DNA of 64,000 nt from Sulfurovum sp. (GTDB taxonomy: Bacteria > Campylobacterota > Campylobacteria > Campylobacterales > Sulfurovaceae), in assembly GCA_027049035.1 (NCBI GenBank), contig JALTVI010000018.1, forward strand, positions 1-64,000, read 5' to 3'. Within the stretch, counting starts at the first letter, position 1. Each line of letters starts with the position of its first letter. The position numbers were made by a program, and so were the translations under genes. Positions 1 to 64,000 of this stretch are shown here, in pieces. The notes below the pieces were generated by a model, which did no database searches, had not been told where the DNA came from, and saw only the letters and a list, made by a program, of their open reading frames with translations.

Positions 1-433
1 GCAGCTCATAGAGCGTCTTCACCTTGTAGGCAAGCAGCGCTTTGACTTCACCAAGGGAGAGTTTTGCAATGTCCTCATCGATCTTCGATGCCTCTATCAG
101 CGACGTGGTCTTCTGAAAATCCCATACTTTCTGATGAAGTGTCACGCCCGCATTCCAGGCATCTTCATCAACCGTATGGAACTGCCCGTTCACCGGCAGT
201 GCAAAGGTCTGGGTGGGTGCAAAGGTTGCAGAGAGATCGATCTGTGGCAGATAGTCCGCATAGGCGGCATTGTATCCCTGTTCCGCCTGCTGCACCTTGA
301 GCATGAAAGTTTTGACATCCGGGTGGTGCGCGAGCGTTTTTGCAACCGCCTCTTTGAGTGTCAATGTCTGTGCGTAGAGCAGCCCCGTTGCAACCACAAT
401 ACCAATGACAATGCGTTGGGTCAATCGATTCAC
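1..433 (-). CDS. TolC-family outer-membrane efflux protein (N-terminal part)
   Basis: The gene reads leftward and is cut by the window edge; about 144 residues are visible. It begins with GTG at 433 behind an AGGAAG ribosome site. A signal peptide (MNRLTQRIVIGIVVATGLLYA) leads into TLTLKEAVAKTLAHHPDV, the usual opening helix of outer-membrane factor proteins. Further on, AEQGYNAAYADYLPQIDL and VWDFQKTTSLIEASK match the repeated coiled-coil helices of TolC. The family forms trimeric outer-membrane channels that serve RND, ABC or MFS pumps. It lies 59 bp after the ion-channel gene and is probably the next member of the operon starting at 3618. Its partner pump, if any, would lie beyond the left edge. 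Confidence 0.85.
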   Translation of the reverse strand, partial: MNRLTQRIVIGIVVATGLLYAQTLTLKEAVAKTLAHHPDVKTFMLKVQQAEQGYNAAYADYLPQIDLSATFAPTQTFALPVNGQFHTVDEDAWNAGVTLHQKVWDFQKTTSLIEASKIDEDIAKLSLGEVKALLAYKVKTLYEL

Positions 434-492
434 GTGCTTCCTTTGTTGTTTGTAATGACTATCATACCATGTCACTATGAATCCAATGTGAA

Positions 493-1077
493 CTATTTGC
501 CTTTGTTCTGATGCGCATAGATGACGATGGCGACGAATACTCCACCCTGCACCACGCCCAGAATGACTTCGGAGATGACTGCCATCATCGCAGGCAGCGT
601 CTGGGGGATCCAGTCCCCGGAGCCAAGTGTCGTAAAGGTTACGGTCGAAATATACATCGAGGTGATGAAACTGTGCTCCTGAATCATTTTGAGGTTTTCC
701 GGCGGAAACTGTGAATTGAGGTGGAAAAGTGAAAAGACATCGAACATATTGAAGAGGACCGCATAGAAGACAATGGTGATGACTGTAATCTCCAGGTAGA
801 GCAGGACAATCTGTATGAGTGCCAGGTGGATATGGTTCTTCGAACGGCTGAAAATATACACAGCCGCATCGAGCACTCCAAAACGCGCCAGAACGATGTA
901 GAGAATATTGCCTATGAGAATCTCATCGCTGTAGCGCATGAACCATTCGGTATAGCGGGCATGCAGAAAAAGCTCCACCAGCAGCGGTACCAGTACCAGC
1001 GGCAGCACCAAAAAGGCGACCCGTTCACTTTTGATGAAGCGTTTTTCACGCTGCAGGAACTGTGCAAGCATACTCAT
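493..1077 (-). CDS. Two-pore-helix ion channel family protein with atypical filter
   Basis: 194 residues, inner membrane. Hydrophobic segments lie at about 20-40, 56-76, 83-112 and 162-188. A pore-helix region precedes T150-L-G-S-G-D155, in the place where potassium channels carry TVGYGD. The arrangement (pore loop then last helix) resembles the Ion_trans_2 (KcsA-like) fold, but the filter Tyr is Ser and Val is Leu, so potassium selectivity cannot be assumed. The start ATG overlaps the stop of the upstream gene by 4 bases, which suggests translational coupling. I am fairly sure of the channel-like class and unsure of the ion. Confidence 0.7.
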   Translation of the reverse strand: MSMLAQFLQREKRFIKSERVAFLVLPLVLVPLLVELFLHARYTEWFMRYSDEILIGNILYIVLARFGVLDAAVYIFSRSKNHIHLALIQIVLLYLEITVITIVFYAVLFNMFDVFSLFHLNSQFPPENLKMIQEHSFITSMYISTVTFTTLGSGDWIPQTLPAMMAVISEVILGVVQGGVFVAIVIYAHQNKGK

Positions 1078-1394
1078 TGTTTTGACTCCAAAAGTGTCTC
1101 AAAAGCTTCGGTGATCGCTTCGGCGGCAACCAGCCCCTCAAGAAATATCTCTCCATCCAAAACAAGCGTCGGATCTTTTCTGACACCCGCATCGAGCGCC
1201 TTTTGGGTGTCGTGCTCATAATGAAATGCTACCCGCAGCGGCAGGTGCTTGATCGCACAGCTCAGACGCTTGGAGAACTTTGCCGTCGAAACCCTGTCAC
1301 CGTAGAGCACGGCAGAAAAGAGCGGGTACGCCTTTTTGGCGGCATTGAGCACTTCGCCCTCATCCATCGTATGGCATGCTTCATTATTTTGCAT
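1074..1394 (-). CDS. Small thioredoxin-fold-like protein without CxxC
   Basis: 106 residues from the ATG at 1394, chosen because an AGGAG site lies 7 bases upstream; longer readings lack one. The C-terminal half (VRKDPTLVLDGEIFLEG, then AEAITEAFETLL) resembles the cis-proline and last helix of small thioredoxin-like redox proteins. However, there is no CxxC pair, only isolated Cys residues. The start overlaps the end of the upstream membrane-protein gene by 11 bases and the stop overlaps the channel gene by 4, so the three are tightly coupled. A redox or metal-binding role is possible but not shown. Confidence 0.6.
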   Translation of the reverse strand: MQNNEACHTMDEGEVLNAAKKAYPLFSAVLYGDRVSTAKFSKRLSCAIKHLPLRVAFHYEHDTQKALDAGVRKDPTLVLDGEIFLEGLVAAEAITEAFETLLESKQ

Positions 1395-1719
1395 CCAACA
1401 CTCCTTTATTCGTAATCTGATAGAGAAAATCATGCATATCGAAATAGCCGATCATCGCTTCAAAGACCATGCGCCAGCACAGCTCCATACACAGAAACAT
1501 CGTGATAAACACCAGCCAGAACACCGTTTTCTGCCCCGTTGTGAAAGTAGCGTAAAACGCTTTGAGGCGGTCGTTGATTCGTTTGAAAAAGGCTACTCGC
1601 CCAATCAGCTCCTTTCGGAACACATAGAGCACAACGGGCATCAGCACTGCGCCGATATAGTAAAAGACGATCAGCACATCCTGTGTGACGAAAGTATTGA
1701 ACAGCAGTATATCACGCAT
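1384..1719 (-). CDS. Small integral membrane protein, unknown function
   Basis: 111 residues with hydrophobic stretches at about 13-35 (VLIVFYYIGAVLMPVVLYVF) and 63-85 (KTVFWLVFITMFLCMELCW), separated by a basic segment that should face the cytoplasm. I do not recognise the family. It sits 30 bp after the CDF exporter gene and overlaps the next gene, so it is probably made with the transport and channel proteins of this operon. Confidence 0.6.
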   Translation of the reverse strand: MRDILLFNTFVTQDVLIVFYYIGAVLMPVVLYVFRKELIGRVAFFKRINDRLKAFYATFTTGQKTVFWLVFITMFLCMELCWRMVFEAMIGYFDMHDFLYQITNKGVLDAK

Positions 1720-1749
1720 GAATCCCCTTTGAAAACAGCCTTTCCAATA

Positions 1750-2643
1750 CTACACTATTTTCTCTTTGTTATCCTCTCTGCCGTACTCACACTGAAACGT
1801 TGTATGTTCAATGTCGTATGTATCGTGTAGCTTCTTCTCAAGTCGGTCGATGACCCTGTTTGAAGCGGAGAGTGCTACATCTTCTTTGAAATCGAGATGC
1901 GCTTCGAGGTTGACCTGATGGTCGTTTAGCTTCCAGATGTGGATGTGGTGTACATCCGCAATCTCCGGTTCGGCCTCTATGGCTTTGACCACCTCATCCA
2001 CATCGATGCCCTCTGGCGTAAACTGCATCAAAATCGCGCTGCTCTCTTTTACCAATCCGAACGATGCCCAGATGAGGTAGAGCGCGATCAGTGCGGAGAT
2101 GAGAGGATCGATCCAGAAGATGCCGAAGTAGTACATCAGCACCCCACCAAGCACGACGGCAACAGATGTCATCACATCGGTCAGCAGATGCAGGTAGGTG
2201 GCCCTGACGTTCATACTCTCTTTGGAGTCCTCTTTGACAAGGAGCACGCTTGCCGTGTTAAGTACAATACTCAACGTACCAAGCCCGATGACCCATACCG
2301 AATTGATGGGTTCGGGGTGATAGAACTTGTGAAACGCTTCGACAATCAAAAAGACCGCAATACCAATGAGTACCGAAGCGTTGAAGAGCGCGGCAAGTAT
2401 CTCGGCACGCTTGTAGCCAAATGTCCGCTGCGCATCATTGGGACGTGCCGCCATACGGTTTGCCACATAGGCGATGACGAGTGCCAGCACATCACTGAAG
2501 TTGTGCATCGCGTCACTCAGCAGTGCCAGCGACCCGGAGATGATCCCTCCCACGATCTGCGAAAGCGTGATGATGACATTGAGGACGATCGTCCAGAAGA
2601 GGTTCCTGCCGCTTACTTCATGATGATGGTGGTGTCCGCTCAC
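1750..2643 (-). CDS. Cation diffusion facilitator (CzcD/ZitB-like, zinc type)
   Basis: 297 residues, starting with GTG at 2643 (AAAGGA site upstream). A His-rich N-terminus (HHHHH at residues 4-8) precedes six transmembrane helices and a cytoplasmic domain ending in a His-rich dimerisation region (DVHHIHIWKL). HxxxD is present in helix 2 (HNFSD) and helix 5 (HLLTD). This is the HD-HD site of zinc/cobalt/cadmium exporters of the CzcD/ZitB group, which exchange metal for protons. It is the second gene of the operon, 12 bp after the Tat-exported protein, and is likely controlled from the operator at 3645-3671. Confidence 0.92.
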   Translation of the reverse strand: MSGHHHHHEVSGRNLFWTIVLNVIITLSQIVGGIISGSLALLSDAMHNFSDVLALVIAYVANRMAARPNDAQRTFGYKRAEILAALFNASVLIGIAVFLIVEAFHKFYHPEPINSVWVIGLGTLSIVLNTASVLLVKEDSKESMNVRATYLHLLTDVMTSVAVVLGGVLMYYFGIFWIDPLISALIALYLIWASFGLVKESSAILMQFTPEGIDVDEVVKAIEAEPEIADVHHIHIWKLNDHQVNLEAHLDFKEDVALSASNRVIDRLEKKLHDTYDIEHTTFQCEYGREDNKEKIV

Positions 2644-2655
2644 AGGCTATCCTTT

Positions 2656-3618
2656 CTACGCATGGTTCTTCAGTATAATTGTCTCATAAAAAGGCTCAAC
2701 CGGCCCTTCGACAATGTATGGGAATATTTTCATCACATCTGCTCTGAAACGCGGGTCGATGTGTGAGTTCTCATGGTCATAGACACTTTCCCAGACACCG
2801 TGGAAGAGGTAGTGTGTCTTGTCTCCGTCGGAAAAGGCGCTTTGCAGAATTTCTGTCGAAACCGCTCTTCTGTAGTGGAGGTTCTGGTACGATCCGGGAA
2901 TACCTTTGGGAAATTTCGGATTGTAGTCGTAGTCCCCTTTTGCCGGGCGGAATGTATTTTGTGCTACTTTCAGCAAAGAGGTACTCTTTTCATTGAATAC
3001 CTTTCTGTCTTTGGTGAAGATACCGACGTGGTTGTTCACGGTAATGTAGCGGTTTGTCGGCTTGTCCTTCTGTTCTTTGAGGAACTTCACGATGGCAGAT
3101 TCACTTGTATAGATATGCTCTCTATCGCCGGCTGCAACGGTTTTGTAGACCCCTTCGTGGTAGTTCTTGCTCAACGGGCCGTATTTTGCGATGATCTTGG
3201 CAAACCATTTTGTCGTACCCGACGCCATCAGGTCATGGTAGTTCTCGAAACGGACGAAAAGTGAGTAGAAGAGCGGAAGCGACCCCTCTTTGCTCGCATC
3301 GAAATAGGCACTTTGCAGCACCCCTTTGAGATTGGTAGGATAGTTGTGCACCATCGTCGAGTCACCGACCATGTTTTTAAGCTGGAGAGACAAAAAGCCC
3401 TTTTTCTTTCCAAGTGCCTCGGCATACTCGTTGACATGTTTGAGCATATCGTCTTTGAACTTGCCCATAATACGGAATTCGAAATAGAGGGTTACCGGCC
3501 CTTCAGGCGTCTTTTCGCCTTTGGCAGGTTTGACCATACTCGCACTTGCCAGACTTGGCATCATCGCCATCGATCCTGCTGCGAGTGCTGCACCTCTTAA
3601 AAAATCTCTTCTTTGCAT
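2656..3618 (-). CDS. Tat-exported protein of unknown function
   Basis: 320 residues. The N-terminus carries a twin-arginine signal (RRDFLRGAALAAGSMAMM) with an Ala-rich cleavage region ending near residue 27, so a folded protein with a cofactor is probably exported. The mature part holds two similar-looking halves with short beta-strand/helix patterns (VTLYFEFRIMGKF at about 42; THYLFHGVWESVYDH at about 265). This loosely suggests a dimeric alpha-beta barrel, but no family is recognised with confidence. It is the first gene of the minus-strand operon and its start lies 26 bp from the shared operator. Confidence 0.75.
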   Translation of the reverse strand: MQRRDFLRGAALAAGSMAMMPSLASASMVKPAKGEKTPEGPVTLYFEFRIMGKFKDDMLKHVNEYAEALGKKKGFLSLQLKNMVGDSTMVHNYPTNLKGVLQSAYFDASKEGSLPLFYSLFVRFENYHDLMASGTTKWFAKIIAKYGPLSKNYHEGVYKTVAAGDREHIYTSESAIVKFLKEQKDKPTNRYITVNNHVGIFTKDRKVFNEKSTSLLKVAQNTFRPAKGDYDYNPKFPKGIPGSYQNLHYRRAVSTEILQSAFSDGDKTHYLFHGVWESVYDHENSHIDPRFRADVMKIFPYIVEGPVEPFYETIILKNHA

Positions 3619-3644
3619 GATAATTCCTTTATTGATATTTTTGA

Positions 3645-3671
3645 GTTAACCAACTGGTTAGTTAATTATAG
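3645..3671 (-). promoter_or_regulatory. Promoter with TetR-type operator (copy 1)
   Basis: A TATAAT -10 hexamer on the minus strand (forward 3665-3670) is overlapped by an inverted repeat. The 20 bases at 3652-3671 match 19/20 bases of 17455-17474, in front of the TetR gene, including the -10 hexamer. The right half site TAGTTAATT is identical; the left half is weaker (6/9). It lies just upstream of the Tat-protein gene at 3618. Binding by the TetR protein at 16795-17436 is inferred. Confidence 0.7.
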
Positions 3672-4016
3672 GCTACTCTTTCTTAATTTATTATTAAAGA
3701 ACGTTTTCCCCTATTTATTGTAGGGATTTTTTATAATTATTGACAGCATCTTTGAAAAGATTTAAAAGTGAGGTAATGTTCAATCAGTGTTCACTGTTTT
3801 CAGTAATTTGTATTTTTCATACAACAAAAGTGCACAATTCATTCTGGATGATACATGACAAGAGGGGAGTACAGTACCGTGCAGACATGCATTGGTAGCG
3901 GATGGGAGTGCTTATAATGATATCACTATCTGTATTTTAGACAAAAACCGATAAAGTAATTGCATGCACTTTTCTTCTGATCAGTGACAGAATATGCTTA
4001 ACGGAGTCAGCACATC
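3672..4016. other. Non-coding spacer between divergent genes
   Basis: AT-rich spacer between the leftward operon (starts 3618) and the rightward APC permease (4017). I see no plausible gene. An AAAATAGG-like A/T-rich stretch and several short palindromes are present, but no convincing terminator or riboswitch. The permease promoter should lie in the last 100 bases; a CGGAG ribosome site lies just before its ATG. Confidence 0.5.
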
Positions 4017-5243
4017 ATGGAAGGCAACAATAGCGGTACCGGTCTCAAACGTGTCATTTCCCTGCCTTTGCTTGTCTTTTACGGTCTGGGGAACATTCTT
4101 GGTGCCGGCATTTATGTTCTCATAGGAAAAATAGCCGGTATCAGCGGCATCTATACACCCATGGCCTTTTTGCTGGCTTCAATCGTCGTGCTCTTTACTG
4201 CGCTCTCCTACTCGGAGCTCTCTGCACGGTACCCCGTCAGCGCAGGTGAAGCCGTCTACATATATGAAGGTCTGGGCAGCAGGAGGCTGTCTCTCGTCAT
4301 TGGCCTGGCCATTTCGCTCAGCGGCATTCTCTCGGCAGCTACACTCATCGACGGCTTCTATGGCTACTTCAGTACCTTCGTTACGCTGCCGGAATACCTT
4401 GTCTCCGGTATTTTGGTAGCACTATTGACGCTGGTAGCTCTATGGGGCATAGGCGAATCCGTCAAAGCCGCATCGCTGTTCACGCTCATCGAAGTTTCAG
4501 GTCTGCTGCTTGTAATCTACGTAGCCGCACCCTATGTCAGCCTCGAAGACTTGACACTCAAAAAAATCATTCCGCCGCTTGACGGGTCTATACTCAACAG
4601 TATCGTCCTGGGAGCGTTTCTGGCCTTTTACGCCTTCATAGGCTTTGAGGATATGGTCAATATTGCCCAGGAGGTCAAAGCGCCTGAAAAGACTATGCCC
4701 AGGGCTATTATGCTCTCACTCTTTATTGCTACCTTGCTGTATATAGCCATCGCCCTGGTGACACTCGCAGCTGTTCCGGTCACCTCCCTGGCAGCCTCTG
4801 ACGCGCCGTTGGCTCTGGTGTATGAAACGGCAACAGGGGAAAAAGCTGCTATCCTCAGCCTTATCGGCATGTTTGCCGTACTCAACGGCGTACTCATACA
4901 GATCATTATGGTCTCACGTATCCTTTACGGCATGAGCAGCGAAGGATGGCTTCCCCGCTTTCTCTCTTCAGTCAATACCAAAACAGCAACCCCGGTGAAT
5001 GCAACCCTTCTCACCGCACTGGTCACATTTACCCTGACACTGCTGCTGCCGCTGCTGACACTGGCACAGTCAACCAGTTTCCTGATTTTGACGATATTTA
5101 CACTGGTGAACATTTCCCTCATCCGCATCAAGCTGAAACATCCCGCTCCTGAGGGCGTGAGAACCTATCCGATGTGGGTACCTGTAACTGCCGTAGTGCT
5201 CAATCTGGTAATGCTCGGGCTTCAAACCTTTTCTCTGTTTTAA
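4017..5243 (+). CDS. APC-family amino acid permease
   Basis: 408 residues, about 11-12 transmembrane helices, inner membrane. The first helix carries the glycine-rich GLGNILGAGIYVLIG typical of the APC superfamily, and a later helix has AFYAFIGFEDMVNIAQEVKAPEKTMPRAI, the family's consensus loop. It probably moves an amino acid or amine with protons; the substrate cannot be read from sequence. The start is the ATG behind CGGAG. It stands alone on the plus strand among minus-strand genes and ends 32 bp from the convergent CDF gene. Confidence 0.88.
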   Translation: MEGNNSGTGLKRVISLPLLVFYGLGNILGAGIYVLIGKIAGISGIYTPMAFLLASIVVLFTALSYSELSARYPVSAGEAVYIYEGLGSRRLSLVIGLAISLSGILSAATLIDGFYGYFSTFVTLPEYLVSGILVALLTLVALWGIGESVKAASLFTLIEVSGLLLVIYVAAPYVSLEDLTLKKIIPPLDGSILNSIVLGAFLAFYAFIGFEDMVNIAQEVKAPEKTMPRAIMLSLFIATLLYIAIALVTLAAVPVTSLAASDAPLALVYETATGEKAAILSLIGMFAVLNGVLIQIIMVSRILYGMSSEGWLPRFLSSVNTKTATPVNATLLTALVTFTLTLLLPLLTLAQSTSFLILTIFTLVNISLIRIKLKHPAPEGVRTYPMWVPVTAVVLNLVMLGLQTFSLF

Positions 5244-5275
5244 AAGCCGTATGCATACACAGTCGCTTTTCACTT

Positions 5276-6442
5276 TTATGATTTGTCAGCAGTTGAACAC
5301 TCTACCTCAATATTGAGTGCCTCGAACAGTGTCAAAATATTTTCGTCAAGGTCCGCTTTCCCCATCACGATTTTGTCTGTATGGATGGAAAGCAGGTAGG
5401 CAACCAGTCTGAACGCCTTTCCTTTGGGTGCATCTGCCGCAGGATTTCTCACCATTTCCCGGCTTATCTGTTTATGATCCTCACCGATATGCGTAATCTC
5501 CAGCCATGCCGTCTGGCCGAAGTGTTCACTCAGATGTTTTTTGTCCGCACTGAAGAGCCTGACAACAGTTCTGTAGGGCGGGTGGTCGGGCTCGTAATGA
5601 ATTGTCACCGCTTCGAGTGCATCAATCGCCTCATGCAGCCTGTTCACCACCGCATCGATGCTTTTGTGCGCTTTCGCGGTAGCAACCTCAGCAACATTCA
5701 ACTCAATATCGGCAAAGTAGACACTGCCGGATTTACGCACTCTCAGATAATTGATATCGGTAATGTCAGGTGCAGCCATGACAATATTTTTAATCGTCTC
5801 ATTCATTTCAATATCGGCGGCATCGAGCAGAGAAAGCAACCCCTCTTTCAGTACGTCGTAAGCCCCTTTGAGGATCATCAGTACGATGATGATCACCGAG
5901 ACCTCCTGGGCGTAAGGTACCTTGTAGTGGTGTGCAATCAGACCGATGACGACGATCATCCCCGCTCCGATGTCTCCCAGCCAGTTTACTGCATCGGCTT
6001 TGACACCCGGCGAACCGAGCCGCTGTGCCGCTTTGAGCTCGAAAAAGTAGAAAATATACTGTATGAGGACGATTGCCAGAATGAATCCCACCGTGGTCCA
6101 GATCTCTTCAGGCGTTTTGATACCCGCTTCGAAAAAGACCGAATGGATGATCTCGTAGCCCGCATAGAGGATACCCAGCCCGCCAAGCACCGCCGCCATA
6201 TCTTCAAGCTTGTGCAGACCGTAGGGGAAACGCTCCGATTTGTGGGCAGCGAAAAAGAGTGCAAGGAAGATGAGCAGCGCTCCGAAGACATCGGAGATGG
6301 AGTGGATACCGTCTGCGACAACAAGCGTAGAGCCCATCATCCATCCCCATCCCAGCTTGGCTGCGGCCAGCGCAGCATTGAGCAGCGTGGAGAAGAAGAG
6401 CCAGCGCTGCTTTTCGTCGGTTTTGCGTATGTAGCTGATCAT
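5276..6442 (-). CDS. CDF cation transporter fused to a NifX/NifB-like domain
   Basis: 388 residues. Residues 1 to about 210 form the six-helix CDF core, then a cytoplasmic ferredoxin-like domain up to about 285. Helix 2 has H47xxxD51, but helix 5 has N153xxxD157, so the His expected in zinc exporters is Asn. From about 292 the chain continues into a domain with LSEHFGQTAWLEI, VRNP and DKIVMGKADLDENILTLFEALNIEV. These match the dinitrogenase iron-molybdenum cofactor (NifX/NifB C-terminal, PF02579) pattern. It may sense or hold a metal or cluster that controls transport. It is separate from the nearby CDF at 1750-2643 and may be transcribed alone. Confidence 0.85.
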   Translation of the reverse strand: MISYIRKTDEKQRWLFFSTLLNAALAAAKLGWGWMMGSTLVVADGIHSISDVFGALLIFLALFFAAHKSERFPYGLHKLEDMAAVLGGLGILYAGYEIIHSVFFEAGIKTPEEIWTTVGFILAIVLIQYIFYFFELKAAQRLGSPGVKADAVNWLGDIGAGMIVVIGLIAHHYKVPYAQEVSVIIIVLMILKGAYDVLKEGLLSLLDAADIEMNETIKNIVMAAPDITDINYLRVRKSGSVYFADIELNVAEVATAKAHKSIDAVVNRLHEAIDALEAVTIHYEPDHPPYRTVVRLFSADKKHLSEHFGQTAWLEITHIGEDHKQISREMVRNPAADAPKGKAFRLVAYLLSIHTDKIVMGKADLDENILTLFEALNIEVECSTADKS

Positions 6443-6474
6443 TATCTTTTACCTTTCCTGTCTACAGATATTTT

Positions 6475-7215
6475 TCACTTCCTGCTTCTCTTCTCAGGGG
6501 CAATGCGCTCTACATTTTTGTTGATTACATCGCTACGGGAGCCAATATCATCAATGTTAAAACGGTATTGGTACCCTTTGAGTTCTTCTATCTTCAAGAG
6601 CTTTTTAGTATCTGTGTAGAGCATATGCTTCATCGCTTCAAACGCCAGTTTTTCGACCTCATCGATATCTTCGGGAGTAACCTTCTGTTGCGCTTTCTGT
6701 TTGGCCTTGATCTTTTCCTCTTTGCGTTTGAGCGCTTTGAGAAAGGCTTTGTCCCTGAGTGAGACTTTGTAGGTTTTACCCGTGGAGATACGTTGCACGA
6801 TGAACGCACCGCCAAGACTGTTGTCAAGCGAGAGGGTTTTGTGGTTGATGCGCGCGCCGCTCATCAGCGCCGAGGTGTCCACCAGACAGGGGCTGTTTTT
6901 TGCCACGACCCTGATGTCCGTTCTATCGATCACCCCGTCGTCAAAGAGCTTTGGAAGCACATGGGAGAGCTCCACATAGGCAAGTACCAATCCGTCACAC
7001 AGATGCCCGTGTGCCCGCGAAAGGGTTTTGATGTCAAGCTTTTTGGGGTAGAGGTTGTAGCGTCCCAGCGCACTGTCGGTATCACGCACCATTACAGGTG
7101 TGGCGTTAGGTGCGTTTTTCACACGCTTTTCATAAAAGGCATCGTCGATGTTCAGATGCTCCGAGGCACATGCCGAAACAACAGCAAGTGTCAGGAGCAT
7201 ACCGGCCCTACGCAT
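6475..7215 (-). CDS. FmdE-like lipoprotein
   Basis: 246 residues. The signal ends in a lipobox (VVSAC, Cys16), so the protein is probably lipid-anchored in the periplasm. Residues about 67-85 read SRAHGHLCDGLVLAYVEL, matching the GHxCxG metal-binding signature of FmdE-type proteins (PF02663, named from formylmethanofuran dehydrogenase operons), followed by a further conserved-looking Cys (NSPCLVDT). A Lys-rich helical segment follows at about 155-180. FmdE domains usually bind zinc, iron or molybdenum-related ligands; the role here is unknown. It is the last gene of the six-gene operon and overlaps the small thioredoxin gene by 8 bases. Confidence 0.75.
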   Translation of the reverse strand: MRRAGMLLTLAVVSACASEHLNIDDAFYEKRVKNAPNATPVMVRDTDSALGRYNLYPKKLDIKTLSRAHGHLCDGLVLAYVELSHVLPKLFDDGVIDRTDIRVVAKNSPCLVDTSALMSGARINHKTLSLDNSLGGAFIVQRISTGKTYKVSLRDKAFLKALKRKEEKIKAKQKAQQKVTPEDIDEVEKLAFEAMKHMLYTDTKKLLKIEELKGYQYRFNIDDIGSRSDVINKNVERIAPEKRSRK

Positions 7216-7459
7216 TGTGCTTCGCCTCTTCGATGAGCTTTACAACCTCATCGATACTAAGCACCTTTCCTGTCGAGACCACTTTGCCATCGATCACCAG
7301 TCCGGGGGTACTGACGACATTATACTTCATGATCTCCATAATGTCATCGACCTTGACCACCTCATGAAAACCACCCACTTGGGCGACTGCCTGCTCCACT
7401 ACCTTTTCAAGTGCCACACACTTGGCACATCCTGTTCCCAGAATTTCTATTTTCATCAT
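7208..7459 (-). CDS. Small thioredoxin-family protein (redox-active disulfide type)
   Basis: 83 residues: the compact thioredoxin fold of the 'redox-active disulfide protein 2' family, with CAKC at residues 10-13 and the cis-proline region STPGLVIDG. These proteins shuttle disulfides or bind metals and often accompany permease and ArsR genes. No signal peptide is present, so it should be cytoplasmic. It is the fifth gene of the operon, 14 bp after the rubrerythrin gene. Its core is closely similar to the C-terminal domain of the fusion protein at 8150-8665, suggesting duplication within the operon. Confidence 0.88.
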   Translation of the reverse strand: MMKIEILGTGCAKCVALEKVVEQAVAQVGGFHEVVKVDDIMEIMKYNVVSTPGLVIDGKVVSTGKVLSIDEVVKLIEEAKHNA

Positions 7460-7473
7460 CTCTCTCTTTTAAA

Positions 7474-8130
7474 CTATTTTGTTTCCACTTTACGTGAAAA
7501 ATACTCTTTTGGATGGGCACAAACAGGACATTTTTCCGGTGCTTTTTTCCCGTAATGGACATGCCCGCATACTTCACAGATCCACACTTCTTCATCTTCA
7601 CTTTCAAATTCATGCCCTTCGCTTAGGCGCGCAAGCAGTTCTTTGTACATCTTCTCATGTTCAACTTCAACCTTTCCGATGTTCCGAAAGAGTCTTGCCG
7701 CTTCATTGTGGCCTTCCTCTTTGGCAATAGCAGCAAAATCAGGATACATCGTCAAGTTTTCATAACTTTCGCCGGCAATAGCATCTTTTAAATTTTCCAA
7801 TGTATCGTTCCATGATGCTTCAGAATGGTTTTTCATACGGTTGTACAGAGCCAGCTCAAGTTTTGCATGCTCTTTTTCATTGTTCGCTGCACGCTGAAAA
7901 TGTGCCGCAATATCACGATACCCCTCTTTCTGCGCTACCTTTGCATAATACTCATAACGGTTCCTTGCCTGGGATTCACCTGCAAAAGCTTTTAGCAGAT
8001 TGACCAGTGTCACATCGGCAGTAATGGACGACATCGCCTGTCCGCAGCAGTGCAGCTCTCCGCCGCCGACTTCCTGTACCTCCACTACATTTCCGCAAAT
8101 GTCACATTTATAGCTTTCATATTTTTTCAT
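7474..8130 (-). CDS. Rubrerythrin with desulforedoxin-like N-terminus
   Basis: 218 residues from the ATG at 8130 (AGGAAGGAA upstream). Three parts are visible: an N-terminal Cys4 knuckle (CDIC then HCCG, residues 8-32) like desulforedoxin/superoxide reductase; a ferritin-like di-iron domain with paired E and ExxH motifs (GESQARNRYEYY, NEKEH, GESYENL, EVEHEKMY); and a C-terminal rubredoxin knot (CEVCGHV and CPVC). Rubrerythrins reduce hydrogen peroxide in the cytoplasm of anaerobes and microaerophiles. Its position inside a permease/rhodanese/thioredoxin operon suggests defence against peroxide arising with metal or sulfur stress. Confidence 0.92.
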   Translation of the reverse strand: MKKYESYKCDICGNVVEVQEVGGGELHCCGQAMSSITADVTLVNLLKAFAGESQARNRYEYYAKVAQKEGYRDIAAHFQRAANNEKEHAKLELALYNRMKNHSEASWNDTLENLKDAIAGESYENLTMYPDFAAIAKEEGHNEAARLFRNIGKVEVEHEKMYKELLARLSEGHEFESEDEEVWICEVCGHVHYGKKAPEKCPVCAHPKEYFSRKVETK

Positions 8131-8149
8131 ACTCTGTTCCTTCCTCTCA

Positions 8150-8665
8150 TTATTGTATGAACGCTTTGATCTCATCGACGCTCAATACTCTGCCCGTACT
8201 TTTAACTACCCCGTCGACAACAAGTGCCGGGGTGGTAGTGACACGGTAATTGGCAATTTCCTGCACATCTTCGACCTTGACGACTTTATAGTCACTGCCA
8301 AGCGCTTTGACCGCCTCTTTTGCAGCCTCTTCAAGCGCCTGACACTTCTTACAGCCGGTTCCCAACACTTCTATTGTACCTTTTTTGGTCGCAGAGAACG
8401 AAAATGCACCTGCCCCTTTGGCTACACTCTCCGGTTTGGCAGCAGGCGCAGCACAGCAACTCTCGCTTGTCTCATTTGACGCAGGCGTCGCGCAGCAACC
8501 CGATGCCGGATCGCAGGTACCCATCTTCTTCTCAAGCGGACACCAGTTGACAATGCCGGTGATCAGAGGGAGTACCCCAAGGTAAAACCACACGTTGCCG
8601 CTGTAGACACCATAGCCGATCAGGGCCAAACCCACTGCTATTCTTACGATTCTATTTGTACTCAC
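8150..8665 (-). CDS. DUF2892 membrane anchor fused to a thioredoxin domain
   Basis: 171 residues, starting with GTG at 8665 behind AAGGGG. Residues 1-45 are a DUF2892-type membrane unit (two short hydrophobic helices ending NWCPLEKKMG). Next is a Cys-rich linker (CDPASGCCATP and ESCCAAP, residues 51-73), then a thioredoxin-like redox-active disulfide domain with CKKC at about 105-108 and TTPALVVDG. The linker pairs could bind a soft metal or persulfide and pass it to CKKC. The gene overlaps the rhodanese gene by 14 bases. Confidence 0.82.
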   Translation of the reverse strand: MSTNRIVRIAVGLALIGYGVYSGNVWFYLGVLPLITGIVNWCPLEKKMGTCDPASGCCATPASNETSESCCAAPAAKPESVAKGAGAFSFSATKKGTIEVLGTGCKKCQALEEAAKEAVKALGSDYKVVKVEDVQEIANYRVTTTPALVVDGVVKSTGRVLSVDEIKAFIQ

Positions 8666-9107
8666 GATAACCCCTTATAAATGTTTTCGCCTTGTCGCCT
8701 CTTAGATACTGGGCAACATTTATCAAGCCATCTTTGAGATATTTGACACGATACCCTTTGAGATTGAGGAACATCCGGGCAATATTGGCCCTGTCATTAT
8801 GCGGGCAAACTGTGACAATGAGTTTGTCTTTGTCTAGTTCGTTCAATCGGTTTGGCAGTTCGTTGAGCGGAATGTTTTTGGCAAAGCCCATATGCCACGC
8901 TTCATACTCCTCTTTGAAACGGATATCGATCACCTGCGCCTTGTGCGCGGCGACCAGTTTGAGCATCTCCTCCGTGCCGATCTTCATCGCTTTGCGTGCC
9001 TGATAGTCGAACCCTTTCAGGTAACTGTCGAAAGAGATCGCTTTCGTCTCCTGTGCAAACAACGCTCCCTGACACAGCAGCAAAGCGACTAAAATATTTC
9101 TTTTCAT
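8652..9107 (-). CDS. Periplasmic rhodanese-domain protein
   Basis: 151 residues from the ATG at 9107, preceded by AAGGAGG; upstream in-frame starts lack a site. An N-terminal signal peptide (ILVALLLCQGALFAQ) sends it out of the cytoplasm. A single rhodanese domain follows, with VIDIRFKEEYEAWHMGFAKNIPL and the active loop CPHNDRA, whose Cys could carry persulfide sulfur. The usual loop is CxxGxRS/A; Pro-His-Asn-Asp here is unusual. It is the second gene of the operon, between the permease and the membrane thioredoxin fusion, so sulfur handling in the periplasm is likely. Confidence 0.85.
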   Translation of the reverse strand: MKRNILVALLLCQGALFAQETKAISFDSYLKGFDYQARKAMKIGTEEMLKLVAAHKAQVIDIRFKEEYEAWHMGFAKNIPLNELPNRLNELDKDKLIVTVCPHNDRANIARMFLNLKGYRVKYLKDGLINVAQYLRGDKAKTFIRGYREYK

Positions 9108-9117
9108 CCCGACCTCC

Positions 9118-10065
9118 TTAATTGAGAATAAAATTGAACAGATATCCGATACAGACAATCCCCACCCCGACGATACCGAAGAAGATCGCGATCAGCTTGG
9201 TATGGAGTATCTTTTTGAGGATCATCGCTTCGGGCAGGCTGAGTGCGGTGATCGCCATCATGAAACTCAGCGCCGTACCCATCAGCATCCCTTTTTGTGT
9301 CAGCACCTCGACCAGCGGCATGACACCCGCGGCGTTGGAGTACATCGGGATACCGAGAATGACTGCCAGCGGCACACCGTACCAGTTGTCACCGCCGGCA
9401 TATTTGGCGATGAAGTCCGCCGGTACGTAGCCGTGTATGAACGCCCCCACACCGACACCGACGAGTACATAGAGCCAGATCTTTTTGACAATATCCCAGG
9501 TATACTCCCACGCCTCTTTGGCGCGCGCTTTTGCCGTCATCTTCACCTCGCCCGCTTCAAGCTTCTCATCGATGGGCTTGACGGGGATGAGCACATACTT
9601 CTCAAGGTTGAAACGCCCGATGACAAAGCCTCCGACGATCGCCACAAAAAGTCCGAAGCCGATGTAGATGGCAGTCACTTTCCAGCCAAAGAGGGTAAAG
9701 AGCATCGCAATGGCGATCTCGTTGTTCATCGGGGCGCTGATGAGGTACGAAAAGGTCACCCCCAGCGGGATGCGCGCCTGCAAAAAGCCCAGAAAGAGCG
9801 GAATGGCACTGCACGAACAGAATGGTGTGATGATCCCAAAGAGCGCCGCCAGTACGTTGCCGTAAAGCTCCGACTTGCCCTGCAGATGCGCTCGTACATA
9901 CTCCGTGTTGAAGTGCGTACGCAGGTAGGAGACCACAAAAATGATGACAACAAGCAAAAAGAGGATCTTGACCGTGTCATAAATGAAGAAGTTGACGGTT
10001 TCGTTTACACGACCTGTCAACCCCAGCCAATCGACCGTCAGATGGTCGACAAAACTTTTCCACAT
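9118..10065 (-). CDS. ArsP/YraQ-family permease
   Basis: 315 residues from the ATG at 10065 (AAGGA 8 bases upstream). About eight transmembrane helices with a central cytoplasmic loop (residues about 165-200). The two halves carry the conserved motifs TPFCSCSAIPLF and GIPMYSNAAGVMPLV of the predicted permease family PF03773. In Campylobacter, ArsP of this family exports trivalent organoarsenicals; many other members have no known substrate. It heads the six-gene operon with rhodanese, thioredoxin-like proteins and rubrerythrin, which fits a thiol-reactive substrate. Confidence 0.88.
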   Translation of the reverse strand: MWKSFVDHLTVDWLGLTGRVNETVNFFIYDTVKILFLLVVIIFVVSYLRTHFNTEYVRAHLQGKSELYGNVLAALFGIITPFCSCSAIPLFLGFLQARIPLGVTFSYLISAPMNNEIAIAMLFTLFGWKVTAIYIGFGLFVAIVGGFVIGRFNLEKYVLIPVKPIDEKLEAGEVKMTAKARAKEAWEYTWDIVKKIWLYVLVGVGVGAFIHGYVPADFIAKYAGGDNWYGVPLAVILGIPMYSNAAGVMPLVEVLTQKGMLMGTALSFMMAITALSLPEAMILKKILHTKLIAIFFGIVGVGIVCIGYLFNFILN

Positions 10066-10094
10066 AATAGTTCCTTTTTTAATCAATATAGGAG

Positions 10095-10134
10095 ACTATA
10101 GCAGGTTTTGAAGAATAAATCAAGATATCTTGAT
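10095..10134 (-). promoter_or_regulatory. Promoter with ArsR-type palindrome
   Basis: A perfect 16-bp palindrome ATCAAGATATCTTGAT lies at 10119-10134. It has the ATCAA-N6-TTGAT form bound by ArsR/SmtB repressors. It overlaps a -35-like TTGATT (10118-10123, minus), which is separated by 17 bases from a -10 TATAGT (10095-10100, minus). The arrangement would let a repressor block the operon starting at 10065. No arsR gene is in the window, so the regulator is unknown. Confidence 0.7.
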
Positions 10135-10189
10135 ATATTGTAGTATTTTATGCGCCTAAATGGAAATATCCATCTACGCACATTTCAAA

Positions 10190-10552
10190 TTAGCTCTCAA
10201 AAATATCAAAAGCCGCCTTGGCATTGCCCATCACCGCACTTCCCTGTGCGTGCTTGACGATCTTGACAAGATAGGCAAGCTCCTCTTTGGTGATGCCCAT
10301 CTTTTTAAGCATTTTGGTCTGCTCCTGGATGCACTCTTCGCTTCCGAGCGTAATGGAAGCCGCCAGTGCAATCATCATCGAGGTTTTCGGATCGAACGGG
10401 TTGTTCTCATCTTGAACGCTGAATTTGCTGCTCATCGCCTGCTCTACGAGAAATCTCGGATCGATCGCTTTGGCGCTGTTGAGGCTTTGCGGGAGTGCTC
10501 CCATCTTTTCGACCATCATCGCTTCTACCTGTTCTGGTGTTGGTGCTTGCAT
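10190..10552 (-). CDS. Carboxymuconolactone decarboxylase-like (AhpD-fold) protein
   Basis: 120 residues from the ATG at 10552 (AAAGGA upstream). All-helical; the core (FDPKTSMMIALAASITLGSEECIQEQTKMLKKMGITKEEL) resembles the CMD/AhpD domain. The usual CxxC and nearby His of peroxidase members are not complete (only one Cys, in SEECIQEQ), so alkylhydroperoxidase activity is doubtful. It sits between the RND operon's terminator and the ArsR-type promoter, and has its own palindrome upstream, so it may be a single-gene unit. Confidence 0.7.
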   Translation of the reverse strand: MQAPTPEQVEAMMVEKMGALPQSLNSAKAIDPRFLVEQAMSSKFSVQDENNPFDPKTSMMIALAASITLGSEECIQEQTKMLKKMGITKEELAYLVKIVKHAQGSAVMGNAKAAFDIFES

Positions 10553-10575
10553 TGTAAATCCTTTATATAATACTT

Positions 10576-10596
10576 GATAAAACAAGCTGTTTTATC
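10576..10596. promoter_or_regulatory. 21-bp palindrome upstream of the CMD-like gene
   Basis: Perfect inverted repeat GATAAAACA-AGC-TGTTTTATC, 24 bp before the ATG at 10552. It is placed and sized like a dimeric repressor site, with an AT-rich promoter-like stretch between it and the gene. It could instead be a hairpin in the transcript. The binding protein is unknown. Confidence 0.5.
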
Positions 10597-10620
10597 TTCA
10601 AAACACTCCAAAAGGAGTGC
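10597..10620 (-). terminator. Intrinsic terminator after the RND operon
   Basis: On the minus strand CACTCC-TTTT-GGAGTG (10604-10619) forms a perfect 6-bp stem and is followed by TTTTG. It lies 18 bp after the stop of the DUF4395 gene and would end the operon that starts at 17436. Confidence 0.6.
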
Positions 10621-10637
10621 TTCAAAGAGAGAACAGA

Positions 10638-11381
10638 CTAAAAATCGTCATCATCGTTATTGAAGAAAGCTTCCTCTTCGGCTTTCTCTTTTGCCTTCTG
10701 CATTGCTTCAAGCTGCGCTTTGGTCATAAAGAGCGTTTTCATCTTTTTGACAAACACCGTCCGGTCGGGTAGTTTGGTAAAGTAGGCGTAGATCCCATAG
10801 CCCATAATCAGCACCGTTGCTATCAGAATGACTTTCTGAGCAGGGTCGAACTTTTGAATGGGCTCTTTGATCTTCATCTCGCACACACCGCCGGGACAGT
10901 ACTTGGGATCTTTACGTTTGATCCACTCGAATATCTTGCACCCAAGACAGATGGAGAATGCCGATTCGAAAAAGAGCAACGCCATACATATCAGACATAC
11001 AAGCACCTTGATGGGGTTTGGCTCGAAGTGTATGACCAGATAGTAGAACATCGGCCATGCCAGAATGAACCCCAGTGCCCACGCAAAACGCTTCTGTGCC
11101 GCGCCGACATATTCGGGCTTCTGGTTCTGTACGAAAAAGCGCCCCAGCATCAGGCTTGGCGCATACCGCGGCTGGATGATACGTATCGTAAAATCAATGG
11201 CAAAAAAGGTGACAAAGTACTTTGAAAAGGTGGCAGTACCCAGCATAATGCCGTTCATCAGTCCCAAAAAGGCACCCACAAACAGTATCGCAGCCGCCGC
11301 GCGCGCCTCTCTCTCGTTGAGTACCCGCACTTCATATCCGGGTACCTTTTCTCCGTAAGCAAAAAATTCTTTCCAGTTCAC
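10638..11381 (-). CDS. DUF4395 membrane protein
   Basis: 247 residues, GTG start at 11381 after TAGGAGGAG. The N-terminal part has NEREARAAAAILFVGAFLGL, a basic loop with a Pro-rich turn (IIQPRYAPSLMLGRFF), PKRFA-like AQKRFAWALGF, and later ICLGCKIFEWI, all matching DUF4395. Four or five helices are followed by a helix near residue 185 and a Glu/Lys-rich tail ending DDDDF. DUF4395 proteins often sit beside thiosulfate, redox or efflux genes; the biochemical role is unknown. It lies 12 bp after the RND pump gene and is probably the last gene of that operon. Confidence 0.75.
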   Translation of the reverse strand: MNWKEFFAYGEKVPGYEVRVLNEREARAAAAILFVGAFLGLMNGIMLGTATFSKYFVTFFAIDFTIRIIQPRYAPSLMLGRFFVQNQKPEYVGAAQKRFAWALGFILAWPMFYYLVIHFEPNPIKVLVCLICMALLFFESAFSICLGCKIFEWIKRKDPKYCPGGVCEMKIKEPIQKFDPAQKVILIATVLIMGYGIYAYFTKLPDRTVFVKKMKTLFMTKAQLEAMQKAKEKAEEEAFFNNDDDDF

Positions 11382-11393
11382 TGCAATCTCCTC

Positions 11394-14300
11394 CTACGAC
11401 TCTATGGCTTCTTCCACTTTCTCAAGCAGATTTGTCTTTTTATTGCCGCTATCGAAGATATACGCATACATCGGTACATAGACCAGTGTCAGCAGCGTAC
11501 CGACCAGCAGACCGCCGATGGCGACATCGGCAAGTGGGCTGAGGCGCTCCAGCCCGACTGCCTGCTCCAGCGCAATGGGGATCATACCGGCAATCGTACC
11601 AAACGCCGTCATCATCACCGGACGGAAACGTACGCGCACCGCCTCCTGCGCGCTCTCGAACGGACTTTCGCCCTGTTCACGGTAGGACTGGTAGAAGTCA
11701 ATGAGCAGTACGGCGTTTTTGATGATGATACCAAAGAGCAGCAGTATCCCCAAAAGGCTTGGCATACAGCTTGGTTTGTCAAAGAGGAGCATTCCCCATG
11801 CCGCGCCGATCAGTGAAAGCGGCAGTACCAGAATCATAATGAACGCCAGTCTGACCGATCGGTAGATGGCAATCAGCGTCATGATCAGAATGATAACCCC
11901 AAGCCCGATGGCTTTGAGCATCCGTTTGAAGCTGTCATGGATCTGTGCGATATCCCCGGTCTGATCAATCTGAATGTCGCTGATGTTGGCATCTTTGAGT
12001 GCGGCGACGGTATCGTCGGTCAGATGTGTCACCGGACGTTTGGCACGATAGCCGTTGACATCGACACTATAGAGCATCTTGTCACGCTCGATCTTCGCAA
12101 AGGTCATGTGACGCTTGAGCGTCGCCACCTGAGAGAGCGGTATTTCGCCACTTGGGGTGGTGATGGGCAGAAGCCTCAGTGTTTCGATGTTCTCGGAGAA
12201 CTTCCCTTTGAGATAGAGTCTGACCACCTGTGTGTTCATCGACTGGAAGTCGGCGTTGAGCCCCACCACCTGCCCTTTGATCGGCAGCTGCATCGCGATC
12301 TGATACGGGGTAATGCCGTAGCTGAGTGCTTTGTTCTCGTCAATGTCCATCTCCACTTCCATAAAGTCCTTGTCCCAGCTGGTACTGACCGATGTCAGCC
12401 CCTTGACATCCGCCATCGCTTTTGCCACTTCATGCGCCTTGTCCGGCAGCGTATCGACATAGGGAGAACTGAGCCGTGTATCGACGGTTGCTTTGATGGA
12501 GGAGAGTGCCGTCGCACCAAAGTCAAAGACATCGTTGCGCTTGAGCCCCTCCAGATGGGAGAGCTTGTCGCGGATAATATCTTCAAGCTGCCACATCGTC
12601 TTGTCACGTTTGAAGCGGTTGACCGCATTGATGGTAATGGTCGCTTCAGCCGGCAGGTTTCCCGAACCGAGGCTGAGTACCCCCGGCTCGGTACCGAATG
12701 CCACCGAACTCATCTTCACCCACTTCTGTTTGTCCAGCCAGTTGAGGAACGGCTGAATTTTACGCTCGGCACTCTCGACCGTTTCATTGGAACTGAAAGC
12801 GATCTGCGCTTTGATGATCCCGGTATCCATCGGCGGCATCGCATCCTTGCCGATGGTCGGCATGATATTCTTCATACTCATCACCAGAATCATAATGACA
12901 CCCATCGTCAGCACCATACGTCTGGCAAACCAGAACTTCCCGTTGGAGAAGCGGATAATCCCCTCATAGGGGCCGACCAGTTTTCCGATGGTATGCTGAT
13001 AGAACCACTCGAACCATCCCTCTACCTTTGTCTTGCCGACCCCGTTGCGGTAGAGCCACCTGGAGAGCAGCGGAATGAACGTAATAGAGAGGAACCAGCT
13101 TACCAGCAGCGCAATAATGAGCGTCTCGATGAGCGGTTTGAAGATCTTTTCTGGAAATCCTCCAATGAACATCAGCGGAAAGAGAATCGCAATAGTCGCG
13201 ATGGTACCTGCAAAGACCGGGCTGAGTACCTCTTTGGTGCCTTTGGTGATGGCATCTTCGAGCTTCTCATACCCCTCGGTCAGGTGCCGTTCGATGTTCT
13301 CCAGTACCACGACCGCATCATCGGTAAGCATCCCCAGTGCAAGGATGATCGCCGTATAGATGACGATGTTGAGCTCGCCTCCGGTCAGCCAGATGATCGC
13401 CATGGTCGAAAAGAAGACCATCGGGATGGAGAGTCCCGCCGCCACAATGGCACGGAAGTTCCCGAGGAAGATCATAATGACAAGCAGGGTATAGATAACC
13501 GCGTCACGCAGTGCTTCGAGCATGTTATCGTTGGCCTGTTCGATGAGGTCACGCTGAGTATCGGAAATTTCAAAACGGATGTTCGGATACTCCGCTGCAA
13601 GCCGTTTCATCTCCTTACGCGCGGCTTTTGAAACGTCAAGCACGCTACCGCCCGGTGCCCGCTGTACGGCAAGGGCAATGGCGTCCTTGCCGTTACCGAT
13701 GTAGCCGCTGGTGCGTTTCTGGTAGCTCCACTTCACGTCGGCAATATCGCTCAGGCGGACATTTGGCATAATCTGAAGCTGTTTGAGCTTTTCTATGTTG
13801 TCTTTCTCACCATAGAAAGTGACCGTATAGAAGTCGTTCTTGCCTTTGATGAACCCAATGGGCATATCGCGGTTGAGCGTGCCGATAGCCTTGGCGATAT
13901 TTTCAAAGTTGACATGGTACTTCTTGGCTTTGAACGGATCCACTTCGATGTTGATGGCACTCTGATATCCGCCGAATACTTCGACATTGCCTATGGCGGG
14001 GTTGCTCAGCAGGTGCGGTTTGATGAAACTGTCGGCAACCTTGCGGATATCGGCAAGGGAGACGGAGCTGTTTTTGGGGCTGAGAGAAATGATATCCACC
14101 GGCAGCGTAAAGTCCCCTGCCGTATAGACAGCCGGATTGGTTCCTTTGGGCAGTTTGGCTTTGACAATGGAGAGTGCGTTGGCCACATCGACCGCTGCGG
14201 CGTTGAGCCCCTTTTTGTAGTCAAAGTCCGCCTTGACAATGGAGTAGTTTGCCACATTGACCGAACTGACGTCCGTTACCAGCCCCAGACGGGCAATCTC

Positions 14301-14501
14301 CTCCTCGATGGGTTTGGAGACCGTGGAGGCTACCACCTGTGCCGTTGCACCCGGAACATTGGTAATCACAATCACCTGCGGCGGGTTGGCATCGGGAAAA
14401 AGGTTCTTTGGCAATGTAACAAGGGCAATGATCCCCATAATGAAAAAGGCCGCTATGATCGAATAGAGCAGATAGGGCCGTTTATAGAAAAAGGAAAACA
14501 T
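11394..14501 (-). CDS. RND efflux pump inner-membrane subunit
   Basis: 1035 residues, the full length of AcrB/MexB-type pumps. Twelve transmembrane helices lie in two groups with two large periplasmic domains. Helix 4 region reads LALGMLTDDAVVVLENIERHL, containing the paired Asp residues of proton relay (DD). The pump takes substrates from membrane or periplasm using the proton gradient and passes them through the fusion protein (14505-15518) to TolC (15515-16798). Sequence does not reveal the substrate; the helix-4 motif is closer to multidrug (HAE) than to metal (HME) pumps. Three bases separate it from the fusion-protein gene. Confidence 0.93.
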   Translation of the reverse strand: MFSFFYKRPYLLYSIIAAFFIMGIIALVTLPKNLFPDANPPQVIVITNVPGATAQVVASTVSKPIEEEIARLGLVTDVSSVNVANYSIVKADFDYKKGLNAAAVDVANALSIVKAKLPKGTNPAVYTAGDFTLPVDIISLSPKNSSVSLADIRKVADSFIKPHLLSNPAIGNVEVFGGYQSAINIEVDPFKAKKYHVNFENIAKAIGTLNRDMPIGFIKGKNDFYTVTFYGEKDNIEKLKQLQIMPNVRLSDIADVKWSYQKRTSGYIGNGKDAIALAVQRAPGGSVLDVSKAARKEMKRLAAEYPNIRFEISDTQRDLIEQANDNMLEALRDAVIYTLLVIMIFLGNFRAIVAAGLSIPMVFFSTMAIIWLTGGELNIVIYTAIILALGMLTDDAVVVLENIERHLTEGYEKLEDAITKGTKEVLSPVFAGTIATIAILFPLMFIGGFPEKIFKPLIETLIIALLVSWFLSITFIPLLSRWLYRNGVGKTKVEGWFEWFYQHTIGKLVGPYEGIIRFSNGKFWFARRMVLTMGVIMILVMSMKNIMPTIGKDAMPPMDTGIIKAQIAFSSNETVESAERKIQPFLNWLDKQKWVKMSSVAFGTEPGVLSLGSGNLPAEATITINAVNRFKRDKTMWQLEDIIRDKLSHLEGLKRNDVFDFGATALSSIKATVDTRLSSPYVDTLPDKAHEVAKAMADVKGLTSVSTSWDKDFMEVEMDIDENKALSYGITPYQIAMQLPIKGQVVGLNADFQSMNTQVVRLYLKGKFSENIETLRLLPITTPSGEIPLSQVATLKRHMTFAKIERDKMLYSVDVNGYRAKRPVTHLTDDTVAALKDANISDIQIDQTGDIAQIHDSFKRMLKAIGLGVIILIMTLIAIYRSVRLAFIMILVLPLSLIGAAWGMLLFDKPSCMPSLLGILLLFGIIIKNAVLLIDFYQSYREQGESPFESAQEAVRVRFRPVMMTAFGTIAGMIPIALEQAVGLERLSPLADVAIGGLLVGTLLTLVYVPMYAYIFDSGNKKTNLLEKVEEAIES

Positions 14502-14504
14502 CCG

Positions 14505-15518
14505 CTACTCCTTGACCTTGAGCGCATAACCGCTGGTGAGCTTGAGCAGAATGTCCGGTTTGGCGACGATGAGCTTTTTGCCCTCAAGCGGCTCCTTGAC
14601 AACCACACCCTGCTCGCCAGACTGAACAATGTGTACCGGGATAGCCTTGGCATGGTTCTTTTCAGCTTCCAGTACGAATGTCCTGCCATTACGGTCAAGC
14701 AGTCCATCAAAGGGCAGCATTACCGCACTGTCGGCTTCAAAGACCACTACATTCACCTCTACGCGTTCACCGCTGCTGAGCCCCTGAATGTCGTTGACGA
14801 ACGCTTTGTACTCTTTCAGCCCGCGCAGCGTGCTGCCAAGCGGATGGAGCACATACTCCTTTCCTGCGAAAAAGACCGCTTTGGGGGTAATGTCCTGCGG
14901 TGTGCGTACCAGCAGACTGAAGCCTGTATCGGCACTGATCTGCAGCAGCGGTTTGCCCGGCATCGTCACATCGCCCACTGCCGCCATCGTTTTGGCTACC
15001 GTACCGTCGATAGGAGAAGTAATAGTGGCGTAGCTGAGCTGGTTCTGGGCCGCCTTGAGTTTGGCTCTGAGTGACGCGATCTGCGACTGCTCCTTTTGCA
15101 ACTGCTCGATGGAAGCCCCTTTGACCCTGTAGAGTGCCTTGGTACGGGCATGGCTTTTGAGCGCATTGGCAAGTGAGACTTTCAGCGCTTCGATGTTGGC
15201 GGTAAGGTCTGTCGTATCGAGCGTTGCGACCACCTGCCCCTTCTTCACCAGTGTGCCGCTTTTGACAATCTGCTCCACACGCGAAGCGATGCGTGAAGAG
15301 AGTGTCACATCCTTCTCGTTGTGCGCTTCCGCCAGGTAAGGCAGCGTCAGTTTCACCACACCCTTTTTGGGCACCATACTCTTTACGACAATCGGATAGA
15401 CCTTCGCAGGCACTTCGTTCGCTTCCTGCGCACGCTTGGCTTTTACCAGACGCACACCGCCGATTACAAGCACGGCAACGACTGCCAGTGCGATACCTAT
15501 TTTCAACCCTTTTTTCAT
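14505..15518 (-). CDS. RND membrane fusion protein
   Basis: 337 residues. An N-terminal membrane anchor (IGIALAVVAVLVIGGVRLV) is followed by a beta-barrel strand, a lipoyl half motif (RIASRVEQIVKSGTLVKKGQVVATLD), an alpha hairpin (about 95-155), the second lipoyl half (ATITSPIDGTVAKTMAAVGD) and C-terminal barrel and membrane-proximal regions. This is the standard AcrA/MexA order. It bridges the RND pump and the TolC channel in the periplasm. Its ATG overlaps the stop of the TolC gene by 4 bases. Confidence 0.93.
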   Translation of the reverse strand: MKKGLKIGIALAVVAVLVIGGVRLVKAKRAQEANEVPAKVYPIVVKSMVPKKGVVKLTLPYLAEAHNEKDVTLSSRIASRVEQIVKSGTLVKKGQVVATLDTTDLTANIEALKVSLANALKSHARTKALYRVKGASIEQLQKEQSQIASLRAKLKAAQNQLSYATITSPIDGTVAKTMAAVGDVTMPGKPLLQISADTGFSLLVRTPQDITPKAVFFAGKEYVLHPLGSTLRGLKEYKAFVNDIQGLSSGERVEVNVVVFEADSAVMLPFDGLLDRNGRTFVLEAEKNHAKAIPVHIVQSGEQGVVVKEPLEGKKLIVAKPDILLKLTSGYALKVKE

Positions 15519-16798
15519 TTCACAATCCTTTTCATGTCATTTCCGTAAATTACCGCCAGCTGCGCGATATCCTGCCACTGCTTGGCCTGAAAGCTGTAGA
15601 GGTTCGCCCTGGCATTGGCCAGCGCATCCTCGTAACGCAGATACTCCTCTTCGGTGATGTTCCCGTTGGCAAAGGAGACCTTGGCGATCTTGAGCAGTTT
15701 CTGCTGGTTTGAAACACTCCTCTTCGCCAGCGTGATGGAGCGTCTGAGCAGCCCGATCTCACGTGCAAGCTGTGATGCCTGCACCGTAAGGGCGTGTCTG
15801 GTCTTCTCATACTCCGTCTTCTCCTGCAGGTAGGCTACCTTCGCCTCTTCGGAAGCCGTGCTTATGCTGTGATCGAAAATGGGCATATTCAGATAGATGC
15901 CTGCCGAACCGAACCCCTCATGCAGACGGTTGCCGTTGTTGTAGGCATCCCCCTGTGAGAAGCTATAGCTGCCTTTGGTCACGACGCTTGGCAGGTAGGC
16001 CTCATCGGCAGCCTTCATCCCTTTTTTGCTCGCTTCCACTCTGGCACTCAGCGGCTTGAGGGCGAATATCTCCCCTCTTTGCACGTTACGCTTCAAACGC
16101 AGCGGCACGCTGTGTGTCAAATGTACCCCTGTCAGCGTCTCTATTTTGGATGTCAGCAGGTTGATGTTCTGGTCGATGTTGTTGAGGGAAATCTCCAGTT
16201 CGTTGATGTGGCTGTTAAGCACAAAAAGCGCGCTCTGGGGTGCTCTACCCTCTTTGACCTTCATCTTCGTACTCACCATTGTCTGCAGAATGGAACGCTT
16301 CTTGGCTCTGAGCGCGGTTTTAAGTGCCTCAAGATAGCGCAGCTGGGCGACGCTTCCCACGACCACCGCTTCACGCTGAATGAGCGAAAGCTTCTGCTTT
16401 TCACGCGCGGCAAGATTGAGAAAGCGCGCCTTCTCTTTGAGGGTGAAGATCGACTTGATGAAGATGGGCCAGGTAAAGGAGGCCCCCTCGCGCATAATCT
16501 GCTTACTGAACGGCTGCCCGATCTCCTGATTTTTGACCATACCTATCAACTCGTTTGGCGGTACGGGCATCATCCCGTTTGGAGAGTTGTATATCTCATA
16601 GCCAAGATGGAGGTTCGCACTCGGCAGCAGTTTGTCACCGATGGCCTGCTCGCCAAGCGCACTCTTTTGAATCGCCAGCATATCGAGCCTGTTCTCCGGT
16701 CTCTTTTCAAGCGCATTGAGCAGCGTGGTGATGTTTGTCGCATAGAGAGTGCTGGAGAGCAGCAGCGTCACTCCTATGGTCGTGAGGGTCTTTTTCAT
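15515..16798 (-). CDS. TolC-family outer-membrane channel of the RND operon
   Basis: 427 residues. A signal peptide (MKKTLTTIGVTLLLSSTLYA) precedes two repeated halves of long helices and short strands: RPENRLDMLAIQKSALGEQ in the first, and RVEASKKGMKAADEAYLPSV in the second. The latter is typical of outer-membrane factors. It should form the trimeric exit duct for the pump encoded next to it. It is a different gene from the TolC fragment at 1-433. It overlaps both neighbours by 4 bases. Confidence 0.92.
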   Translation of the reverse strand: MKKTLTTIGVTLLLSSTLYATNITTLLNALEKRPENRLDMLAIQKSALGEQAIGDKLLPSANLHLGYEIYNSPNGMMPVPPNELIGMVKNQEIGQPFSKQIMREGASFTWPIFIKSIFTLKEKARFLNLAAREKQKLSLIQREAVVVGSVAQLRYLEALKTALRAKKRSILQTMVSTKMKVKEGRAPQSALFVLNSHINELEISLNNIDQNINLLTSKIETLTGVHLTHSVPLRLKRNVQRGEIFALKPLSARVEASKKGMKAADEAYLPSVVTKGSYSFSQGDAYNNGNRLHEGFGSAGIYLNMPIFDHSISTASEEAKVAYLQEKTEYEKTRHALTVQASQLAREIGLLRRSITLAKRSVSNQQKLLKIAKVSFANGNITEEEYLRYEDALANARANLYSFQAKQWQDIAQLAVIYGNDMKRIVK

Positions 16799-17436
16799 TT
16801 GGGCTCCTTGAGCATCTGTTTGATTTTTACAACAATGTAGTCGGCAATCTCCTCTATGTCACACGCCGCACAGGTATCGAGTTCGATATCCTGAAGTTCG
16901 GCGGCTTTCAGGCGCAGCGGTTTGGTCGTTACCATCAGGTTAAGGGTTCCAAGCACCATAAAGTAGAGGATCATCGGTATCGCGTTGTAAAAACACCCTT
17001 TCTCCTCTCCACGCTTGAGAATGTCGCTGAAGAGCGCAAAGAGTTTTCGCATCGAGGCAAAGAGCATTTCGGGCACCACCGCGCCGCTGTCACTGAGCTC
17101 TTTGAGCAGCAAAGAGGGGAGGTAGGGGTGCTCGCACGCATACCTGGCATAGGTGCGGATGAACCCCTCCAGCTCCGCTTCGGGGTTGTCGTGGGTTTGG
17201 TTCTCTTCGGTCACCGCTTCGTAAATTTCGATGAGCACTTCGCGCATCACCGCTTCGTAGAGACCCTTTTTATTCTTGAAGTAGTAGAAGACCATCGCCT
17301 TGTTCAGCCCGCAGCGCTGTGCGAGCTCATCCATCGAAGACTCTGCGTAGCCCTTTTCGGAGAAGAGTGACTTGGCGTGGGTGACGATGAGCGCCTTGGA
17401 GGCTTCGGCATCCCGTTTCTGTACTTTTTTAGACAT
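16795..17436 (-). CDS. TetR-family repressor
   Basis: 213 residues. The N-terminal 60 residues are a TetR helix-turn-helix (KALIVTHAKSLFSEKGYAESSMDELAQRCGLNKAMVFYYFKNKKGLYEAV). The C-terminal ligand domain is helical and includes a CAACD pair near residue 190 (DTCAACDIEEIADYIV) that could respond to oxidants or metals. It is the first gene of the efflux operon, and the palindrome over its own promoter points to autoregulation. The same palindrome lies before the operon at 3618, its probable second target. Confidence 0.92.
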   Translation of the reverse strand: MSKKVQKRDAEASKALIVTHAKSLFSEKGYAESSMDELAQRCGLNKAMVFYYFKNKKGLYEAVMREVLIEIYEAVTEENQTHDNPEAELEGFIRTYARYACEHPYLPSLLLKELSDSGAVVPEMLFASMRKLFALFSDILKRGEEKGCFYNAIPMILYFMVLGTLNLMVTTKPLRLKAAELQDIELDTCAACDIEEIADYIVVKIKQMLKEPK

Positions 17437-17450
17437 TAGACCATCCTATC

Positions 17451-17474
17451 AATTAACTAGTTAGTTAATTATAG
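17451..17474 (-). promoter_or_regulatory. Promoter with TetR-type operator (copy 2)
   Basis: AATTAACTAGTTAGTTAATT at 17451-17470 is an inverted repeat of 9-bp half sites (AATTAACTA/TAGTTAATT) with a 2-base centre. It overlaps a perfect minus-strand TATAAT (17468-17473) and lies 15 bp before the TetR start. No clear -35 is seen, as is usual for the main sigma factor of Campylobacterota. Confidence 0.75.
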
Positions 17475-17514
17475 AGTGGTAAAACTTAATTCTTTATGAA
17501 ATGACTAGAATACA

Positions 17515-19482
17515 TTAGCTGCAGCTGTCGCTGTAGCGGTTTCGCACGGCAAGAAATTTGTCAAGGTGTTCGAAAAAAATATCGATGAGTTTCGGATCGA
17601 ACTGCTTGCCCCGCTCTGCCCTGAGATAGGCGAAGACCGCTTCATCGGGCCACGCCTCCTTGTAGCAGCGTTCGCTCCCAAGCGCATCGAAGACATCCGC
17701 CAGTGCGGTGATACGCCCGTAGATGTGTATCTCTTCACCCTTGAGCCCACGGGGGTACCCCTTGCCATCATAGCGCTCGTGGTGCTCGTGTGCAATGCAT
17801 GCAGCAGCTTTAAGCAGCGGCTTGTCGGAGTCCTTGAAGAGATCGTATCCGATGGCGGCATGCCGCTTCATCACTTCACGCTCCTCATCATCGAGCGTCC
17901 CCTCTTTGTTCAAGATTGCATCGGGAATGGCCACCTTTCCGATATCATGCATGGGAGAGGCGGTCACAAGATGTTTGATCTCCTCTTCACTCAGGCCGCA
18001 GTATTTGCCAAGCAGTCTGGAGTACTCCGCCACACGGCGTACATGAAATCCAGTCTCTTTGGAGCGCGCTTCGCTTATTTCGGAGAGCCGGTAAATAAGA
18101 TCCTGCTGTGTCTGCTCAATAGTCTCATGCATATGGAGGATTTCGGTGATGTCGTGACGAATAGAGATGAACTCCTCAATTTCCCCTTCATTGTTGACTA
18201 TGGGGTTTACCGTCACTTCGACAACGTAGTCGCTGCCGTCTTTCTTCCTGTTTTTTACCACCCCTTTCCAGGGACGTCTGGCAAGGATCGTAGCCCACAT
18301 CTTGTCAAATACCTCTTTTGGTGTATCAGGATGACGGATTACCCTGTGCGGTTTACCAATGAGCTCTTCTGCACTGAAGCCGGAAATTTCGCAAAACTTC
18401 TCGTTGACATAAGTGATCCTGCCGCTTCTGTCGGTTTTAGAGACGATGTTGCTGCGGTCTACCGCATCTTTGTACTCCTCAAGCAGCCTGATGGTTCTGC
18501 CCACATCATTTTTAAGCCTGAATGCCAGCAGAAACGTCAGAACCGTTGTCAAAATGAGTGCGGCGATGTTGAAAGCAAGTTTGAGGTAGATCTCTTTTGA
18601 ACGTTTTTCTATGGATGCATCTATCTCATACAGATACTCCTTCTCTATCTGATAGATGCGGTTGATCAGCGCCGTACTTTTTTCGAACCACTCTCTGGGC
18701 TGAATCGTCTGAACATCAAACTGATGTTTTTCCATCTCTTCAAGCAAAGAGGCCAGATAGTGAAACTGCGGAGAGTCTATAACGGTTTCGAGCTTTTTGA
18801 CATAATAGGGTTCCTGCAATGATCTGGCACGCTCTAGCGAAGCGATATACTCTCCCCTTGCCAGCATGACCATATGCATCAGTTTTCTATCCGGTTTTTT
18901 AAGCGACAACAGCCCGTTAACCCCGCCGCGCATCTGCCCCAGTGCCTCCTTCAGGTAGGTCAGGTTGGTATAGGCCATCAATCTGGTTTTTATATCGGTA
19001 TCATCTACCGAGGTAAGTAGCTTCAGATAGTCCACCTGAAATTCACGGATGATACGGGTATACGCTTCAAAAGCGCTGCTTGGAGCAATAGTGCGCCCTT
19101 TTACGGTACTGCGAAGCGCTTTCAGTCTCTTCCGTATCACTTCCAGAGCACGGTAAGAGAGTGTTCCTTCCCTTTCAAGTATTGTAAGCGCACTATCGAC
19201 TGCTTTTCGCTTCTCTGCCAGCACTTTTTTGAAATCTTCACCGCTGCTGCTGAGATAGCCGCTGCTCACGCCGCGTTCCAGCTGCAGACTGTCAATAAGG
19301 TTTGAGACAAGTTTGACAGTTTGAACACTTTGCTTTAACCGGTCGAAATCGCGCAGCTGTGTATAGGCATCACCTATGATATATCCAAAGCCAAGTACAA
19401 TAATTATCATCGGAAGTGCCACCAGCAGACGCAGCTTGTTCAGAGTGGTACCGGAGGTGTTCTGAGTAGATGCGTGTTTCAT
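17515..19482 (-). CDS. NIT-PAS-HD-GYP signalling protein
   Basis: 655 residues from the ATG at 19482; further upstream codons give a poor N-terminus. Order: a membrane helix (about 17-38), a periplasmic NIT (nitrate/nitrite-sensing-like) domain with LQLERGVSSGYLSSSG, a second helix (about 295-318), a PAS domain (DRSGRITYVNEKFCEISGFSAEELIGK), and a C-terminal HD-GYP domain with HDIGK and HHERYDGKGYPRGL. HD-GYP enzymes hydrolyse cyclic di-GMP; the key residues are present. It likely links an outside anion or redox signal to biofilm or motility state. It lies 122 bp after purM and has no obvious operon partner. Confidence 0.9.
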   Translation of the reverse strand: MKHASTQNTSGTTLNKLRLLVALPMIIIVLGFGYIIGDAYTQLRDFDRLKQSVQTVKLVSNLIDSLQLERGVSSGYLSSSGEDFKKVLAEKRKAVDSALTILEREGTLSYRALEVIRKRLKALRSTVKGRTIAPSSAFEAYTRIIREFQVDYLKLLTSVDDTDIKTRLMAYTNLTYLKEALGQMRGGVNGLLSLKKPDRKLMHMVMLARGEYIASLERARSLQEPYYVKKLETVIDSPQFHYLASLLEEMEKHQFDVQTIQPREWFEKSTALINRIYQIEKEYLYEIDASIEKRSKEIYLKLAFNIAALILTTVLTFLLAFRLKNDVGRTIRLLEEYKDAVDRSNIVSKTDRSGRITYVNEKFCEISGFSAEELIGKPHRVIRHPDTPKEVFDKMWATILARRPWKGVVKNRKKDGSDYVVEVTVNPIVNNEGEIEEFISIRHDITEILHMHETIEQTQQDLIYRLSEISEARSKETGFHVRRVAEYSRLLGKYCGLSEEEIKHLVTASPMHDIGKVAIPDAILNKEGTLDDEEREVMKRHAAIGYDLFKDSDKPLLKAAACIAHEHHERYDGKGYPRGLKGEEIHIYGRITALADVFDALGSERCYKEAWPDEAVFAYLRAERGKQFDPKLIDIFFEHLDKFLAVRNRYSDSCS

Positions 19483-19604
19483 ACCGTTTCTTTGATGGGG
19501 TTTTTTAGTCTGATTGTAGCATAGTATAACAGAAGTTGAAAAGAAATATTTGTATAGAAAATAATCAGGAGGCAAAACAGCCTCTGAACGGGAGAGTGAA
19601 GGTA

Positions 19605-20600
19605 TTAAACCAGCTCAACCCCTTTTTCACCGGAAACAAGCTCTCCGATGACATAGCCGTCGGTATTGGCAAGCACCGCATCGATATTTTCGGGTTCGAC
19701 GACCCACACCATGCCCACACCCATGTTGAACGCACGGAACATCTCCTCTTCGTCGACATACTGGCGCATGAACTCGAAGATGGGAAGCACTCTGATATCC
19801 TCTTTTCTCACCACCGCTCTGATGCCTTCAGGCAGTACGCGCGGTAGGTTCTCGACAATGCCTCCGCCCGTGATGTGTGCAAGCGCTTTGATGTTCGCTT
19901 TGTTTGCCTTGTACTCTTTGACATAAATGCGCGTAGGCTCCAGCAGCGTCTCAAGCAGCGGCTTGCCCTCAAACTCCGTATCAAGCCCCATCCCCAGCTT
20001 GTCAAAGAAGAGCTTGCGTACCAGAGAGTAGCCGTTAGAGTGGACTCCCGAACTTGGCATTGCTACCAGTACCTGGCCCGGTCTGACGTTGGAGACGGTA
20101 TCCATCTCGCTTCTTTCAGCAATTCCCACGGCAAAACCGGCAAGGTCAAAGTCGTTTTCACTGTACATCCCCGGCATCTCCGCCGTCTCTCCGCCAACGA
20201 GCGCGCACTCCGCTCTTCTGCATCCTTCGGCGATGCCCGCTACAACATCCTTGGCATTCTTAGGCAGCAGCTTGCCAGTTGCATAGTAGTCCAGGAAGAA
20301 CATCGGCACACCGTTGTTGCAGATGAGATCGTTGACACACATTGCCACAAGGTCGATACCGACTGTATCAAGCTTGCCGCTCTCGATGGCGATCTTGAGC
20401 TTGGTACCCACGCCGTCGGTAGCGGAGAGGATCACCGGCTCTTTGTAGCCTGAGGGCAGTGCGTACGCGCCGGCAAAAGAGCCGATACCACCGATGACAT
20501 TCTCATCGAACGTCGATTTCACATCGGCCTTGATCGCCTCGACAAATTCGTTCCCCGCATCGATATCGACACCGGCATCCTTATATGAAATATTTGACAT
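19605..20600 (-). CDS. purM: Phosphoribosylformylglycinamidine cyclo-ligase
   Basis: 331 residues, the usual PurM length. It forms the imidazole ring in purine synthesis using ATP. Recognised by SYKDAGVDIDAGNEFVEAIK at the start, GGIGSFAGAYALPSGYKEPVILSATDGVGTKLKIA, and the later GGETAEMPGMY and LAHITGGGIVENLPRVLP blocks. Its ATG begins immediately after the stop codon of the DUF2892 gene (no gap). Confidence 0.96.
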   Translation of the reverse strand: MSNISYKDAGVDIDAGNEFVEAIKADVKSTFDENVIGGIGSFAGAYALPSGYKEPVILSATDGVGTKLKIAIESGKLDTVGIDLVAMCVNDLICNNGVPMFFLDYYATGKLLPKNAKDVVAGIAEGCRRAECALVGGETAEMPGMYSENDFDLAGFAVGIAERSEMDTVSNVRPGQVLVAMPSSGVHSNGYSLVRKLFFDKLGMGLDTEFEGKPLLETLLEPTRIYVKEYKANKANIKALAHITGGGIVENLPRVLPEGIRAVVRKEDIRVLPIFEFMRQYVDEEEMFRAFNMGVGMVWVVEPENIDAVLANTDGYVIGELVSGEKGVELV

Positions 20601-20819
20601 CTACGCTTCCTTCTTCTCTCCGCACTCACACGGCGGGAATATCTTTTTAAGGATCATCAGTCCCGGACAGAAGCCGGTCAGGCCGGCGATGAAGAGCATC
20701 GTCATCATCAAAAATGTCACGATAAACGCGGCAGCGAACATCTTCGAGCCTGCCAGCCCCATGATCAGTCCCAGGATGATCGCCTGTACGATCCGCTGCA
20801 TTCTTTCGGCACACAACAT
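20601..20819 (-). CDS. DUF2892-type small membrane protein
   Basis: 72 residues from the ATG at 20819, chosen because AAGGA lies 6 bases before it. Two hydrophobic helices surround a short turn (RIVQAIILGLIMGLAGS and AAFIVTFLMMTMLFIAGLTGFCPGLMILKKIFPPC), the YgaP-like DUF2892 pattern, with a CEC motif near the C-terminus. The function is unknown; family members accompany rhodaneses. It abuts purM without a gap, so the two are likely co-translated. Confidence 0.75.
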   Translation of the reverse strand: MLCAERMQRIVQAIILGLIMGLAGSKMFAAAFIVTFLMMTMLFIAGLTGFCPGLMILKKIFPPCECGEKKEA

Positions 20820-20861
20820 CAACAATCCTTCTGTTTAAATTGAGAAGTATTATAGCTAAAA

Positions 20862-21176
20862 CTAACTTCTAAGTTTACGCCCCAGCTTCGCCTCTACCGA
20901 GCCCACTTTCTTTTCAAGCCTGCCCACAGGCCCCTCTCTCCAATCAATCTTGATGGAGCTGTAGACCCGGCCGCAGTCTTTTTGCAGCTCCTCGTAGGCG
21001 GTGTTAATGACATCAAGCGCTTCCTTGACTGTTGCTGCCTCGATGATGGTCCCCATCGGCGTCAGCTGGTACGCCAGCCCGCTCCTATCGACAATATCAA
21101 GCACCCTTGCGACAAACGCGCTCTTGCTCTGTGTCTTCTCTGTCGGAAACATCGAAAACTCTACTAATGCGGACAT
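20862..21176 (-). CDS. MTH1187-family thiamine-binding protein
   Basis: 104 residues of the PF01910 (YqgV/UPF0045) family: MSALVEFSMFPTEK, QLTPMGTIIEA and RVYSSIKIDWREGP fit the conserved strands. Family members form tetramers with a ferredoxin-like fold, and some bind thiamine or its analogues in the cytoplasm. No TPP riboswitch is seen upstream, where the spacer is only 96 bp to the divergent lipoprotein gene. Confidence 0.85.
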   Translation of the reverse strand: MSALVEFSMFPTEKTQSKSAFVARVLDIVDRSGLAYQLTPMGTIIEAATVKEALDVINTAYEELQKDCGRVYSSIKIDWREGPVGRLEKKVGSVEAKLGRKLRS

Positions 21177-21272
21177 ATAAATTCCTTTTTTAAAAGGATA
21201 ATAACAAAGAAGTCCCTATAACGAGATTGAGAGTGTGATATAATCACTTTTTAAATAAGATGAAGGAAACAG

Positions 21273-21482
21273 ATGAGAAGGAAAGGGTCATACTCTGCAG
21301 CACTGTTTGCATTGCTGCTCTTTAGCGGCTGCCATGAAGCCGACAAGGTACTCTACCCTATCAGCCGGGCCAGTGAAGAGCTCAATACCACTTCGGCAAA
21401 TTTCTCACTTCCTATGACAGGACTTCCCTTCTCTGACATCCACTTCAAACACAGATCGCTGGTACTGGAAAAGAAGTTCTGA
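21273..21482 (+). CDS. Small lipoprotein
   Basis: 69 residues. A signal peptide with lipobox FSGC (Cys20) predicts a lipid-anchored periplasmic protein of about 50 mature residues. No family is recognised. Its stop overlaps the ATG of the flavoprotein gene (TGATG), so it is translated from the same message. Confidence 0.65.
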   Translation: MRRKGSYSAALFALLLFSGCHEADKVLYPISRASEELNTTSANFSLPMTGLPFSDIHFKHRSLVLEKKF

Positions 21483-22741
21483 TGCAGAAGAAAAAAGATG
21501 AAATGGTCATTGTCGGCGGGGGTGCGGCGGGACTTGCTGCCGCAGTACTTTGTGCAAGAAACGGTGTCAATGTTACGCTGCTTGAACAAAACGACCGTTT
21601 GGGGAAGAAGATTCTGGTATCGGGCAACGGCAAGTGCAACATCGGCAACAAAACCGTCTCTCCCGAACGTTTCCACTCCCAAAACCCTGCTTTTGTTAAA
21701 ACAGTACTCAAGGGGTATGATGCCAAGATCATAGAAATATTCTTCCACTCTATAGGACTCGAACTTGTCGAGGGCAAAGAGGGCAAACTCTTTCCGATGT
21801 CGATGCAGGCTGCCAGTGTCGTCGAACTGCTTGAATATGCCGCACTTGAGGCGGGTGTCAAGATTGTCCGCAGCTGCGCTGTCAACCGTGTTGACAGGGT
21901 TGACAACCACTTCACGCTAGAGACTTCGCAGGGAACTTTCAACACCGAAACCCTGCTGCTTGCCTCAGGTTCGGTGGCCGCACCCAAACTCGGCGGCTCG
22001 AGCGCAGGATACGCCTTTGCCACCCGCATGGGACACACTCTCGTACCAAGATATCCGTCACTCGTACAGCTTGTCAGTGAAGAGCGCTGGGTAAAGCAGT
22101 GTGCCGGGGTAAAACTGCCCGGCACCGCCACACTCTTTGCCAACGGCATGCAGGTAACACAGAAAGAGGGCGATCTACTCTTTACCCCCTACGGCATCAG
22201 CGGCCTTACCATACTCGACCTCAGCCGCGAAGTGAGCCTCCATCTGGCACAGTTTGACTACTGTGAACTTTCACTCGATCTGATGCCCCGCTTTACCAAG
22301 GAGCAGCTGACCAATCTGCTGCTTGGCAGAGTCGATGCCAAAAGCCAAAAACCGCTTGCACTCTGGCTGCAGGGTATACTGCACAAAAAACTGGTACCGC
22401 GCATTCTGGAAGTCTCAAAAGTCAAAGCAAAAACGGAAAGTGAACTGAATAGAAAAGAGATAGGCAAGCTTGTCTATGCGCTGAAGCATCTGAAACTGAG
22501 CATTTCAGATACCAAAGGTTTCGAACATGCCGAAGTGGCTACCGGCGGGGTCAATACCGCCGAAGTGGACCCAGAGACAATGATGTCTAAAGTGGTCAAA
22601 AACCTCTATTTTGCCGGAGAGATTCTCGATGTGGACGGCGACAGAGGGGGGTTCAACTTCCACTTCGCATGGGTAAGCGCCATGCGTGCAGCGAAGGCTA
22701 CATCAGCCCCCGCATCATTAGGTACCAGTACATCGGCTTAA
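21482..22741 (+). CDS. BaiN/HI0933-family NAD(P)/FAD-dependent oxidoreductase
   Basis: 419 residues. An N-terminal Rossmann motif (VIVGGGAAGLAAAVLCARNG) binds FAD. GNGKCNIGN and LLASGSVAAPKLGGSSAGYAFA are hallmarks of the HI0933 family, and the C-terminus returns with NLYFAGEILDVDGDRGGFNFHFAW. The physiological substrate of this family in most bacteria is unknown; BaiN of gut clostridia acts on bile-acid intermediates, which is not implied here. The last 44 bases overlap the 3' end of the convergent SQR gene. Confidence 0.88.
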   Translation: MQKKKDEMVIVGGGAAGLAAAVLCARNGVNVTLLEQNDRLGKKILVSGNGKCNIGNKTVSPERFHSQNPAFVKTVLKGYDAKIIEIFFHSIGLELVEGKEGKLFPMSMQAASVVELLEYAALEAGVKIVRSCAVNRVDRVDNHFTLETSQGTFNTETLLLASGSVAAPKLGGSSAGYAFATRMGHTLVPRYPSLVQLVSEERWVKQCAGVKLPGTATLFANGMQVTQKEGDLLFTPYGISGLTILDLSREVSLHLAQFDYCELSLDLMPRFTKEQLTNLLLGRVDAKSQKPLALWLQGILHKKLVPRILEVSKVKAKTESELNRKEIGKLVYALKHLKLSISDTKGFEHAEVATGGVNTAEVDPETMMSKVVKNLYFAGEILDVDGDRGGFNFHFAWVSAMRAAKATSAPASLGTSTSA

Positions 22742-24143
22742 GCATATAGAGGTCGAACGCCCACCAGAACCATCTCGGCTTGGCAGGGTCGAGGAACGGA
22801 ATGGTCGGCGCCAGCCCGTCGTAGTTGAACTCCGCCATGATGATATGGCCGTAATCGACTTTCAGCGGACAGACAGTGTAGCCGTCAAATTTTGCAGTAG
22901 GCTTTTTACCCTCGATGACAGAGACGAGATTCTCCGTCACGACCGGTCCGTGGTGTCTGGCGGAACCGCCGGTTTTTCCTTTTGGAATACCCAAAACATC
23001 TCCCATACCGAAAACATTGGGGTAGCGTCTGTGCTGCAGGGTATGCATATCAACCTCAAGCCATCCTTTTGCTGACCCTTTCTGCCATCCGAGTTTGGAA
23101 TCGACCACCGCTTTTGGCGGAGACATCGGCGGTACTACGTGGATGAAGTCATACTTCATTTCCACCTGGCGCTTCTTTGTGATCATCTCGTACTCATCGA
23201 GATCTGCGTCATATTCGCCTTTGATCTGATAGGTCTCCTCGAATGTCGCCACCTTGTTCTTCACATCCATCGCAATGAGATTGTGCTTGAACTTGTTGGT
23301 GATGGTGTCGTACTGCTTCTGTGTCTCTTCAAGCGACTTGGCAATAGAAGGGATGCCAAAGAGCTTCCCGCCGTTAGTAGCAAAAATATAGTTTGCCCCC
23401 AAACCCTCTTTTTTAAGGTGATCCGCACTGAGATAGAGGATCTTTTGCGGTGCGCCGCCGCACTTGATAGGTGTAGCGGGCTGTGTGTAGATAACCGTAG
23501 GTTTTTTGCCTGATGCAGCAGCAGCTTTGAGCTCGTTGAACCACTTCCAGGTCACTTCACCCCCTTTGGTTGTTCCCTTCTCAAGATCGCTCAGATAGAC
23601 ACTGGAGATGCCGTTGGTACCGATATCGGCTTCGGTCAGTCCTTCGATCCAGTCGTAGTGGTAGACAATACCCGTTGCGACGACCATGTAGTCGTAGCCC
23701 ACCTCTTTCCCGGCACGTGTCACCACCTTGTTGTTGTCCGGATCGAAAGAGGCTACCTCATCTTTGATCCAATTGACATCATCGGAGATAAACTCCTTGT
23801 TGGGCCGGATGACATCGTCATGTGTGTAGAGCCCTGCAGCCATGAATACCTGTCCGGGCTGGTAGATGTGTATTTCATTGGGTGTGATGATCGTAATATC
23901 GGCATTGGGAAGCGCCCGTTTCAGACGCGCCAGTGCCATAATACCTCCCGCACCACCGCCTACGATAAGCAGTTTGACCTTTTTTTCACTGCTTGGGCCC
24001 GCCTCGGCAGGTGTGGGTGCACCCATCATCATGGCTGCACCACCGGTAAGTCCCATCACCTTGAGGGCATCCCTTCGGCTCATACCGCCTTCACGCTCCA
24101 GCGCCTCAAACGCAACCGTGCTGCTTTTTGTAAATGTATCCAT
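22698..24143 (-). CDS. sqr: Sulfide:quinone oxidoreductase, Tat-exported
   Basis: 481 residues. A twin-arginine signal (SRRDALKVMGLTGG at about 22-35) sends it to the periplasm. FAD sites follow: LIVGGGAGGIMALARL, and near the end NVFGMGDVLGIPKGKTG. EIHIYQPGQVFMAAGLY and PATPIKCGGAPQKILYL match SQR/flavocytochrome c sulfide dehydrogenase proteins; Cys in IKCGG is a candidate active residue. It oxidises sulfide and passes electrons to quinone, fitting a sulfur-oxidising lifestyle. An AAAGGAG site precedes the ATG. SQR subtype is not certain. Confidence 0.88.
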   Translation of the reverse strand: MDTFTKSSTVAFEALEREGGMSRRDALKVMGLTGGAAMMMGAPTPAEAGPSSEKKVKLLIVGGGAGGIMALARLKRALPNADITIITPNEIHIYQPGQVFMAAGLYTHDDVIRPNKEFISDDVNWIKDEVASFDPDNNKVVTRAGKEVGYDYMVVATGIVYHYDWIEGLTEADIGTNGISSVYLSDLEKGTTKGGEVTWKWFNELKAAAASGKKPTVIYTQPATPIKCGGAPQKILYLSADHLKKEGLGANYIFATNGGKLFGIPSIAKSLEETQKQYDTITNKFKHNLIAMDVKNKVATFEETYQIKGEYDADLDEYEMITKKRQVEMKYDFIHVVPPMSPPKAVVDSKLGWQKGSAKGWLEVDMHTLQHRRYPNVFGMGDVLGIPKGKTGGSARHHGPVVTENLVSVIEGKKPTAKFDGYTVCPLKVDYGHIIMAEFNYDGLAPTIPFLDPAKPRWFWWAFDLYMLKPMYWYLMMRGLM

Positions 24144-24204
24144 AAAATACTCCTTTTTGGATAGCTATTTACTTATAATACTATTTAATAGATTAAAAAC
24201 CAAA

Positions 24205-25803
24205 TTATTTATGGTTGTTTTCACCGTTTAGCCGAATCTCTTCAACCATCAGCTGCAGCGTCGTGTTGCCCCGAAAATGGTTTTCACTGACGGTGTAGAC
24301 AATATCAGCTCTCGTTCCGGGCATATAAACCGCTTCGGTCTTGAACTGCACCCCCTGATGGGTAATCCCCTCTTGTTCAAAGAGAAAACGCAGGTGATTG
24401 CCCTCTTTCCCCATCTTGTTTGCCTGCAGAATCTGCACATTGCGTGTCAAGAATTTCGGCGTCGGATTGCCCTGCCCGTAGGGTTCGAATTTCTTCAGCA
24501 GTGCCGTAAGGTTAAAAGTTATGTCTCTGAAATGCAATATGCCGACAATATCAGGATCTTCACCACTTTGTGCATCTGCTTCAAGGTAATACTCCTGAAG
24601 TGCTTCGATAAAGGGTTGCAGATTCTTCTCTTCCAGACTCAGCCCGACTGCCGCGGCATGGCCGCCGAACTTCGCAAGCAGAGGACGCGTTTTGTCCACC
24701 AGTGCAAAAAGATCACAGCTGCCGAAACTTCTGCCGCTGCCTTTAAGTACCCCTTCTTCACTTCTGCTCAATATGATGCAGGGCCTTTTCAACTCTCTTG
24801 CTACTCTTGCGGCAACAATGCCCACAACCCCTTCATGCCACGCTTCTCCTGAAACGATAATGACAGAGGCATCTCTGTCGGCTGCAGCAAGAGCAGCTTT
24901 GGTGATCTCGGACTCTGTCGCTTTTCGCGCTTCATTGAAATCGATCAGCCGCTGCAACCGTACTCGGGCATCGTAAATGTTTGAAGCAGTAAGAAATTCA
25001 ACTGCATAGGAGGCATCTTCCATGCGTCCTGCGCTATTGAGGAGCGGACCGAGAAAAAAACCGATATCTTCTGCACTCAAAGTCTCTTTTTGCGCATACT
25101 CTCTGTAGGCTCTGATAGCAGGACGGCTGCTTCTGGAGAGTGACTGAAGTCCTGCAATAACCATTGTCCGATTGATATGTTTCAATGGCATCATATCGGC
25201 AATAATCGCAATAGCAGCCAGCTCCATATAAAACATCATATCGATTGGCACATTCAGTGCATTTTTCAAAGAGGCAATCAGATACCAGGCAATCTGTGCC
25301 CCGCACACCTCATCGTAGGGGAAGGTACACTCAGGCTGTTTCTGGTCAATAATAGCATAGGCGTCGGGCAGTTCAGGCGGAAGCAGATGGTGATCGGTAA
25401 TGATCAGATCGATACCTCTCTCTTTGCATAGCTTTGCCGCATAGAGGGCAGAGATACCGTTGTCAACCGTAATGGCCAGATCGGTCCCCTCTATGCGGGG
25501 GATGATGTTTGCAGAAAGGCCATACCCGTCTCTGAAACGGTTGGGAATAATCCACTCGACAGGATAACCGATCTCTTCAAAAAAGAGACACATCAGGGTT
25601 GTAGAGGTAACCCCATCCACATCATAATCGCCGATAACTGTGATTTTTTCTCTCTTGTTGATCGCTGAAACAATACGTTTCGTCGCTTTTTCCATATCTT
25701 TGAAAGTATGGGGTTTTGGAAGATCGTTAAGGGTAAGAAAGCCCTCCTCGAACCGAGTTTGAAGGAGAGAGGAGAGTTTGTGTAGCGTAAGAGCCTCAGG
25801 CAT
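24205..25803 (-). CDS. recJ: Single-stranded-DNA exonuclease RecJ
   Basis: 532 residues with the DHH phosphoesterase motifs: [23 protein letters not shown], and the DHHA1 part [15 protein letters not shown] ... [13 protein letters not shown]. It degrades single-stranded DNA 5'-3' in recombination and mismatch repair. The ATG overlaps the pyrG stop by 8 bases, so it is the distal gene of the dnaN-pyrG-recJ run. Confidence 0.94.
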
Positions 25804-27436
25804 CTTTTTTAGATGCTGCCATGGCCGCTTTTACAAATGCCAGAATGGCCGGGTTGGCATTCTGCAGACGTGACGTAAATTCAGGGTGGAACTGTACGCC
25901 TAGGAACCACGGATGGTCTTTCACCTCTACCGCTTCGATAAGACCGTGTGATTCACCGGTAATCTCCATCCCGTTGGCTTCGAAATCAGCCCTGTACTTT
26001 GGATTGGCCTCATAACGGTGGCGGTGGCGCTCGTAAATCACCGGTGCATCGTATGCCTCTCTGAGTCTGCTACCCTCTTTGGTTTCACACTCGTACTCAC
26101 CGAGTCTGAGTGTCCCGCCCATAGGAGAAGTGGTGGTGCGCACCTGCTTGGAGCCGCTGGCATCGATAAACTCGTCGATAAGGTAGATGATAGGATGCTT
26201 TGTATGTTCGTCAAACTCTACCGAATTGGCATCTTCAAATCCAAGCACGTTTCTTGCAAACTCCACCATGCTCAGCTGCATCCCCAGACAGATACCGAGG
26301 AACGGTATTTTGTTCTCTCTAGCATACTGAATAGAGAGTATCTTTCCCTCTACACCGCGCTCGCCGAAACCGCCGGCAACCAGTACGCCGTCGACATCGG
26401 TAAGGTACTTCGCCGCACCATCCTCTTCGACCTTCTCCGAATCGACCCATTTGATGTTCACACGGCTGTCCAGATGCGCCCCTGCGTGAACAAGCGCTTC
26501 GGTCAACGATTTGTAAGATTCTTTGAGGTCAAGATACTTCCCGACAAAGGCAATTTTGACTTCCTTTTCCGGCATAATGATCTTGTGTACCAGGTCGGTC
26601 CACTCGTCCATCTGCGGCTTGCACTCTCCAAGCTCCAGCTGCTTGCAGATAGGGGTAAGGATATCCTGTCTGAGGAAGTTGAGCGGTACCTGATAGATCG
26701 TCGCTGCATCTTCGGCAACGATGACGGAATCCTCTTCCACATCACAGCTGTAGGCGATCTTACGCTTAATGTCGCTGCTAACAGGCACTTCCGCACGCAG
26801 TACCAGCATATGCGGCGCAATACCGATACGGCGAAGCTCCTGGACAGAGTGCTGAGTCGGTTTGGTCTTCAGCTCACCGGCAGCCTTGATATAGGGAAGC
26901 AGCGTAACGTGTACGTTCATCACATTGTTTTTGCCAAGTTCATGTTTAATCTGGCGGATCGTCTCAAGGAAGGGAAGCCCTTCGATGTCACCCGTCGTTC
27001 CGCCAAGCTCTACGATGAGAATATCTTTGCCCTCACCCGCTTTGAAGATACGCTCTTTGATCTCGTTGACGATATGGGGTACGACCTGAATAGTTTTGCC
27101 CAGATACTTCCCTTTTCTCTCATTCTCGATGACGGTTTTGTAAACCTGTCCTGTAGTAAAGTTATTGTTCTGTGTCAGTGATGTATCCAGAAAACGCTCA
27201 TAGTGTCCCAGATCAAGATCGGTTTCCGCACCATCTTTGGTAACGAAAACTTCACCATGCTCCAGAGGCGACATGGTTCCCGGATCGACATTGATATAGG
27301 GATCGAGTTTGAGTACGCCAACTCTCTCCCCTGTATGTTTGAGGAGTGTTCCGATACTCGCAGCAGTAATCCCTTTACCCAGAGAGCTGAGTACCCCTCC
27401 GGTGACAAAGATATATTTGGTCGAATTTTCACTCAT
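25796..27436 (-). CDS. pyrG: CTP synthase
   Basis: 546 residues from the ATG at 27436 (AGGAG upstream); a longer reading would overlap dnaN. The N-terminal synthase domain begins [17 protein letters not shown] and has [13 protein letters not shown]. The C-terminal glutamine amidotransferase has the catalytic GICLGMQLS and the His/Glu pair in [10 protein letters not shown]. It makes CTP from UTP, ATP and glutamine. It sits between dnaN and recJ. Confidence 0.97.
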
Positions 27437-27449
27437 AAATGTTTTGCTC

Positions 27450-28517
27450 CTATCCGACAATCGGCATGATAATAGTAATGAAGTTACCCTCTTTGACAAT
27501 GAAAGGGGTGCTTGATTCGTTGAACTCCATTAAAAATTCGCCGCTGTCAATTTGCGAAATAAAGTCAAGAAGGTAACGGCTGTTGAAAGAGATTTCAAAC
27601 TTCTCCTGCAGTCCGGTAGAGAGTTCAATCTCCGTTTTTGCTTCGACATTGTCTGCACTGAGCGAATTAAAGAGAATAACGTCGCTAAGCAGCGTCATTT
27701 TGATATCCTGCGAGATTGTCGTGATCATTTTGATCGCATCTACCATCTCTTTTTTAGGCAGTTTGACACTGTGTTTGACGCTCGAAGGGACAATACGCTC
27801 GTAGTCGGGGTACTTTCCGTTGATCAGACGGGTATAGAAGAAGTAGTTTTCATTGGCGATAATAAGGTTTGTCTCATCGTAGAAGATATTGATCTGGTCA
27901 AGGAAGAGCTTCTGAATCTCAAGAATCGCTTTTTTGGGGACGATCAGGGAGAGGGTCTCCTCTGTCGTGCTTGGGATGGTTGCGATAGCAAGTCTTCTTG
28001 TATCGGTTCCTACCAGATCGGTAGCGTCTGCTTTGATGTTGATGAGTGCACCGTTGAGTTCGAATTTGGGGTTGTTGGTATCGATGGCGGGAGAGATCTT
28101 TTTAAGGTTTTGGATCAGGCTGAGAGAGTCAAGTGAAATTTTGGGTTTCTCTTCTGCAGTTGGGAATGCTGGATATCCTTCCGGATTGAAAGTGGGCAGT
28201 TTGAATTTGGAGTGTCCCTGTTTGATGATCAGTGTGTCATCGAGCAGTTCAAGTGTAATGTCACCCTCTTTGAGTATGCGGATAATATCGAGAAGCTTTT
28301 TACCGTTGGCTGTAAAGGTACCTTCAGCCTCTATCAGGATGTGGTCGGTAATGACACGCAGACCGATCTCGCTGTCAGTAGCCTTTACGATACACTTATC
28401 CCCTTCGCTTTTGAAGAGTACGTGGGAGGTAATCTGACTGGCATCTTTCTTTTCAAGAAAAGGCTGCAGGTTGATAAGTATCGATTCGATGATCTGTTTG
28501 GGTGCTTTGATCTTCAT
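27450..28517 (-). CDS. dnaN: DNA polymerase III sliding clamp (beta)
   Basis: 355 residues in three repeated clamp domains. The start [25 protein letters not shown] and the C-terminus [17 protein letters not shown] (the usual MP[VM] ending) identify it. The dimer encircles DNA and holds the replicase. It lies downstream of dnaA on the same strand, 181 bp away, with origin-like sequence in the gap, and 13 bp before pyrG. Confidence 0.97.
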
Positions 28518-28570
28518 TGACTCTCCTTATTTTTTAATAACTTTAGTAGATAGCAGTAGCCCGCCATGAA

Positions 28571-28687
28571 AATGTGAAAAACCCTTCAAACGACTCTGTA
28601 GCGGCATTTTGTACAAAATCGGGCGATATTTGTTTTTCACATTTGTTCACTGTGTATAATTATATCTTTTTTTTATTCAAGTTTTTA
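28571..28687. other. Origin region downstream of dnaA (oriC2-like): DnaA boxes and AT-rich stretch
   Basis: The spacer between dnaA and dnaN holds TTTTTCACA at 28573-28581 (minus) and 28633-28641 (plus). They are part of a 12-bp inverted pair GTTTTTCACATT (28571-28582 and 28632-28643). TTGTTCACT follows at 28643-28651. An AT-rich run (28651-28687) follows at once and could be the unwinding element. In Helicobacter pylori the origin is bipartite around dnaA, with the unwinding site in the downstream part; the layout matches. Confidence 0.7.
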
Positions 28688-28698
28688 GTGGTTTTTTC

Positions 28699-30036
28699 TC
28701 ACTTTTGGGCACTCTTTTCCGTATCGGTGTGGATTTTGTTGGAAAGCTCTTCGAGTAGTACTTTGAAATTCTCATCGTTTTCAATGATTTCGTCGATCTT
28801 TTTCATTGCGTGGGAGATGGCGCTGTGGTCCTTCATACCGAAGTAGAGTGCGATTTGCGGCATGGAGTTGGGTGTGAGGTTTCGTGCCAGATAGATGGCG
28901 GTACGGCGTGCGCTGACGACGTTGCTGGTGCGCTTTTTGGACTTGATGTCGCTGGGTTTGACATTGAGTTCGCGTGAGACGATTTTGACGATGTCATCGA
29001 TAGTGACATGCTCTTTTTTCTCTTTGAGCTGGTCCTTGATGGCATTCTGTGCGAAGTCGAGGGTGATCTCCTGGTTGAGCATCGATGCAAGGGCATTGAT
29101 ACGGATGATGGTTCCTTCGATCTCTCTGATGTTGTCTCCCATATGGGTGGCGATGAAGTTGATTACTTCGTTAGAGAGTTTGATACCGTCGAGTTCACAC
29201 TTCTTCTGGATGATGGCGATCTTGGTCTCAAGTCCCGGAGGCTGGATGTCCGCCATCATTCCCCATTCGAAGCGGGTACGCAGCCTGTCGACGAGCCCTG
29301 CGATCTTGTTGGGCGGCCGGTCGGCAGTCATGACGATCTGTTTGTTGGCGTTATGCAGTTCGTTGAAGGTGTGAAAGAACTCCTCCTGTGTCTGCTCCTT
29401 TCTGGAAAGAAACTGTATGTCGTCTATCAGCAGCAGGTCGCACTCTCTGAACTTCTCTCTGAAGCGGTCCATTGTCTGTGAGCGCAGATGGGAGGTAAAG
29501 GAGTTCATGAACTGCTCGAGTGTGGTGTAGATAACGATATTGCCTAGTGCGACATGGTAATTTCCGATAGCTTGAAGAAGGTGGGTTTTTCCCAGCCCAA
29601 CCCCACCGTAGATGAAGAGCGGGTTGTAGAGGCGTCCGGGTTTTTCGGCAACGGCTTTGGCGGTGGTATAGGCGAACTGGTTGGACTCTCCGACAATGAA
29701 ACTCTCGAAGGTCAAAGAAGGGTTGAGGTAGGTACTTTTGCCGTGGCTCTTTTCGGCAACAGTTTTGGGTGCAGGCGCACTCTGTCTGCTTTTTGCCTTT
29801 CCTACAGTGATTTCGATCTGCGGTTTGACATCGTTCTGCAGTTCGAAGAGGTGGGCGAGTTTGTCGCTGTATTTGGTTTTGATATATTTTGCTACCAGCA
29901 TATTGGGGGCGTTGAAGACAGCAATGTTGCTTTTGGAGCGGCGTGTGTCGTAGACCAGCTTCTTGATATAACGTTCATATTCCGTTTCAGGGATCTCTTT
30001 TTTCAGTTCAAAGAGTACTTTCTGTCCGATATTCAT
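28699..30036 (-). CDS. dnaA: Chromosomal replication initiator DnaA
   Basis: 445 residues from the ATG at 30036 (MNIGQKVLFELKKEIPETEYERY), which aligns with known DnaA starts; a TTG 24 bases upstream is less likely. Domain III has Walker A GGVGLGKTH and Walker B LLLIDDIQF. Domain IV has the DNA-binding signature around ARRTAIYLARNLTPNSMPQI and DHSAISHAMKKI. It binds TTCAC-core boxes to open the origin; clusters of these lie on both sides of the gene. Confidence 0.97.
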   Translation of the reverse strand: MNIGQKVLFELKKEIPETEYERYIKKLVYDTRRSKSNIAVFNAPNMLVAKYIKTKYSDKLAHLFELQNDVKPQIEITVGKAKSRQSAPAPKTVAEKSHGKSTYLNPSLTFESFIVGESNQFAYTTAKAVAEKPGRLYNPLFIYGGVGLGKTHLLQAIGNYHVALGNIVIYTTLEQFMNSFTSHLRSQTMDRFREKFRECDLLLIDDIQFLSRKEQTQEEFFHTFNELHNANKQIVMTADRPPNKIAGLVDRLRTRFEWGMMADIQPPGLETKIAIIQKKCELDGIKLSNEVINFIATHMGDNIREIEGTIIRINALASMLNQEITLDFAQNAIKDQLKEKKEHVTIDDIVKIVSRELNVKPSDIKSKKRTSNVVSARRTAIYLARNLTPNSMPQIALYFGMKDHSAISHAMKKIDEIIENDENFKVLLEELSNKIHTDTEKSAQK

Positions 30037-30062
30037 GTAGGATATTCCGCCTGCAGCCAAAG

Positions 30063-30195
30063 ATTTTCACATTTTCAGAAACGTTTGAAGCGTAGATGTG
30101 AATAACTGATGCAATTTTAGCTTAGATTAGCTAAAATAAGGCAACTAACGCAGTGTGAAAGTATCTATTCACACTGTGAACAAAGGTGTGAATGA
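30063..30195. other. Origin region upstream of dnaA (oriC1-like): six DnaA-box candidates
   Basis: Six TTCACA-core 9-mers lie in 133 bp between dnaA and ruvC: 30063-30071 (+), 30097-30105 (-, TTATTCACA), 30154-30162 (-), 30165-30173 (+, CTATTCACA), 30175-30183 (-, TTGTTCACA) and 30187-30195 (-, TCATTCACA). The last equals the Helicobacter consensus TCATTCAC and covers the ruvC start codon. Boxes three and four form a perfect inverted repeat CAGTGTGAA-N8-TTCACACTG (30151-30176). A second palindrome, TTTTAGC-N8-GCTAAAA, lies at 30115-30136. Confidence 0.75.
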
Positions 30196-30671
30196 ATATT
30201 TTGGGAATCGACCCGGGAAGCCGTAATCTGGGCTACTGCATCCTTCATTGGGATGGGAAAAAGTTTTCATTGGTAGAGGCGGGACTGCTGAAGATCAAAA
30301 CCACAATACTGCAGGAGCAGATTGTGGAGCTTGTGGAGGGGTTTGACATTATTCTCAAGTCCCATACGATCGATGAAGTGGCCATCGAGGACATCTTCTA
30401 CGCCTACAACCCGAAAACGGTGCTCAAGCTGGCACAGTTTCGCGGTGCACTTTCACTGAAGATCCTGCAGGAGGTGGGATACTTCTACGAATATACGCCA
30501 CTGCAGGTGAAAAAGGCTGTTACGGGTAACGGTAAGGCGGCAAAGGAGCAGGTGGCGTTCATGGTCAAACGGCTGCTTGGGATCAAGAAAGAGATAAAAC
30601 CGCTGGATATCACCGATGCGATGGCGATCGCACTGACACACCTTCAGCGGGTGAAGATGAGAAAGGGATGA
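30192..30671 (+). CDS. ruvC: Holliday junction endonuclease RuvC
   Basis: 159 residues. [18 protein letters not shown] carries the first catalytic Asp; [43 protein letters not shown] and [12 protein letters not shown] give the other acidic residues. It resolves four-way junctions after recombination. It faces away from dnaA and its start codon overlaps a DnaA box, so initiator binding could affect its expression. Confidence 0.95.
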
Positions 30672-30690
30672 TGGTTAATGAAACCGAAAT

Positions 30691-32406
30691 TTAATTACTC
30701 AGAGGCTTCTGTGTGGCTTTCTGCTTTTTGATGGTGATGAAGCGCTTCTTTGGTACGGTAAAGGTCTCTTTTCTGTGCCCTGCGGTCGACTCTTCGATGA
30801 TCTTGTCGTAGAGGTAGATGTCATGCTTGAAGTAGGCAAGCCCGTTCTCTTCATAAACGGTAAAGTAGACGATGTGTACCGGAATGGGACGTTTGAGACG
30901 AATGGTTGTCGGTTTGTCCGTTGCGATGATCTTCTCTATATCTTCCTGTGTGTAGCGTTTACGCGCGTGTTCGAGTACCAGTTGGGCAAGTTCGAAAGGC
31001 TGTTCGACACGCATACAGCCTGAAGAGTAGACTTTGTAGCGGCGGTCAAGCAGGCTTTTGTTGTCGGTATCGTGCAGATAAACGGCATACTTGTTGGGGA
31101 ACATGAACTTGATGCGCCCCAGCGCGTTGCTGTCTCCGGGGAACTGTACGAAACGCCACGGCACCTTTTTGTCGCTGTGTTCGTAGGGATCAAGGTCTTC
31201 CTGTGTGATCTCCACCTCTTTGCTGCCGCGGAAGACGTGAATATTGTGATCGATGAGATAGCTGGGATTCTCACGCAGTACATGAATGAGGTCGCGTTTG
31301 ATGAGGTTGTCGGGGATCGTCCAGGTAGGGTTGATGACCAGATACTCCATCTTGTCATCGAAGATAGGCGTAGGCCGGTCGATGCGCCCTACGACCACTC
31401 CCTTTTTCATCACCATCATACCGTTCTTGTAGTAGCGCAGGTTGAAGTCCGGAACGTTCACCTCTATGTATTCCTCTTCGAAGTGCTTGGGGTAGAGTTT
31501 GGTTTTGTCGAGGTTGACGATGATTGCCTGAATGTTCTTGCGTGCAGGCTGGTTGAGGTACCACGTCATCGTCTTGTCCACCTGGCCGGTAACTTTGAGC
31601 AGGTAGCGCTTCTGGTAGGTGATGACGGCACGGCGGAGCGTTTCGTCAAACCTGGAATCGATTGGAGCGTTTTTGGGGTAGTCTCCGGAAATTTGAAGCC
31701 GCTTTTTGATTTGCTTGACACGCGATGAGTAGTCTCCCAGTTTCAGAGGAGAGTTGCTGTATGCGATTTTGGGGAACTTCTCCATACGGCGGTACTCTTT
31801 GAGCAGATGTACCAGTTTTCGGTAGCGGTCTTCCAGCGGCAGCAGCGAGGTCAGGTAGGGGTAGATATCGCCGCTTTTGGCAGCGGCGATGAGCGGACCG
31901 TGGGGCGGAAAATGTTTTGGATGCATTTCCCATGTCGCCTGGATGTCGTCACTCTCTTTGAGTGCCTGGAATTTCTTCTGAACCAGCGTCCAGTCGACAT
32001 CTCCCTCGACAATGAAGCGTACCAGCCTGACATAGGAGTTGGTAAGCAGCAGATCGAGCCGTGCATAGACAGCGGCTTTTTTTGCCGGCGATATGGCATT
32101 GTTGTCAAGGTAGAAGAGCAGCTTCTTGATCGCTTTCTGGTCGAAGCGTTTGTTCTTGTAGTTGAAAAGCGGGTCTTTGAGCGCCTGGATCAGACTGGCC
32201 ATCTTCTCCCGGTTATCATCCCCTATCCAGAGCGGTCTGTTGCCCGTTTTAGCATAGATCTCTTTGACGATTTTGCCGTCTTTGCCTTTAAGCTTGGTTG
32301 CAATGCCCTGTTTGAGGTTGGCGGTGATGCTCTCCATGCTCAAGGGTTCCGCAAAGGCAAGTGTACAGGCAAGCAGCAGGAGTATAGCGGTGTGTAGAAG
32401 TTTCAC
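30691..32406 (-). CDS. L,D-transpeptidase, YcbB-like (first copy)
   Basis: 571 residues, GTG start at 32406 with GGAA upstream. Signal peptide (LLHTAILLLLACTLAFA), a helical N-terminal region, a peptidoglycan-binding repeat (about 225-280, DYSSRVKQIKKRLQISGDYP ... TYQKRYLLKVTGQVDKTMTWYLN), and a YkuD catalytic domain with SSGCMRVEQP (catalytic Cys) and YLHDT. It makes 3-3 cross-links or attaches groups to peptidoglycan in the periplasm. A second protein of similar layout is at 59322-60986. Confidence 0.88.
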   Translation of the reverse strand: MKLLHTAILLLLACTLAFAEPLSMESITANLKQGIATKLKGKDGKIVKEIYAKTGNRPLWIGDDNREKMASLIQALKDPLFNYKNKRFDQKAIKKLLFYLDNNAISPAKKAAVYARLDLLLTNSYVRLVRFIVEGDVDWTLVQKKFQALKESDDIQATWEMHPKHFPPHGPLIAAAKSGDIYPYLTSLLPLEDRYRKLVHLLKEYRRMEKFPKIAYSNSPLKLGDYSSRVKQIKKRLQISGDYPKNAPIDSRFDETLRRAVITYQKRYLLKVTGQVDKTMTWYLNQPARKNIQAIIVNLDKTKLYPKHFEEEYIEVNVPDFNLRYYKNGMMVMKKGVVVGRIDRPTPIFDDKMEYLVINPTWTIPDNLIKRDLIHVLRENPSYLIDHNIHVFRGSKEVEITQEDLDPYEHSDKKVPWRFVQFPGDSNALGRIKFMFPNKYAVYLHDTDNKSLLDRRYKVYSSGCMRVEQPFELAQLVLEHARKRYTQEDIEKIIATDKPTTIRLKRPIPVHIVYFTVYEENGLAYFKHDIYLYDKIIEESTAGHRKETFTVPKKRFITIKKQKATQKPLSN

Positions 32407-32418
32407 GTAACGGATTCC

Positions 32419-33267
32419 TTAGAGGGTTTTGTGTTTTTTGTCGATCAGTTGCAGGTATTTCAGCGGTGTGACCGCTTTCATCTCTTCGGCAAGCCAGCGT
32501 ATCTGGAACCACGCCGCACCGCTGTCACGCAGGTCGAAATAGTTTTTAAGACTTCGGATGTTGAAAGTAACGACCATATCGACTTTCCAGTTGTCCGATA
32601 CGATGTGTTTAAAAGCATCTCCGACATTGCGCTTTTTCTTGCCGCATTCGAGCGCTTCGTAGAGTGCCTGGGCATCGCCCTTGTGTGTTTCAAGCAGCGG
32701 CAGGGAAGATTTGGCGACGGCGTTGGTGATGAAGTCGCTGTCTCTTTCGTACTGGAAACGGAATTTGTCGTAGATGGCACGGATCTCGATGGCAAGGTAG
32801 GCGTCATCGGCGATGACGAAGAGGTCAAGTGTGAGCAGCTTTTCAAGGAAGAACTCAAATCCGTTTTCGGCTTCGAGCGAAGCGACAAAGGCGTTGATGA
32901 CCGAAGACATCGTATAGCGTGTGGAGCGTACCGAAATAGCCTGTATGCGGTGGCGTGCATGCTCCTGAAGCACCCCTCTTGAGGTGCCGCGGATGAGGTA
33001 GCTGAGTGTGGCATGTTCGATGATGGAGTGGTGGTGGTGTACCCATGCCAGATTCTCCAGCAGCTTGGAGCCCTCGATGGCGTTGATCGCATCGGTATCG
33101 AGGTGCTCGGGGGCCTCTTTGATACAGGCATTTTCAGAGTTTTCGAAACTGTCGTAGCAGGTGCGTGCAGCGATTTCAGCGACCCCCAGACCGCTTTCTT
33201 GCAGCAGGGTCACTTCAGGTTTTTTGTAGAGAATGTGGTACTTTTCACTTGTTTTGCCGCTGTCCAT
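32419..33267 (-). CDS. thyX: FAD-dependent thymidylate synthase
   Basis: 282 residues from the ATG at 33267 (GGAG seven bases upstream, TATAAT at 33296-33301). The ThyX signature RHR-X7-S is present (RHRIQAISVRS, followed by TRYTMSS), and HHHHSIIEHATLSY supplies flavin/nucleotide contacts. It methylates dUMP to dTMP using methylene-tetrahydrofolate and NAD(P)H. It is divergent from dgt, so two opposing dNTP genes share one spacer. The stop is 12 bp before the transpeptidase gene. Confidence 0.95.
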   Translation of the reverse strand: MDSGKTSEKYHILYKKPEVTLLQESGLGVAEIAARTCYDSFENSENACIKEAPEHLDTDAINAIEGSKLLENLAWVHHHHSIIEHATLSYLIRGTSRGVLQEHARHRIQAISVRSTRYTMSSVINAFVASLEAENGFEFFLEKLLTLDLFVIADDAYLAIEIRAIYDKFRFQYERDSDFITNAVAKSSLPLLETHKGDAQALYEALECGKKKRNVGDAFKHIVSDNWKVDMVVTFNIRSLKNYFDLRDSGAAWFQIRWLAEEMKAVTPLKYLQLIDKKHKTL

Positions 33268-33295
33268 AGCCCGCTCCGATTCGATTTTGGGTACA

Positions 33296-33316
33296 ATTAT
33301 AGCAAAAATATATAAT
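33296..33316. promoter_or_regulatory. Divergent thyX / dgt promoters
   Basis: Two perfect -10 hexamers lie back to back: TATAAT on the minus strand (33296-33301) for thyX and TATAAT on the plus strand (33311-33316), 22 bp before the dgt start. Neither has a clear -35. Polymerases at the two could interfere with each other. Confidence 0.6.
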
Positions 33317-33338
33317 GCCACATTTTTCAAGGATAATG

Positions 33339-34442
33339 ATGAATCCCTATGAGCGATTTCACCCCTTTCAAAACGACTTCAGAGACCCTTTCTCCCGTGA
33401 CCGCGACCGTGTCATTCACTGCAGCTCTTTCAGACGGCTTGAATACAAGACACAGGTCTTTCTCAACCACGAGGGGGATTACTTCCGAACCCGCCTGACC
33501 CACTCACTGGAAGTAAGCCAGATCGCCAGAACACTGGCACGCCAGCTTGGACTCAATGAGACGCTTGCCGAGGTGATCGCCCTTTCGCACGACCTGGGCC
33601 ATACGCCTTTCGGGCATGTGGGCGGTGACGAGCTTGACCGTCTGCTCAAAGCCGACGGGCATGAATTGGGATTCGAACACAATTTTCAGTCCTTTCGTGT
33701 TTTAACGAAGCTTGAGAAGCGCTACAAGGAGTTTGACGGGCTAAACCTTACTTTTGGCACACTTGAGGGGGTGCTCAAGCACTCCTACCCCTACGAAAAA
33801 CCGTTCCTCAAAGGGCTTGATGCACGTTTTGCACTCGACAGACACCCCAGCCTCGAAGCGATGGTGGTTGACCATGCCGACGAGATCGCCTACACGTCAC
33901 ACGACATAGACGACGGGGTGAAGTATGGGCTTATTACATTCGATGACCTGCTCGATGAGCCGCTATGTCAACGTGTCGATGCGATGGTGGTACAAGAGGG
34001 GGTAAGACAAAACGAACCGCTCTACCGCCACCGTTTCGTTGCGGGGCTGATCAAACTGCTGGTAGAGGACTTCATTGAAAACTCAAGAGAGAAGACGGCA
34101 CACTACAGAAAAGAGGAGCCCATCTGCGCGACGATCGATGCAAAAGAGCCCCTGCCGGCAACCTTCTCCAAAGAGACAGCCACGCAGCTGAAACTGCTGA
34201 AAAAACGGCTTTTCAAAAAGCTCTACAAGCATGAGAAGATCGCTCGGAAGATGTATGCGGGGAAACAGTGCATACAGGGACTCTACAAGGCATTCAGTGA
34301 AGATCACGACCTGCTTCCCGAACATCAGAAAGCGCTTTTTGACGTGCGTCCTGCACACCGTGTCATCGCCGATTATCTCGCTGCGATGACCGACCGCTAT
34401 GCGATGAAGACCTACCACGAACTCTACGGACTTTCACTATAG
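33339..34442 (+). CDS. dgt: Deoxyguanosinetriphosphate triphosphohydrolase-like protein
   Basis: 367 residues from the second of two adjacent ATG codons (AAGGA gives better spacing than to the first, at 33336). HD-domain metal ligands are visible in RLTHSLEVSQIARTLARQ and IALSHDLGHTPFGH, later VVDHADEIAYTSHDIDDGVKYGLI. The N-terminus (RDPFSRDRDRVIHCSSFRRLEYKTQVF) is diagnostic. The family cleaves dNTPs to nucleosides and triphosphate. The divergent thyX supports a role in balancing dNTP pools. Confidence 0.92.
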   Translation: MNPYERFHPFQNDFRDPFSRDRDRVIHCSSFRRLEYKTQVFLNHEGDYFRTRLTHSLEVSQIARTLARQLGLNETLAEVIALSHDLGHTPFGHVGGDELDRLLKADGHELGFEHNFQSFRVLTKLEKRYKEFDGLNLTFGTLEGVLKHSYPYEKPFLKGLDARFALDRHPSLEAMVVDHADEIAYTSHDIDDGVKYGLITFDDLLDEPLCQRVDAMVVQEGVRQNEPLYRHRFVAGLIKLLVEDFIENSREKTAHYRKEEPICATIDAKEPLPATFSKETATQLKLLKKRLFKKLYKHEKIARKMYAGKQCIQGLYKAFSEDHDLLPEHQKALFDVRPAHRVIADYLAAMTDRYAMKTYHELYGLSL

Positions 34443-34465
34443 TTTTTTGAATAATTTGTCGTCAA

Positions 34466-34549
34466 GGTTTCACTCGATGGCGACAAAGGAGCACCCAACC
34501 CGAAGGGTGGCTTTGCCATTTGCGACTGCCAGAGCTATCGAGTGAAACC
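34466..34549 (+). repeat. 84-nt structured repeat element, copy A
   Basis: Between dgt and typA. Its 16-base ends (GGTTTCACTCGATGGC ... GCTATCGAGTGAAACC) pair fully, with one G-U. It matches the reverse complement of 43932-44015 at 77 of 84 positions. An inner stem pairs element positions 43-46 with 50-53. It lies 24 bp after dgt and 117 bp before typA. There is no T-run after it, so it is not a standard terminator. Confidence 0.8.
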
Positions 34550-34666
34550 GATGATTTCCCAGAGAACCTTGGTCAAAAATTTTAGCTAAATCCCAAATAT
34601 AGTAAGTTTTGGATATAATGCGCGAAAATTAGAGGGCTGCGTGCCCTTGTTACGATAGGAATTTTC

Positions 34667-36484
34667 ATGCAAAAAATCAAAAACATCGCTGTTATCGCAC
34701 ACGTCGACCACGGCAAGACCACCCTGGTAGACGAGCTTCTCCAGCAATCGGGTACATTCGCTGCCCACCAGCAGGTAGACGAGCGTGTCATGGACAGCAA
34801 TGACATCGAAAAAGAGAGAGGGATTACCATCCTCTCCAAGAACACCGCCATCACCTACGGCGACCACAAGATCAACATTATCGACACCCCGGGCCACGCT
34901 GACTTCGGCGGCGAGGTAGAGCGTGTCCTGAAGATGGTCGACGGCGTTTTGATGCTCGTCGATGCACAGGAGGGTGTCATGCCTCAGACCAAGTTCGTTC
35001 TCAAAAAGGCGATCGAACTTGGTCTCGTTCCCGTTGTCGTCATCAACAAGATCGACAAGGACGGTGCTGAGCCCGACCGTGTACTTGATGAGATGTTCGA
35101 CCTGCTTGTCGCACTCGATGCGAACGAAGAGCAGCTTGAGTTCCCGGTACTCTACGCAGCGGCACGTGACGGGTATGCCAAGTGGAACCTCGAAGATGAG
35201 AACAAGGATATGACACCGCTCTTTGAAGCGATTTTGGAGAAGGTTCCCTACCCTGAAGGCTCACCTGACAACCCGACACAGGCACAGGTTTTCACACTCG
35301 ACAGTGACAACTTTGTCGGACGTATCGGGATTACCCGTATCTTCAACGGCAAGGTGAAGAAGGGCGATGAGTATATGCTGGTCAAGGCTGATGGCGAGAA
35401 GGTAAAATCACGTGTCAGCAAACTGATCGGATTCAAGGGGCTTGACCGTATCGAGATCGAGGAGGCTGAAGCGGGTGACATTGTCGCGATTGCAGGATTC
35501 TCCGATATCGACGTAGGTGACTCTATCTGTGATCCGAATAACCCCGTACCGCTCGATCCGATGCATGTCGAAGAGCCTACCCTCTCTGTCATCATGTCGG
35601 TAAATGACGGTCCTCTGGCAGGAACAGAAGGGAAACACGTCACCTCCAACAAGATCCGCGAGCGTCTTGAAAAAGAGATGGAGACCAACATCGCCATGCG
35701 TATGGAACCGATGGGAGATGCCTCTTTCAAAGTTTCCGGCCGTGGTGAGCTTCAGATCGGTATTCTGGCAGAGAATATGAGACGTGAAGGGTTCGAGTTC
35801 CTGCTGGCGCGTCCGGAAGTTGTCGTCAAGGAAGAGAACGGCGTGAAGATGGAGCCGTTCGAGCACCTTGTTGTCGACGTTCCCGAAGAGTTCCAGGGTG
35901 TTGCCATTGAGAAACTCGGGAAGCGTAAAGCGGAGATGACAAGTCTCACACCGATGCCTGACGGTACGGTACGTATCGAGTTTGAAATTCCTGCACGCGG
36001 GCTCATCGGTTTCCGTTCGGAATTCCTGACCGATACCAAGGGGGAGGGAATTATGAACCACTCTTTCCTGGAGTACAGACCCTACACCGGTACGGTTGTC
36101 AGCCGAACACCGGGTGCACTCATCTCCATGGATGACGGTGAAGCGGTTGCCTTCTCCATCTTCAACCTTCAGGCACGCGGAACGCTCTTTATCAAGCCGC
36201 AGGACAAGGTCTACAACGGCATGGTCATCGGTGAATCGGCACGTCCGGGAGACCTTGAAGTCAACCCGCTCAAGGGTAAGCAGCTGACGAACATGCGTAC
36301 TTCCGGTGCGGATGATGCGATTAAACTGGTACCGCCAAGAGAGATGTCTCTGGAGATTGCGATGGAGTGGATCGAAGATGACGAACTTATCGAAGTGACC
36401 CCTGAGAGCATCCGTATCAGAAAGAAGCACCTCGACCCGGCGATGCGTAAACGTGTTCAGAGAGACAAGAAGAACGCGAAATAG
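34667..36484 (+). CDS. typA: Translational GTPase TypA/BipA
   Basis: 605 residues. The G domain shows [36 protein letters not shown] and [17 protein letters not shown]-like domains II, III and V follow, then the BipA-specific C-terminal domain ending [21 protein letters not shown]. It binds ribosomes and helps assembly and stress adaptation. It is preceded by a 224-bp spacer holding element copy A; an AGGA site lies before the ATG. Confidence 0.96.
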
Positions 36485-36543
36485 GTTTTTTATCAAAGTT
36501 TCGATAAAATCACCCAATTTTATTTAATGTAAAAAGGATAACT

Positions 36544-37836
36544 GTGAAAGTTGAAGTAAAGAAGATTGACGATGCAAATGTATCGGTAAACGGCGAGATC
36601 GAGCAGAGTGTTATCGATATGAATGTTGACAGACTTGCCAGAGAAGCGGGCAAGCAGATGAAAGTGGACGGTTTCAGAAAAGGGAAAGTACCGCCGGCAG
36701 TCGTAAAGAAACTGCATGGTGACAAACTGCAGCAGGATGCCGAAGCGGATGCACTCAAAGCGCTGATTGATCTTGGTGTCTCCCAGGCAGGTATTGAAAA
36801 AACCGATATCATCGGTGAGCCGAACTTCAAAAAGTATGACAAGCAAGAGGGGAAGATCGATGTAGAGCTCGAGATTTCTCTGAGACCTGTTGTCGATACC
36901 AAAGGGTATGAGAAAGCGGTTCCTGCTTTTGAAAAGCCTGAAGCAACAGACGAAGAAGTTGAAGCAAAACTCGAAGAGATCGCCCAGCAGCAGGGAACAC
37001 TGCAGAAGATCAAGCGCAAGCGTATGGTCAGAGACGGTGACACAGTACTCATCGACTTCGAAGGTTTCCTCGACGGAGAGCCTTTCGAGGGCGGCAAAGC
37101 TGAGAAGTTCGCACTCAAGATCGGTTCCGGGCAGTTTATTCCGGGCTTCGAAGACCAGATCATCGGTATGAAGTATGATGAAGAGAAAGAGATCAAGGTC
37201 ACTTTCCCTGAAGAATACCAGTCGAAAGATCTCGCCGGAAAAGAGGCGACTTTCAAAGTAAAGCTTCACGAGATCCAGGAGCAGGTACCTGCCGAGATCA
37301 ACGACGAGCTGGCACAGAAGCTCCTCAATGACGAAAAGGCGACTGTAGAGACACTCAAAGAGAGACTCAAAGATCAGATTGTCAACGAAAAACTCTCCAA
37401 ACTCTACCAGGAAGAGCTTAAGCCGAAACTGGTAGAAGCACTGGTTGAAGCGTTCGACTTCGCACTGCCGAACAATATCGTTGAGCAGGAGATTGACCAG
37501 AAGATCAACGCGAAAGCGAGAGAGATGAGCGAAGAGGAGCTTAAAACCTATCAGGAGAACCCAGAAAAGGTAGAGGAGCTGCGTGAAGAGGTCAGAGAAG
37601 ATGCTGAGAAGTCAGTCAAAGCAACTTTTATTGTCGATGCACTGGCAAAAGAGCTGGGCATCACTGTAGACGATCAGGAAGTCTCACAGGCGATCTACTA
37701 CGAAGCGATGATGAGCGGTCAGGACCCTCAGGCGATCATCAAGTACTACCAGGAGAACAATCTACTTCCTGCAGTCAAGATGGGAATGATCGAAGACAAG
37801 CTCTTTGGAAAACTCCTCGGATTCGACGAGAAGTAA
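36544..37836 (+). CDS. tig: Trigger factor
   Basis: 430 residues, GTG start behind AAAAAGGA. The N-terminal ribosome-binding signature is in the GFRKGKVPPAVVKK region. A central FKBP-type prolyl isomerase (GDTVLIDFEGFLDGEPFEGGKAEKFALKIGSGQFIPGFEDQIIGM) and a helical C-terminal chaperone arm follow. It catches nascent chains at the ribosome exit. It is followed by clpP and def, a common Campylobacterota order. Confidence 0.96.
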   Translation: MKVEVKKIDDANVSVNGEIEQSVIDMNVDRLAREAGKQMKVDGFRKGKVPPAVVKKLHGDKLQQDAEADALKALIDLGVSQAGIEKTDIIGEPNFKKYDKQEGKIDVELEISLRPVVDTKGYEKAVPAFEKPEATDEEVEAKLEEIAQQQGTLQKIKRKRMVRDGDTVLIDFEGFLDGEPFEGGKAEKFALKIGSGQFIPGFEDQIIGMKYDEEKEIKVTFPEEYQSKDLAGKEATFKVKLHEIQEQVPAEINDELAQKLLNDEKATVETLKERLKDQIVNEKLSKLYQEELKPKLVEALVEAFDFALPNNIVEQEIDQKINAKAREMSEEELKTYQENPEKVEELREEVREDAEKSVKATFIVDALAKELGITVDDQEVSQAIYYEAMMSGQDPQAIIKYYQENNLLPAVKMGMIEDKLFGKLLGFDEK

Positions 37837-37888
37837 GCCTGCCGGCAGGCCGTTAACCGGCCGCCGCTTCCCATTAATCTTTTTTTTG
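37837..37888 (+). terminator. GC-rich hairpins then T-run after tig
   Basis: GCCTGCCGGCAGGC (37837-37850) is a perfect palindrome directly after the tig stop, followed by GGCCG-TTAA-CCGGCC and, about 20 bases later, eight T residues (37880-37887). The distance between stem and T-run is long for a classical terminator, so it may attenuate rather than stop. Confidence 0.4.
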
Positions 37889-37941
37889 TATATTCTTTAC
37901 ATATTAAATCACTTTGATTCCATCCATATAAAGGCAAACCA

Positions 37942-38529
37942 ATGAGTTACATCCCTTACGTAGTAGAACAGACCGGAAGAGGCGAGCGCAGCTACGATAT
38001 CTATTCGAGACTCCTCAAAGACCGTATCATTATGCTAAGCGGCGAGATCAACGATGCTGTCGCCTCTTCGATTGTTGCACAGCTGCTCTTTCTTGAAGCG
38101 CAGGATCCGGACAAGGATATCTACTTCTACATCAACTCCCCGGGCGGTGTGATCACCAGCGGCTTCTCCATCTTCGATACGATGAACTACATCAAGCCCG
38201 ATATTGTCACTATCTGTATCGGCCAGGCGGCTTCGATGGGTGCGTTCCTGCTGGCTTCGGGTACGGACGGCAAGCGTTACGCGCTGCCCAACGCCCGTAT
38301 TATGATCCACCAGCCCCTTGGCGGTGCACAGGGTCAGGCGACGGATATCCTCATTCAGGCTGAAGAGATCAAGCGCCTCAAAGATACGCTCAACCACATT
38401 CTCGCTGAGAAGACCGGCAAGAAGGTCAAACAGATCGAAAAAGATACCGACAGAGACAACTTCATGTCTGCCAAAGAGGCGGTGGAGTACGGTCTGATCG
38501 ACCAGGTTCTGACCAAGAGCTTTACATAA
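37942..38529 (+). CDS. clpP: ATP-dependent Clp protease proteolytic subunit
   Basis: 195 residues. The catalytic Ser lies in [14 protein letters not shown], the His in [17 protein letters not shown] and the Asp in [11 protein letters not shown]. Start [25 protein letters not shown] is typical. It forms a 14-subunit chamber that degrades proteins fed by ClpX or ClpA. It is 12 bp upstream of def. Confidence 0.97.
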
Positions 38530-38541
38530 CCGGAGGCAGAT

Positions 38542-39069
38542 ATGGTCAGAGAGATTGTTGTCTATCCCGACAAGCGTCTGAAGCAGGTCTCCAAGCCTGT
38601 TGAGAGCTTCGATGAGGAGCTTCATACCCTGCTTGACGATATGTACGATACGATGCGTGCAAAGAACGGTGTAGGACTTGCCGCCATTCAGGTGGGTGTC
38701 GACAAGCGTGTGCTCATCATCAATATTCCGCTTGAAGATATCCCCGAAGGCGAAGATGAGCAGCCGCGCGAAAACACGCTTGAGATGATCAACCCCGTCA
38801 TTGTCGAAAAGGACGGCTCTACCAAGTTTCAGGAGGGGTGCCTTTCGGTTCCCGGCATCTACGAAGAGGTGGAGCGCGCCAAGCATGTCAAGGTCGAATA
38901 CTTCGATCGCCACGGCGAAAAGCATGTCATCGAAGATGACGACTTCCTCGCTATCGCGATGCAGCATGAGATCGACCACCTTGAGGGGCGTGTATTCATC
39001 GAGAAACTCTCTTTCATCAAACGCAAGAAGTTTGAAAAAGAGTGGAAAAAGCGCAAGAAAGCTTCATAG
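38542..39069 (+). CDS. def: Peptide deformylase
   Basis: 175 residues with the three family motifs: GVGLAAIQVG, EGCLSVPG (metal-binding Cys) and QHEIDHLEG (HExxH-type metal and catalytic residues). It removes the formyl group from new proteins, cooperating with trigger factor encoded just upstream. An acidic insert (EDIPEGEDEQPRE) after residue 60 is common in this class. A terminator follows. Confidence 0.97.
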   Translation: MVREIVVYPDKRLKQVSKPVESFDEELHTLLDDMYDTMRAKNGVGLAAIQVGVDKRVLIINIPLEDIPEGEDEQPRENTLEMINPVIVEKDGSTKFQEGCLSVPGIYEEVERAKHVKVEYFDRHGEKHVIEDDDFLAIAMQHEIDHLEGRVFIEKLSFIKRKKFEKEWKKRKKAS

Positions 39070-39075
39070 CTTAAC

Positions 39076-39107
39076 GGCGTACATCCGGTACGCCACCAAT
39101 TTTCTTA
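39076..39107 (+). terminator. Intrinsic terminator after def
   Basis: GGCGTAC-ATCCG-GTACGCC (39076-39094) is a perfect 7-bp stem with a 5-base loop, followed by ACCAATTTTCTT. It would end the tig-clpP-def transcription unit, 6 bp after the def stop. Confidence 0.65.
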
Positions 39108-39129
39108 AACTATAAAAACTCTTAGAAAC

Positions 39130-39426
39130 TCACGCAGTTTCAAGCACAGGCACACTCTCAATCTTTTCCGATGCTTTCTCATATGCCTTGTAGAGGTCGT
39201 AATTGTCCTGCAGGTTCATCCAAAACTGCGCTGTTGTACCAAAATAACGAGCGAGCTTGAGTGCCATAAGTGCTGAGATGCCTCTCTTTTCATTATAGAG
39301 CTCACTGATAGTTTTGATACCTACACCGAGATCTTTTGCCATCTTTGCCTGTGTCAGCGAGAGCGGTTGGGCAAACTCCTCTTTGAGGATGATGCCGGGA
39401 TGGGTCGATGGTCTTACCTCTGTCAT
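39130..39426 (-). CDS. higA: HigA-family antitoxin
   Basis: 98 residues. An XRE helix-turn-helix (LSLTQAKMAKDLGVGIKTISELYNEKRGISALMALKLARYFGT) preceded by HPGIILKEEF, the HigA/VapI opening. It should bind HigB and repress its own promoter. It lies 11 bp after the toxin gene, in the toxin-first order typical of higBA. Confidence 0.9.
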   Translation of the reverse strand: MTEVRPSTHPGIILKEEFAQPLSLTQAKMAKDLGVGIKTISELYNEKRGISALMALKLARYFGTTAQFWMNLQDNYDLYKAYEKASEKIESVPVLETA

Positions 39427-39437
39427 GGAAAACTCCT

Positions 39438-39718
39438 TTAATGATAGTCTGTGATGTGTACATCGTAGGCATTGCCGTTGTGAAAACGAAATACCAGACG
39501 AAACTGTTTGTTGATACGTATGCTCATAAAACCCGTATAGTTACCCTTGAGTTCTTCGAGATGATTGGAGGGCGGTGACTTCAGATCGCGCTTCTCCTCT
39601 GCAGCTTCCAGCATATCTAACTTGATTTTTGCCCGTGTATGAATATCGGGAGGGAACTTTCTGCGCGACGGTTCCAGAATATCTTTTCGGTCTCTTTGCA
39701 TCGAAAGGATTTAATCAT
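39438..39718 (-). pseudogene. higB: HigB-family toxin gene, frameshifted near its start
   Basis: The body (RRKFPPDIHTRAKIKLDML ... GFMSIRINKQFRLVFRF ... DVHITDYH) is a HigB/RelE-type mRNA interferase. The expected N-terminus, MIKSFRCKETEKIF, is present from the ATG at 39718 but in another reading frame and runs into a stop. One missing base around 39670-39680 explains this: adding one restores 93 residues, close to the usual 92. An in-frame ATG at 39701 could still make an 87-residue protein with a wrong N-terminus. It may be inactive, a sequencing error, or frameshift-regulated. Confidence 0.75.
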
Positions 39719-39738
39719 ATAGTTATATTATCACTATA
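39718..39738. promoter_or_regulatory. Candidate HigA operator
   Basis: TATAGT (39718-39723) and ACTATA (39733-39738) form a perfect inverted repeat with a 9-base centre, overlapping the original higB start codon and an AT-rich promoter-like stretch. HigA-type repressors bind short inverted repeats at this position. The function is inferred. Confidence 0.5.
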
Positions 39739-39824
39739 CGATAATAATGTCAAGAAAAAGTACAAAATATGACAATATGACATATTTTTAATACGTATAC
39801 TTTCCCGTTTTGCATAATAACGGT

Positions 39825-41411
39825 ATGAATGCGAAAGAGAACAAAACACAGACAAAACGGGTCAAGGTAAAAGAGAAGCCTAAAGAGGAGGCGATTGTCA
39901 ACCGGCTGCTGTGTGCCACGCTGGAGGGTGTCAACGCACAGGTGGTGGAGGTGGAAGCGACCTTCACCAAAGGTCTGCCGGGCTTTGCGGTGGTGGGTCT
40001 TGCCAGTTCGGACATTCAGGAGGCGAAGGAGCGGGTCAAGTCCGCACTGCTGACGAATGACTTTGTCTTTCCTCCGCTGAAAATAACGATAGGGCTCGCA
40101 CCCTCGGAGCTGCGTAAATCTGGAAGTCAGTTTGACCTGCCCCTTGCACTCTTGATAGCACTGAACAAAAAAGCCTTTGACGAACCGGAGCTCTATGTCT
40201 TTGGCGAACTGGGACTGGACGGACGCATCAAGAGCTCTTCGATGCTCTTTCCGCTCATTCTTTCACTCAAGCAGCAGGGGCGTATCAAAAAGGCTATCGT
40301 CCCCAAAGAGGCGATGGCATCACTCAAACACATCTCCGGTGTGGCCTTCATCCCTGTTGAGACGCTCAGCGAAGCCATCGGGCTGATGCAGAGAGGAACG
40401 CTTGACGCAGAGACGACTCGGTTTGACTACAAGGCACAACAGGCAGAAGTCGATGGTGTACCCTACTATTTCGATACCGACTATGCAGTGGATTTTGCCG
40501 ACGTCAAGGGGCAGATGGTCGCCAAGCGTGCCGCACTCATCGCTGCAGCAGGGATGCACAATCTCTTTATGGAAGGCAACCCCGGATGTGGCAAGAGTAT
40601 GATTGCCAAGCGGCTGTGTGACATTCTTCCGCCGGTGAGCGAAACAGAGCTTCTGGGCATTGCAAAGCACCAGTTTCTGGACGGTCAGACACCGACCTTC
40701 ACGCCCAAAAGACCGTTTCGATCACCGCACCATACGGCGACATCGGCATCCATCTTCGGCGGCGGTTCGGGTACCGCTAAAATCGGCGAAGTGGCATTGG
40801 CCCACCACGGACTGCTTTTTTTCGATGAAGTACCCCACTTCTCCAAACAGGTACTCGAAGCGATGCGTGAACCGCTGCAGGACCGCAGGGTGCTCATATC
40901 GAGGGTAAACAGCAAGGTAGAGTACGAAGCGGACATCATGTTCGTCGCCGCACAAAACCCCTGTCCCTGCGGCAATCTACTCTCCAAAAACCCTGCAAAG
41001 GTGTGTCGCTGCTCCGAGGTGGAGATCAAACGCTACAAAAACAAGCTCTCAGACCCTTTTCTCGACCGTATAGACCTCTTTGTCGTGATGCAGGAGGTGA
41101 CGCAGAGCGACAAGAGCGATGTCACTTCAAAAATGATGCACGAAGCGGTACTGAAAGCCTTTGTTCGCCAGAAGCAAAGAGGCCAGCGGCACCTCAACGG
41201 AAAACTGAGTGAAGAGGAGATAGAGCACTACTGTGTATTGAGTGCCGATGCACAAAAGATTCTTCAAAGCGCTGTCGAGAAGTTTGCCCTCTCCCACAGA
41301 AGCATCGCCTCCATCAGGAAAGTGGCACGAACGATCGCCGACATTGAGGGGCATGAGCAGATAGAAAAGCGTGATATGCTTGAAGCGTTGAGTTATCGTA
41401 GAAGAAAATAG
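39825..41411 (+). CDS. YifB/ComM-family Mg-chelatase-like AAA ATPase
   Basis: 528 residues from the ATG at 39825; no strong ribosome site is visible. An N-terminal Lon-protease-like S5 fold (GLPGFAVVGLASSDIQEAKERVKSAL) is followed by the AAA domain: GNPGCGKSMIAKRL (Walker A), LLFFDEVPHF (Walker B), AAQNPCPCGN with the family's zinc-like Cys pairs, and a C-terminal helical domain (SHRSIASIRKVARTIADIEG). ComM is a branch-migration helicase acting in natural transformation; the same role is likely. Confidence 0.92.
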   Translation: MNAKENKTQTKRVKVKEKPKEEAIVNRLLCATLEGVNAQVVEVEATFTKGLPGFAVVGLASSDIQEAKERVKSALLTNDFVFPPLKITIGLAPSELRKSGSQFDLPLALLIALNKKAFDEPELYVFGELGLDGRIKSSSMLFPLILSLKQQGRIKKAIVPKEAMASLKHISGVAFIPVETLSEAIGLMQRGTLDAETTRFDYKAQQAEVDGVPYYFDTDYAVDFADVKGQMVAKRAALIAAAGMHNLFMEGNPGCGKSMIAKRLCDILPPVSETELLGIAKHQFLDGQTPTFTPKRPFRSPHHTATSASIFGGGSGTAKIGEVALAHHGLLFFDEVPHFSKQVLEAMREPLQDRRVLISRVNSKVEYEADIMFVAAQNPCPCGNLLSKNPAKVCRCSEVEIKRYKNKLSDPFLDRIDLFVVMQEVTQSDKSDVTSKMMHEAVLKAFVRQKQRGQRHLNGKLSEEEIEHYCVLSADAQKILQSAVEKFALSHRSIASIRKVARTIADIEGHEQIEKRDMLEALSYRRRK

Positions 41412-41471
41412 AAACAGGGACTTCCAATTCCCGGCAGCGTAATGTGCCGGAGCTGTCTGGAAGCGGAGTGG

Positions 41472-42446
41472 TTAGATAGGAAGCACTCTGATGTTCGGGT
41501 CGAGCTTCTCTTTGAGAATGTTCTCGATGGCGAAGAGCGTCCCTGTGCTTGAACTTGCACAGCCGCTGCAGGCACCGAGGTAGCGGATGTAGATGTCGAT
41601 GTGCTCACCGTTCTCTTTGATGTCCAGAATCTCCATATCACCGCCGTCCATAATGAGCATCTGACGGATGTTTTCGTCGATGACCTTGTCGACCGCTTTG
41701 ATCTTCTGAACGATGGTCATCTCTTTGAACGAGCCTGCACCGCCGCTTTCGTTGCCGATGGTCGCAGCTGCCGCCATCTTCTCTTTTTCGTACTCTTCAA
41801 GCAGGTCGACAAGGTAGATGTCCTTCTCTTCGTGGCCGCCAGGTTTGATACACGATTTACAGAAGGCTCCGGCCTTGGTGTAGTCGGTGATCTGCTCGAC
41901 AGTGGTGAGGTCATTGAGACGGATCACTTCACGCAGTGTCGAGAGGCTGACACGGGCACATTCACAGACGATGATATCCTCTTCAAACGACTCCATATCG
42001 ACCCCCTTGTACTGTGCTGCGGCTTTCTTGATGACATCGTAAGCCATAACCGAACAGTGCATCTTCTGAGGCGGAACGGCAGGGGTGTCCGGTTCGTCAC
42101 GCATCGCTTTTTCAACATCGATGTTGGTGATCTTTACTGCTTCATCGACCGTTTTGCCCTTACAGAGCTCTGCCATGGTGTCTGAGGAGGCGATCGCCGT
42201 TCCACAGCCGAAACTTTTGAACTTGCTCTCCAGAATCACATCGGTCTTCGGATCAACCGCCCAGTAGAGACGCACCGCATCCCCGCAGCTCTCCGCGCCG
42301 AAGTCCGCAACGATAAGCTTCGCGCCCATCGCCTCTGCCTGCTCTTCTGTAATCTCACCCATATTCTTCGGGTTGTTCATCAACTCTGTTACTTTATTGC
42401 TGTACTCATCCCAGATGGTACCGCCGATCAAACTGTCAAATCCCAT
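41472..42446 (-). CDS. nifU: NifU-type iron-sulfur scaffold
   Basis: 324 residues in three parts. An IscU-like scaffold has Cys in ESCGDAV, FGCGTA and MHCSVM. A middle BFD-like [2Fe-2S] domain has CECARVSLSTLREVI and FCKSCIKPGG. A C-terminal Nfu domain has GACSGCASS. NifU accepts sulfur from NifS and builds clusters; in epsilonproteobacteria NifSU serves general cluster assembly rather than nitrogen fixation. It lies 82 bp after nifS, with a 7-bp tandem repeat in the gap. Confidence 0.95.
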   Translation of the reverse strand: MGFDSLIGGTIWDEYSNKVTELMNNPKNMGEITEEQAEAMGAKLIVADFGAESCGDAVRLYWAVDPKTDVILESKFKSFGCGTAIASSDTMAELCKGKTVDEAVKITNIDVEKAMRDEPDTPAVPPQKMHCSVMAYDVIKKAAAQYKGVDMESFEEDIIVCECARVSLSTLREVIRLNDLTTVEQITDYTKAGAFCKSCIKPGGHEEKDIYLVDLLEEYEKEKMAAAATIGNESGGAGSFKEMTIVQKIKAVDKVIDENIRQMLIMDGGDMEILDIKENGEHIDIYIRYLGACSGCASSSTGTLFAIENILKEKLDPNIRVLPI

Positions 42447-42507
42447 AATACTTCCTTTATAAAATCTTTATTATTCTTGACAAAGGTTTCTTTGTCATGT
42501 TACTGTT

Positions 42508-42528
42508 CTTAACTCTTAACTCTTAACT
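42508..42528. repeat. 7-bp tandem repeat between nifS and nifU
   Basis: Three perfect copies of CTTAACT directly abut the nifS stop codon (42529). The unit shares phase and composition with the arrays at 45271-45305 and 54596-54728. Confidence 0.85.
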
Positions 42529-43758
<1,230 letters not shown>

Positions 43759-43770
43759 CTAATTATTTTT

Positions 43771-43795
43771 AATTAGGACTAATTTGGTCCGAATT
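43771..43795. promoter_or_regulatory. Inverted repeat upstream of nifS (Rrf2/IscR-like)
   Basis: AATTAGGAC-TAATTTG-GTCCGAATT: 9-bp arms with one mismatch and a 7-base centre, 40 bp before the nifS start. The GGACTAAtttgGTCC core resembles sites of Rrf2/IscR iron-sulfur regulators. No such gene is in the window, so assignment rests on form and position. Confidence 0.55.
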
Positions 43796-43931
43796 GACTT
43801 GTCTGAATCATACGCTCTTTTGCTTAAGTTAAGATAAAATGAAAGCTAAATAAGATAAAAAACCTCTGAATTAAAATTTTTGGTTAATTTTTTGGGACTA
43901 TAATGGTTTATGATTGATGTCTGAAAGGTAT

Positions 43932-44015
43932 GGTTTCACCCGATAGCTCTGGCAGTCGCAAACGGCAGAGCCGCCCTACGGGTTGGGTGCTCCTTTGTCG
44001 CTATCGGGTGAAACC
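43932..44015 (-). repeat. 84-nt structured repeat element, copy B
   Basis: Inverted second copy of the 34466-34549 element, between divergent nifS and the SpoIIAA-like gene. Ends GGTTTCACCCGATAGC/GCTATCGGGTGAAACC pair perfectly over 16 bp. Relative to copy A, pair 9-76 changes T-A to C-G and pair 43-53 changes T-A to C-G. On the plus strand it ends 39 bp before the ATG at 44055; on the minus strand it lies 200 bp before nifS. Confidence 0.8.
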
Positions 44016-44054
44016 ATCTTCGGTGAATTCAATTACTATTACAAAGGATAACCA

Positions 44055-44441
44055 ATGGCAGCAAAAATCAAAGAACACGGCATAGGCATCGCGATCAAAC
44101 GTGCACAGAAGCGTCTTTTCATCGAAGTGACGATGATCGGGAAGCTGACACACGAAGATTATGAAGTCTTTGTTCCTTTCATCGACAAGGCACTCAAAGA
44201 GGCCAAGGGACTTGAAGTGGATATGCTTGTGGATATGCGCAATTTCAAAGGCTGGGAACTCAAAGCAGCGTGGGATGATATGAAGTTTGGTCTCAAACAT
44301 CGCAACAGTTTTGACAAAATGGCGATCGTAGGCGACAAGAAGTGGGAAGAGATTTCGGTGAAGATGTTTGCCCATATGATGAAAGGCAAGACAAAGTTCT
44401 TCAAAGATCGCCAGAAAGCGCTGGCGTGGCTATTGAAATAG
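44055..44441 (+). CDS. SpoIIAA-like STAS-fold protein
   Basis: 128 residues matching the SpoIIAA-like family (PF11964): VTMIGKLTHEDYEVFVPFIDKAL, VDMLVDMRNFKGWELKAAWDDMKFGLKH, KMAIVGDKKWEEISVKMF and a C-terminal ALAWLLK. The fold is STAS-like, but the family lacks the conserved phosphorylated Ser context of anti-anti-sigma factors and its role is not established. It is alone, with copy B of the 84-nt element just upstream. Its TAG stop is part of TAGGGTGCGT, also found at both ends of the palindromic element downstream. Confidence 0.85.
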   Translation: MAAKIKEHGIGIAIKRAQKRLFIEVTMIGKLTHEDYEVFVPFIDKALKEAKGLEVDMLVDMRNFKGWELKAAWDDMKFGLKHRNSFDKMAIVGDKKWEEISVKMFAHMMKGKTKFFKDRQKALAWLLK

Positions 44442-44508
44442 GGTGCGTTTCTCTTTTTCCAGTATTTCACATCACCTGATGAACCCCGGGAGATATGGAT
44501 TTGCTACA

Positions 44509-44600
44509 GTAGGGTGCGTAACCACGCACCTTTGAAACATATGGTGATAGCAACGTTATTTTTGATAAACGGTTTGAAGGTGTGTGAATACGCACCCTAC
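44509..44600. mobile_element. 92-bp MITE-like palindromic element
   Basis: Perfect 12-bp terminal inverted repeats GTAGGGTGCGTA (44509-44520) and TACGCACCCTAC (44589-44600), with imperfect inner arms (CACGCACCTTTGAAAC against GGTTTGAAGGTGTGTG). It has no coding capacity. A further TAGGGTGCGT lies at 44439-44448. Similar GTAGGGTGCGT-ended palindromes are scattered in many bacterial genomes; a clear target duplication is not seen. Confidence 0.6.
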
Positions 44601-44644
44601 GCAAGATAAACTTTTATCGTTTGTTGTCCCCGCAGGAGCGCTTG

Positions 44645-45223
44645 TTAGAAGTTTGACGGTGTAGGCGTGTTGATGAGGTTGTAGAACTCGTTTCTGGTAC
44701 GCTCGTCGCGTTTGAAGAGACCGCGCAGGGCGGAACTTACCGTTGTGGAGTTGATCTTCTGTACGCCGCGCATCTCCATGCACATGTGGCGGGCATGCAC
44801 GACGACGGCGACTCCTTTGGGGTTGATGGTCTCCAAAATGGCATCGGCGATCTGCTCTGTCATCTGCTCCTGTATCTGAAGCCGTCTAGCATAGACGTTG
44901 ACGATACGGGGTATTTTACTCAGTCCCACGACCTTTCCGTCGGGGATGTAGGCGACATGACAGCGTCCGATGATAGGCAGCATATGGTGTTCACACATCG
45001 AGTAGAACTCAATGTCACGTACCAGTACCATCTCGTCATTGCTGGTAGAGAAGAGCGCCTGGTTGAGAATCTCTTTTGGGTCCTGATGGTACCCCTCCGT
45101 CAGAAACCCGAGTGCTTTTGCAACACGGCTGGGTGTCTTCTGCAGCCCCTCTCTCTGCGGGTCTTCACCCAGCAGCTCCAGCATACGGCTCACCAGCTGT
45201 TCAAACTCCTGTTCTTTATCCAT
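44645..45223 (-). CDS. folE: GTP cyclohydrolase I
   Basis: 192 residues. Zinc and active-site motifs [28 protein letters not shown] and [12 protein letters not shown] are present, with the C-terminal RNEFYNLI. It opens GTP to dihydroneopterin triphosphate, the first step of folate (or queuosine) synthesis. The folate link suits the nearby ThyX dependence on methylene-tetrahydrofolate. The gene is monocistronic as far as I can see; a repeat-rich spacer separates it from mutY upstream. Confidence 0.95.
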
Positions 45224-45260
45224 TTACAATCCCATCCAATAAAAGCTTTTCGAAAGAAAA

Positions 45261-45350
45261 GCATACCAAAACTATTCACTATTCACTCTTAACTCTTCAC
45301 TCACGCAACGCGTGGCAGCATACCAAAACGCTTCACTCACACATCGTGTG
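45261..45350. repeat. Composite repeat: heptads, hairpins and GCATACCAAAAC motif
   Basis: GCATACCAAAAC occurs at 45261-45272 and 45318-45329. The first is followed by 7-bp units ACTATTC, ACTATTC, ACTCTTA, ACTCTTC (45271-45298). Both lead to CTTCACT plus a 5-bp hairpin with a 3-base loop: CACGC-AAC-GCGTG (45302-45314) and CACAC-ATC-GTGTG (45338-45350). The second hairpin includes the last codons of mutY. Confidence 0.75.
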
Positions 45351-46317
45351 ACCGCAAATACAACTGCAGTATCTTCTCATCCACTTTTGAAATGGCAAGT
45401 TTCTTTATCTCTTCGGGTGTGAAGTAGTGGTTGTGTGCGGGTTCGAGCTCGTCGTAGAGGTAGACCTTGCAGCGGAGTTTGAAGTGGGTGTAGGCGTGGA
45501 TGACCTCCCCTATCTCCTCAGCCGCGCACAGCGGCACCTCTACGGCATCGAAACCCCAAAGACCGTGGAGGAACTTTCCCTGTCGCTTGGAGAGTGCCAG
45601 TTTGTCGTTGTAGAGGTGTATCATGATGTGCTGCTCTCTTGTGGGTACGGTGCGGCGCTTTTTTTGCGGATAGTGTTCGGGCTCGGCTTTGCCCCGGCAG
45701 ATACTCTCAAGCGGGCAGGCTTCGCATCTGGGTGCTTTGGGTGTGCAGAGTGTCGCGCCGATGTCCATCATCGCCTGATTGTAGACAAAAGGGTTTTGTT
45801 TGTCGACCATATCGTAGGCGATCTCCCACAGCCTTTTTTCATCAGCACTTTCCATCACATGGATGCGGCAGAGGATACGCCGCACATTGGCCTCCATGAC
45901 CGGTACTGGTTTTTTGAAAGCAAAGGCAGCAACGGCGTGGGCGGTATTTTTGCCAATACCTGGGAGTTTGATAAGTGCATTGATGTCGGAAGGCAATGCA
46001 GGGGCAGCGCCTTGTGCCTGAGTCAGCATCTGTGCCGTTTTATGCAGGTTCTTTGCCCGGTTGTAGTACCCAAGCCCTTCCCACATCTTCAGCACCTCAT
46101 CGAGCGGTGCCTTGCCAAGTGCTTCGAGTGTGGGGAACTTCTCCAAAAAAGGAAAGTAGTAGCGCTCCAGTACCGTCTTGACCTGTGTCTGCTGCAGCAT
46201 CACTTCGCTTAGCCAGATGTGGTAGGCATCGTCGGTGTTTCGCCAGGGAAGGTCTTTTCGTCCCTCTTTGGCATACCAGCGTGAAATGTTGCCGTGAATG
46301 TGGGAGAAGCTGCTCAT
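45337..46317 (-). CDS. mutY: A/G-specific adenine glycosylase MutY, with Glu in the catalytic Asp position
   Basis: 326 residues. Helix-hairpin-helix LPGIGKNTAHAVAAFA and a [4Fe-4S] motif C-X6-C-X2-C-X5-C (CTPKAPRCEACPLESIC) are present, as are N-terminal WYAKEGRKDLPWRNT and LQQTQVKTV with the catalytic Glu region. A C-terminal NUDIX-like domain (LSKRQGKFLHGLWGFDAV) recognises 8-oxoguanine. The catalytic Asp expected in the VMxxNVRRIL stretch (Asp138 in E. coli) reads Glu (PVMEANVRRIL). The start overlaps the upstream gene by 4 bases. Confidence 0.92.
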   Translation of the reverse strand: MSSFSHIHGNISRWYAKEGRKDLPWRNTDDAYHIWLSEVMLQQTQVKTVLERYYFPFLEKFPTLEALGKAPLDEVLKMWEGLGYYNRAKNLHKTAQMLTQAQGAAPALPSDINALIKLPGIGKNTAHAVAAFAFKKPVPVMEANVRRILCRIHVMESADEKRLWEIAYDMVDKQNPFVYNQAMMDIGATLCTPKAPRCEACPLESICRGKAEPEHYPQKKRRTVPTREQHIMIHLYNDKLALSKRQGKFLHGLWGFDAVEVPLCAAEEIGEVIHAYTHFKLRCKVYLYDELEPAHNHYFTPEEIKKLAISKVDEKILQLYLRSHDV

Positions 46318-46832
46318 CCGCCCCAGCCGTGCATCTTCTTGGAGATGAGCAGGTCGTAGTGCTCGAAGAGGTCGTCTATGGTGTTGGAGGCGACATAGTA
46401 GTTCTCTTCAAGCAGCCGCAGCCACTCCCAGCGCTGGCTATGGTCGCTTTTTGGCAGGAAGATCAGAATGTTCCCGCCGTTTTTCATCACCGGGTGAACC
46501 CGTTTAAGAAAATCTTCACGTATCGTTTCGTCTATAGCGGCAGTGACGAAGACATAGTCGTAGAGTTTGCCCTGTATCATATAGCGCGGTCTGGTGAGGG
46601 TGAATTTGACCAGCCTGACATGCGGTGCATCTTGAAGCTGCTGCTGCAGGCTGTCGAAATATGCGGCATCGAGCGCATTGATCTGGTATTCGTACCCCTT
46701 TTGTGCCGTAAACTCGCTCAATATCTTCGGCTGTTCCTCCCCGCTGTCACTGAAGTGGACGATGCGGACCATCGGATGGTCAGGGATGATCTGCAGCAGC
46801 TGGGAGAGTTTGGTCGCTTCTATAGGTTTCAT
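46314..46832 (-). CDS. Rossmann-like protein upstream of mutY, unknown
   Basis: 172 residues from the ATG at 46832 (MKPIEATKLSQLLQIIPDHP). The alternation of strands and helices (MVRIVHFSDSGEE, VRLVKFTLTRP, YDYVFVTAAI, GGNILIFLPKS) resembles a Rossmann/methyltransferase fold, but the first glycine-rich loop is missing, so SAM binding is doubtful. No family is recognised. Its stop overlaps the mutY start (ATGA), and its start region faces the divergent nrdB gene. Confidence 0.6.
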   Translation of the reverse strand: MKPIEATKLSQLLQIIPDHPMVRIVHFSDSGEEQPKILSEFTAQKGYEYQINALDAAYFDSLQQQLQDAPHVRLVKFTLTRPRYMIQGKLYDYVFVTAAIDETIREDFLKRVHPVMKNGGNILIFLPKSDHSQRWEWLRLLEENYYVASNTIDDLFEHYDLLISKKMHGWGG

Positions 46833-46971
46833 AGTGGGAGTGTAGCTAAAAATCAGCATAGATGTGTATAATAATTTCAAAAACAGACCTCAACTTCTCT
46901 TGAGTGCTTCTTTTGTCAACAGTGACAGGCGAGAGGAGGTTGTGCGGTCTAAACAGAAGGCGGGAGAAGAG

Positions 46972-47991
46972 ATGATACGCAAAAAGATATACAACCCAGA
47001 CTCGAACGAAAAGACCAATGAACGGAAGATATTCGGAGGAAACCCCACGGGGATCTTCGAACTCAACGACATCAAGTACCAGTGGGCCTACAACCTGTGG
47101 GAGATGATGCTTAACAACACCTGGTTCCCCAAAGAGGTCGATATGACACGTGATGTCAATGACTACAAGCACCTCACCGATGCGGAGAAGCAGGCGTACG
47201 ACAAGGTGCTAGCACAGCTGATTTTTATGGATTCGCTGCAGACGAATAACATCATCGACAACCTTAACCCTTTCATCACGGCTCCGGAGGTGAACCTCAT
47301 CTTGGTGCGTCAGGCGTTCGAAGAAGCGCTGCACTCACAGAGCTATGCAGTGATGGTCGACTCCATCTCCACCAACACAGACGAGATCTATGAGCTGTGG
47401 CGCCGTGATATGAAGCTCAAGCACAAGAACGACGCCATCGCCAAAGTCTATGAGGATCTCTCTGCAGATCCGACTGACAGCAATATTGTCAAGGCGATGT
47501 TCGCCAACCAGATCCTCGAAGGCATCTACTTCTACAGCGGATTTACCTACCTCTACACCCTTGCGCGTGCAGACAAGATGCTTGGCTCAGCGCAGATGAT
47601 CCGCTTTATTCAGCGTGATGAGGTGACCCACCTGCTGATCTTCCAGAACATGATCAACGTGACCAAAAAAGAGCGCCCCGAACTCTTTACCAAAGAGCTT
47701 ATCGACGAAGTGTATGAAATGTTCCGTTCGGCGGTGAAGCTAGAGAGTGAATGGGGTGCATACATTACCCAAGGACAGATTCTGGGACTGACCGACGAGA
47801 TCATCGAGCAGTACATCAAATATCTTGCCGACCAGCGTTTGCATGCAGTGGGACTCGAGAAGCTTTATAATGTTGAGCATCCTATCAAGTGGGTGGACAA
47901 CTTCTCCAAGTTCAACGACCAGAAGACGAACTTCTTCGAAGGAAATGTCACCAACTACTCCAAGGGAAGCCTTGACCTGGATGACTTTTAA
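46972..47991 (+). CDS. nrdB: Ribonucleotide reductase class Ia beta subunit
   Basis: 339 residues from the ATG at 46972 behind GGGAGAAGAG. Di-iron and radical residues are in place: Asp in [18 protein letters not shown] (Glu, His, radical Tyr), then [11 protein letters not shown] and [10 protein letters not shown]. It supplies the tyrosyl radical for making deoxyribonucleotides aerobically. The alpha subunit is not in the window. The acidic C-terminus (GSLDLDDF) should dock to NrdA. Confidence 0.95.
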
Positions 47992-48002
47992 AAAGAGATA
48001 CG

Positions 48003-48734
48003 ATGCTGCATAGACGCAAACCGATGGCTGCGCTTTCCCTGCAGCTGGCTTCGGAAAAACGCTACCAGACCAACCTCGAAAAGCTGCTGGAGATGATCCG
48101 CAGCCACCCTCAGAGCAAACTCATCGTCGCCCCCGAAGTCTTTCTGACAGCCTACGACTATGAGCACCTCGCCACGGCAGCGAAGTTCTCCGCCAGAGCG
48201 CTGAAGATCCTCAAGCAGGAGATCGATGAGCAGATCCTTGTAGTGACGCTGCTGCTTGAAGAGGATGAGCACTTCTACAACCAGGCGGTAGTGATCCACA
48301 AGCACAAGGTGGTACACCGCCAGGAGAAGGTCAAGCTCTTCAAGCTTGGCGACGAGGACCTCTATCTTACGGCAGGAAAGAAGAAGCGCATCAAACCGTT
48401 CGAGGTAGACGGGGTGAAGTATGCGATACTCATCTGTTTCGAACTGCGCTTCAAGGAGCTCTGGAAGCAGATAGAGGGAGCCGATGTGGTCTTCGTCCCT
48501 GCGCGGTGGGGAAAGCCGCGAAAGCGCCATCTGGAGATACTCTCACAGGCACTGGCGGTGATGAACCAGTGCTATGTCATCGTCTCCAACAGCAGCGACA
48601 GTGATATGGCCTCCTCTTCTGCCATCATCTCTCCCAACGGCGATGTGGTGATGGATGATACCAAAGAGGCGATCGAAGGGGTGGTCGATTTTCGAGAAAT
48701 TAAGAAGATACGCCGCTATATCGTCATGGACTGA
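48003..48734 (+). CDS. Carbon-nitrogen hydrolase (nitrilase superfamily)
   Basis: 243 residues. The Glu-Lys-Cys triad is visible: APEVFLTAYDY, RQEKVKLFK and ILICFELRF. A second Met eight codons in (48024) is an alternative start. The family hydrolyses amides or nitriles in the cytoplasm; the substrate is unknown. It is 11 bp after nrdB and may share its transcript. Confidence 0.88.
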   Translation: MLHRRKPMAALSLQLASEKRYQTNLEKLLEMIRSHPQSKLIVAPEVFLTAYDYEHLATAAKFSARALKILKQEIDEQILVVTLLLEEDEHFYNQAVVIHKHKVVHRQEKVKLFKLGDEDLYLTAGKKKRIKPFEVDGVKYAILICFELRFKELWKQIEGADVVFVPARWGKPRKRHLEILSQALAVMNQCYVIVSNSSDSDMASSSAIISPNGDVVMDDTKEAIEGVVDFREIKKIRRYIVMD

Positions 48735-48796
48735 CGCGCACTTAACTAATTTTTTGATAGAATTCCCCCACTACAAGGGAAGAGGATAGTGCGATT

Positions 48797-49432
48797 ATGA
48801 TCAAAGCCAGGAACAGACAGCAGCTTGTCAATGAGATAGAGCAGCACTTTAAACTCGATGAGCATGTCAAACAGGCATTCCTGGAGGTTGACAGGGAAGC
48901 CTTTGTACCCCAGGAGTTCCGCCACCTCTCCTACAAGCTCGATGCCCTCCCGCTTGCGGCGAGCCAGTGGATCTCCTCTCCTCTAACCGTTGCCAAGATG
49001 ACACAGCATCTGGAGCTCAAGGGTGTCGATTCGGTACTGGAGATCGGCTGCGGCAGCGGCTATCAGGCGGCGATTCTCAGCCGTATCTGCCGTCGTGTAT
49101 TTACCATAGAACGTATCGACGAGCTGCTCAAAGAGGCCAAGCGCCGCTTCAGTGAGCTTGAGCTGCACAACATCTTCACCCGTTTCGATGACGGGCAGCG
49201 CGGTTGGAAGCAGTATGCACCCTTTGAGCGCATCCTCTTCTCCGCTACTGCCAAAGAGGTACCGCAGGTACTCTTCGACCAGCTTGCCGAAGGGGGTATT
49301 CTTGTCGCACCCATCGAGCAGAGCAGAGACTACCACATCCTTACCCGCTTCTACAAAAAGAACGGCCGTATCACCTCCGAGAGCATCGAGCAGTGTCTCT
49401 TTGTGCCGGTGCTTGACGGGACACAGAAGTAG
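48797..49432 (+). CDS. pcm: Protein-L-isoaspartate O-methyltransferase
   Basis: 211 residues. SAM-binding loop SVLEIGCGSGYQAAILSRI, preceded by ASQWISSPLTVAKMTQHLEL, which holds the isoaspartate-binding region; FERILFSATAKEVPQVLFDQLAEGGILVAPI follows. It repairs damaged aspartyl residues in aged proteins. It is close behind the C-N hydrolase gene (62 bp). Confidence 0.92.
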   Translation: MIKARNRQQLVNEIEQHFKLDEHVKQAFLEVDREAFVPQEFRHLSYKLDALPLAASQWISSPLTVAKMTQHLELKGVDSVLEIGCGSGYQAAILSRICRRVFTIERIDELLKEAKRRFSELELHNIFTRFDDGQRGWKQYAPFERILFSATAKEVPQVLFDQLAEGGILVAPIEQSRDYHILTRFYKKNGRITSESIEQCLFVPVLDGTQK

Positions 49433-49530
49433 ACTCCCCTTTCCTCTTTGGCCGTTACTTCTCTTTTGTCGTTGACACTTTTTCATTCAACTTATGTTAT
49501 GATTTACAAAATTGTAAAGTAAGGGCATTC

Positions 49531-50172
49531 ATGGAGAAGCTGATGAAGCCGGCGGAGTACGCCAAAGAGCTTGGTATCTCAAGACAGGCGGTCTATGCAA
49601 AGATCAAACGGGGTATTTTGACGGCAAAGAGTGTCGACGGCAAGCTTTACATCGTGGTTGACACTGATGCTGCACTGTCTGAAGCAGAAGAAGTGCCACA
49701 GGCGCAGGAGAAGAGCAGTGCAAAAGAGGCTGCAGCACCAAAGCGCCCTGCTCCCGCGTCAAAGACAAAAGACTACGAAGCGCTTCTTGCGGCCAAAGAC
49801 GAGACCATCGCGGTGCTCAAGGGAACCGTCAAGGATCTCAAAAAGTCCAACAAGCAGATCACTACGACGCTGCGCGGTGAGATCGATCTACTCAAGGAAG
49901 CGTTTCATGAGATGCGTACCCTCTATATGCACCAGATTGAGTACCAAAGCAGCGAACCTGAAGCGATCGATGTGGAGAGTGAAACGCGCGAACCGGTATG
50001 GGGCGGCATAAAGAAGTTCTTCAAGACAAAGGGTATCACCAAGTCCAAGCAGCAGGAGAAGCTGCTCAAGCGCTTCAAGAAAGCATGGAAGGCCGGGGAT
50101 GCGCGTATCCAGAAGGTTGAGGGCAAACTCAAAGTCGACCTCTCTGAAAACTATGACGATCTTGTAGGCTGA
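49531..50172 (+). CDS. DUF3972 protein with N-terminal helix-turn-helix
   Basis: 213 residues. Residues 1-45 (MKPAEYAKELGISRQAVYAKIKRGILTAKSVDGKLYIVVD) form an excisionase/MerR-like helix-turn-helix. An Ala/Pro/Lys-rich linker (52-80) and a long coiled coil (about 82-125) follow, then a basic C-terminus (KKFFKTKGITKSKQQEKLLKRFKKAW). The overall plan matches the DUF3972 family, mainly found in Campylobacterota. A DNA-binding or nucleoid role is possible. The chaA gene begins 1 bp after its stop. Confidence 0.78.
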   Translation: MEKLMKPAEYAKELGISRQAVYAKIKRGILTAKSVDGKLYIVVDTDAALSEAEEVPQAQEKSSAKEAAAPKRPAPASKTKDYEALLAAKDETIAVLKGTVKDLKKSNKQITTTLRGEIDLLKEAFHEMRTLYMHQIEYQSSEPEAIDVESETREPVWGGIKKFFKTKGITKSKQQEKLLKRFKKAWKAGDARIQKVEGKLKVDLSENYDDLVG

Positions 50173-50173
50173 G

Positions 50174-51265
50174 ATGGAACTGCTCAAGCGCTTTTCAAAA
50201 GAGTACAGCCTCTTTGCCGCTCTGCTTGCGTTTGCGGGGATCCACTTCTTCGAACATACGCTGGCGGCAAGCACTGCGGGCAACCTGGCAGGATTTGGCA
50301 TTCTCTTTGCGGTCATCGTCTATGCCGCGATGGCGGTGGCCCACCATGCGGAGATGCTGGCTGAAAAGTTCGGCGAACCCTATGGCACGCTTATTCTCAC
50401 GATGTCGGCGGTTATCGTGGAGATCGTCATCATCGTCATCATGATGATGCATGCACACAACCCCGACCTGGCGCGTGATACGATCTACTCGGCAGTGATG
50501 CTAGACATCAACGGCCTGCTGGGGCTGGCGGCGATCATTGGCGGCATCAAGTACGGAGAGCAGCCTTACAATGTCGATTCGACCAACTCCTACCTTTCGA
50601 TGCTGCTGGTCGCCATGGGGATTGCGATGGTGCTTCCGGAATTTCTTGACCCGGCCTATCACCAGCGCTTCATGCTCTTCAATGTACTTGTCTTTGTACT
50701 GCTCTATGTCATCTTCACCCGGGTACAGCTCAAATCGCACCGCTACTTTTTTGAATACAAAGGGACTGAATCCAAAGTTTGTGAAGAGGGAGAGGCGTGC
50801 GAAACACATGTGCCGATCAGCGGCTGGTACCACAGTATCAACCTCGTTCTCTCCATTGTCATCATCGGTGTGCTGGCCGAGATGCTTTCGCTCTTTATGG
50901 GCAATACGCTCGAGACATTCGGCCTGCCGGCGGTTATTGGGGCGGTAAGTGTGGCAGTCATCTCTGCCGCCCCTGAACTTATCACCGCCGTACGTGCAGC
51001 GGTTGACAACCGGATGCAAACGGTCATCAATATCGCGCTGGGTGCGTCACTGGCGACGGTACTGCTTACCATTCCCGCCGTGATCGTCGTCTCTTACCTG
51101 CTTGGTCTCGAGCTGAACCTTTCACTCACGCCGGTGCAGACGATGATGATCGCGCTCACACTGCTGGTGAGCATGGTCAACTTCAACGACGGGGAGACCA
51201 ATATGCTTGAAGGGTTTCTGCATGTCATTCTTTTTGTTGTTTTCGTCTTTCTGCTCTTTGTCTGA
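50174..51265 (+). CDS. chaA: ChaA-type calcium/proton antiporter
   Basis: 363 residues, about 11 helices in two homologous halves. Cation-binding acidic motifs are visible: AEKFGEPYGTLILTMSAVIVEIVII in the first half and AVISAAPELITAVRAAVDNRMQTVINIALGAS in the second. These are the two alpha repeats of the CaCA superfamily. A short acidic Cys-containing cytoplasmic loop (KVCEEGEACETH) separates them. It extrudes calcium or sodium using protons. It is directly coupled to the DUF3972 gene. Confidence 0.9.
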   Translation: MELLKRFSKEYSLFAALLAFAGIHFFEHTLAASTAGNLAGFGILFAVIVYAAMAVAHHAEMLAEKFGEPYGTLILTMSAVIVEIVIIVIMMMHAHNPDLARDTIYSAVMLDINGLLGLAAIIGGIKYGEQPYNVDSTNSYLSMLLVAMGIAMVLPEFLDPAYHQRFMLFNVLVFVLLYVIFTRVQLKSHRYFFEYKGTESKVCEEGEACETHVPISGWYHSINLVLSIVIIGVLAEMLSLFMGNTLETFGLPAVIGAVSVAVISAAPELITAVRAAVDNRMQTVINIALGASLATVLLTIPAVIVVSYLLGLELNLSLTPVQTMMIALTLLVSMVNFNDGETNMLEGFLHVILFVVFVFLLFV

Positions 51266-51291
51266 TTTTCCCCAAAAGGTGAGGTAGCCCC

Positions 51292-53754
51292 ATGTACCGT
51301 TTGGCTGTATGGCTACTCTCTATCCTGCTGGCGCTGCTGCTTCTGCTCAGTGCCGCTGCGTTGCTGCTTTTTACCGACAGCGGCAATGCGGTGCTCAAGC
51401 CCTATGTGCAAAAGCAGCTGAGGGAGGCTACCGGTCTGCCGCTGGCGTTGAAGCAGTTTAAATTGCGCTGGCGCACATTGCAAGCCGGTATGGTGATGCC
51501 GGGAGCACAGCTGCGGGTAGCCGCCGTTTATGACCCCTTTAAACTCAGTTATAGCGGAAGTTACCGGCTCAAAGCCAAAGCCTTCGTCTATCAGAAATAC
51601 CGCGTCTCCCAGGCCGATGTGAAAGGGCGCTTCAGGGGTAGCCGGGACACTATAGCTATTTTAGGCAAAGGTACGCTGTTGAATGCTCCCGTGGCATACA
51701 ATGCCAACGTAAAAGAAGGCCGCTTGCAAAGTCTCAAAGCGCTTACCAAAAATACACCGCTTTCAGGGCTTTTGGAAGCCACGGGGATGCCTCCGTTGGC
51801 AAGGGGAGGCGCTGATCTTAAAGTCGATATGCCAAATATAGGTAAGAAAGGGGCAACGGGGTATGCTCATCTGGAGGTACACGATGCCCATCTTGAGAGA
51901 ACATTTATTCAAAAGCAGTTTGGCTACACGCTGCCAAAAAATGACCGTCTTACCCTCCTTGCCGATGCTAAGCTTCATTCTGACCACCTCGATTTTGGTG
52001 CGAAAGTACATAGCGCCCTTTTGAATGCCAGGGTAATGAACGGGCGATATGAGATCGCATCGCAAAAGATGGAGGCAGCGTACCGGCTTGATGTGAAGGA
52101 GCTAGGTGTTCTTACGCAAAAGCGCCTTCACGGTCCGTTGGCAGCAGCAGGAGAGCTGCGTCTGAACAAAGGAGTGTTTGGCATCACCGGCACTACGAAA
52201 ACTTTTGGAGGCGAAACTGGTTTTGTCTTTGAGAGAGGATTGGTGCTGAAGCTGGAGGAAGTATCGCTTCCCAGGGTGCTTAGAATTGTCAGGGCACCGC
52301 AGCTGCTCTCTGGTACGCTTGAAGGAGAAGTGAAGCTCTCCCGCATAGATATGCCTGCAGGCGATTTTTCACTGCACCTGAAAAAGGGAGTTTTGAAACG
52401 AAAGCGTATCGAAACGCTTTACGGTATTACTCTGCCGGATTACGGTATCCTCAGAGTAGACACTTCCGGCAAAATAGACAAAGAGACACTTATAGCAGAG
52501 GTGAAGCTGCATTCCAAAAAAGCAGACCTGCAGCTTCCCGCGCTGCGCTACGGCCTAAAAAGCGGTACACTGAAAAGCGATTACCGCGCTGTGCTGCATA
52601 CGCCCGAAGGCGTGGTGAAGAGCGAAGGGGAAGTACGCTATACAAAAGCACTTTCGCTCAAAGGTACAGTAACAGGGCTTGGAAAGAAGGCGACGTACCG
52701 TTATGACGGTACCGGGGTCTATGTTGAGGCCCCTGCCGCAGCGCTGGAGAAGTTGGCGGCACTGGCGGGTCTGCCGGTATATCTACGCGGCAACGCGGAT
52801 ATTTCGGCGAAGATAGACGACCTGAAGCGTCTTGAGGGAAGCTATGCTATCAACGGAAAGAAACTGCGCCTGAATCCCAAAACAATGAAGCAGCTGACAG
52901 GAAAGGTCCTTGATTGGCCTCTTTCGCTTGAAGCAAAAGGGAAGATGCGCAACGGGCATCTCTATGGCGGTGCTACGGTTGTAATGCGGCAGGGCATATT
53001 GAAAATCACAGCACTCGATTTCAACAGCAAGCGTGCCGCTTTTTTTGCCAAATATCGCCTTGAACTTCCAGAGCTCTCACGGCTCTCACCGCTTACGGGC
53101 AGAGCACTGCACGGAAAGATGCTGCTTGCCGGAACCCTGCGCCGGCATAACGGGCTGCATTTTGACGGTACGACAACGTCACTTGGCGGAAAGATTGCCT
53201 ATCGTCTCGATGACGACCTGCTTCGTACGACATTCGCTTCTGTGCCGCTGCACAAACTCGTTGCAATGATGGATTATCCTGACTATTTTATGGGAACGCT
53301 TTCGGGGACAAGCCGTTACAGTCTGAAGCGGAAACGCGGAAGTGCCAAGATGCGGATTGCCGACTTCCGTATCAAACCAAGCCCGCTGACGCAGACACTG
53401 GCGAAGATACTCCCCAAAGACCCTACCCGCATCATCTACAAAACGACGACACTCGATGCCACTTTCGCCCCCAACCGTGTCAACTACACGCTGCATGCAC
53501 GCGGCTCCAGAAGCACGCTTGACATTACCGAGGGATGGGTCGATACCCGAAGCGGGAAGCAGCATGCGCAACTGAAGTTCGTTTATGAGAAATATACGAT
53601 CTACGGCATAATTACAGGTACGACAGAGAAGCCGAAGTTCACACTCGACACTTCAAAGTTCATCGAGCAAAAGGTGAGTGAAGAGATCCGCAAAAAGGTA
53701 GAGAAGAAATGGGGAAAGGAGGTAGGTGTGCTGCTCAAAGGACTGGGGCTTTAG
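51292..53754 (+). CDS. AsmA/YhdP-like envelope protein
   Basis: 820 residues. One N-terminal membrane helix (LAVWLLSILLALLLLLSAAALLLF) is followed by LKPYVQKQLREATGLPLALKQFKLRW, the usual opening of AsmA-clan proteins. A very long beta-rich periplasmic domain with repeated 'G.L...Y...GT' strands ends in KVEKKWGKEVGVLLKGLGL. Such proteins (AsmA, YhdP, TamB) form grooves thought to carry phospholipids to the outer membrane. The best family placement is not certain. It is last in a plus-strand run and converges with the DUF58 gene with a 4-base overlap (53751-53754). Confidence 0.7.
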   Translation: MYRLAVWLLSILLALLLLLSAAALLLFTDSGNAVLKPYVQKQLREATGLPLALKQFKLRWRTLQAGMVMPGAQLRVAAVYDPFKLSYSGSYRLKAKAFVYQKYRVSQADVKGRFRGSRDTIAILGKGTLLNAPVAYNANVKEGRLQSLKALTKNTPLSGLLEATGMPPLARGGADLKVDMPNIGKKGATGYAHLEVHDAHLERTFIQKQFGYTLPKNDRLTLLADAKLHSDHLDFGAKVHSALLNARVMNGRYEIASQKMEAAYRLDVKELGVLTQKRLHGPLAAAGELRLNKGVFGITGTTKTFGGETGFVFERGLVLKLEEVSLPRVLRIVRAPQLLSGTLEGEVKLSRIDMPAGDFSLHLKKGVLKRKRIETLYGITLPDYGILRVDTSGKIDKETLIAEVKLHSKKADLQLPALRYGLKSGTLKSDYRAVLHTPEGVVKSEGEVRYTKALSLKGTVTGLGKKATYRYDGTGVYVEAPAAALEKLAALAGLPVYLRGNADISAKIDDLKRLEGSYAINGKKLRLNPKTMKQLTGKVLDWPLSLEAKGKMRNGHLYGGATVVMRQGILKITALDFNSKRAAFFAKYRLELPELSRLSPLTGRALHGKMLLAGTLRRHNGLHFDGTTTSLGGKIAYRLDDDLLRTTFASVPLHKLVAMMDYPDYFMGTLSGTSRYSLKRKRGSAKMRIADFRIKPSPLTQTLAKILPKDPTRIIYKTTTLDATFAPNRVNYTLHARGSRSTLDITEGWVDTRSGKQHAQLKFVYEKYTIYGIITGTTEKPKFTLDTSKFIEQKVSEEIRKKVEKKWGKEVGVLLKGLGL

Positions 53755-54578
53755 CGAAAAAGCTGTATCAGTTTTTCGACCGGTTCTTCGTCGGTAAAGA
53801 GTTTTGCATAGCGGATGTCGTAGTGTGAAAAGTGTGCCAAAAGTGCTGCATCGTTTTCTTCCCTTGCTGCTATGTACCACGTAAGACTCCGTTTGCCAAA
53901 GAAGGTATCCTGCTGCTGTGCCGTACGCGGCTCTTCGAGCATCACTTCGCCCATTGTTTTTGGAAACTCCTCTTCCCTGTGGCGAACGACAAGGGCAATG
54001 ACTTCATGGCGCTGTGCAAGCAGCGAGAGGTCTATAGGTTCGAGAAAGTCGTGCAGCAGCAGTACCAGTGAGGGTTTGTGCAGGCGTCTGAAGAGATCGT
54101 TGACCGACTCCTGAAGGTCGAGACGTGTATGCAGCAGCGGTGTGGTGTAGAGCTGCTCGGAGAAGTGTTCTATATCAAAGAGCTGTTTGGTCGGTGGCGT
54201 AGAGATGGTCTCTTGCGGTGTGTATGCGATACCTGTGAAGAGGTCGTTGCCGTGCTGGGCGGCATACCCAAGCAGTGCGGCAGTCTTTGCCATATGCCGC
54301 TGTTTGGCATTATCGTTGCCGACATAGACACTGCCGTCCATCATCGCTGCGACAACAACGGAGAGTTCACGGTTGGCATGCAGCTCCTTGATGTAGGCTT
54401 TGCCAAGCTTTGCGGTGATGGTCCAGTTGATCTTGCGGATATCGTCCCCCATCTGGTACTCGCGAAGCTCGGCAAAATCATACCCCTCCCCGTGCAGCCG
54501 GCTGAGGTTGTGGCCGCTTAGGAGTGTATGGACCTGGTGGCGGGCTTTTAGCAGGAGAGCTTTGAAATCGGGGCTCAT
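53751..54578 (-). CDS. DUF58 protein of the MoxR/Bat operon
   Basis: 275 residues. The DUF58 signature DFAELREYQMGDDIRKINWTITAKLGKAYIKELHANRE is present, and the C-terminal part has a VWA-like layout with VVAAMMDGSVYVG. DUF58 proteins always accompany MoxR ATPases and Bat proteins and are thought to assemble cell-envelope or metal-enzyme complexes. The start codon lies in a perfect hairpin (54567-54593) and no ribosome site is seen, which suggests poor or regulated translation. Confidence 0.87.
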   Translation of the reverse strand: MSPDFKALLLKARHQVHTLLSGHNLSRLHGEGYDFAELREYQMGDDIRKINWTITAKLGKAYIKELHANRELSVVVAAMMDGSVYVGNDNAKQRHMAKTAALLGYAAQHGNDLFTGIAYTPQETISTPPTKQLFDIEHFSEQLYTTPLLHTRLDLQESVNDLFRRLHKPSLVLLLHDFLEPIDLSLLAQRHEVIALVVRHREEEFPKTMGEVMLEEPRTAQQQDTFFGKRSLTWYIAAREENDAALLAHFSHYDIRYAKLFTDEEPVEKLIQLFR

Positions 54579-54593
54579 TTTTTGAGCCCCGAT
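54567..54593 (-). promoter_or_regulatory. Hairpin enclosing the DUF58 start codon
   Basis: ATCGGGGCTCA (54567-54577) and TGAGCCCCGAT (54583-54593) pair perfectly over 11 bp with a 5-base loop. In the minus-strand message the AUG (54578-54576) is at the loop-stem border, so the fold would hide the start. There is no T-run on the minus strand, while on the plus strand the loop is T-rich. Confidence 0.55.
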
Positions 54594-54595
54594 TT

Positions 54596-54728
54596 AGTGA
54601 ATAGTGAATAGTGAATAGTGAATAGTGTCGGTATGTATTGCTGCGCAATACTTCTATTTATCGGTTGCTCACTGCTCACTGCTCACTCCTCCTTTTTAAC
54701 TTTTAATTTTTAACTTTTAATTTTCTCA
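54596..54728. repeat. Heptad repeat array between DUF58 and moxR
   Basis: Four AGTGAAT units (54596-54623) come first, then a hairpin GTATTGC-TGC-GCAATAC (54635-54651) preceded by GGTATG (the complement of CATACC). Three GCTCACT units follow (54667-54687), then alternating TTTTAAC/TTTTAAT (54694-54721) and a decayed unit up to the end of moxR. All arrays have 7-bp period although the unit changes. Confidence 0.85.
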
Positions 54729-55673
54729 CGGAATGGGTACCGTCTCAACGATCTTCGCAATAATCTCATCGGGCTGTACGCCTTTGGCCCTTGCCTCATA
54801 GCTGAGCACGATACGGTGGCGCAGTACGTCGGCGATGACGTAGCCTATATCGGCGGGGGTGACGTAGTCGTTTCCTCGCAGGAAGGCTTTGGCTCGGGCA
54901 GCTTTGTAGAGGTCTATGGAGGCGCGGGGGCTGACGCCGTACATGATGTCGCCGGCGATACTCTCAAGGCCGAACTTTTCAGGTTTGCGTGTCGCGGCAA
55001 CGAGGCTGACGATATACTGTTCGAGTTCGGGGTCGATGTGGATTGTCTCAAGCGCCTTTTGAAGCGTGAAGAGCTCCTCTCTCTCAAGTACCTGCTCTAC
55101 TTCGCCAAAGCTTTTGGTCGCCCCCTTGCGCATGATCTCCAGCTCCTCTTCCTCGCTGTTGTGGGTGACGACCAGCTTCATCATGAAGCGATCAAGCTGC
55201 GCTTCGGGAAGCGCGTAGACACCCTCCTGCTCTATGGGGTTCTGAGTCGCCATGACAAGAAAGGGGCGCTCAAGCGGAAAGGTTTCATCCCCGATGGTCA
55301 CCTGCTGCTCCTGCATCACCTCCAGCAGGGCCGACTGTACCTTTGCCGGTGCACGGTTGATCTCATCTGCCAAAAGCAGGTTGGTAAAGAGCGGTCCCTT
55401 TTTGATGCTGAAGCTGTGGTCTTTGGGGTTGTAGATCTGTGCACCGATGATGTCCGAGGGGAGCAGGTCGGGGGTGAACTGTATCCGCTTGAAATCAAGC
55501 CCCAACGTTTTGGCGAGAGCGTTGATGGTGGTGGTCTTGGCAAGACCCGGTACTCCCTCGATGAGAATGTGTCCCTCGCAGAGCAGCCCGATGAGCAGTC
55601 CCTCTATCATCCTCTCCTGCCCGATGACCGCTTTGGAGAGCTCCTCCTTGAGTTGTGTGATCTTTTCTGTCAT
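54726..55673 (-). CDS. MoxR-family AAA ATPase
   Basis: 315 residues. Walker A GVPGLAKTT, Walker B LLADEINRAP, sensor 1 VMATQNPIEQEGVYALPEAQLDRFMMKL, and the lid motif GVSPRASIDLYKAARAKAFLRGND all belong to the MoxR group. The ATPase is thought to act as a chaperone with VWA proteins. Its start overlaps the BatD stop (ATGA). It lies between DUF58 (downstream, beyond the repeat array) and BatD. Confidence 0.93.
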   Translation of the reverse strand: MTEKITQLKEELSKAVIGQERMIEGLLIGLLCEGHILIEGVPGLAKTTTINALAKTLGLDFKRIQFTPDLLPSDIIGAQIYNPKDHSFSIKKGPLFTNLLLADEINRAPAKVQSALLEVMQEQQVTIGDETFPLERPFLVMATQNPIEQEGVYALPEAQLDRFMMKLVVTHNSEEEELEIMRKGATKSFGEVEQVLEREELFTLQKALETIHIDPELEQYIVSLVAATRKPEKFGLESIAGDIMYGVSPRASIDLYKAARAKAFLRGNDYVTPADIGYVIADVLRHRIVLSYEARAKGVQPDEIIAKIVETVPIP

Positions 55674-56809
55674 GTCAGTAGCTCCTTTGCTTCCTGTTTG
55701 AGTTGTTTGAGTGGATGGTTTTCCCTGCCGTAGAGATCGGCTTCGAGTCTGTCGATAACGGGCGCGAAGCGCTGCGCATCTTCGGCCATCAGCAGCTGCA
55801 GCAGCTGCTTTTTGTCTCTGCTCTCATCGATGCGCGCCGCAAGCGGATTGGCTTTCGTTTTCGTTTTCCTGTGCCGCTTCAGCAGCCAGGCACTCAGAAA
55901 GCCTGCCGCAAAGGCGAGCAGGTACCCCAAAAGGGAGCCAAGTGGTTTCCAGTCCGTCTGCAGCGGCGGCGGGGTATCGGTTTTGTCGACAAGTTTGGTG
56001 ACGTCAGTTTGGGTGACCACAATATGTTCGGAGGGGATGGTGAGTGCGTAGCGCTTGTGTGTTTTCGGGTCGAATGCCTGCAGCGCAACAGGTGCGGTCT
56101 CAAAGCTTTTGCCTGAGGCCAGTGCGAGGTCATAGACCGCCTTGTAGTGCACGGTATGTTCATCTACGTGCCTGGTGAGCACCGGCTTGCTCGCGAAGAT
56201 GCTGACGCCTTTCTGCTTGGGGTAGATCTGCCCCAGCAGCGGCGGGTAGCCGTCGCCTTCTATGGTAATGCGTAGTGACACGGGTTCGTACGCTTCGACC
56301 TTTTTGGGTTTGAAGAGGTAGTCGAGTTTGAAGTTGCCGATCAGCTGAGTACCTTTGGGCAGCGGCTTTACCTGCAGCTTCAGGGGTGCAACGGGGATGT
56401 TAGAATCGGTGGTTTCGAGCTTTTTGAAGTCGTCGCGGTCTCCGGAGAAGAAGTAGCGCACCTTGTCGTCGTTGGTGACACGCTTGGTCAAGCTGAAGTT
56501 GACCTCCATCGTGCCGGTCTTGAGTGGAAAGAGCAGGTAGAGGTAGTGCTCTTTGGCGTGGTGGAGGGTGTTGTCGTGAATAGCGTTGATCTGTTCGACC
56601 CGGTAGTTTTTGCTTTTGTTGATATCGAACAAAAAGAGCAGAATCGGTTCGGGGTTGGTCTGGTTGATATCAATACTCAGCAGTACCGGCTCTTTTTCGT
56701 GCGGCGTCAGGGTGCTGGAGTGGATGGTAAAATCAAAATCCTCTGCGCACAGTACTGCACTCAAGAGTGCGAAAAGCAGTGCAGCCACCCTACCACGGTT
56801 TGGTTTCAC
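55670..56809 (-). CDS. BatD-like membrane protein
   Basis: 379 residues, GTG start at 56809 inside the end of the preceding gene (20-base overlap). A signal peptide (VAALLFALLSAVLCA) is followed by beta-rich periplasmic domains (KEPVLLSIDINQ, VSLRITIEGDGYPPLLGQIYPK), a membrane helix near 290-310 (LGSLLGYLLAFAAGFLSAWLL) and a basic cytoplasmic tail. This is the BatD (oxygen-tolerance) layout. Confidence 0.8.
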   Translation of the reverse strand: MKPNRGRVAALLFALLSAVLCAEDFDFTIHSSTLTPHEKEPVLLSIDINQTNPEPILLFLFDINKSKNYRVEQINAIHDNTLHHAKEHYLYLLFPLKTGTMEVNFSLTKRVTNDDKVRYFFSGDRDDFKKLETTDSNIPVAPLKLQVKPLPKGTQLIGNFKLDYLFKPKKVEAYEPVSLRITIEGDGYPPLLGQIYPKQKGVSIFASKPVLTRHVDEHTVHYKAVYDLALASGKSFETAPVALQAFDPKTHKRYALTIPSEHIVVTQTDVTKLVDKTDTPPPLQTDWKPLGSLLGYLLAFAAGFLSAWLLKRHRKTKTKANPLAARIDESRDKKQLLQLLMAEDAQRFAPVIDRLEADLYGRENHPLKQLKQEAKELLT

Positions 56810-58346
56810 GGATATATCCTTTGTTGATCAGTTCGTACACTTTGGAGCTCAGCGGCAGTTTCTGCGGTTTTTGATTCTCATCCATCAAGAGTTGTTTCTT
56901 TCCTTCTTTGGTATGCTTTTTGTGTTTCTGCTCACCGCCTGAGCCCGAACCTGCTCCCGACTGCTCCTGCGCTTTGGGCTTTTTTGTATCGTCGGCTTCG
57001 TCACTGCCCTGTTTGGCCCTGCTCTGTGCCCCCTGCGATTTGGGACGCGCCATACCAAGCGTCTCTTTGCGTTTCTCTTCGAGCAGAGCGACGGTCTGCA
57101 GGTTGTGCAGTGCGTCGGCATCTTCACCCAGTTGGAGTGCCTTAGTATAATACATCCTCGCTTTAGCGTACGCCCCCTGCATTGCGTAGGCGTTGCCGAG
57201 ATTGTAGAAGAGCATCTGCTTGATTTTCGGTGAGGTGGTACGAATGGAACGGTAGAGTGCAGCCGCTTTGGGGTAGTCGCCCAGTTTGTAGTAACTGTCA
57301 GCCAGTGCGATCTGGCGCTGCAGGGAGGGGGTTTTGACTTTCAAGAGCGTACTCTTTGTGGCGTTGTACTCCTGCTGCGCATAGCGGCTGTAGGCCTGTT
57401 TTAGGTAGAGCGTGTCGAAAAAGGAGGCGTGTAGTTGGATGCCAAAGAGTGCAAAAAGCGGCAGGAGTCTTCGTGCAGCGCGTGTGTGTGCCGCAAGAAA
57501 GAGCAGCAGTGCCAGCAGCAGCGGCAGCTGGTAGAGTTCGGTATAGCTGTGGCGCAACTTCTCTATGCTGTTTGCATCACTGCTGCCTGCTTCAAAGCTT
57601 TTGAGGATGGCTTCAGCCGTCGCGTTTGGGCTGCTTTTTGGGGTAAGGTAGCTGCCCCCAAGCGTGTCGGCAAGGGTTTCAAGCAGCGGATTGATGCGGG
57701 AGATGACCAGATGCCCCTCTTTGTCTCTTAGGGGTTTGCCATCTTCTGTGGGGATGGTGCTGCCCTCTGTCGTACCAAGGGTGAGGATGGTCAGATGGAT
57801 ATCGGCTCCCTTGAGCGCTTCGGTCAGCGCACCGAGGTCTCTCTCCTCTCCGCCGTCGGTGATGAGCAGCACCTCTTTATGACCGCTTTTATCCGCAGCG
57901 ATTTGTTTGAAGAGCTTTTTCAGCGATGTTCCCTTGGTGAGAATGTTTTTGGGCTCAAGGGCTTCGAGTGCCGTCTTGACGAGAGCATGGTCGGTCGTTG
58001 GCGGGGAGAGCAGCAGCGGGTTGGTGGTAAAGGCGATGAGCATCACATTGTCTTTGGCGTCTTTGCTCAGCAGCGCTTCGATGGTCGCTTTGGCGAAGCG
58101 GTAGCGGTCGGGTGCGATGTCCTGCGCGCGCATCGAGTAGGAGACATCTAAAGCGATGATGACATCGCGTGCATCGACACGCTCCTGGGTGATGCCCTTT
58201 TCAAGCTGCGGCCTGGCGAGGGCAATAAGCAGCAGCGCAACGATGAGCAGGTGCGCGACGATACGCAGCGATCGGGGTTTCAGCAGGTAAAACGCCAGAC
58301 CCAGCGGAATGAGCAGCCAGAGGTACTCGGGAGCGTGAAAGATCAT
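56790..58346 (-). CDS. BatB-BatC fusion: VWA domain plus TPR repeats
   Basis: 518 residues from the ATG at 58346, which overlaps the BatA stop (ATGA). Two N-terminal helices flank a VWA domain with the MIDAS motif DVSYSMRAQD and later ITDGGEERD. A C-terminal helix (about 290-325) is followed by TPR repeats (ADSYYKLGDYPKAAALYRS, YNLGNAYAMQGAYAKARMYYTKALQLG) and a charged, Gly/Lys-rich tail. In many bacteria BatB and BatC are separate; here they are one chain. Confidence 0.87.
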   Translation of the reverse strand: MIFHAPEYLWLLIPLGLAFYLLKPRSLRIVAHLLIVALLLIALARPQLEKGITQERVDARDVIIALDVSYSMRAQDIAPDRYRFAKATIEALLSKDAKDNVMLIAFTTNPLLLSPPTTDHALVKTALEALEPKNILTKGTSLKKLFKQIAADKSGHKEVLLITDGGEERDLGALTEALKGADIHLTILTLGTTEGSTIPTEDGKPLRDKEGHLVISRINPLLETLADTLGGSYLTPKSSPNATAEAILKSFEAGSSDANSIEKLRHSYTELYQLPLLLALLLFLAAHTRAARRLLPLFALFGIQLHASFFDTLYLKQAYSRYAQQEYNATKSTLLKVKTPSLQRQIALADSYYKLGDYPKAAALYRSIRTTSPKIKQMLFYNLGNAYAMQGAYAKARMYYTKALQLGEDADALHNLQTVALLEEKRKETLGMARPKSQGAQSRAKQGSDEADDTKKPKAQEQSGAGSGSGGEQKHKKHTKEGKKQLLMDENQKPQKLPLSSKVYELINKGYIRETKPW

Positions 58347-59254
58347 TGGCGCTCCCTTGCGTAGGAGAGGTAGAACCACAACAGCAGCAGTGCCAGTGCC
58401 GCAAGAAGCGGCGGAGTGATGAGCAGCCGCTTGTTGAGGTAGTTTTCCCCGCGTATTTGGCTCGGTTCGAGTGCGGCGATCTCTTTGAAGACCTTTTTGA
58501 GTGACTCTGCCGAGGCGGCACCGTAACTCTTGCCGCCGGTTGCTTTGGCGATAGTCTCAAGGAGCGCCGCATCGTAGTCGCGTTTGGTGCCGATGCCGAT
58601 GGTGTAGATGCGTATGCCCTGCTTCTTCGCCAGATCGACGGCCTCTTTGGGGGAGTGTCTGCCTGCATTGTGAAAGCCGTCGGTGAGCAGTACGATTACT
58701 TTTGACTTGGCTTCGCCAAAGGAGAGGGTACGCATCGCCTGCATCAGTGCGTCCCCTATGGCGGTGCTCTCTCCGGCAATGCCCACAGTGGTCATCTTCA
58801 GCAGTTTCCCAAGAGCGGCAAGGTCGTAGGTCAGCGGTGAGGCGGTGTAGGCGAAGGTACCGAAGACCACCACACCCATGTTGTCATCGAGCCGGTTTTT
58901 GGTAAAGGCCTGCGCCAGGTCGAGGGTGGTTTCATATTTACTTTTGAAACGCTCTTTCTCATCGAAACCGCTCTGGGCCATGGAGCCGGAGGCATCGATG
59001 GCAAGGACGAGGTCGCGCCCCTTTTTGTGGCGGCTTGTGCTGCTGTCGTAGACAAAGGGTTCGGCAAGGGCTGTGACCATCAGCAGGAAGATGAGCACCT
59101 TCAGCCACATCTCCCACGAAAAGAGCGGATGCTCCCTGCCAACCCATTCGAGCCTTGGAAAGTAGTAGCGGCGGCTGTGCTCCCGGCAGAGGAAGAGGCA
59201 TGGAAGCAGCAACAGCAGAAGAGAGGCCCAGGGGCTACCGAACGTAAAATGCAT
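58343..59254 (-). CDS. BatA-like VWA protein
   Basis: 303 residues, first gene of the five-gene operon. Two N-terminal helices, then a VWA domain with AIDASGSMAQSGF (MIDAS) and VLLTDGFHNAGRHS, then a C-terminal helix (LLITPPLLAALALLLLWFYL) anchoring it in the inner membrane. It should cooperate with MoxR and DUF58. The promoter lies in the 67-bp spacer shared with the divergent transpeptidase gene. Confidence 0.9.
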   Translation of the reverse strand: MHFTFGSPWASLLLLLLPCLFLCREHSRRYYFPRLEWVGREHPLFSWEMWLKVLIFLLMVTALAEPFVYDSSTSRHKKGRDLVLAIDASGSMAQSGFDEKERFKSKYETTLDLAQAFTKNRLDDNMGVVVFGTFAYTASPLTYDLAALGKLLKMTTVGIAGESTAIGDALMQAMRTLSFGEAKSKVIVLLTDGFHNAGRHSPKEAVDLAKKQGIRIYTIGIGTKRDYDAALLETIAKATGGKSYGAASAESLKKVFKEIAALEPSQIRGENYLNKRLLITPPLLAALALLLLWFYLSYARERQ

Positions 59255-59321
59255 ACTCTATTTTAGCATTTTCGGAATAAGGTTACGATATAATAATTTC
59301 AAATCTACGTCGAGGGCGAAT

Positions 59322-60986
59322 ATGTTTCCAAAAACGATCATGCAGTGGCTTACAGCCGTCTGTGCCATACTCTTTCTCTCCGTCACTGCCGTACCTGCTG
59401 TGGAAAAGCCGTTTGACGAGCACGCTACGGAGGTGATCTACAACTCCCTCAAGCCGGAACCGGGCAAGAGTTTTCTTAAGCGCTTCTACAAACGGCTGCT
59501 CTTCCTGCCGGCCTGGATGCATGAAAAGGGTCCCTCTCCTGCGGCAAAAGGGCTCTTTGCAGCGATGAAAGAGGATTTCACGCTCGATCCGCGAAGCAGG
59601 CTCTACAACGATGCAAGGGAGTTTGAACGCCAGGCGCAGGCCCTCTATGAGAACGGCAGCAGTTTTTTGCAGAAGATGGAGATGGAGTTCAAGATCACGA
59701 TGCTCTACAAGGCCTACACCGACTACGCCTACTTCGGAAGTATCAACTGGGGTGCTTTTCAGGCGCGTATCGTCAATCTCAAGGTCAACGGCGTGAGTAC
59801 CGAATGGGTGCTGCACCGCCCCGATGTGGACCCCATCGGTATGGTGGAGAAGGCTTTGCTGGGAGCTGACCTTAAAAAAGAGCTTCAGGATGCCATACCT
59901 ACCGCCTACCACTACCGTGCCCTGCAGCGTGCACTCAAACACTATATGGCCATCGAAGCGGAGGGAGGCTGGGCGCCGGTGCGCCTGCATTCCCGGAAGC
60001 TCGACCCCGGCAAACGCGACCCCGGCGTCTACTCGCTTCGGGAGCGTCTGAGTGTTACCGGAGAGTACCGCGGATGTGCCGAGAGTGAAGAAGATGACCG
60101 TTATGACAGCTGTCTTGTTGAAGCGGTCAAGCGTTTTCAGACCCGAAACGGTCTGAAACCAGACGGCGTCGTAGGGCCTGCGACACTGCGCAAGCTCAAT
60201 ATTCCCGTCTCAAAGCGTATCACTACGATCCGTCTCAACCTGGACCGTATCAAGTGGCTCAACCCAAGGCAGCCCCACCGCCATATCATTATCAACATCC
60301 CCTTCTTCACGCTCTACTTCGAAGAGGATGGCAAGCTGGTCACCTCCATACGTGTCATTACCGGAAAACCCAACCACCCTACCCCCATCTTCTCCGATGA
60401 GGTGGAGATGATCGTCCTCAACCCTTACTGGAATGTGCCAAAGAGCATCATCCAAAAAGAGATGATCCCCAAACTGCTGCGCAACCCCTACGCACTCAAG
60501 CGTGAGGGTATCCAGATCTATTCCGGCTGGGGGAAGGATGCGAAGGTTGTCAATCCCGCTTCGGTCAACTGGGCGCAGTACCGCTACAGCAAACATGTCC
60601 CCTACCGTTTCGCGCAGCTGCCGGGCTATAAGAACGCTCTGGGGAAGATCAAGTTCCTCTTTCCCAACAAGTTCTCGGTCTACATGCACGACACCCCTAC
60701 AAAGCACCTCTTCCTTAAGAACAAGCGTGCTTTCAGCCACGGCTGTGTACGTCTTCAGGAGCCCAAAAAACTGCTGGAGACCTTTGCGAGTTTCGAGCCG
60801 ATCGACCTGGAAAAGTCCGAAGAGATCCTCAAAGGCAAGAAGAATGTCTATATGAGGCTTAAAGAGAAGGTACCGGTGGATATCATCTATCTGACCGCAT
60901 GGGTGGACTACGACGGCCATCTGCAGTTCAGGGACGATGTCTACCACTACGACGAGATGCAGCTGCAGTCGTATAAAAGGTGGTAA
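59322..60986 (+). CDS. L,D-transpeptidase, YcbB-like (second copy)
   Basis: 554 residues. Signal peptide ending near residue 26, a helical domain, a peptidoglycan-binding domain (about 235-300, VEAVKRFQTRNGLKPDGVVGPATLRKLN), then YkuD with YMHDTPTKHLF and SHGCVRLQEP (catalytic Cys). It has the same domain plan as 30691-32406 but the classical SHGC motif instead of SSGC. Its stop is 1 base from the coaE ATG, so wall and coenzyme genes share a transcript. Confidence 0.9.
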   Translation: MFPKTIMQWLTAVCAILFLSVTAVPAVEKPFDEHATEVIYNSLKPEPGKSFLKRFYKRLLFLPAWMHEKGPSPAAKGLFAAMKEDFTLDPRSRLYNDAREFERQAQALYENGSSFLQKMEMEFKITMLYKAYTDYAYFGSINWGAFQARIVNLKVNGVSTEWVLHRPDVDPIGMVEKALLGADLKKELQDAIPTAYHYRALQRALKHYMAIEAEGGWAPVRLHSRKLDPGKRDPGVYSLRERLSVTGEYRGCAESEEDDRYDSCLVEAVKRFQTRNGLKPDGVVGPATLRKLNIPVSKRITTIRLNLDRIKWLNPRQPHRHIIINIPFFTLYFEEDGKLVTSIRVITGKPNHPTPIFSDEVEMIVLNPYWNVPKSIIQKEMIPKLLRNPYALKREGIQIYSGWGKDAKVVNPASVNWAQYRYSKHVPYRFAQLPGYKNALGKIKFLFPNKFSVYMHDTPTKHLFLKNKRAFSHGCVRLQEPKKLLETFASFEPIDLEKSEEILKGKKNVYMRLKEKVPVDIIYLTAWVDYDGHLQFRDDVYHYDEMQLQSYKRW

Positions 60987-60987
60987 A

Positions 60988-61581
60988 ATGGCGTTTGAGT
61001 ATGCAGTTGTACTGACAGGAAGTATCGCGACAGGAAAGAGTTCGGTGGCACGGATGTTTGCAGAGGACGGTTTTGTCATCATCGATGCGGACACCATCGC
61101 CCACGAAGTGCTTGAGTCACAGCAGGAGGCGATCGCCCAAATGTTCGGAGATGAAGTTGTACAGGATGGGAAGGTGGACAGGAAATCACTTGGCAAGGTA
61201 GTTTTCGCCGACCCGCTCAAGCGCAAGGCGCTCGAGCAGCTGCTCCATCCGCTCATCTACGATGTCATCGAAGCCAGAGCGAAGGCAGAGGATGCGAAGC
61301 GCAAACCCTACATCGTCGACATACCGCTCTTTTTTGAGGGGCGACGCTACCCCATAAAGCGTTCACTGGTAGTCTATGCCACGCCGGAGCAGCAGCTGGC
61401 GCGTGCCATGGCGCGTGACGGGCTGGATGAAGAGGCAGTGCTGGAGCGTATCGCATCGCAGATAGACATTGCCGAGAAGCGTTTTCTGGCAGACTATGTC
61501 ATAGACAACACCAAAGACGAAGCACATTTGCGAAACGAATATGAACGGGCTAGAGACGCCATAGTAAAGGAGTTTGCATGA
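60988..61581 (+). CDS. coaE: Dephospho-CoA kinase
   Basis: 197 residues from the ATG at 60988. P-loop GSIATGKSSVARMF, then IIDADTIAHEVL (substrate Asp) and IPLFFEGRRYPIKRSLVVYATPEQQLAR. It adds the last phosphate of coenzyme A. The stop overlaps the dapF start (ATGA). Confidence 0.95.
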   Translation: MAFEYAVVLTGSIATGKSSVARMFAEDGFVIIDADTIAHEVLESQQEAIAQMFGDEVVQDGKVDRKSLGKVVFADPLKRKALEQLLHPLIYDVIEARAKAEDAKRKPYIVDIPLFFEGRRYPIKRSLVVYATPEQQLARAMARDGLDEEAVLERIASQIDIAEKRFLADYVIDNTKDEAHLRNEYERARDAIVKEFA

Positions 61582-62327
61582 CAGTGACAAAATATTCGGC
61601 CAATGGGAACGATTTCATTTTCTTTATCGCCAAAGAGAAGGCTGACAGAAGCGAACTGGCCCAAAAGCTCTGCCACCGCCAGAATGGTGTGGGGGCAGAC
61701 GGTATGGTCGTGCTGCTGCCTCATCCGAAGTACGACTTTGAGTGGGAGTTCTACAATGCCGACGGCTCGTACGCGGCGATGTGCGGCAACGCCAGCCGCG
61801 CTGCGGCGCACTTTGCGCACGAAAAGGGCATTAGCAAGGACGGCAAAGCGGAGTTTCTCACCGGTGCGGGGGTCATCCGTGCGACGATCAACGGGCTTTA
61901 TGTGGTCAGTGATATGGTCGAGCCCAAGATCCTGCGTACCGACATCGAAGAGGATGGTGAAACCTGGTGGCTGATTGATTCGGGTGTACCGCATCTGGTA
62001 GCCGTACGCGACAATATCGACACGTTCGATCTGGAGCAGGCACGCAGACTGCGCGAAAAGTACGATGCCAATGTCAATATCTGCCGACTTGAGGGGGAGG
62101 ATACGATGTATGTGCGTACCTATGAAAGAGGTGTCGAGGATGAGACGCTGGCGTGCGGGACGGGGATGGTCGCCTGCTTCATCCGCAACCACAAAGAGGG
62201 CAGGGTGGCAGACCAGGTGAAGGTCCACCCCAAAAGCGGTGATGAGCTCTACGTCAGCTATGAAGAGGGTGTCTACCGATTTGGCGGGAAAGTGACCAAA
62301 ACGTTCATTGCCGAAACACTCATTTAG
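61578..62327 (+). CDS. dapF: Diaminopimelate epimerase
   Basis: 249 residues. Both catalytic Cys residues are present (AMCGNASRAAAHFA and LACGTGMVACF), with the start KYSANGNDFIFF. It converts LL- to meso-diaminopimelate for lysine and peptidoglycan. It sits in the transpeptidase-coaE-dapF-Sel1 transcription unit. Confidence 0.96.
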   Translation: MTVTKYSANGNDFIFFIAKEKADRSELAQKLCHRQNGVGADGMVVLLPHPKYDFEWEFYNADGSYAAMCGNASRAAAHFAHEKGISKDGKAEFLTGAGVIRATINGLYVVSDMVEPKILRTDIEEDGETWWLIDSGVPHLVAVRDNIDTFDLEQARRLREKYDANVNICRLEGEDTMYVRTYERGVEDETLACGTGMVACFIRNHKEGRVADQVKVHPKSGDELYVSYEEGVYRFGGKVTKTFIAETLI

Positions 62328-62338
62328 AGAGGAAAAAT

Positions 62339-62977
62339 ATGAAAAAACTGTTATATACCGCTATGCTCATTGGCAGTCTGTTTGCCGGAGAGTTCGACGA
62401 TGCGATGCAAGCCTACAAAGCAGGCAACTACATTCAGGCCCTCAACGGCTTCTATGTGCTGGCAAAGAACGGCGATCCGCAGGCACAGTACAATGTGGGA
62501 TTGATGTACGCCCTTGGCAAAGGGACGCAGCCCGATACCAAAAAGGCGATGGAGTGGTATGAAAAGGCGGCCAAGCAGGGTATGGCACAGGCGCAGTTCA
62601 ATCTCGGGGAAATCTACCACAACCTCGGCGGTGTGGAGGAGCACGGCTACGAGAAGGCAAAATACTGGTACGAAAAGGCTTCGGCACAGGATGTTGCACA
62701 GGCATACAACAACCTGGGATCACTCTATCTTGAAGGCAAGGGAGTGAAGAGAGATATTGAAAAAGCACTGACATACTTTGGCAAGGCTGCTGAACTGGGT
62801 GATGCCAATGCAGACCTGAATCTCGGTATTCTCTACGCCTGGGGAGAGGGTGTCCCCAATGACAAGATGAAGGCGTACGAGTACTTCAAAAAGGCGCTGA
62901 GTGCCGGGAAACGGCAGGCGGGTAACTATCTGGAAAAGCTCTGCAAAGAGAGCAGTTGGGTCTGTGAGAAGAAATAG
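62339..62977 (+). CDS. Secreted Sel1-repeat protein
   Basis: 212 residues. Signal peptide (MKKLLYTAMLIGSLFAG) then about five Sel1 repeats of 36 residues (for example YNVGLMYALGKGTQPDTKKAMEWYEKAAKQG and NLGSLYLEGKGVKRDIEKALTYFGKAAELG). These alpha-solenoids bind proteins; related Helicobacter Hcp proteins are secreted and bind beta-lactams. The C-terminal Cys pair (KLCKESSWVC) fits periplasmic disulfides. The specific partner is unknown. Confidence 0.9.
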   Translation: MKKLLYTAMLIGSLFAGEFDDAMQAYKAGNYIQALNGFYVLAKNGDPQAQYNVGLMYALGKGTQPDTKKAMEWYEKAAKQGMAQAQFNLGEIYHNLGGVEEHGYEKAKYWYEKASAQDVAQAYNNLGSLYLEGKGVKRDIEKALTYFGKAAELGDANADLNLGILYAWGEGVPNDKMKAYEYFKKALSAGKRQAGNYLEKLCKESSWVCEKK

Positions 62978-63024
62978 CTCTCTTCTCTTTTTCTGCTTTA
63001 CGGGAAAATTAAGCTTTATTTCTA

Positions 63025-63030
63025 TATAAT
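63025..63030 (+). promoter_or_regulatory. -10 promoter of tRNA-Val
   Basis: TATAAT, 19 bp before the tRNA; no -35 is recognisable. Confidence 0.55.
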
Positions 63031-63049
63031 TCCCACCTACAAAATTTGT

Positions 63050-63125
63050 GGTCGCGTAGCTCAGTTGGTAGAGCACTACCTTGACATGGTAGTGGTCGTT
63101 GGTTCAAGTCCAATCGTGGCCACCA
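63050..63125 (+). tRNA. tRNA-Val (anticodon GAC)
   Basis: 76 nt with CCA encoded. The acceptor stem GGTCGCG pairs with CGTGGCC (two G-U pairs), D arm GCTCAGTTGGTAGAGC, anticodon stem CTACC/GGTAG around TTGACAT (anticodon GAC at 63083-63085), T arm with GGTTCAAGTCC. GAC reads GUC and GUU valine codons. Confidence 0.96.
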
Positions 63126-63203
63126 TATATCTTCTTCGATACAATTCATTTTTTCAAAAATCATAGTATAATACTCCCATTACGTTTACGAAAGAGAGAA
63201 GTT

Positions 63204-63617
63204 ATGGATAAATCGATGATGGTATTCATTGCCGTGGGTATAGGCTTCTTCTATCTGGTGACCACCTATGTGGGAGACATACAGAAAGAGGATGACCGTC
63301 TGCAGAATACGGGGTATGAACAGGAACACAAGTTCGACCAGTACTATACCGAGGACAGTATGGGAGACAAGATACTCGATGTGACGCTTGCTGATCCGCA
63401 GACGCAGGTGGCGGCCTGGAACAAGAGCCCGCTCAAAGAGGAGTATCTTGACCTCTTTCCTGACTTCGATACAATGCGTACGTTCGTCAAGAACCGTGTA
63501 AGAGGCAAGGAACTTATCGACAAACTTAACAGGCAGATACAGGAAACCGAAGACAAGTTTTTCTCCGGAGCACTCGATGCAGAAGGCGCCAAGAGGGCGC
63601 TGAAACAGCTTAAATAG
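63204..63617 (+). CDS. Membrane-anchored protein of unknown function
   Basis: 137 residues from the ATG at 63204 (AGAGAGAAG upstream). One N-terminal helix (MMVFIAVGIGFFYLVTTYVG) anchors a mostly acidic/helical domain (DDRLQNTGYEQEHKFDQYYTEDS). A C-terminal coiled region (KELIDKLNRQIQETEDKFFSGALDAEGAKRALKQL) follows. No family is recognised; it may be lineage-specific. Confidence 0.75.
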   Translation: MDKSMMVFIAVGIGFFYLVTTYVGDIQKEDDRLQNTGYEQEHKFDQYYTEDSMGDKILDVTLADPQTQVAAWNKSPLKEEYLDLFPDFDTMRTFVKNRVRGKELIDKLNRQIQETEDKFFSGALDAEGAKRALKQLK

Positions 63618-63620
63618 CCT

Positions 63621-64000
63621 TTATCTGCAAGGGTCTGTCATCCGGTTGCTGTTGGCATAGAGATAAACTTCGACACGCCGGTTGAGTGCTTTGTTGCGTG
63701 CCGAGGTATTCGGTGCGATCGGTTTTTGCCATGAACATCCCTTTATAAGAGGGCGGCCATTCATTGTCAGGAGGTTGGCAACGCTTCTGGCGCGTCTCTC
63801 TGAGAGAGCCAGGTTATAATTGTAACTTCCGGTATTATCTGTAAATCCGGCGACACCGACAATAGTTTGTGGGTAACTGGCAAGTACCCGTCCTACCTTT
63901 TGTACTTTTATCTTTGCGCTTGGCTGCAGCCTGTCAGAATTGGTTTTGAACATCATTTTGTCACGGAACATAATCTTGACATAGTCGGGGTGTTTGGAGA
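63621..64000 (-). CDS. OmpA-domain protein (C-terminal part)
   Basis: About 126 residues visible; the gene continues beyond the right edge. MMFKTNSDRLQPSAKIKVQKVGRVLASYPQTIVGVAGFTDNTGSYNYNLALSERRARSVANLL is an OmpA/MotB peptidoglycan-binding domain, with the conserved G-TD and SE-RA residues and a C-terminal NRRVEVYLY. It should tie the outer membrane, or a pore protein, to the cell wall. The final Cys (DPCR) may pair with CSWQKP. Confidence 0.88.
   Translation of the reverse strand, partial: SKHPDYVKIMFRDKMMFKTNSDRLQPSAKIKVQKVGRVLASYPQTIVGVAGFTDNTGSYNYNLALSERRARSVANLLTMNGRPLIKGCSWQKPIAPNTSARNKALNRRVEVYLYANSNRMTDPCR

Follow-up and report, generated by a model that had tools for sequence, protein, structure and literature searches.

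Two copies of an 84-nt structured element were found in the window (the whole stretch of 64,000 nt of Sulfurovum sp. DNA that was analyzed). Copy 1 (copy A of the numbering used below; 34466-34549, folding strand +) lies between a 375-aa ORF (+, ending at 34442) and the downstream gene typA/bipA (34667-36484, +), and copy 2 (43932-44015, folding strand -) lies before a SpoIIAA-like gene (44055-44441, +), which is downstream of it. The copies differ at seven positions (9, 14, 38, 43, 48, 53, and 76). Positions 9 and 76 (outer stem) and positions 43 and 53 (inner hairpin) each show a double compensatory change from T-A to C-G; position 14, which partners position 71, changes a G-U pair to A-U; and positions 38 and 48 each occupy the center of a triloop. 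The seven differences, their positions, the two double changes, and the G-U to A-U change had been listed in the first-pass annotation, and comparison of the copies confirmed them exactly. The stability of the predicted fold is -39.1 kcal/mol, compared with -21.4 kcal/mol in shuffled sequences (z = -5.6).

Outermost in the fold is a stem (P1), followed by a conserved internal loop and then by a three-way junction that bears a GNA triloop. In copy 1 (all parts on the + strand), the 5′ arm of P1 (34466-34479) pairs with its 3′ arm (34536-34549), the pairing being kept and the sequence free. The conserved strands of the internal loop are GCGACAAA (34480-34487), which is the type I signature, and TGCCAGAGC (34527-34535). 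The 5′ arm of P2 (GGAGCA, 34488-34493; positions 23-28) pairs with the 3′ arm (TGCGAC, 34521-34526; positions 56-61) via two G.A pairs, and P2 encloses the hairpins P3 (CCC-GAA-GGG, 34499-34507; stem 34-36/40-42) and P4 (TGGC-TTT-GCCA, 34508-34518; stem 43-46/50-53). The inner fold first drawn from the two copies was nearly right, and the comparative data add the P2 stem around both hairpins. Read as in copy A, the core is P1 - GCGACAA - P2 - CYCAA - CCC(GNA)GGG - CGGCNNNGCCG - TT - P2′ - GCMRGAGY - P1′. In other families, a GTYA bulge beside an A-tract/T-tract extension of P2 replaces the internal loop, and the three-way junction is retained.

End-like sequence flanks the window copies: TTTTGAATAA to the left of copy 1 (34445-34454, +; compare CTCTGAATAA and CTCTGAAAAA in relatives), TTTCCCAGAG to its right (34555-34564, +; compare TTTTTCAGAG), and TCTGAAA, in + strand reading, beside copy 2 (43920-43926, -). 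By their likeness to the ends seen in relatives, the first two are probably decayed left and right terminal repeats, and the third may be a terminal-repeat remnant. No target duplication was recognizable at the window's own copies.

Other features of the window were recorded. A tRNA gene (63050-63122, +) is overlapped by a match to the Rfam antisense RNA HPnc0260 (63087-63220, -), above the gathering score, within the region 63050-63220. A AGTGAATAGTGAATAG minisatellite-like stretch is present as inverted copies at 45255-45301 and 54596-54642, and similar stretches adjoin the element copies L003 and L036. A 47-nt direct repeat (3652-3698 and 17455-17501) has 74% identity. The GC skew turns from negative to positive around 24000, and over the following 10 kb most of the long reading frames change strand.

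A DNA search of the element's own genome (2.49 Mb, 92 contigs) returned approximately 20 short copies and 13 long copies; the long copies (e.g., L039, L046, and L047; G000) carry approximately 80 extra nt in the P4 loop, and this stretch is similar among copies. The first covariance model, built from 16 copies, gave 38 matches in this genome at E ≤ 1 and 31 and 12 matches in two congeners; the family is far beyond chance occurrence. The second model, built from 30 diverse members, detected the element in 52 of the 399 genomes of the order (E ≤ 0.001), with a patchy distribution over eight families. Among the named genomes, the exact core pattern matched Sulfurovum, Nautiliaceae, Nitratiruptor, and other Campylobacterota metagenome-assembled genomes; outside these, a handful of unrelated matches was obtained, approximately the number estimated by chance. 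No match was found in phage and plasmid records. The first-pass annotation had recognized no known family and had suggested a covariance-model search of the genome and its relatives; that search yielded many copies with covariation, and the Rfam 15 covariance models gave no credible match to the element at the gathering threshold or at relaxed E-values. In a literature search on such repeats in the phylum, only the CGTC/GTAG repeat paper concerned Sulfurovum. One 39-bp fragment (at about 1970-2010 of L037; G000 C47:44469-44507) comprises the left half of the element without the right half.

Covariation was assessed in 31 diverse Sulfurovaceae members, nearly all of which have private outer stems. 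Double changes were observed in 22 of the 27 pairs, and all 14 outer pairs covaried, in an alignment fitted to the model, which leans the pair count; the outer stems are unmistakable by eye. In the same set, 95.6% of the cells were paired (66% in shuffles), and every slid control collapsed. Flanks beyond the model were complementary in a copy-specific manner in 51 of 158 cases, compared with 5 of 316 controls. The GNA triloop ends P3 in 122 of the 136 parsed members and is closed by C-G or T-A alike. At the locus of window copy 1, the tandem G.A pairing of P2 (GGA/GAC) is replaced in the sister species by GGT/ACC (GGTGCA/TGCACC). Selection on a single-strand fold, which had been claimed from the compensation between the two window copies, is strongly supported by these comparisons; the two copies alone were a weak basis for it, and the cross-species data carry the claim.

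The two strands could be told apart. When the innermost P1 pair was excluded, the non-Watson-Crick cells of P1 comprised 85 G-T and 31 A-C, and those of P2 comprised 10 G-T and no A-C. With RNA parameters, 137 of the 159 members were more stable as the copy A strand than as its complement, and with DNA parameters 129 of 159 were, in a test that shares a detection bias with the model used to find the members. Wobble bias, folding energy, and the GNA triloop together identify the copy A strand as the folding strand. A UNCG-tetraloop RNA on the sense strand was considered and rejected: where the closing pair is U-A, members retain GNA on the opposite strand, and the wobbles favor copy A.

Signs of insertion were observed in relatives. 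Terminal inverted repeats together with target-site duplications were found in G039 (3 bp) and in G208, G291, and G131 (4 bp); clear target duplications and ends were limited to these few relatives. Eleven sites of G039 share the end TACCAATCC; nearly all are hairpins of approximately 220 nt, mostly flanked by TTA/TTA. One copy flanked by TCA/TCA is nested inside an older copy, and the joined flanks match the family length after removal of one TCA. GARNNCTCTGAAAAA forms the ends in G208, G291, and G131, where the duplicated bases are AATA, AATG, or AATT. The termini differ between genomes, and more than one mobilizing system may therefore be involved. The same terminal repeats with AATT flanks also bound unrelated TTCCGGACTTGATCCGGAA palindromes of the CGTC type (L289, L292, and L298), so that different palindromes share ends. 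The sister species G002 provided an empty site (L018 vs. L243) and an inverted copy between the same flanks (L011 vs. L227); among orthologous pairs, three were inverted in place and 38 were unchanged. Between the shared ends at the examined sites of G039, G208, G291, and G131, the search detected no transposase gene, only further palindromes and ordinary genes. Because no autonomous insertion sequence with the same ends was found at these sites, we use "MITE-like" rather than MITE of a named insertion sequence.

Orientation was compared with replication in the 13 genomes in which DnaA was placed, on the assumption that the origin is at dnaA and the terminus opposite. The folding strand was oriented against the fork in 64 of the 78 placed copies and with the fork in 14 (P = 9e-9), and none of the 13 genomes had the reverse majority. 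The bias was present between convergent or divergent genes (23:5) and in the ++ (8:2) and -- (13:2) arrangements. It is thus not a by-product of gene direction. The window copies are 9.4 kb apart and face in opposite directions; one is therefore likely in the minority orientation.

Since the orientation follows replication whatever the gene context, we read the element as a DNA-level hairpin rather than as a riboswitch: it is probably a non-autonomous, palindromic, MITE-like DNA repeat family of Campylobacterales, with a strand-specific fold and a fate linked to the fork. The REP/MITE-type alternative of the first-pass annotation fits best, given the terminal repeats, the target duplications, the empty site, and the intergenic positions in all gene contexts. 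The acting molecule would be DNA rather than RNA, and an enzyme may recognize it. Under this interpretation, the fold would act as single-stranded DNA exposed at the replication fork, where a putative recombinase or transposase might recognize it; or copies with the better-folding strand on the lagging-strand template might be lost by deletion, inversion, or counter-selection, and such loss would leave the observed orientation. Several observations count against this reading: clear ends and target duplications were confined to a few relatives, the termini differ between genomes, and a mobilizing enzyme was looked for (Y1 proteins; examined sites between shared ends) and not found. In addition, different species retain copies before the dnaJ-like, batD, gltX, and hsp20 genes, and such persistence would not be needed by a purely selfish element.

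More tentatively, the element could be mobile DNA of a new class, in which a conserved folded single strand (a branched hairpin with a GNA triloop) would be recognized at the fork by a putative enzyme. Such DNA could exchange its stems, invert where it stands, and take on the ends of different transposition systems, and it would have settled repeatedly at fixed positions in front of housekeeping and heat-shock genes.

These fixed sites also bear on a cis-regulatory RNA, i.e., a 5′-leader or antisense RNA that would control the neighboring gene and be copied around the genome incidentally. In 30 of the 33 Sulfurovaceae type I members with private outer stems, many of which are orthologues (approximately a dozen independent cases), the left-hand gene reads away from the element, its start mostly 26-90 nt away. 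The same genes follow in several species (dnaJ-like, batD, gltX, hsp20, ATP-grasp, and relA/spoT), and the stems covary at fixed positions, both of which favor a regulatory RNA; other such members precede hslU and ffh. However, most conserved-position members have their folding strand antisense to the adjacent gene; it was not found in sense before a consistent gene set, as in a riboswitch or leader. Moreover, the multi-copy members occur in every gene arrangement (++, 19; +-, 10; -+, 21; and --, 13), and even where the flanking genes converge or diverge, orientation follows replication. The regulatory alternative is unsupported for most copies. We regard such an RNA role as unlikely for the family; exaptation as local regulatory or structural sites is possible for some of the copies that stand at conserved positions in front of genes.

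The paired changes could also have arisen without selection, through intrastrand template switching (quasipalindrome correction) of a neutral palindrome, with conversion spreading the variants. Arm-to-arm exchange does happen: orthologous copies can have entirely different outer stems that still pair, and copies are inverted in place. At the ATP-grasp locus, the arms are GGTTTCAC in the own genome and its congeners and private in other species (L079/L049 vs. L088/L105), which indicates that single-copy and multi-copy members belong to one family and that arms may be replaced by conversion. Nevertheless, the families have kept the asymmetric internal loops, the GNA triloop, and the three-way junction, features that correction would tend to erase; the wobbles are biased to one strand; and at one locus P2 stays paired whether by G.A or by Watson-Crick pairs. 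Neutral correction as the source of the pairing seems improbable to us.

That the element is a classical REP/REPIN handled by a RAYT (Y1) transposase is very improbable: it is a short palindromic intergenic repeat with inverted arms, and Y1 proteins occur in many of these genomes, but they do not correlate with the element, G291, G107, G131, G255, and G074 (each with at least seven copies) had no Y1_Tnp match, and target duplications are present, which single-strand Y1 chemistry is not known to make. The closed relative G061 (L170) has seven apparently identical 143-aa Y1 transposase genes.

MITEs are short, non-coding, and near-palindromic, with terminal repeats and short target duplications. 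The MITE-like family described here shares these features, a length of approximately 80-250 bp, and many intergenic copies with ERIC, NEMIS/Correia, and RUP (background in part from PMC3733652). It differs from them in a strand-specific three-way-junction core conserved across an order, with stems turning over by covariation, in a clear replication-strand bias, and in that no parent insertion sequence was found at the examined sites. CGTC-tagged repeats have been reported from Sulfurovum NBC37-1 (PMC3733652, PMC3116915); like these and REPs/REPINs, the element is an interspersed palindrome, and its terminal repeats also bound TTCCGGACTTGATCCGGAA palindromes. REPs/REPINs carry GTAG or a similar tag at the foot of their palindrome; in type II, CGTC was often noticed after the P1 stem, but inside the longer element. 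Unlike REPs/REPINs, the element has no RAYT link, is longer, and has a branched fold and target duplications. Integron attC sites are likewise sequence-poor and structure-rich folded single-strand sites, with the folding strand on the leading-strand template (PMC11023631); chromosomal integrons are reported to keep it there, and when such an integron is inverted, excision goes up and growth is affected (PMC11023631), which makes them the nearest published parallel to the orientation bias. The element, in contrast, does not lie in cassette arrays, has its own terminal repeats, and lacks attC boxes in most members. The boxes (RYYYAAC ... GTTRRRY) were found in 9 of 159 elements on either strand, and identity with attC was rejected. 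In single-strand hairpin promoters of the phage N4 type, one of the DNA strands forms a C(GNA)G triloop. The element shares this triloop, but its fold is branched, and it has no phage context and no match in phage records. The palindromic-repeat or MITE kind is already known; what differs is the conserved strand-specific core with stem turnover, together with the fork bias.

The element is a marker family for Campylobacterales, with large copy-number differences between species. It clearly exemplifies an interspersed bacterial repeat whose single-strand structure, not its sequence, persists and whose folding strand is identified. The gene-independent replication-strand bias opens a long-standing question to testing, namely whether palindromes of this sort, as single-stranded DNA at the fork, act, move, or are purged.
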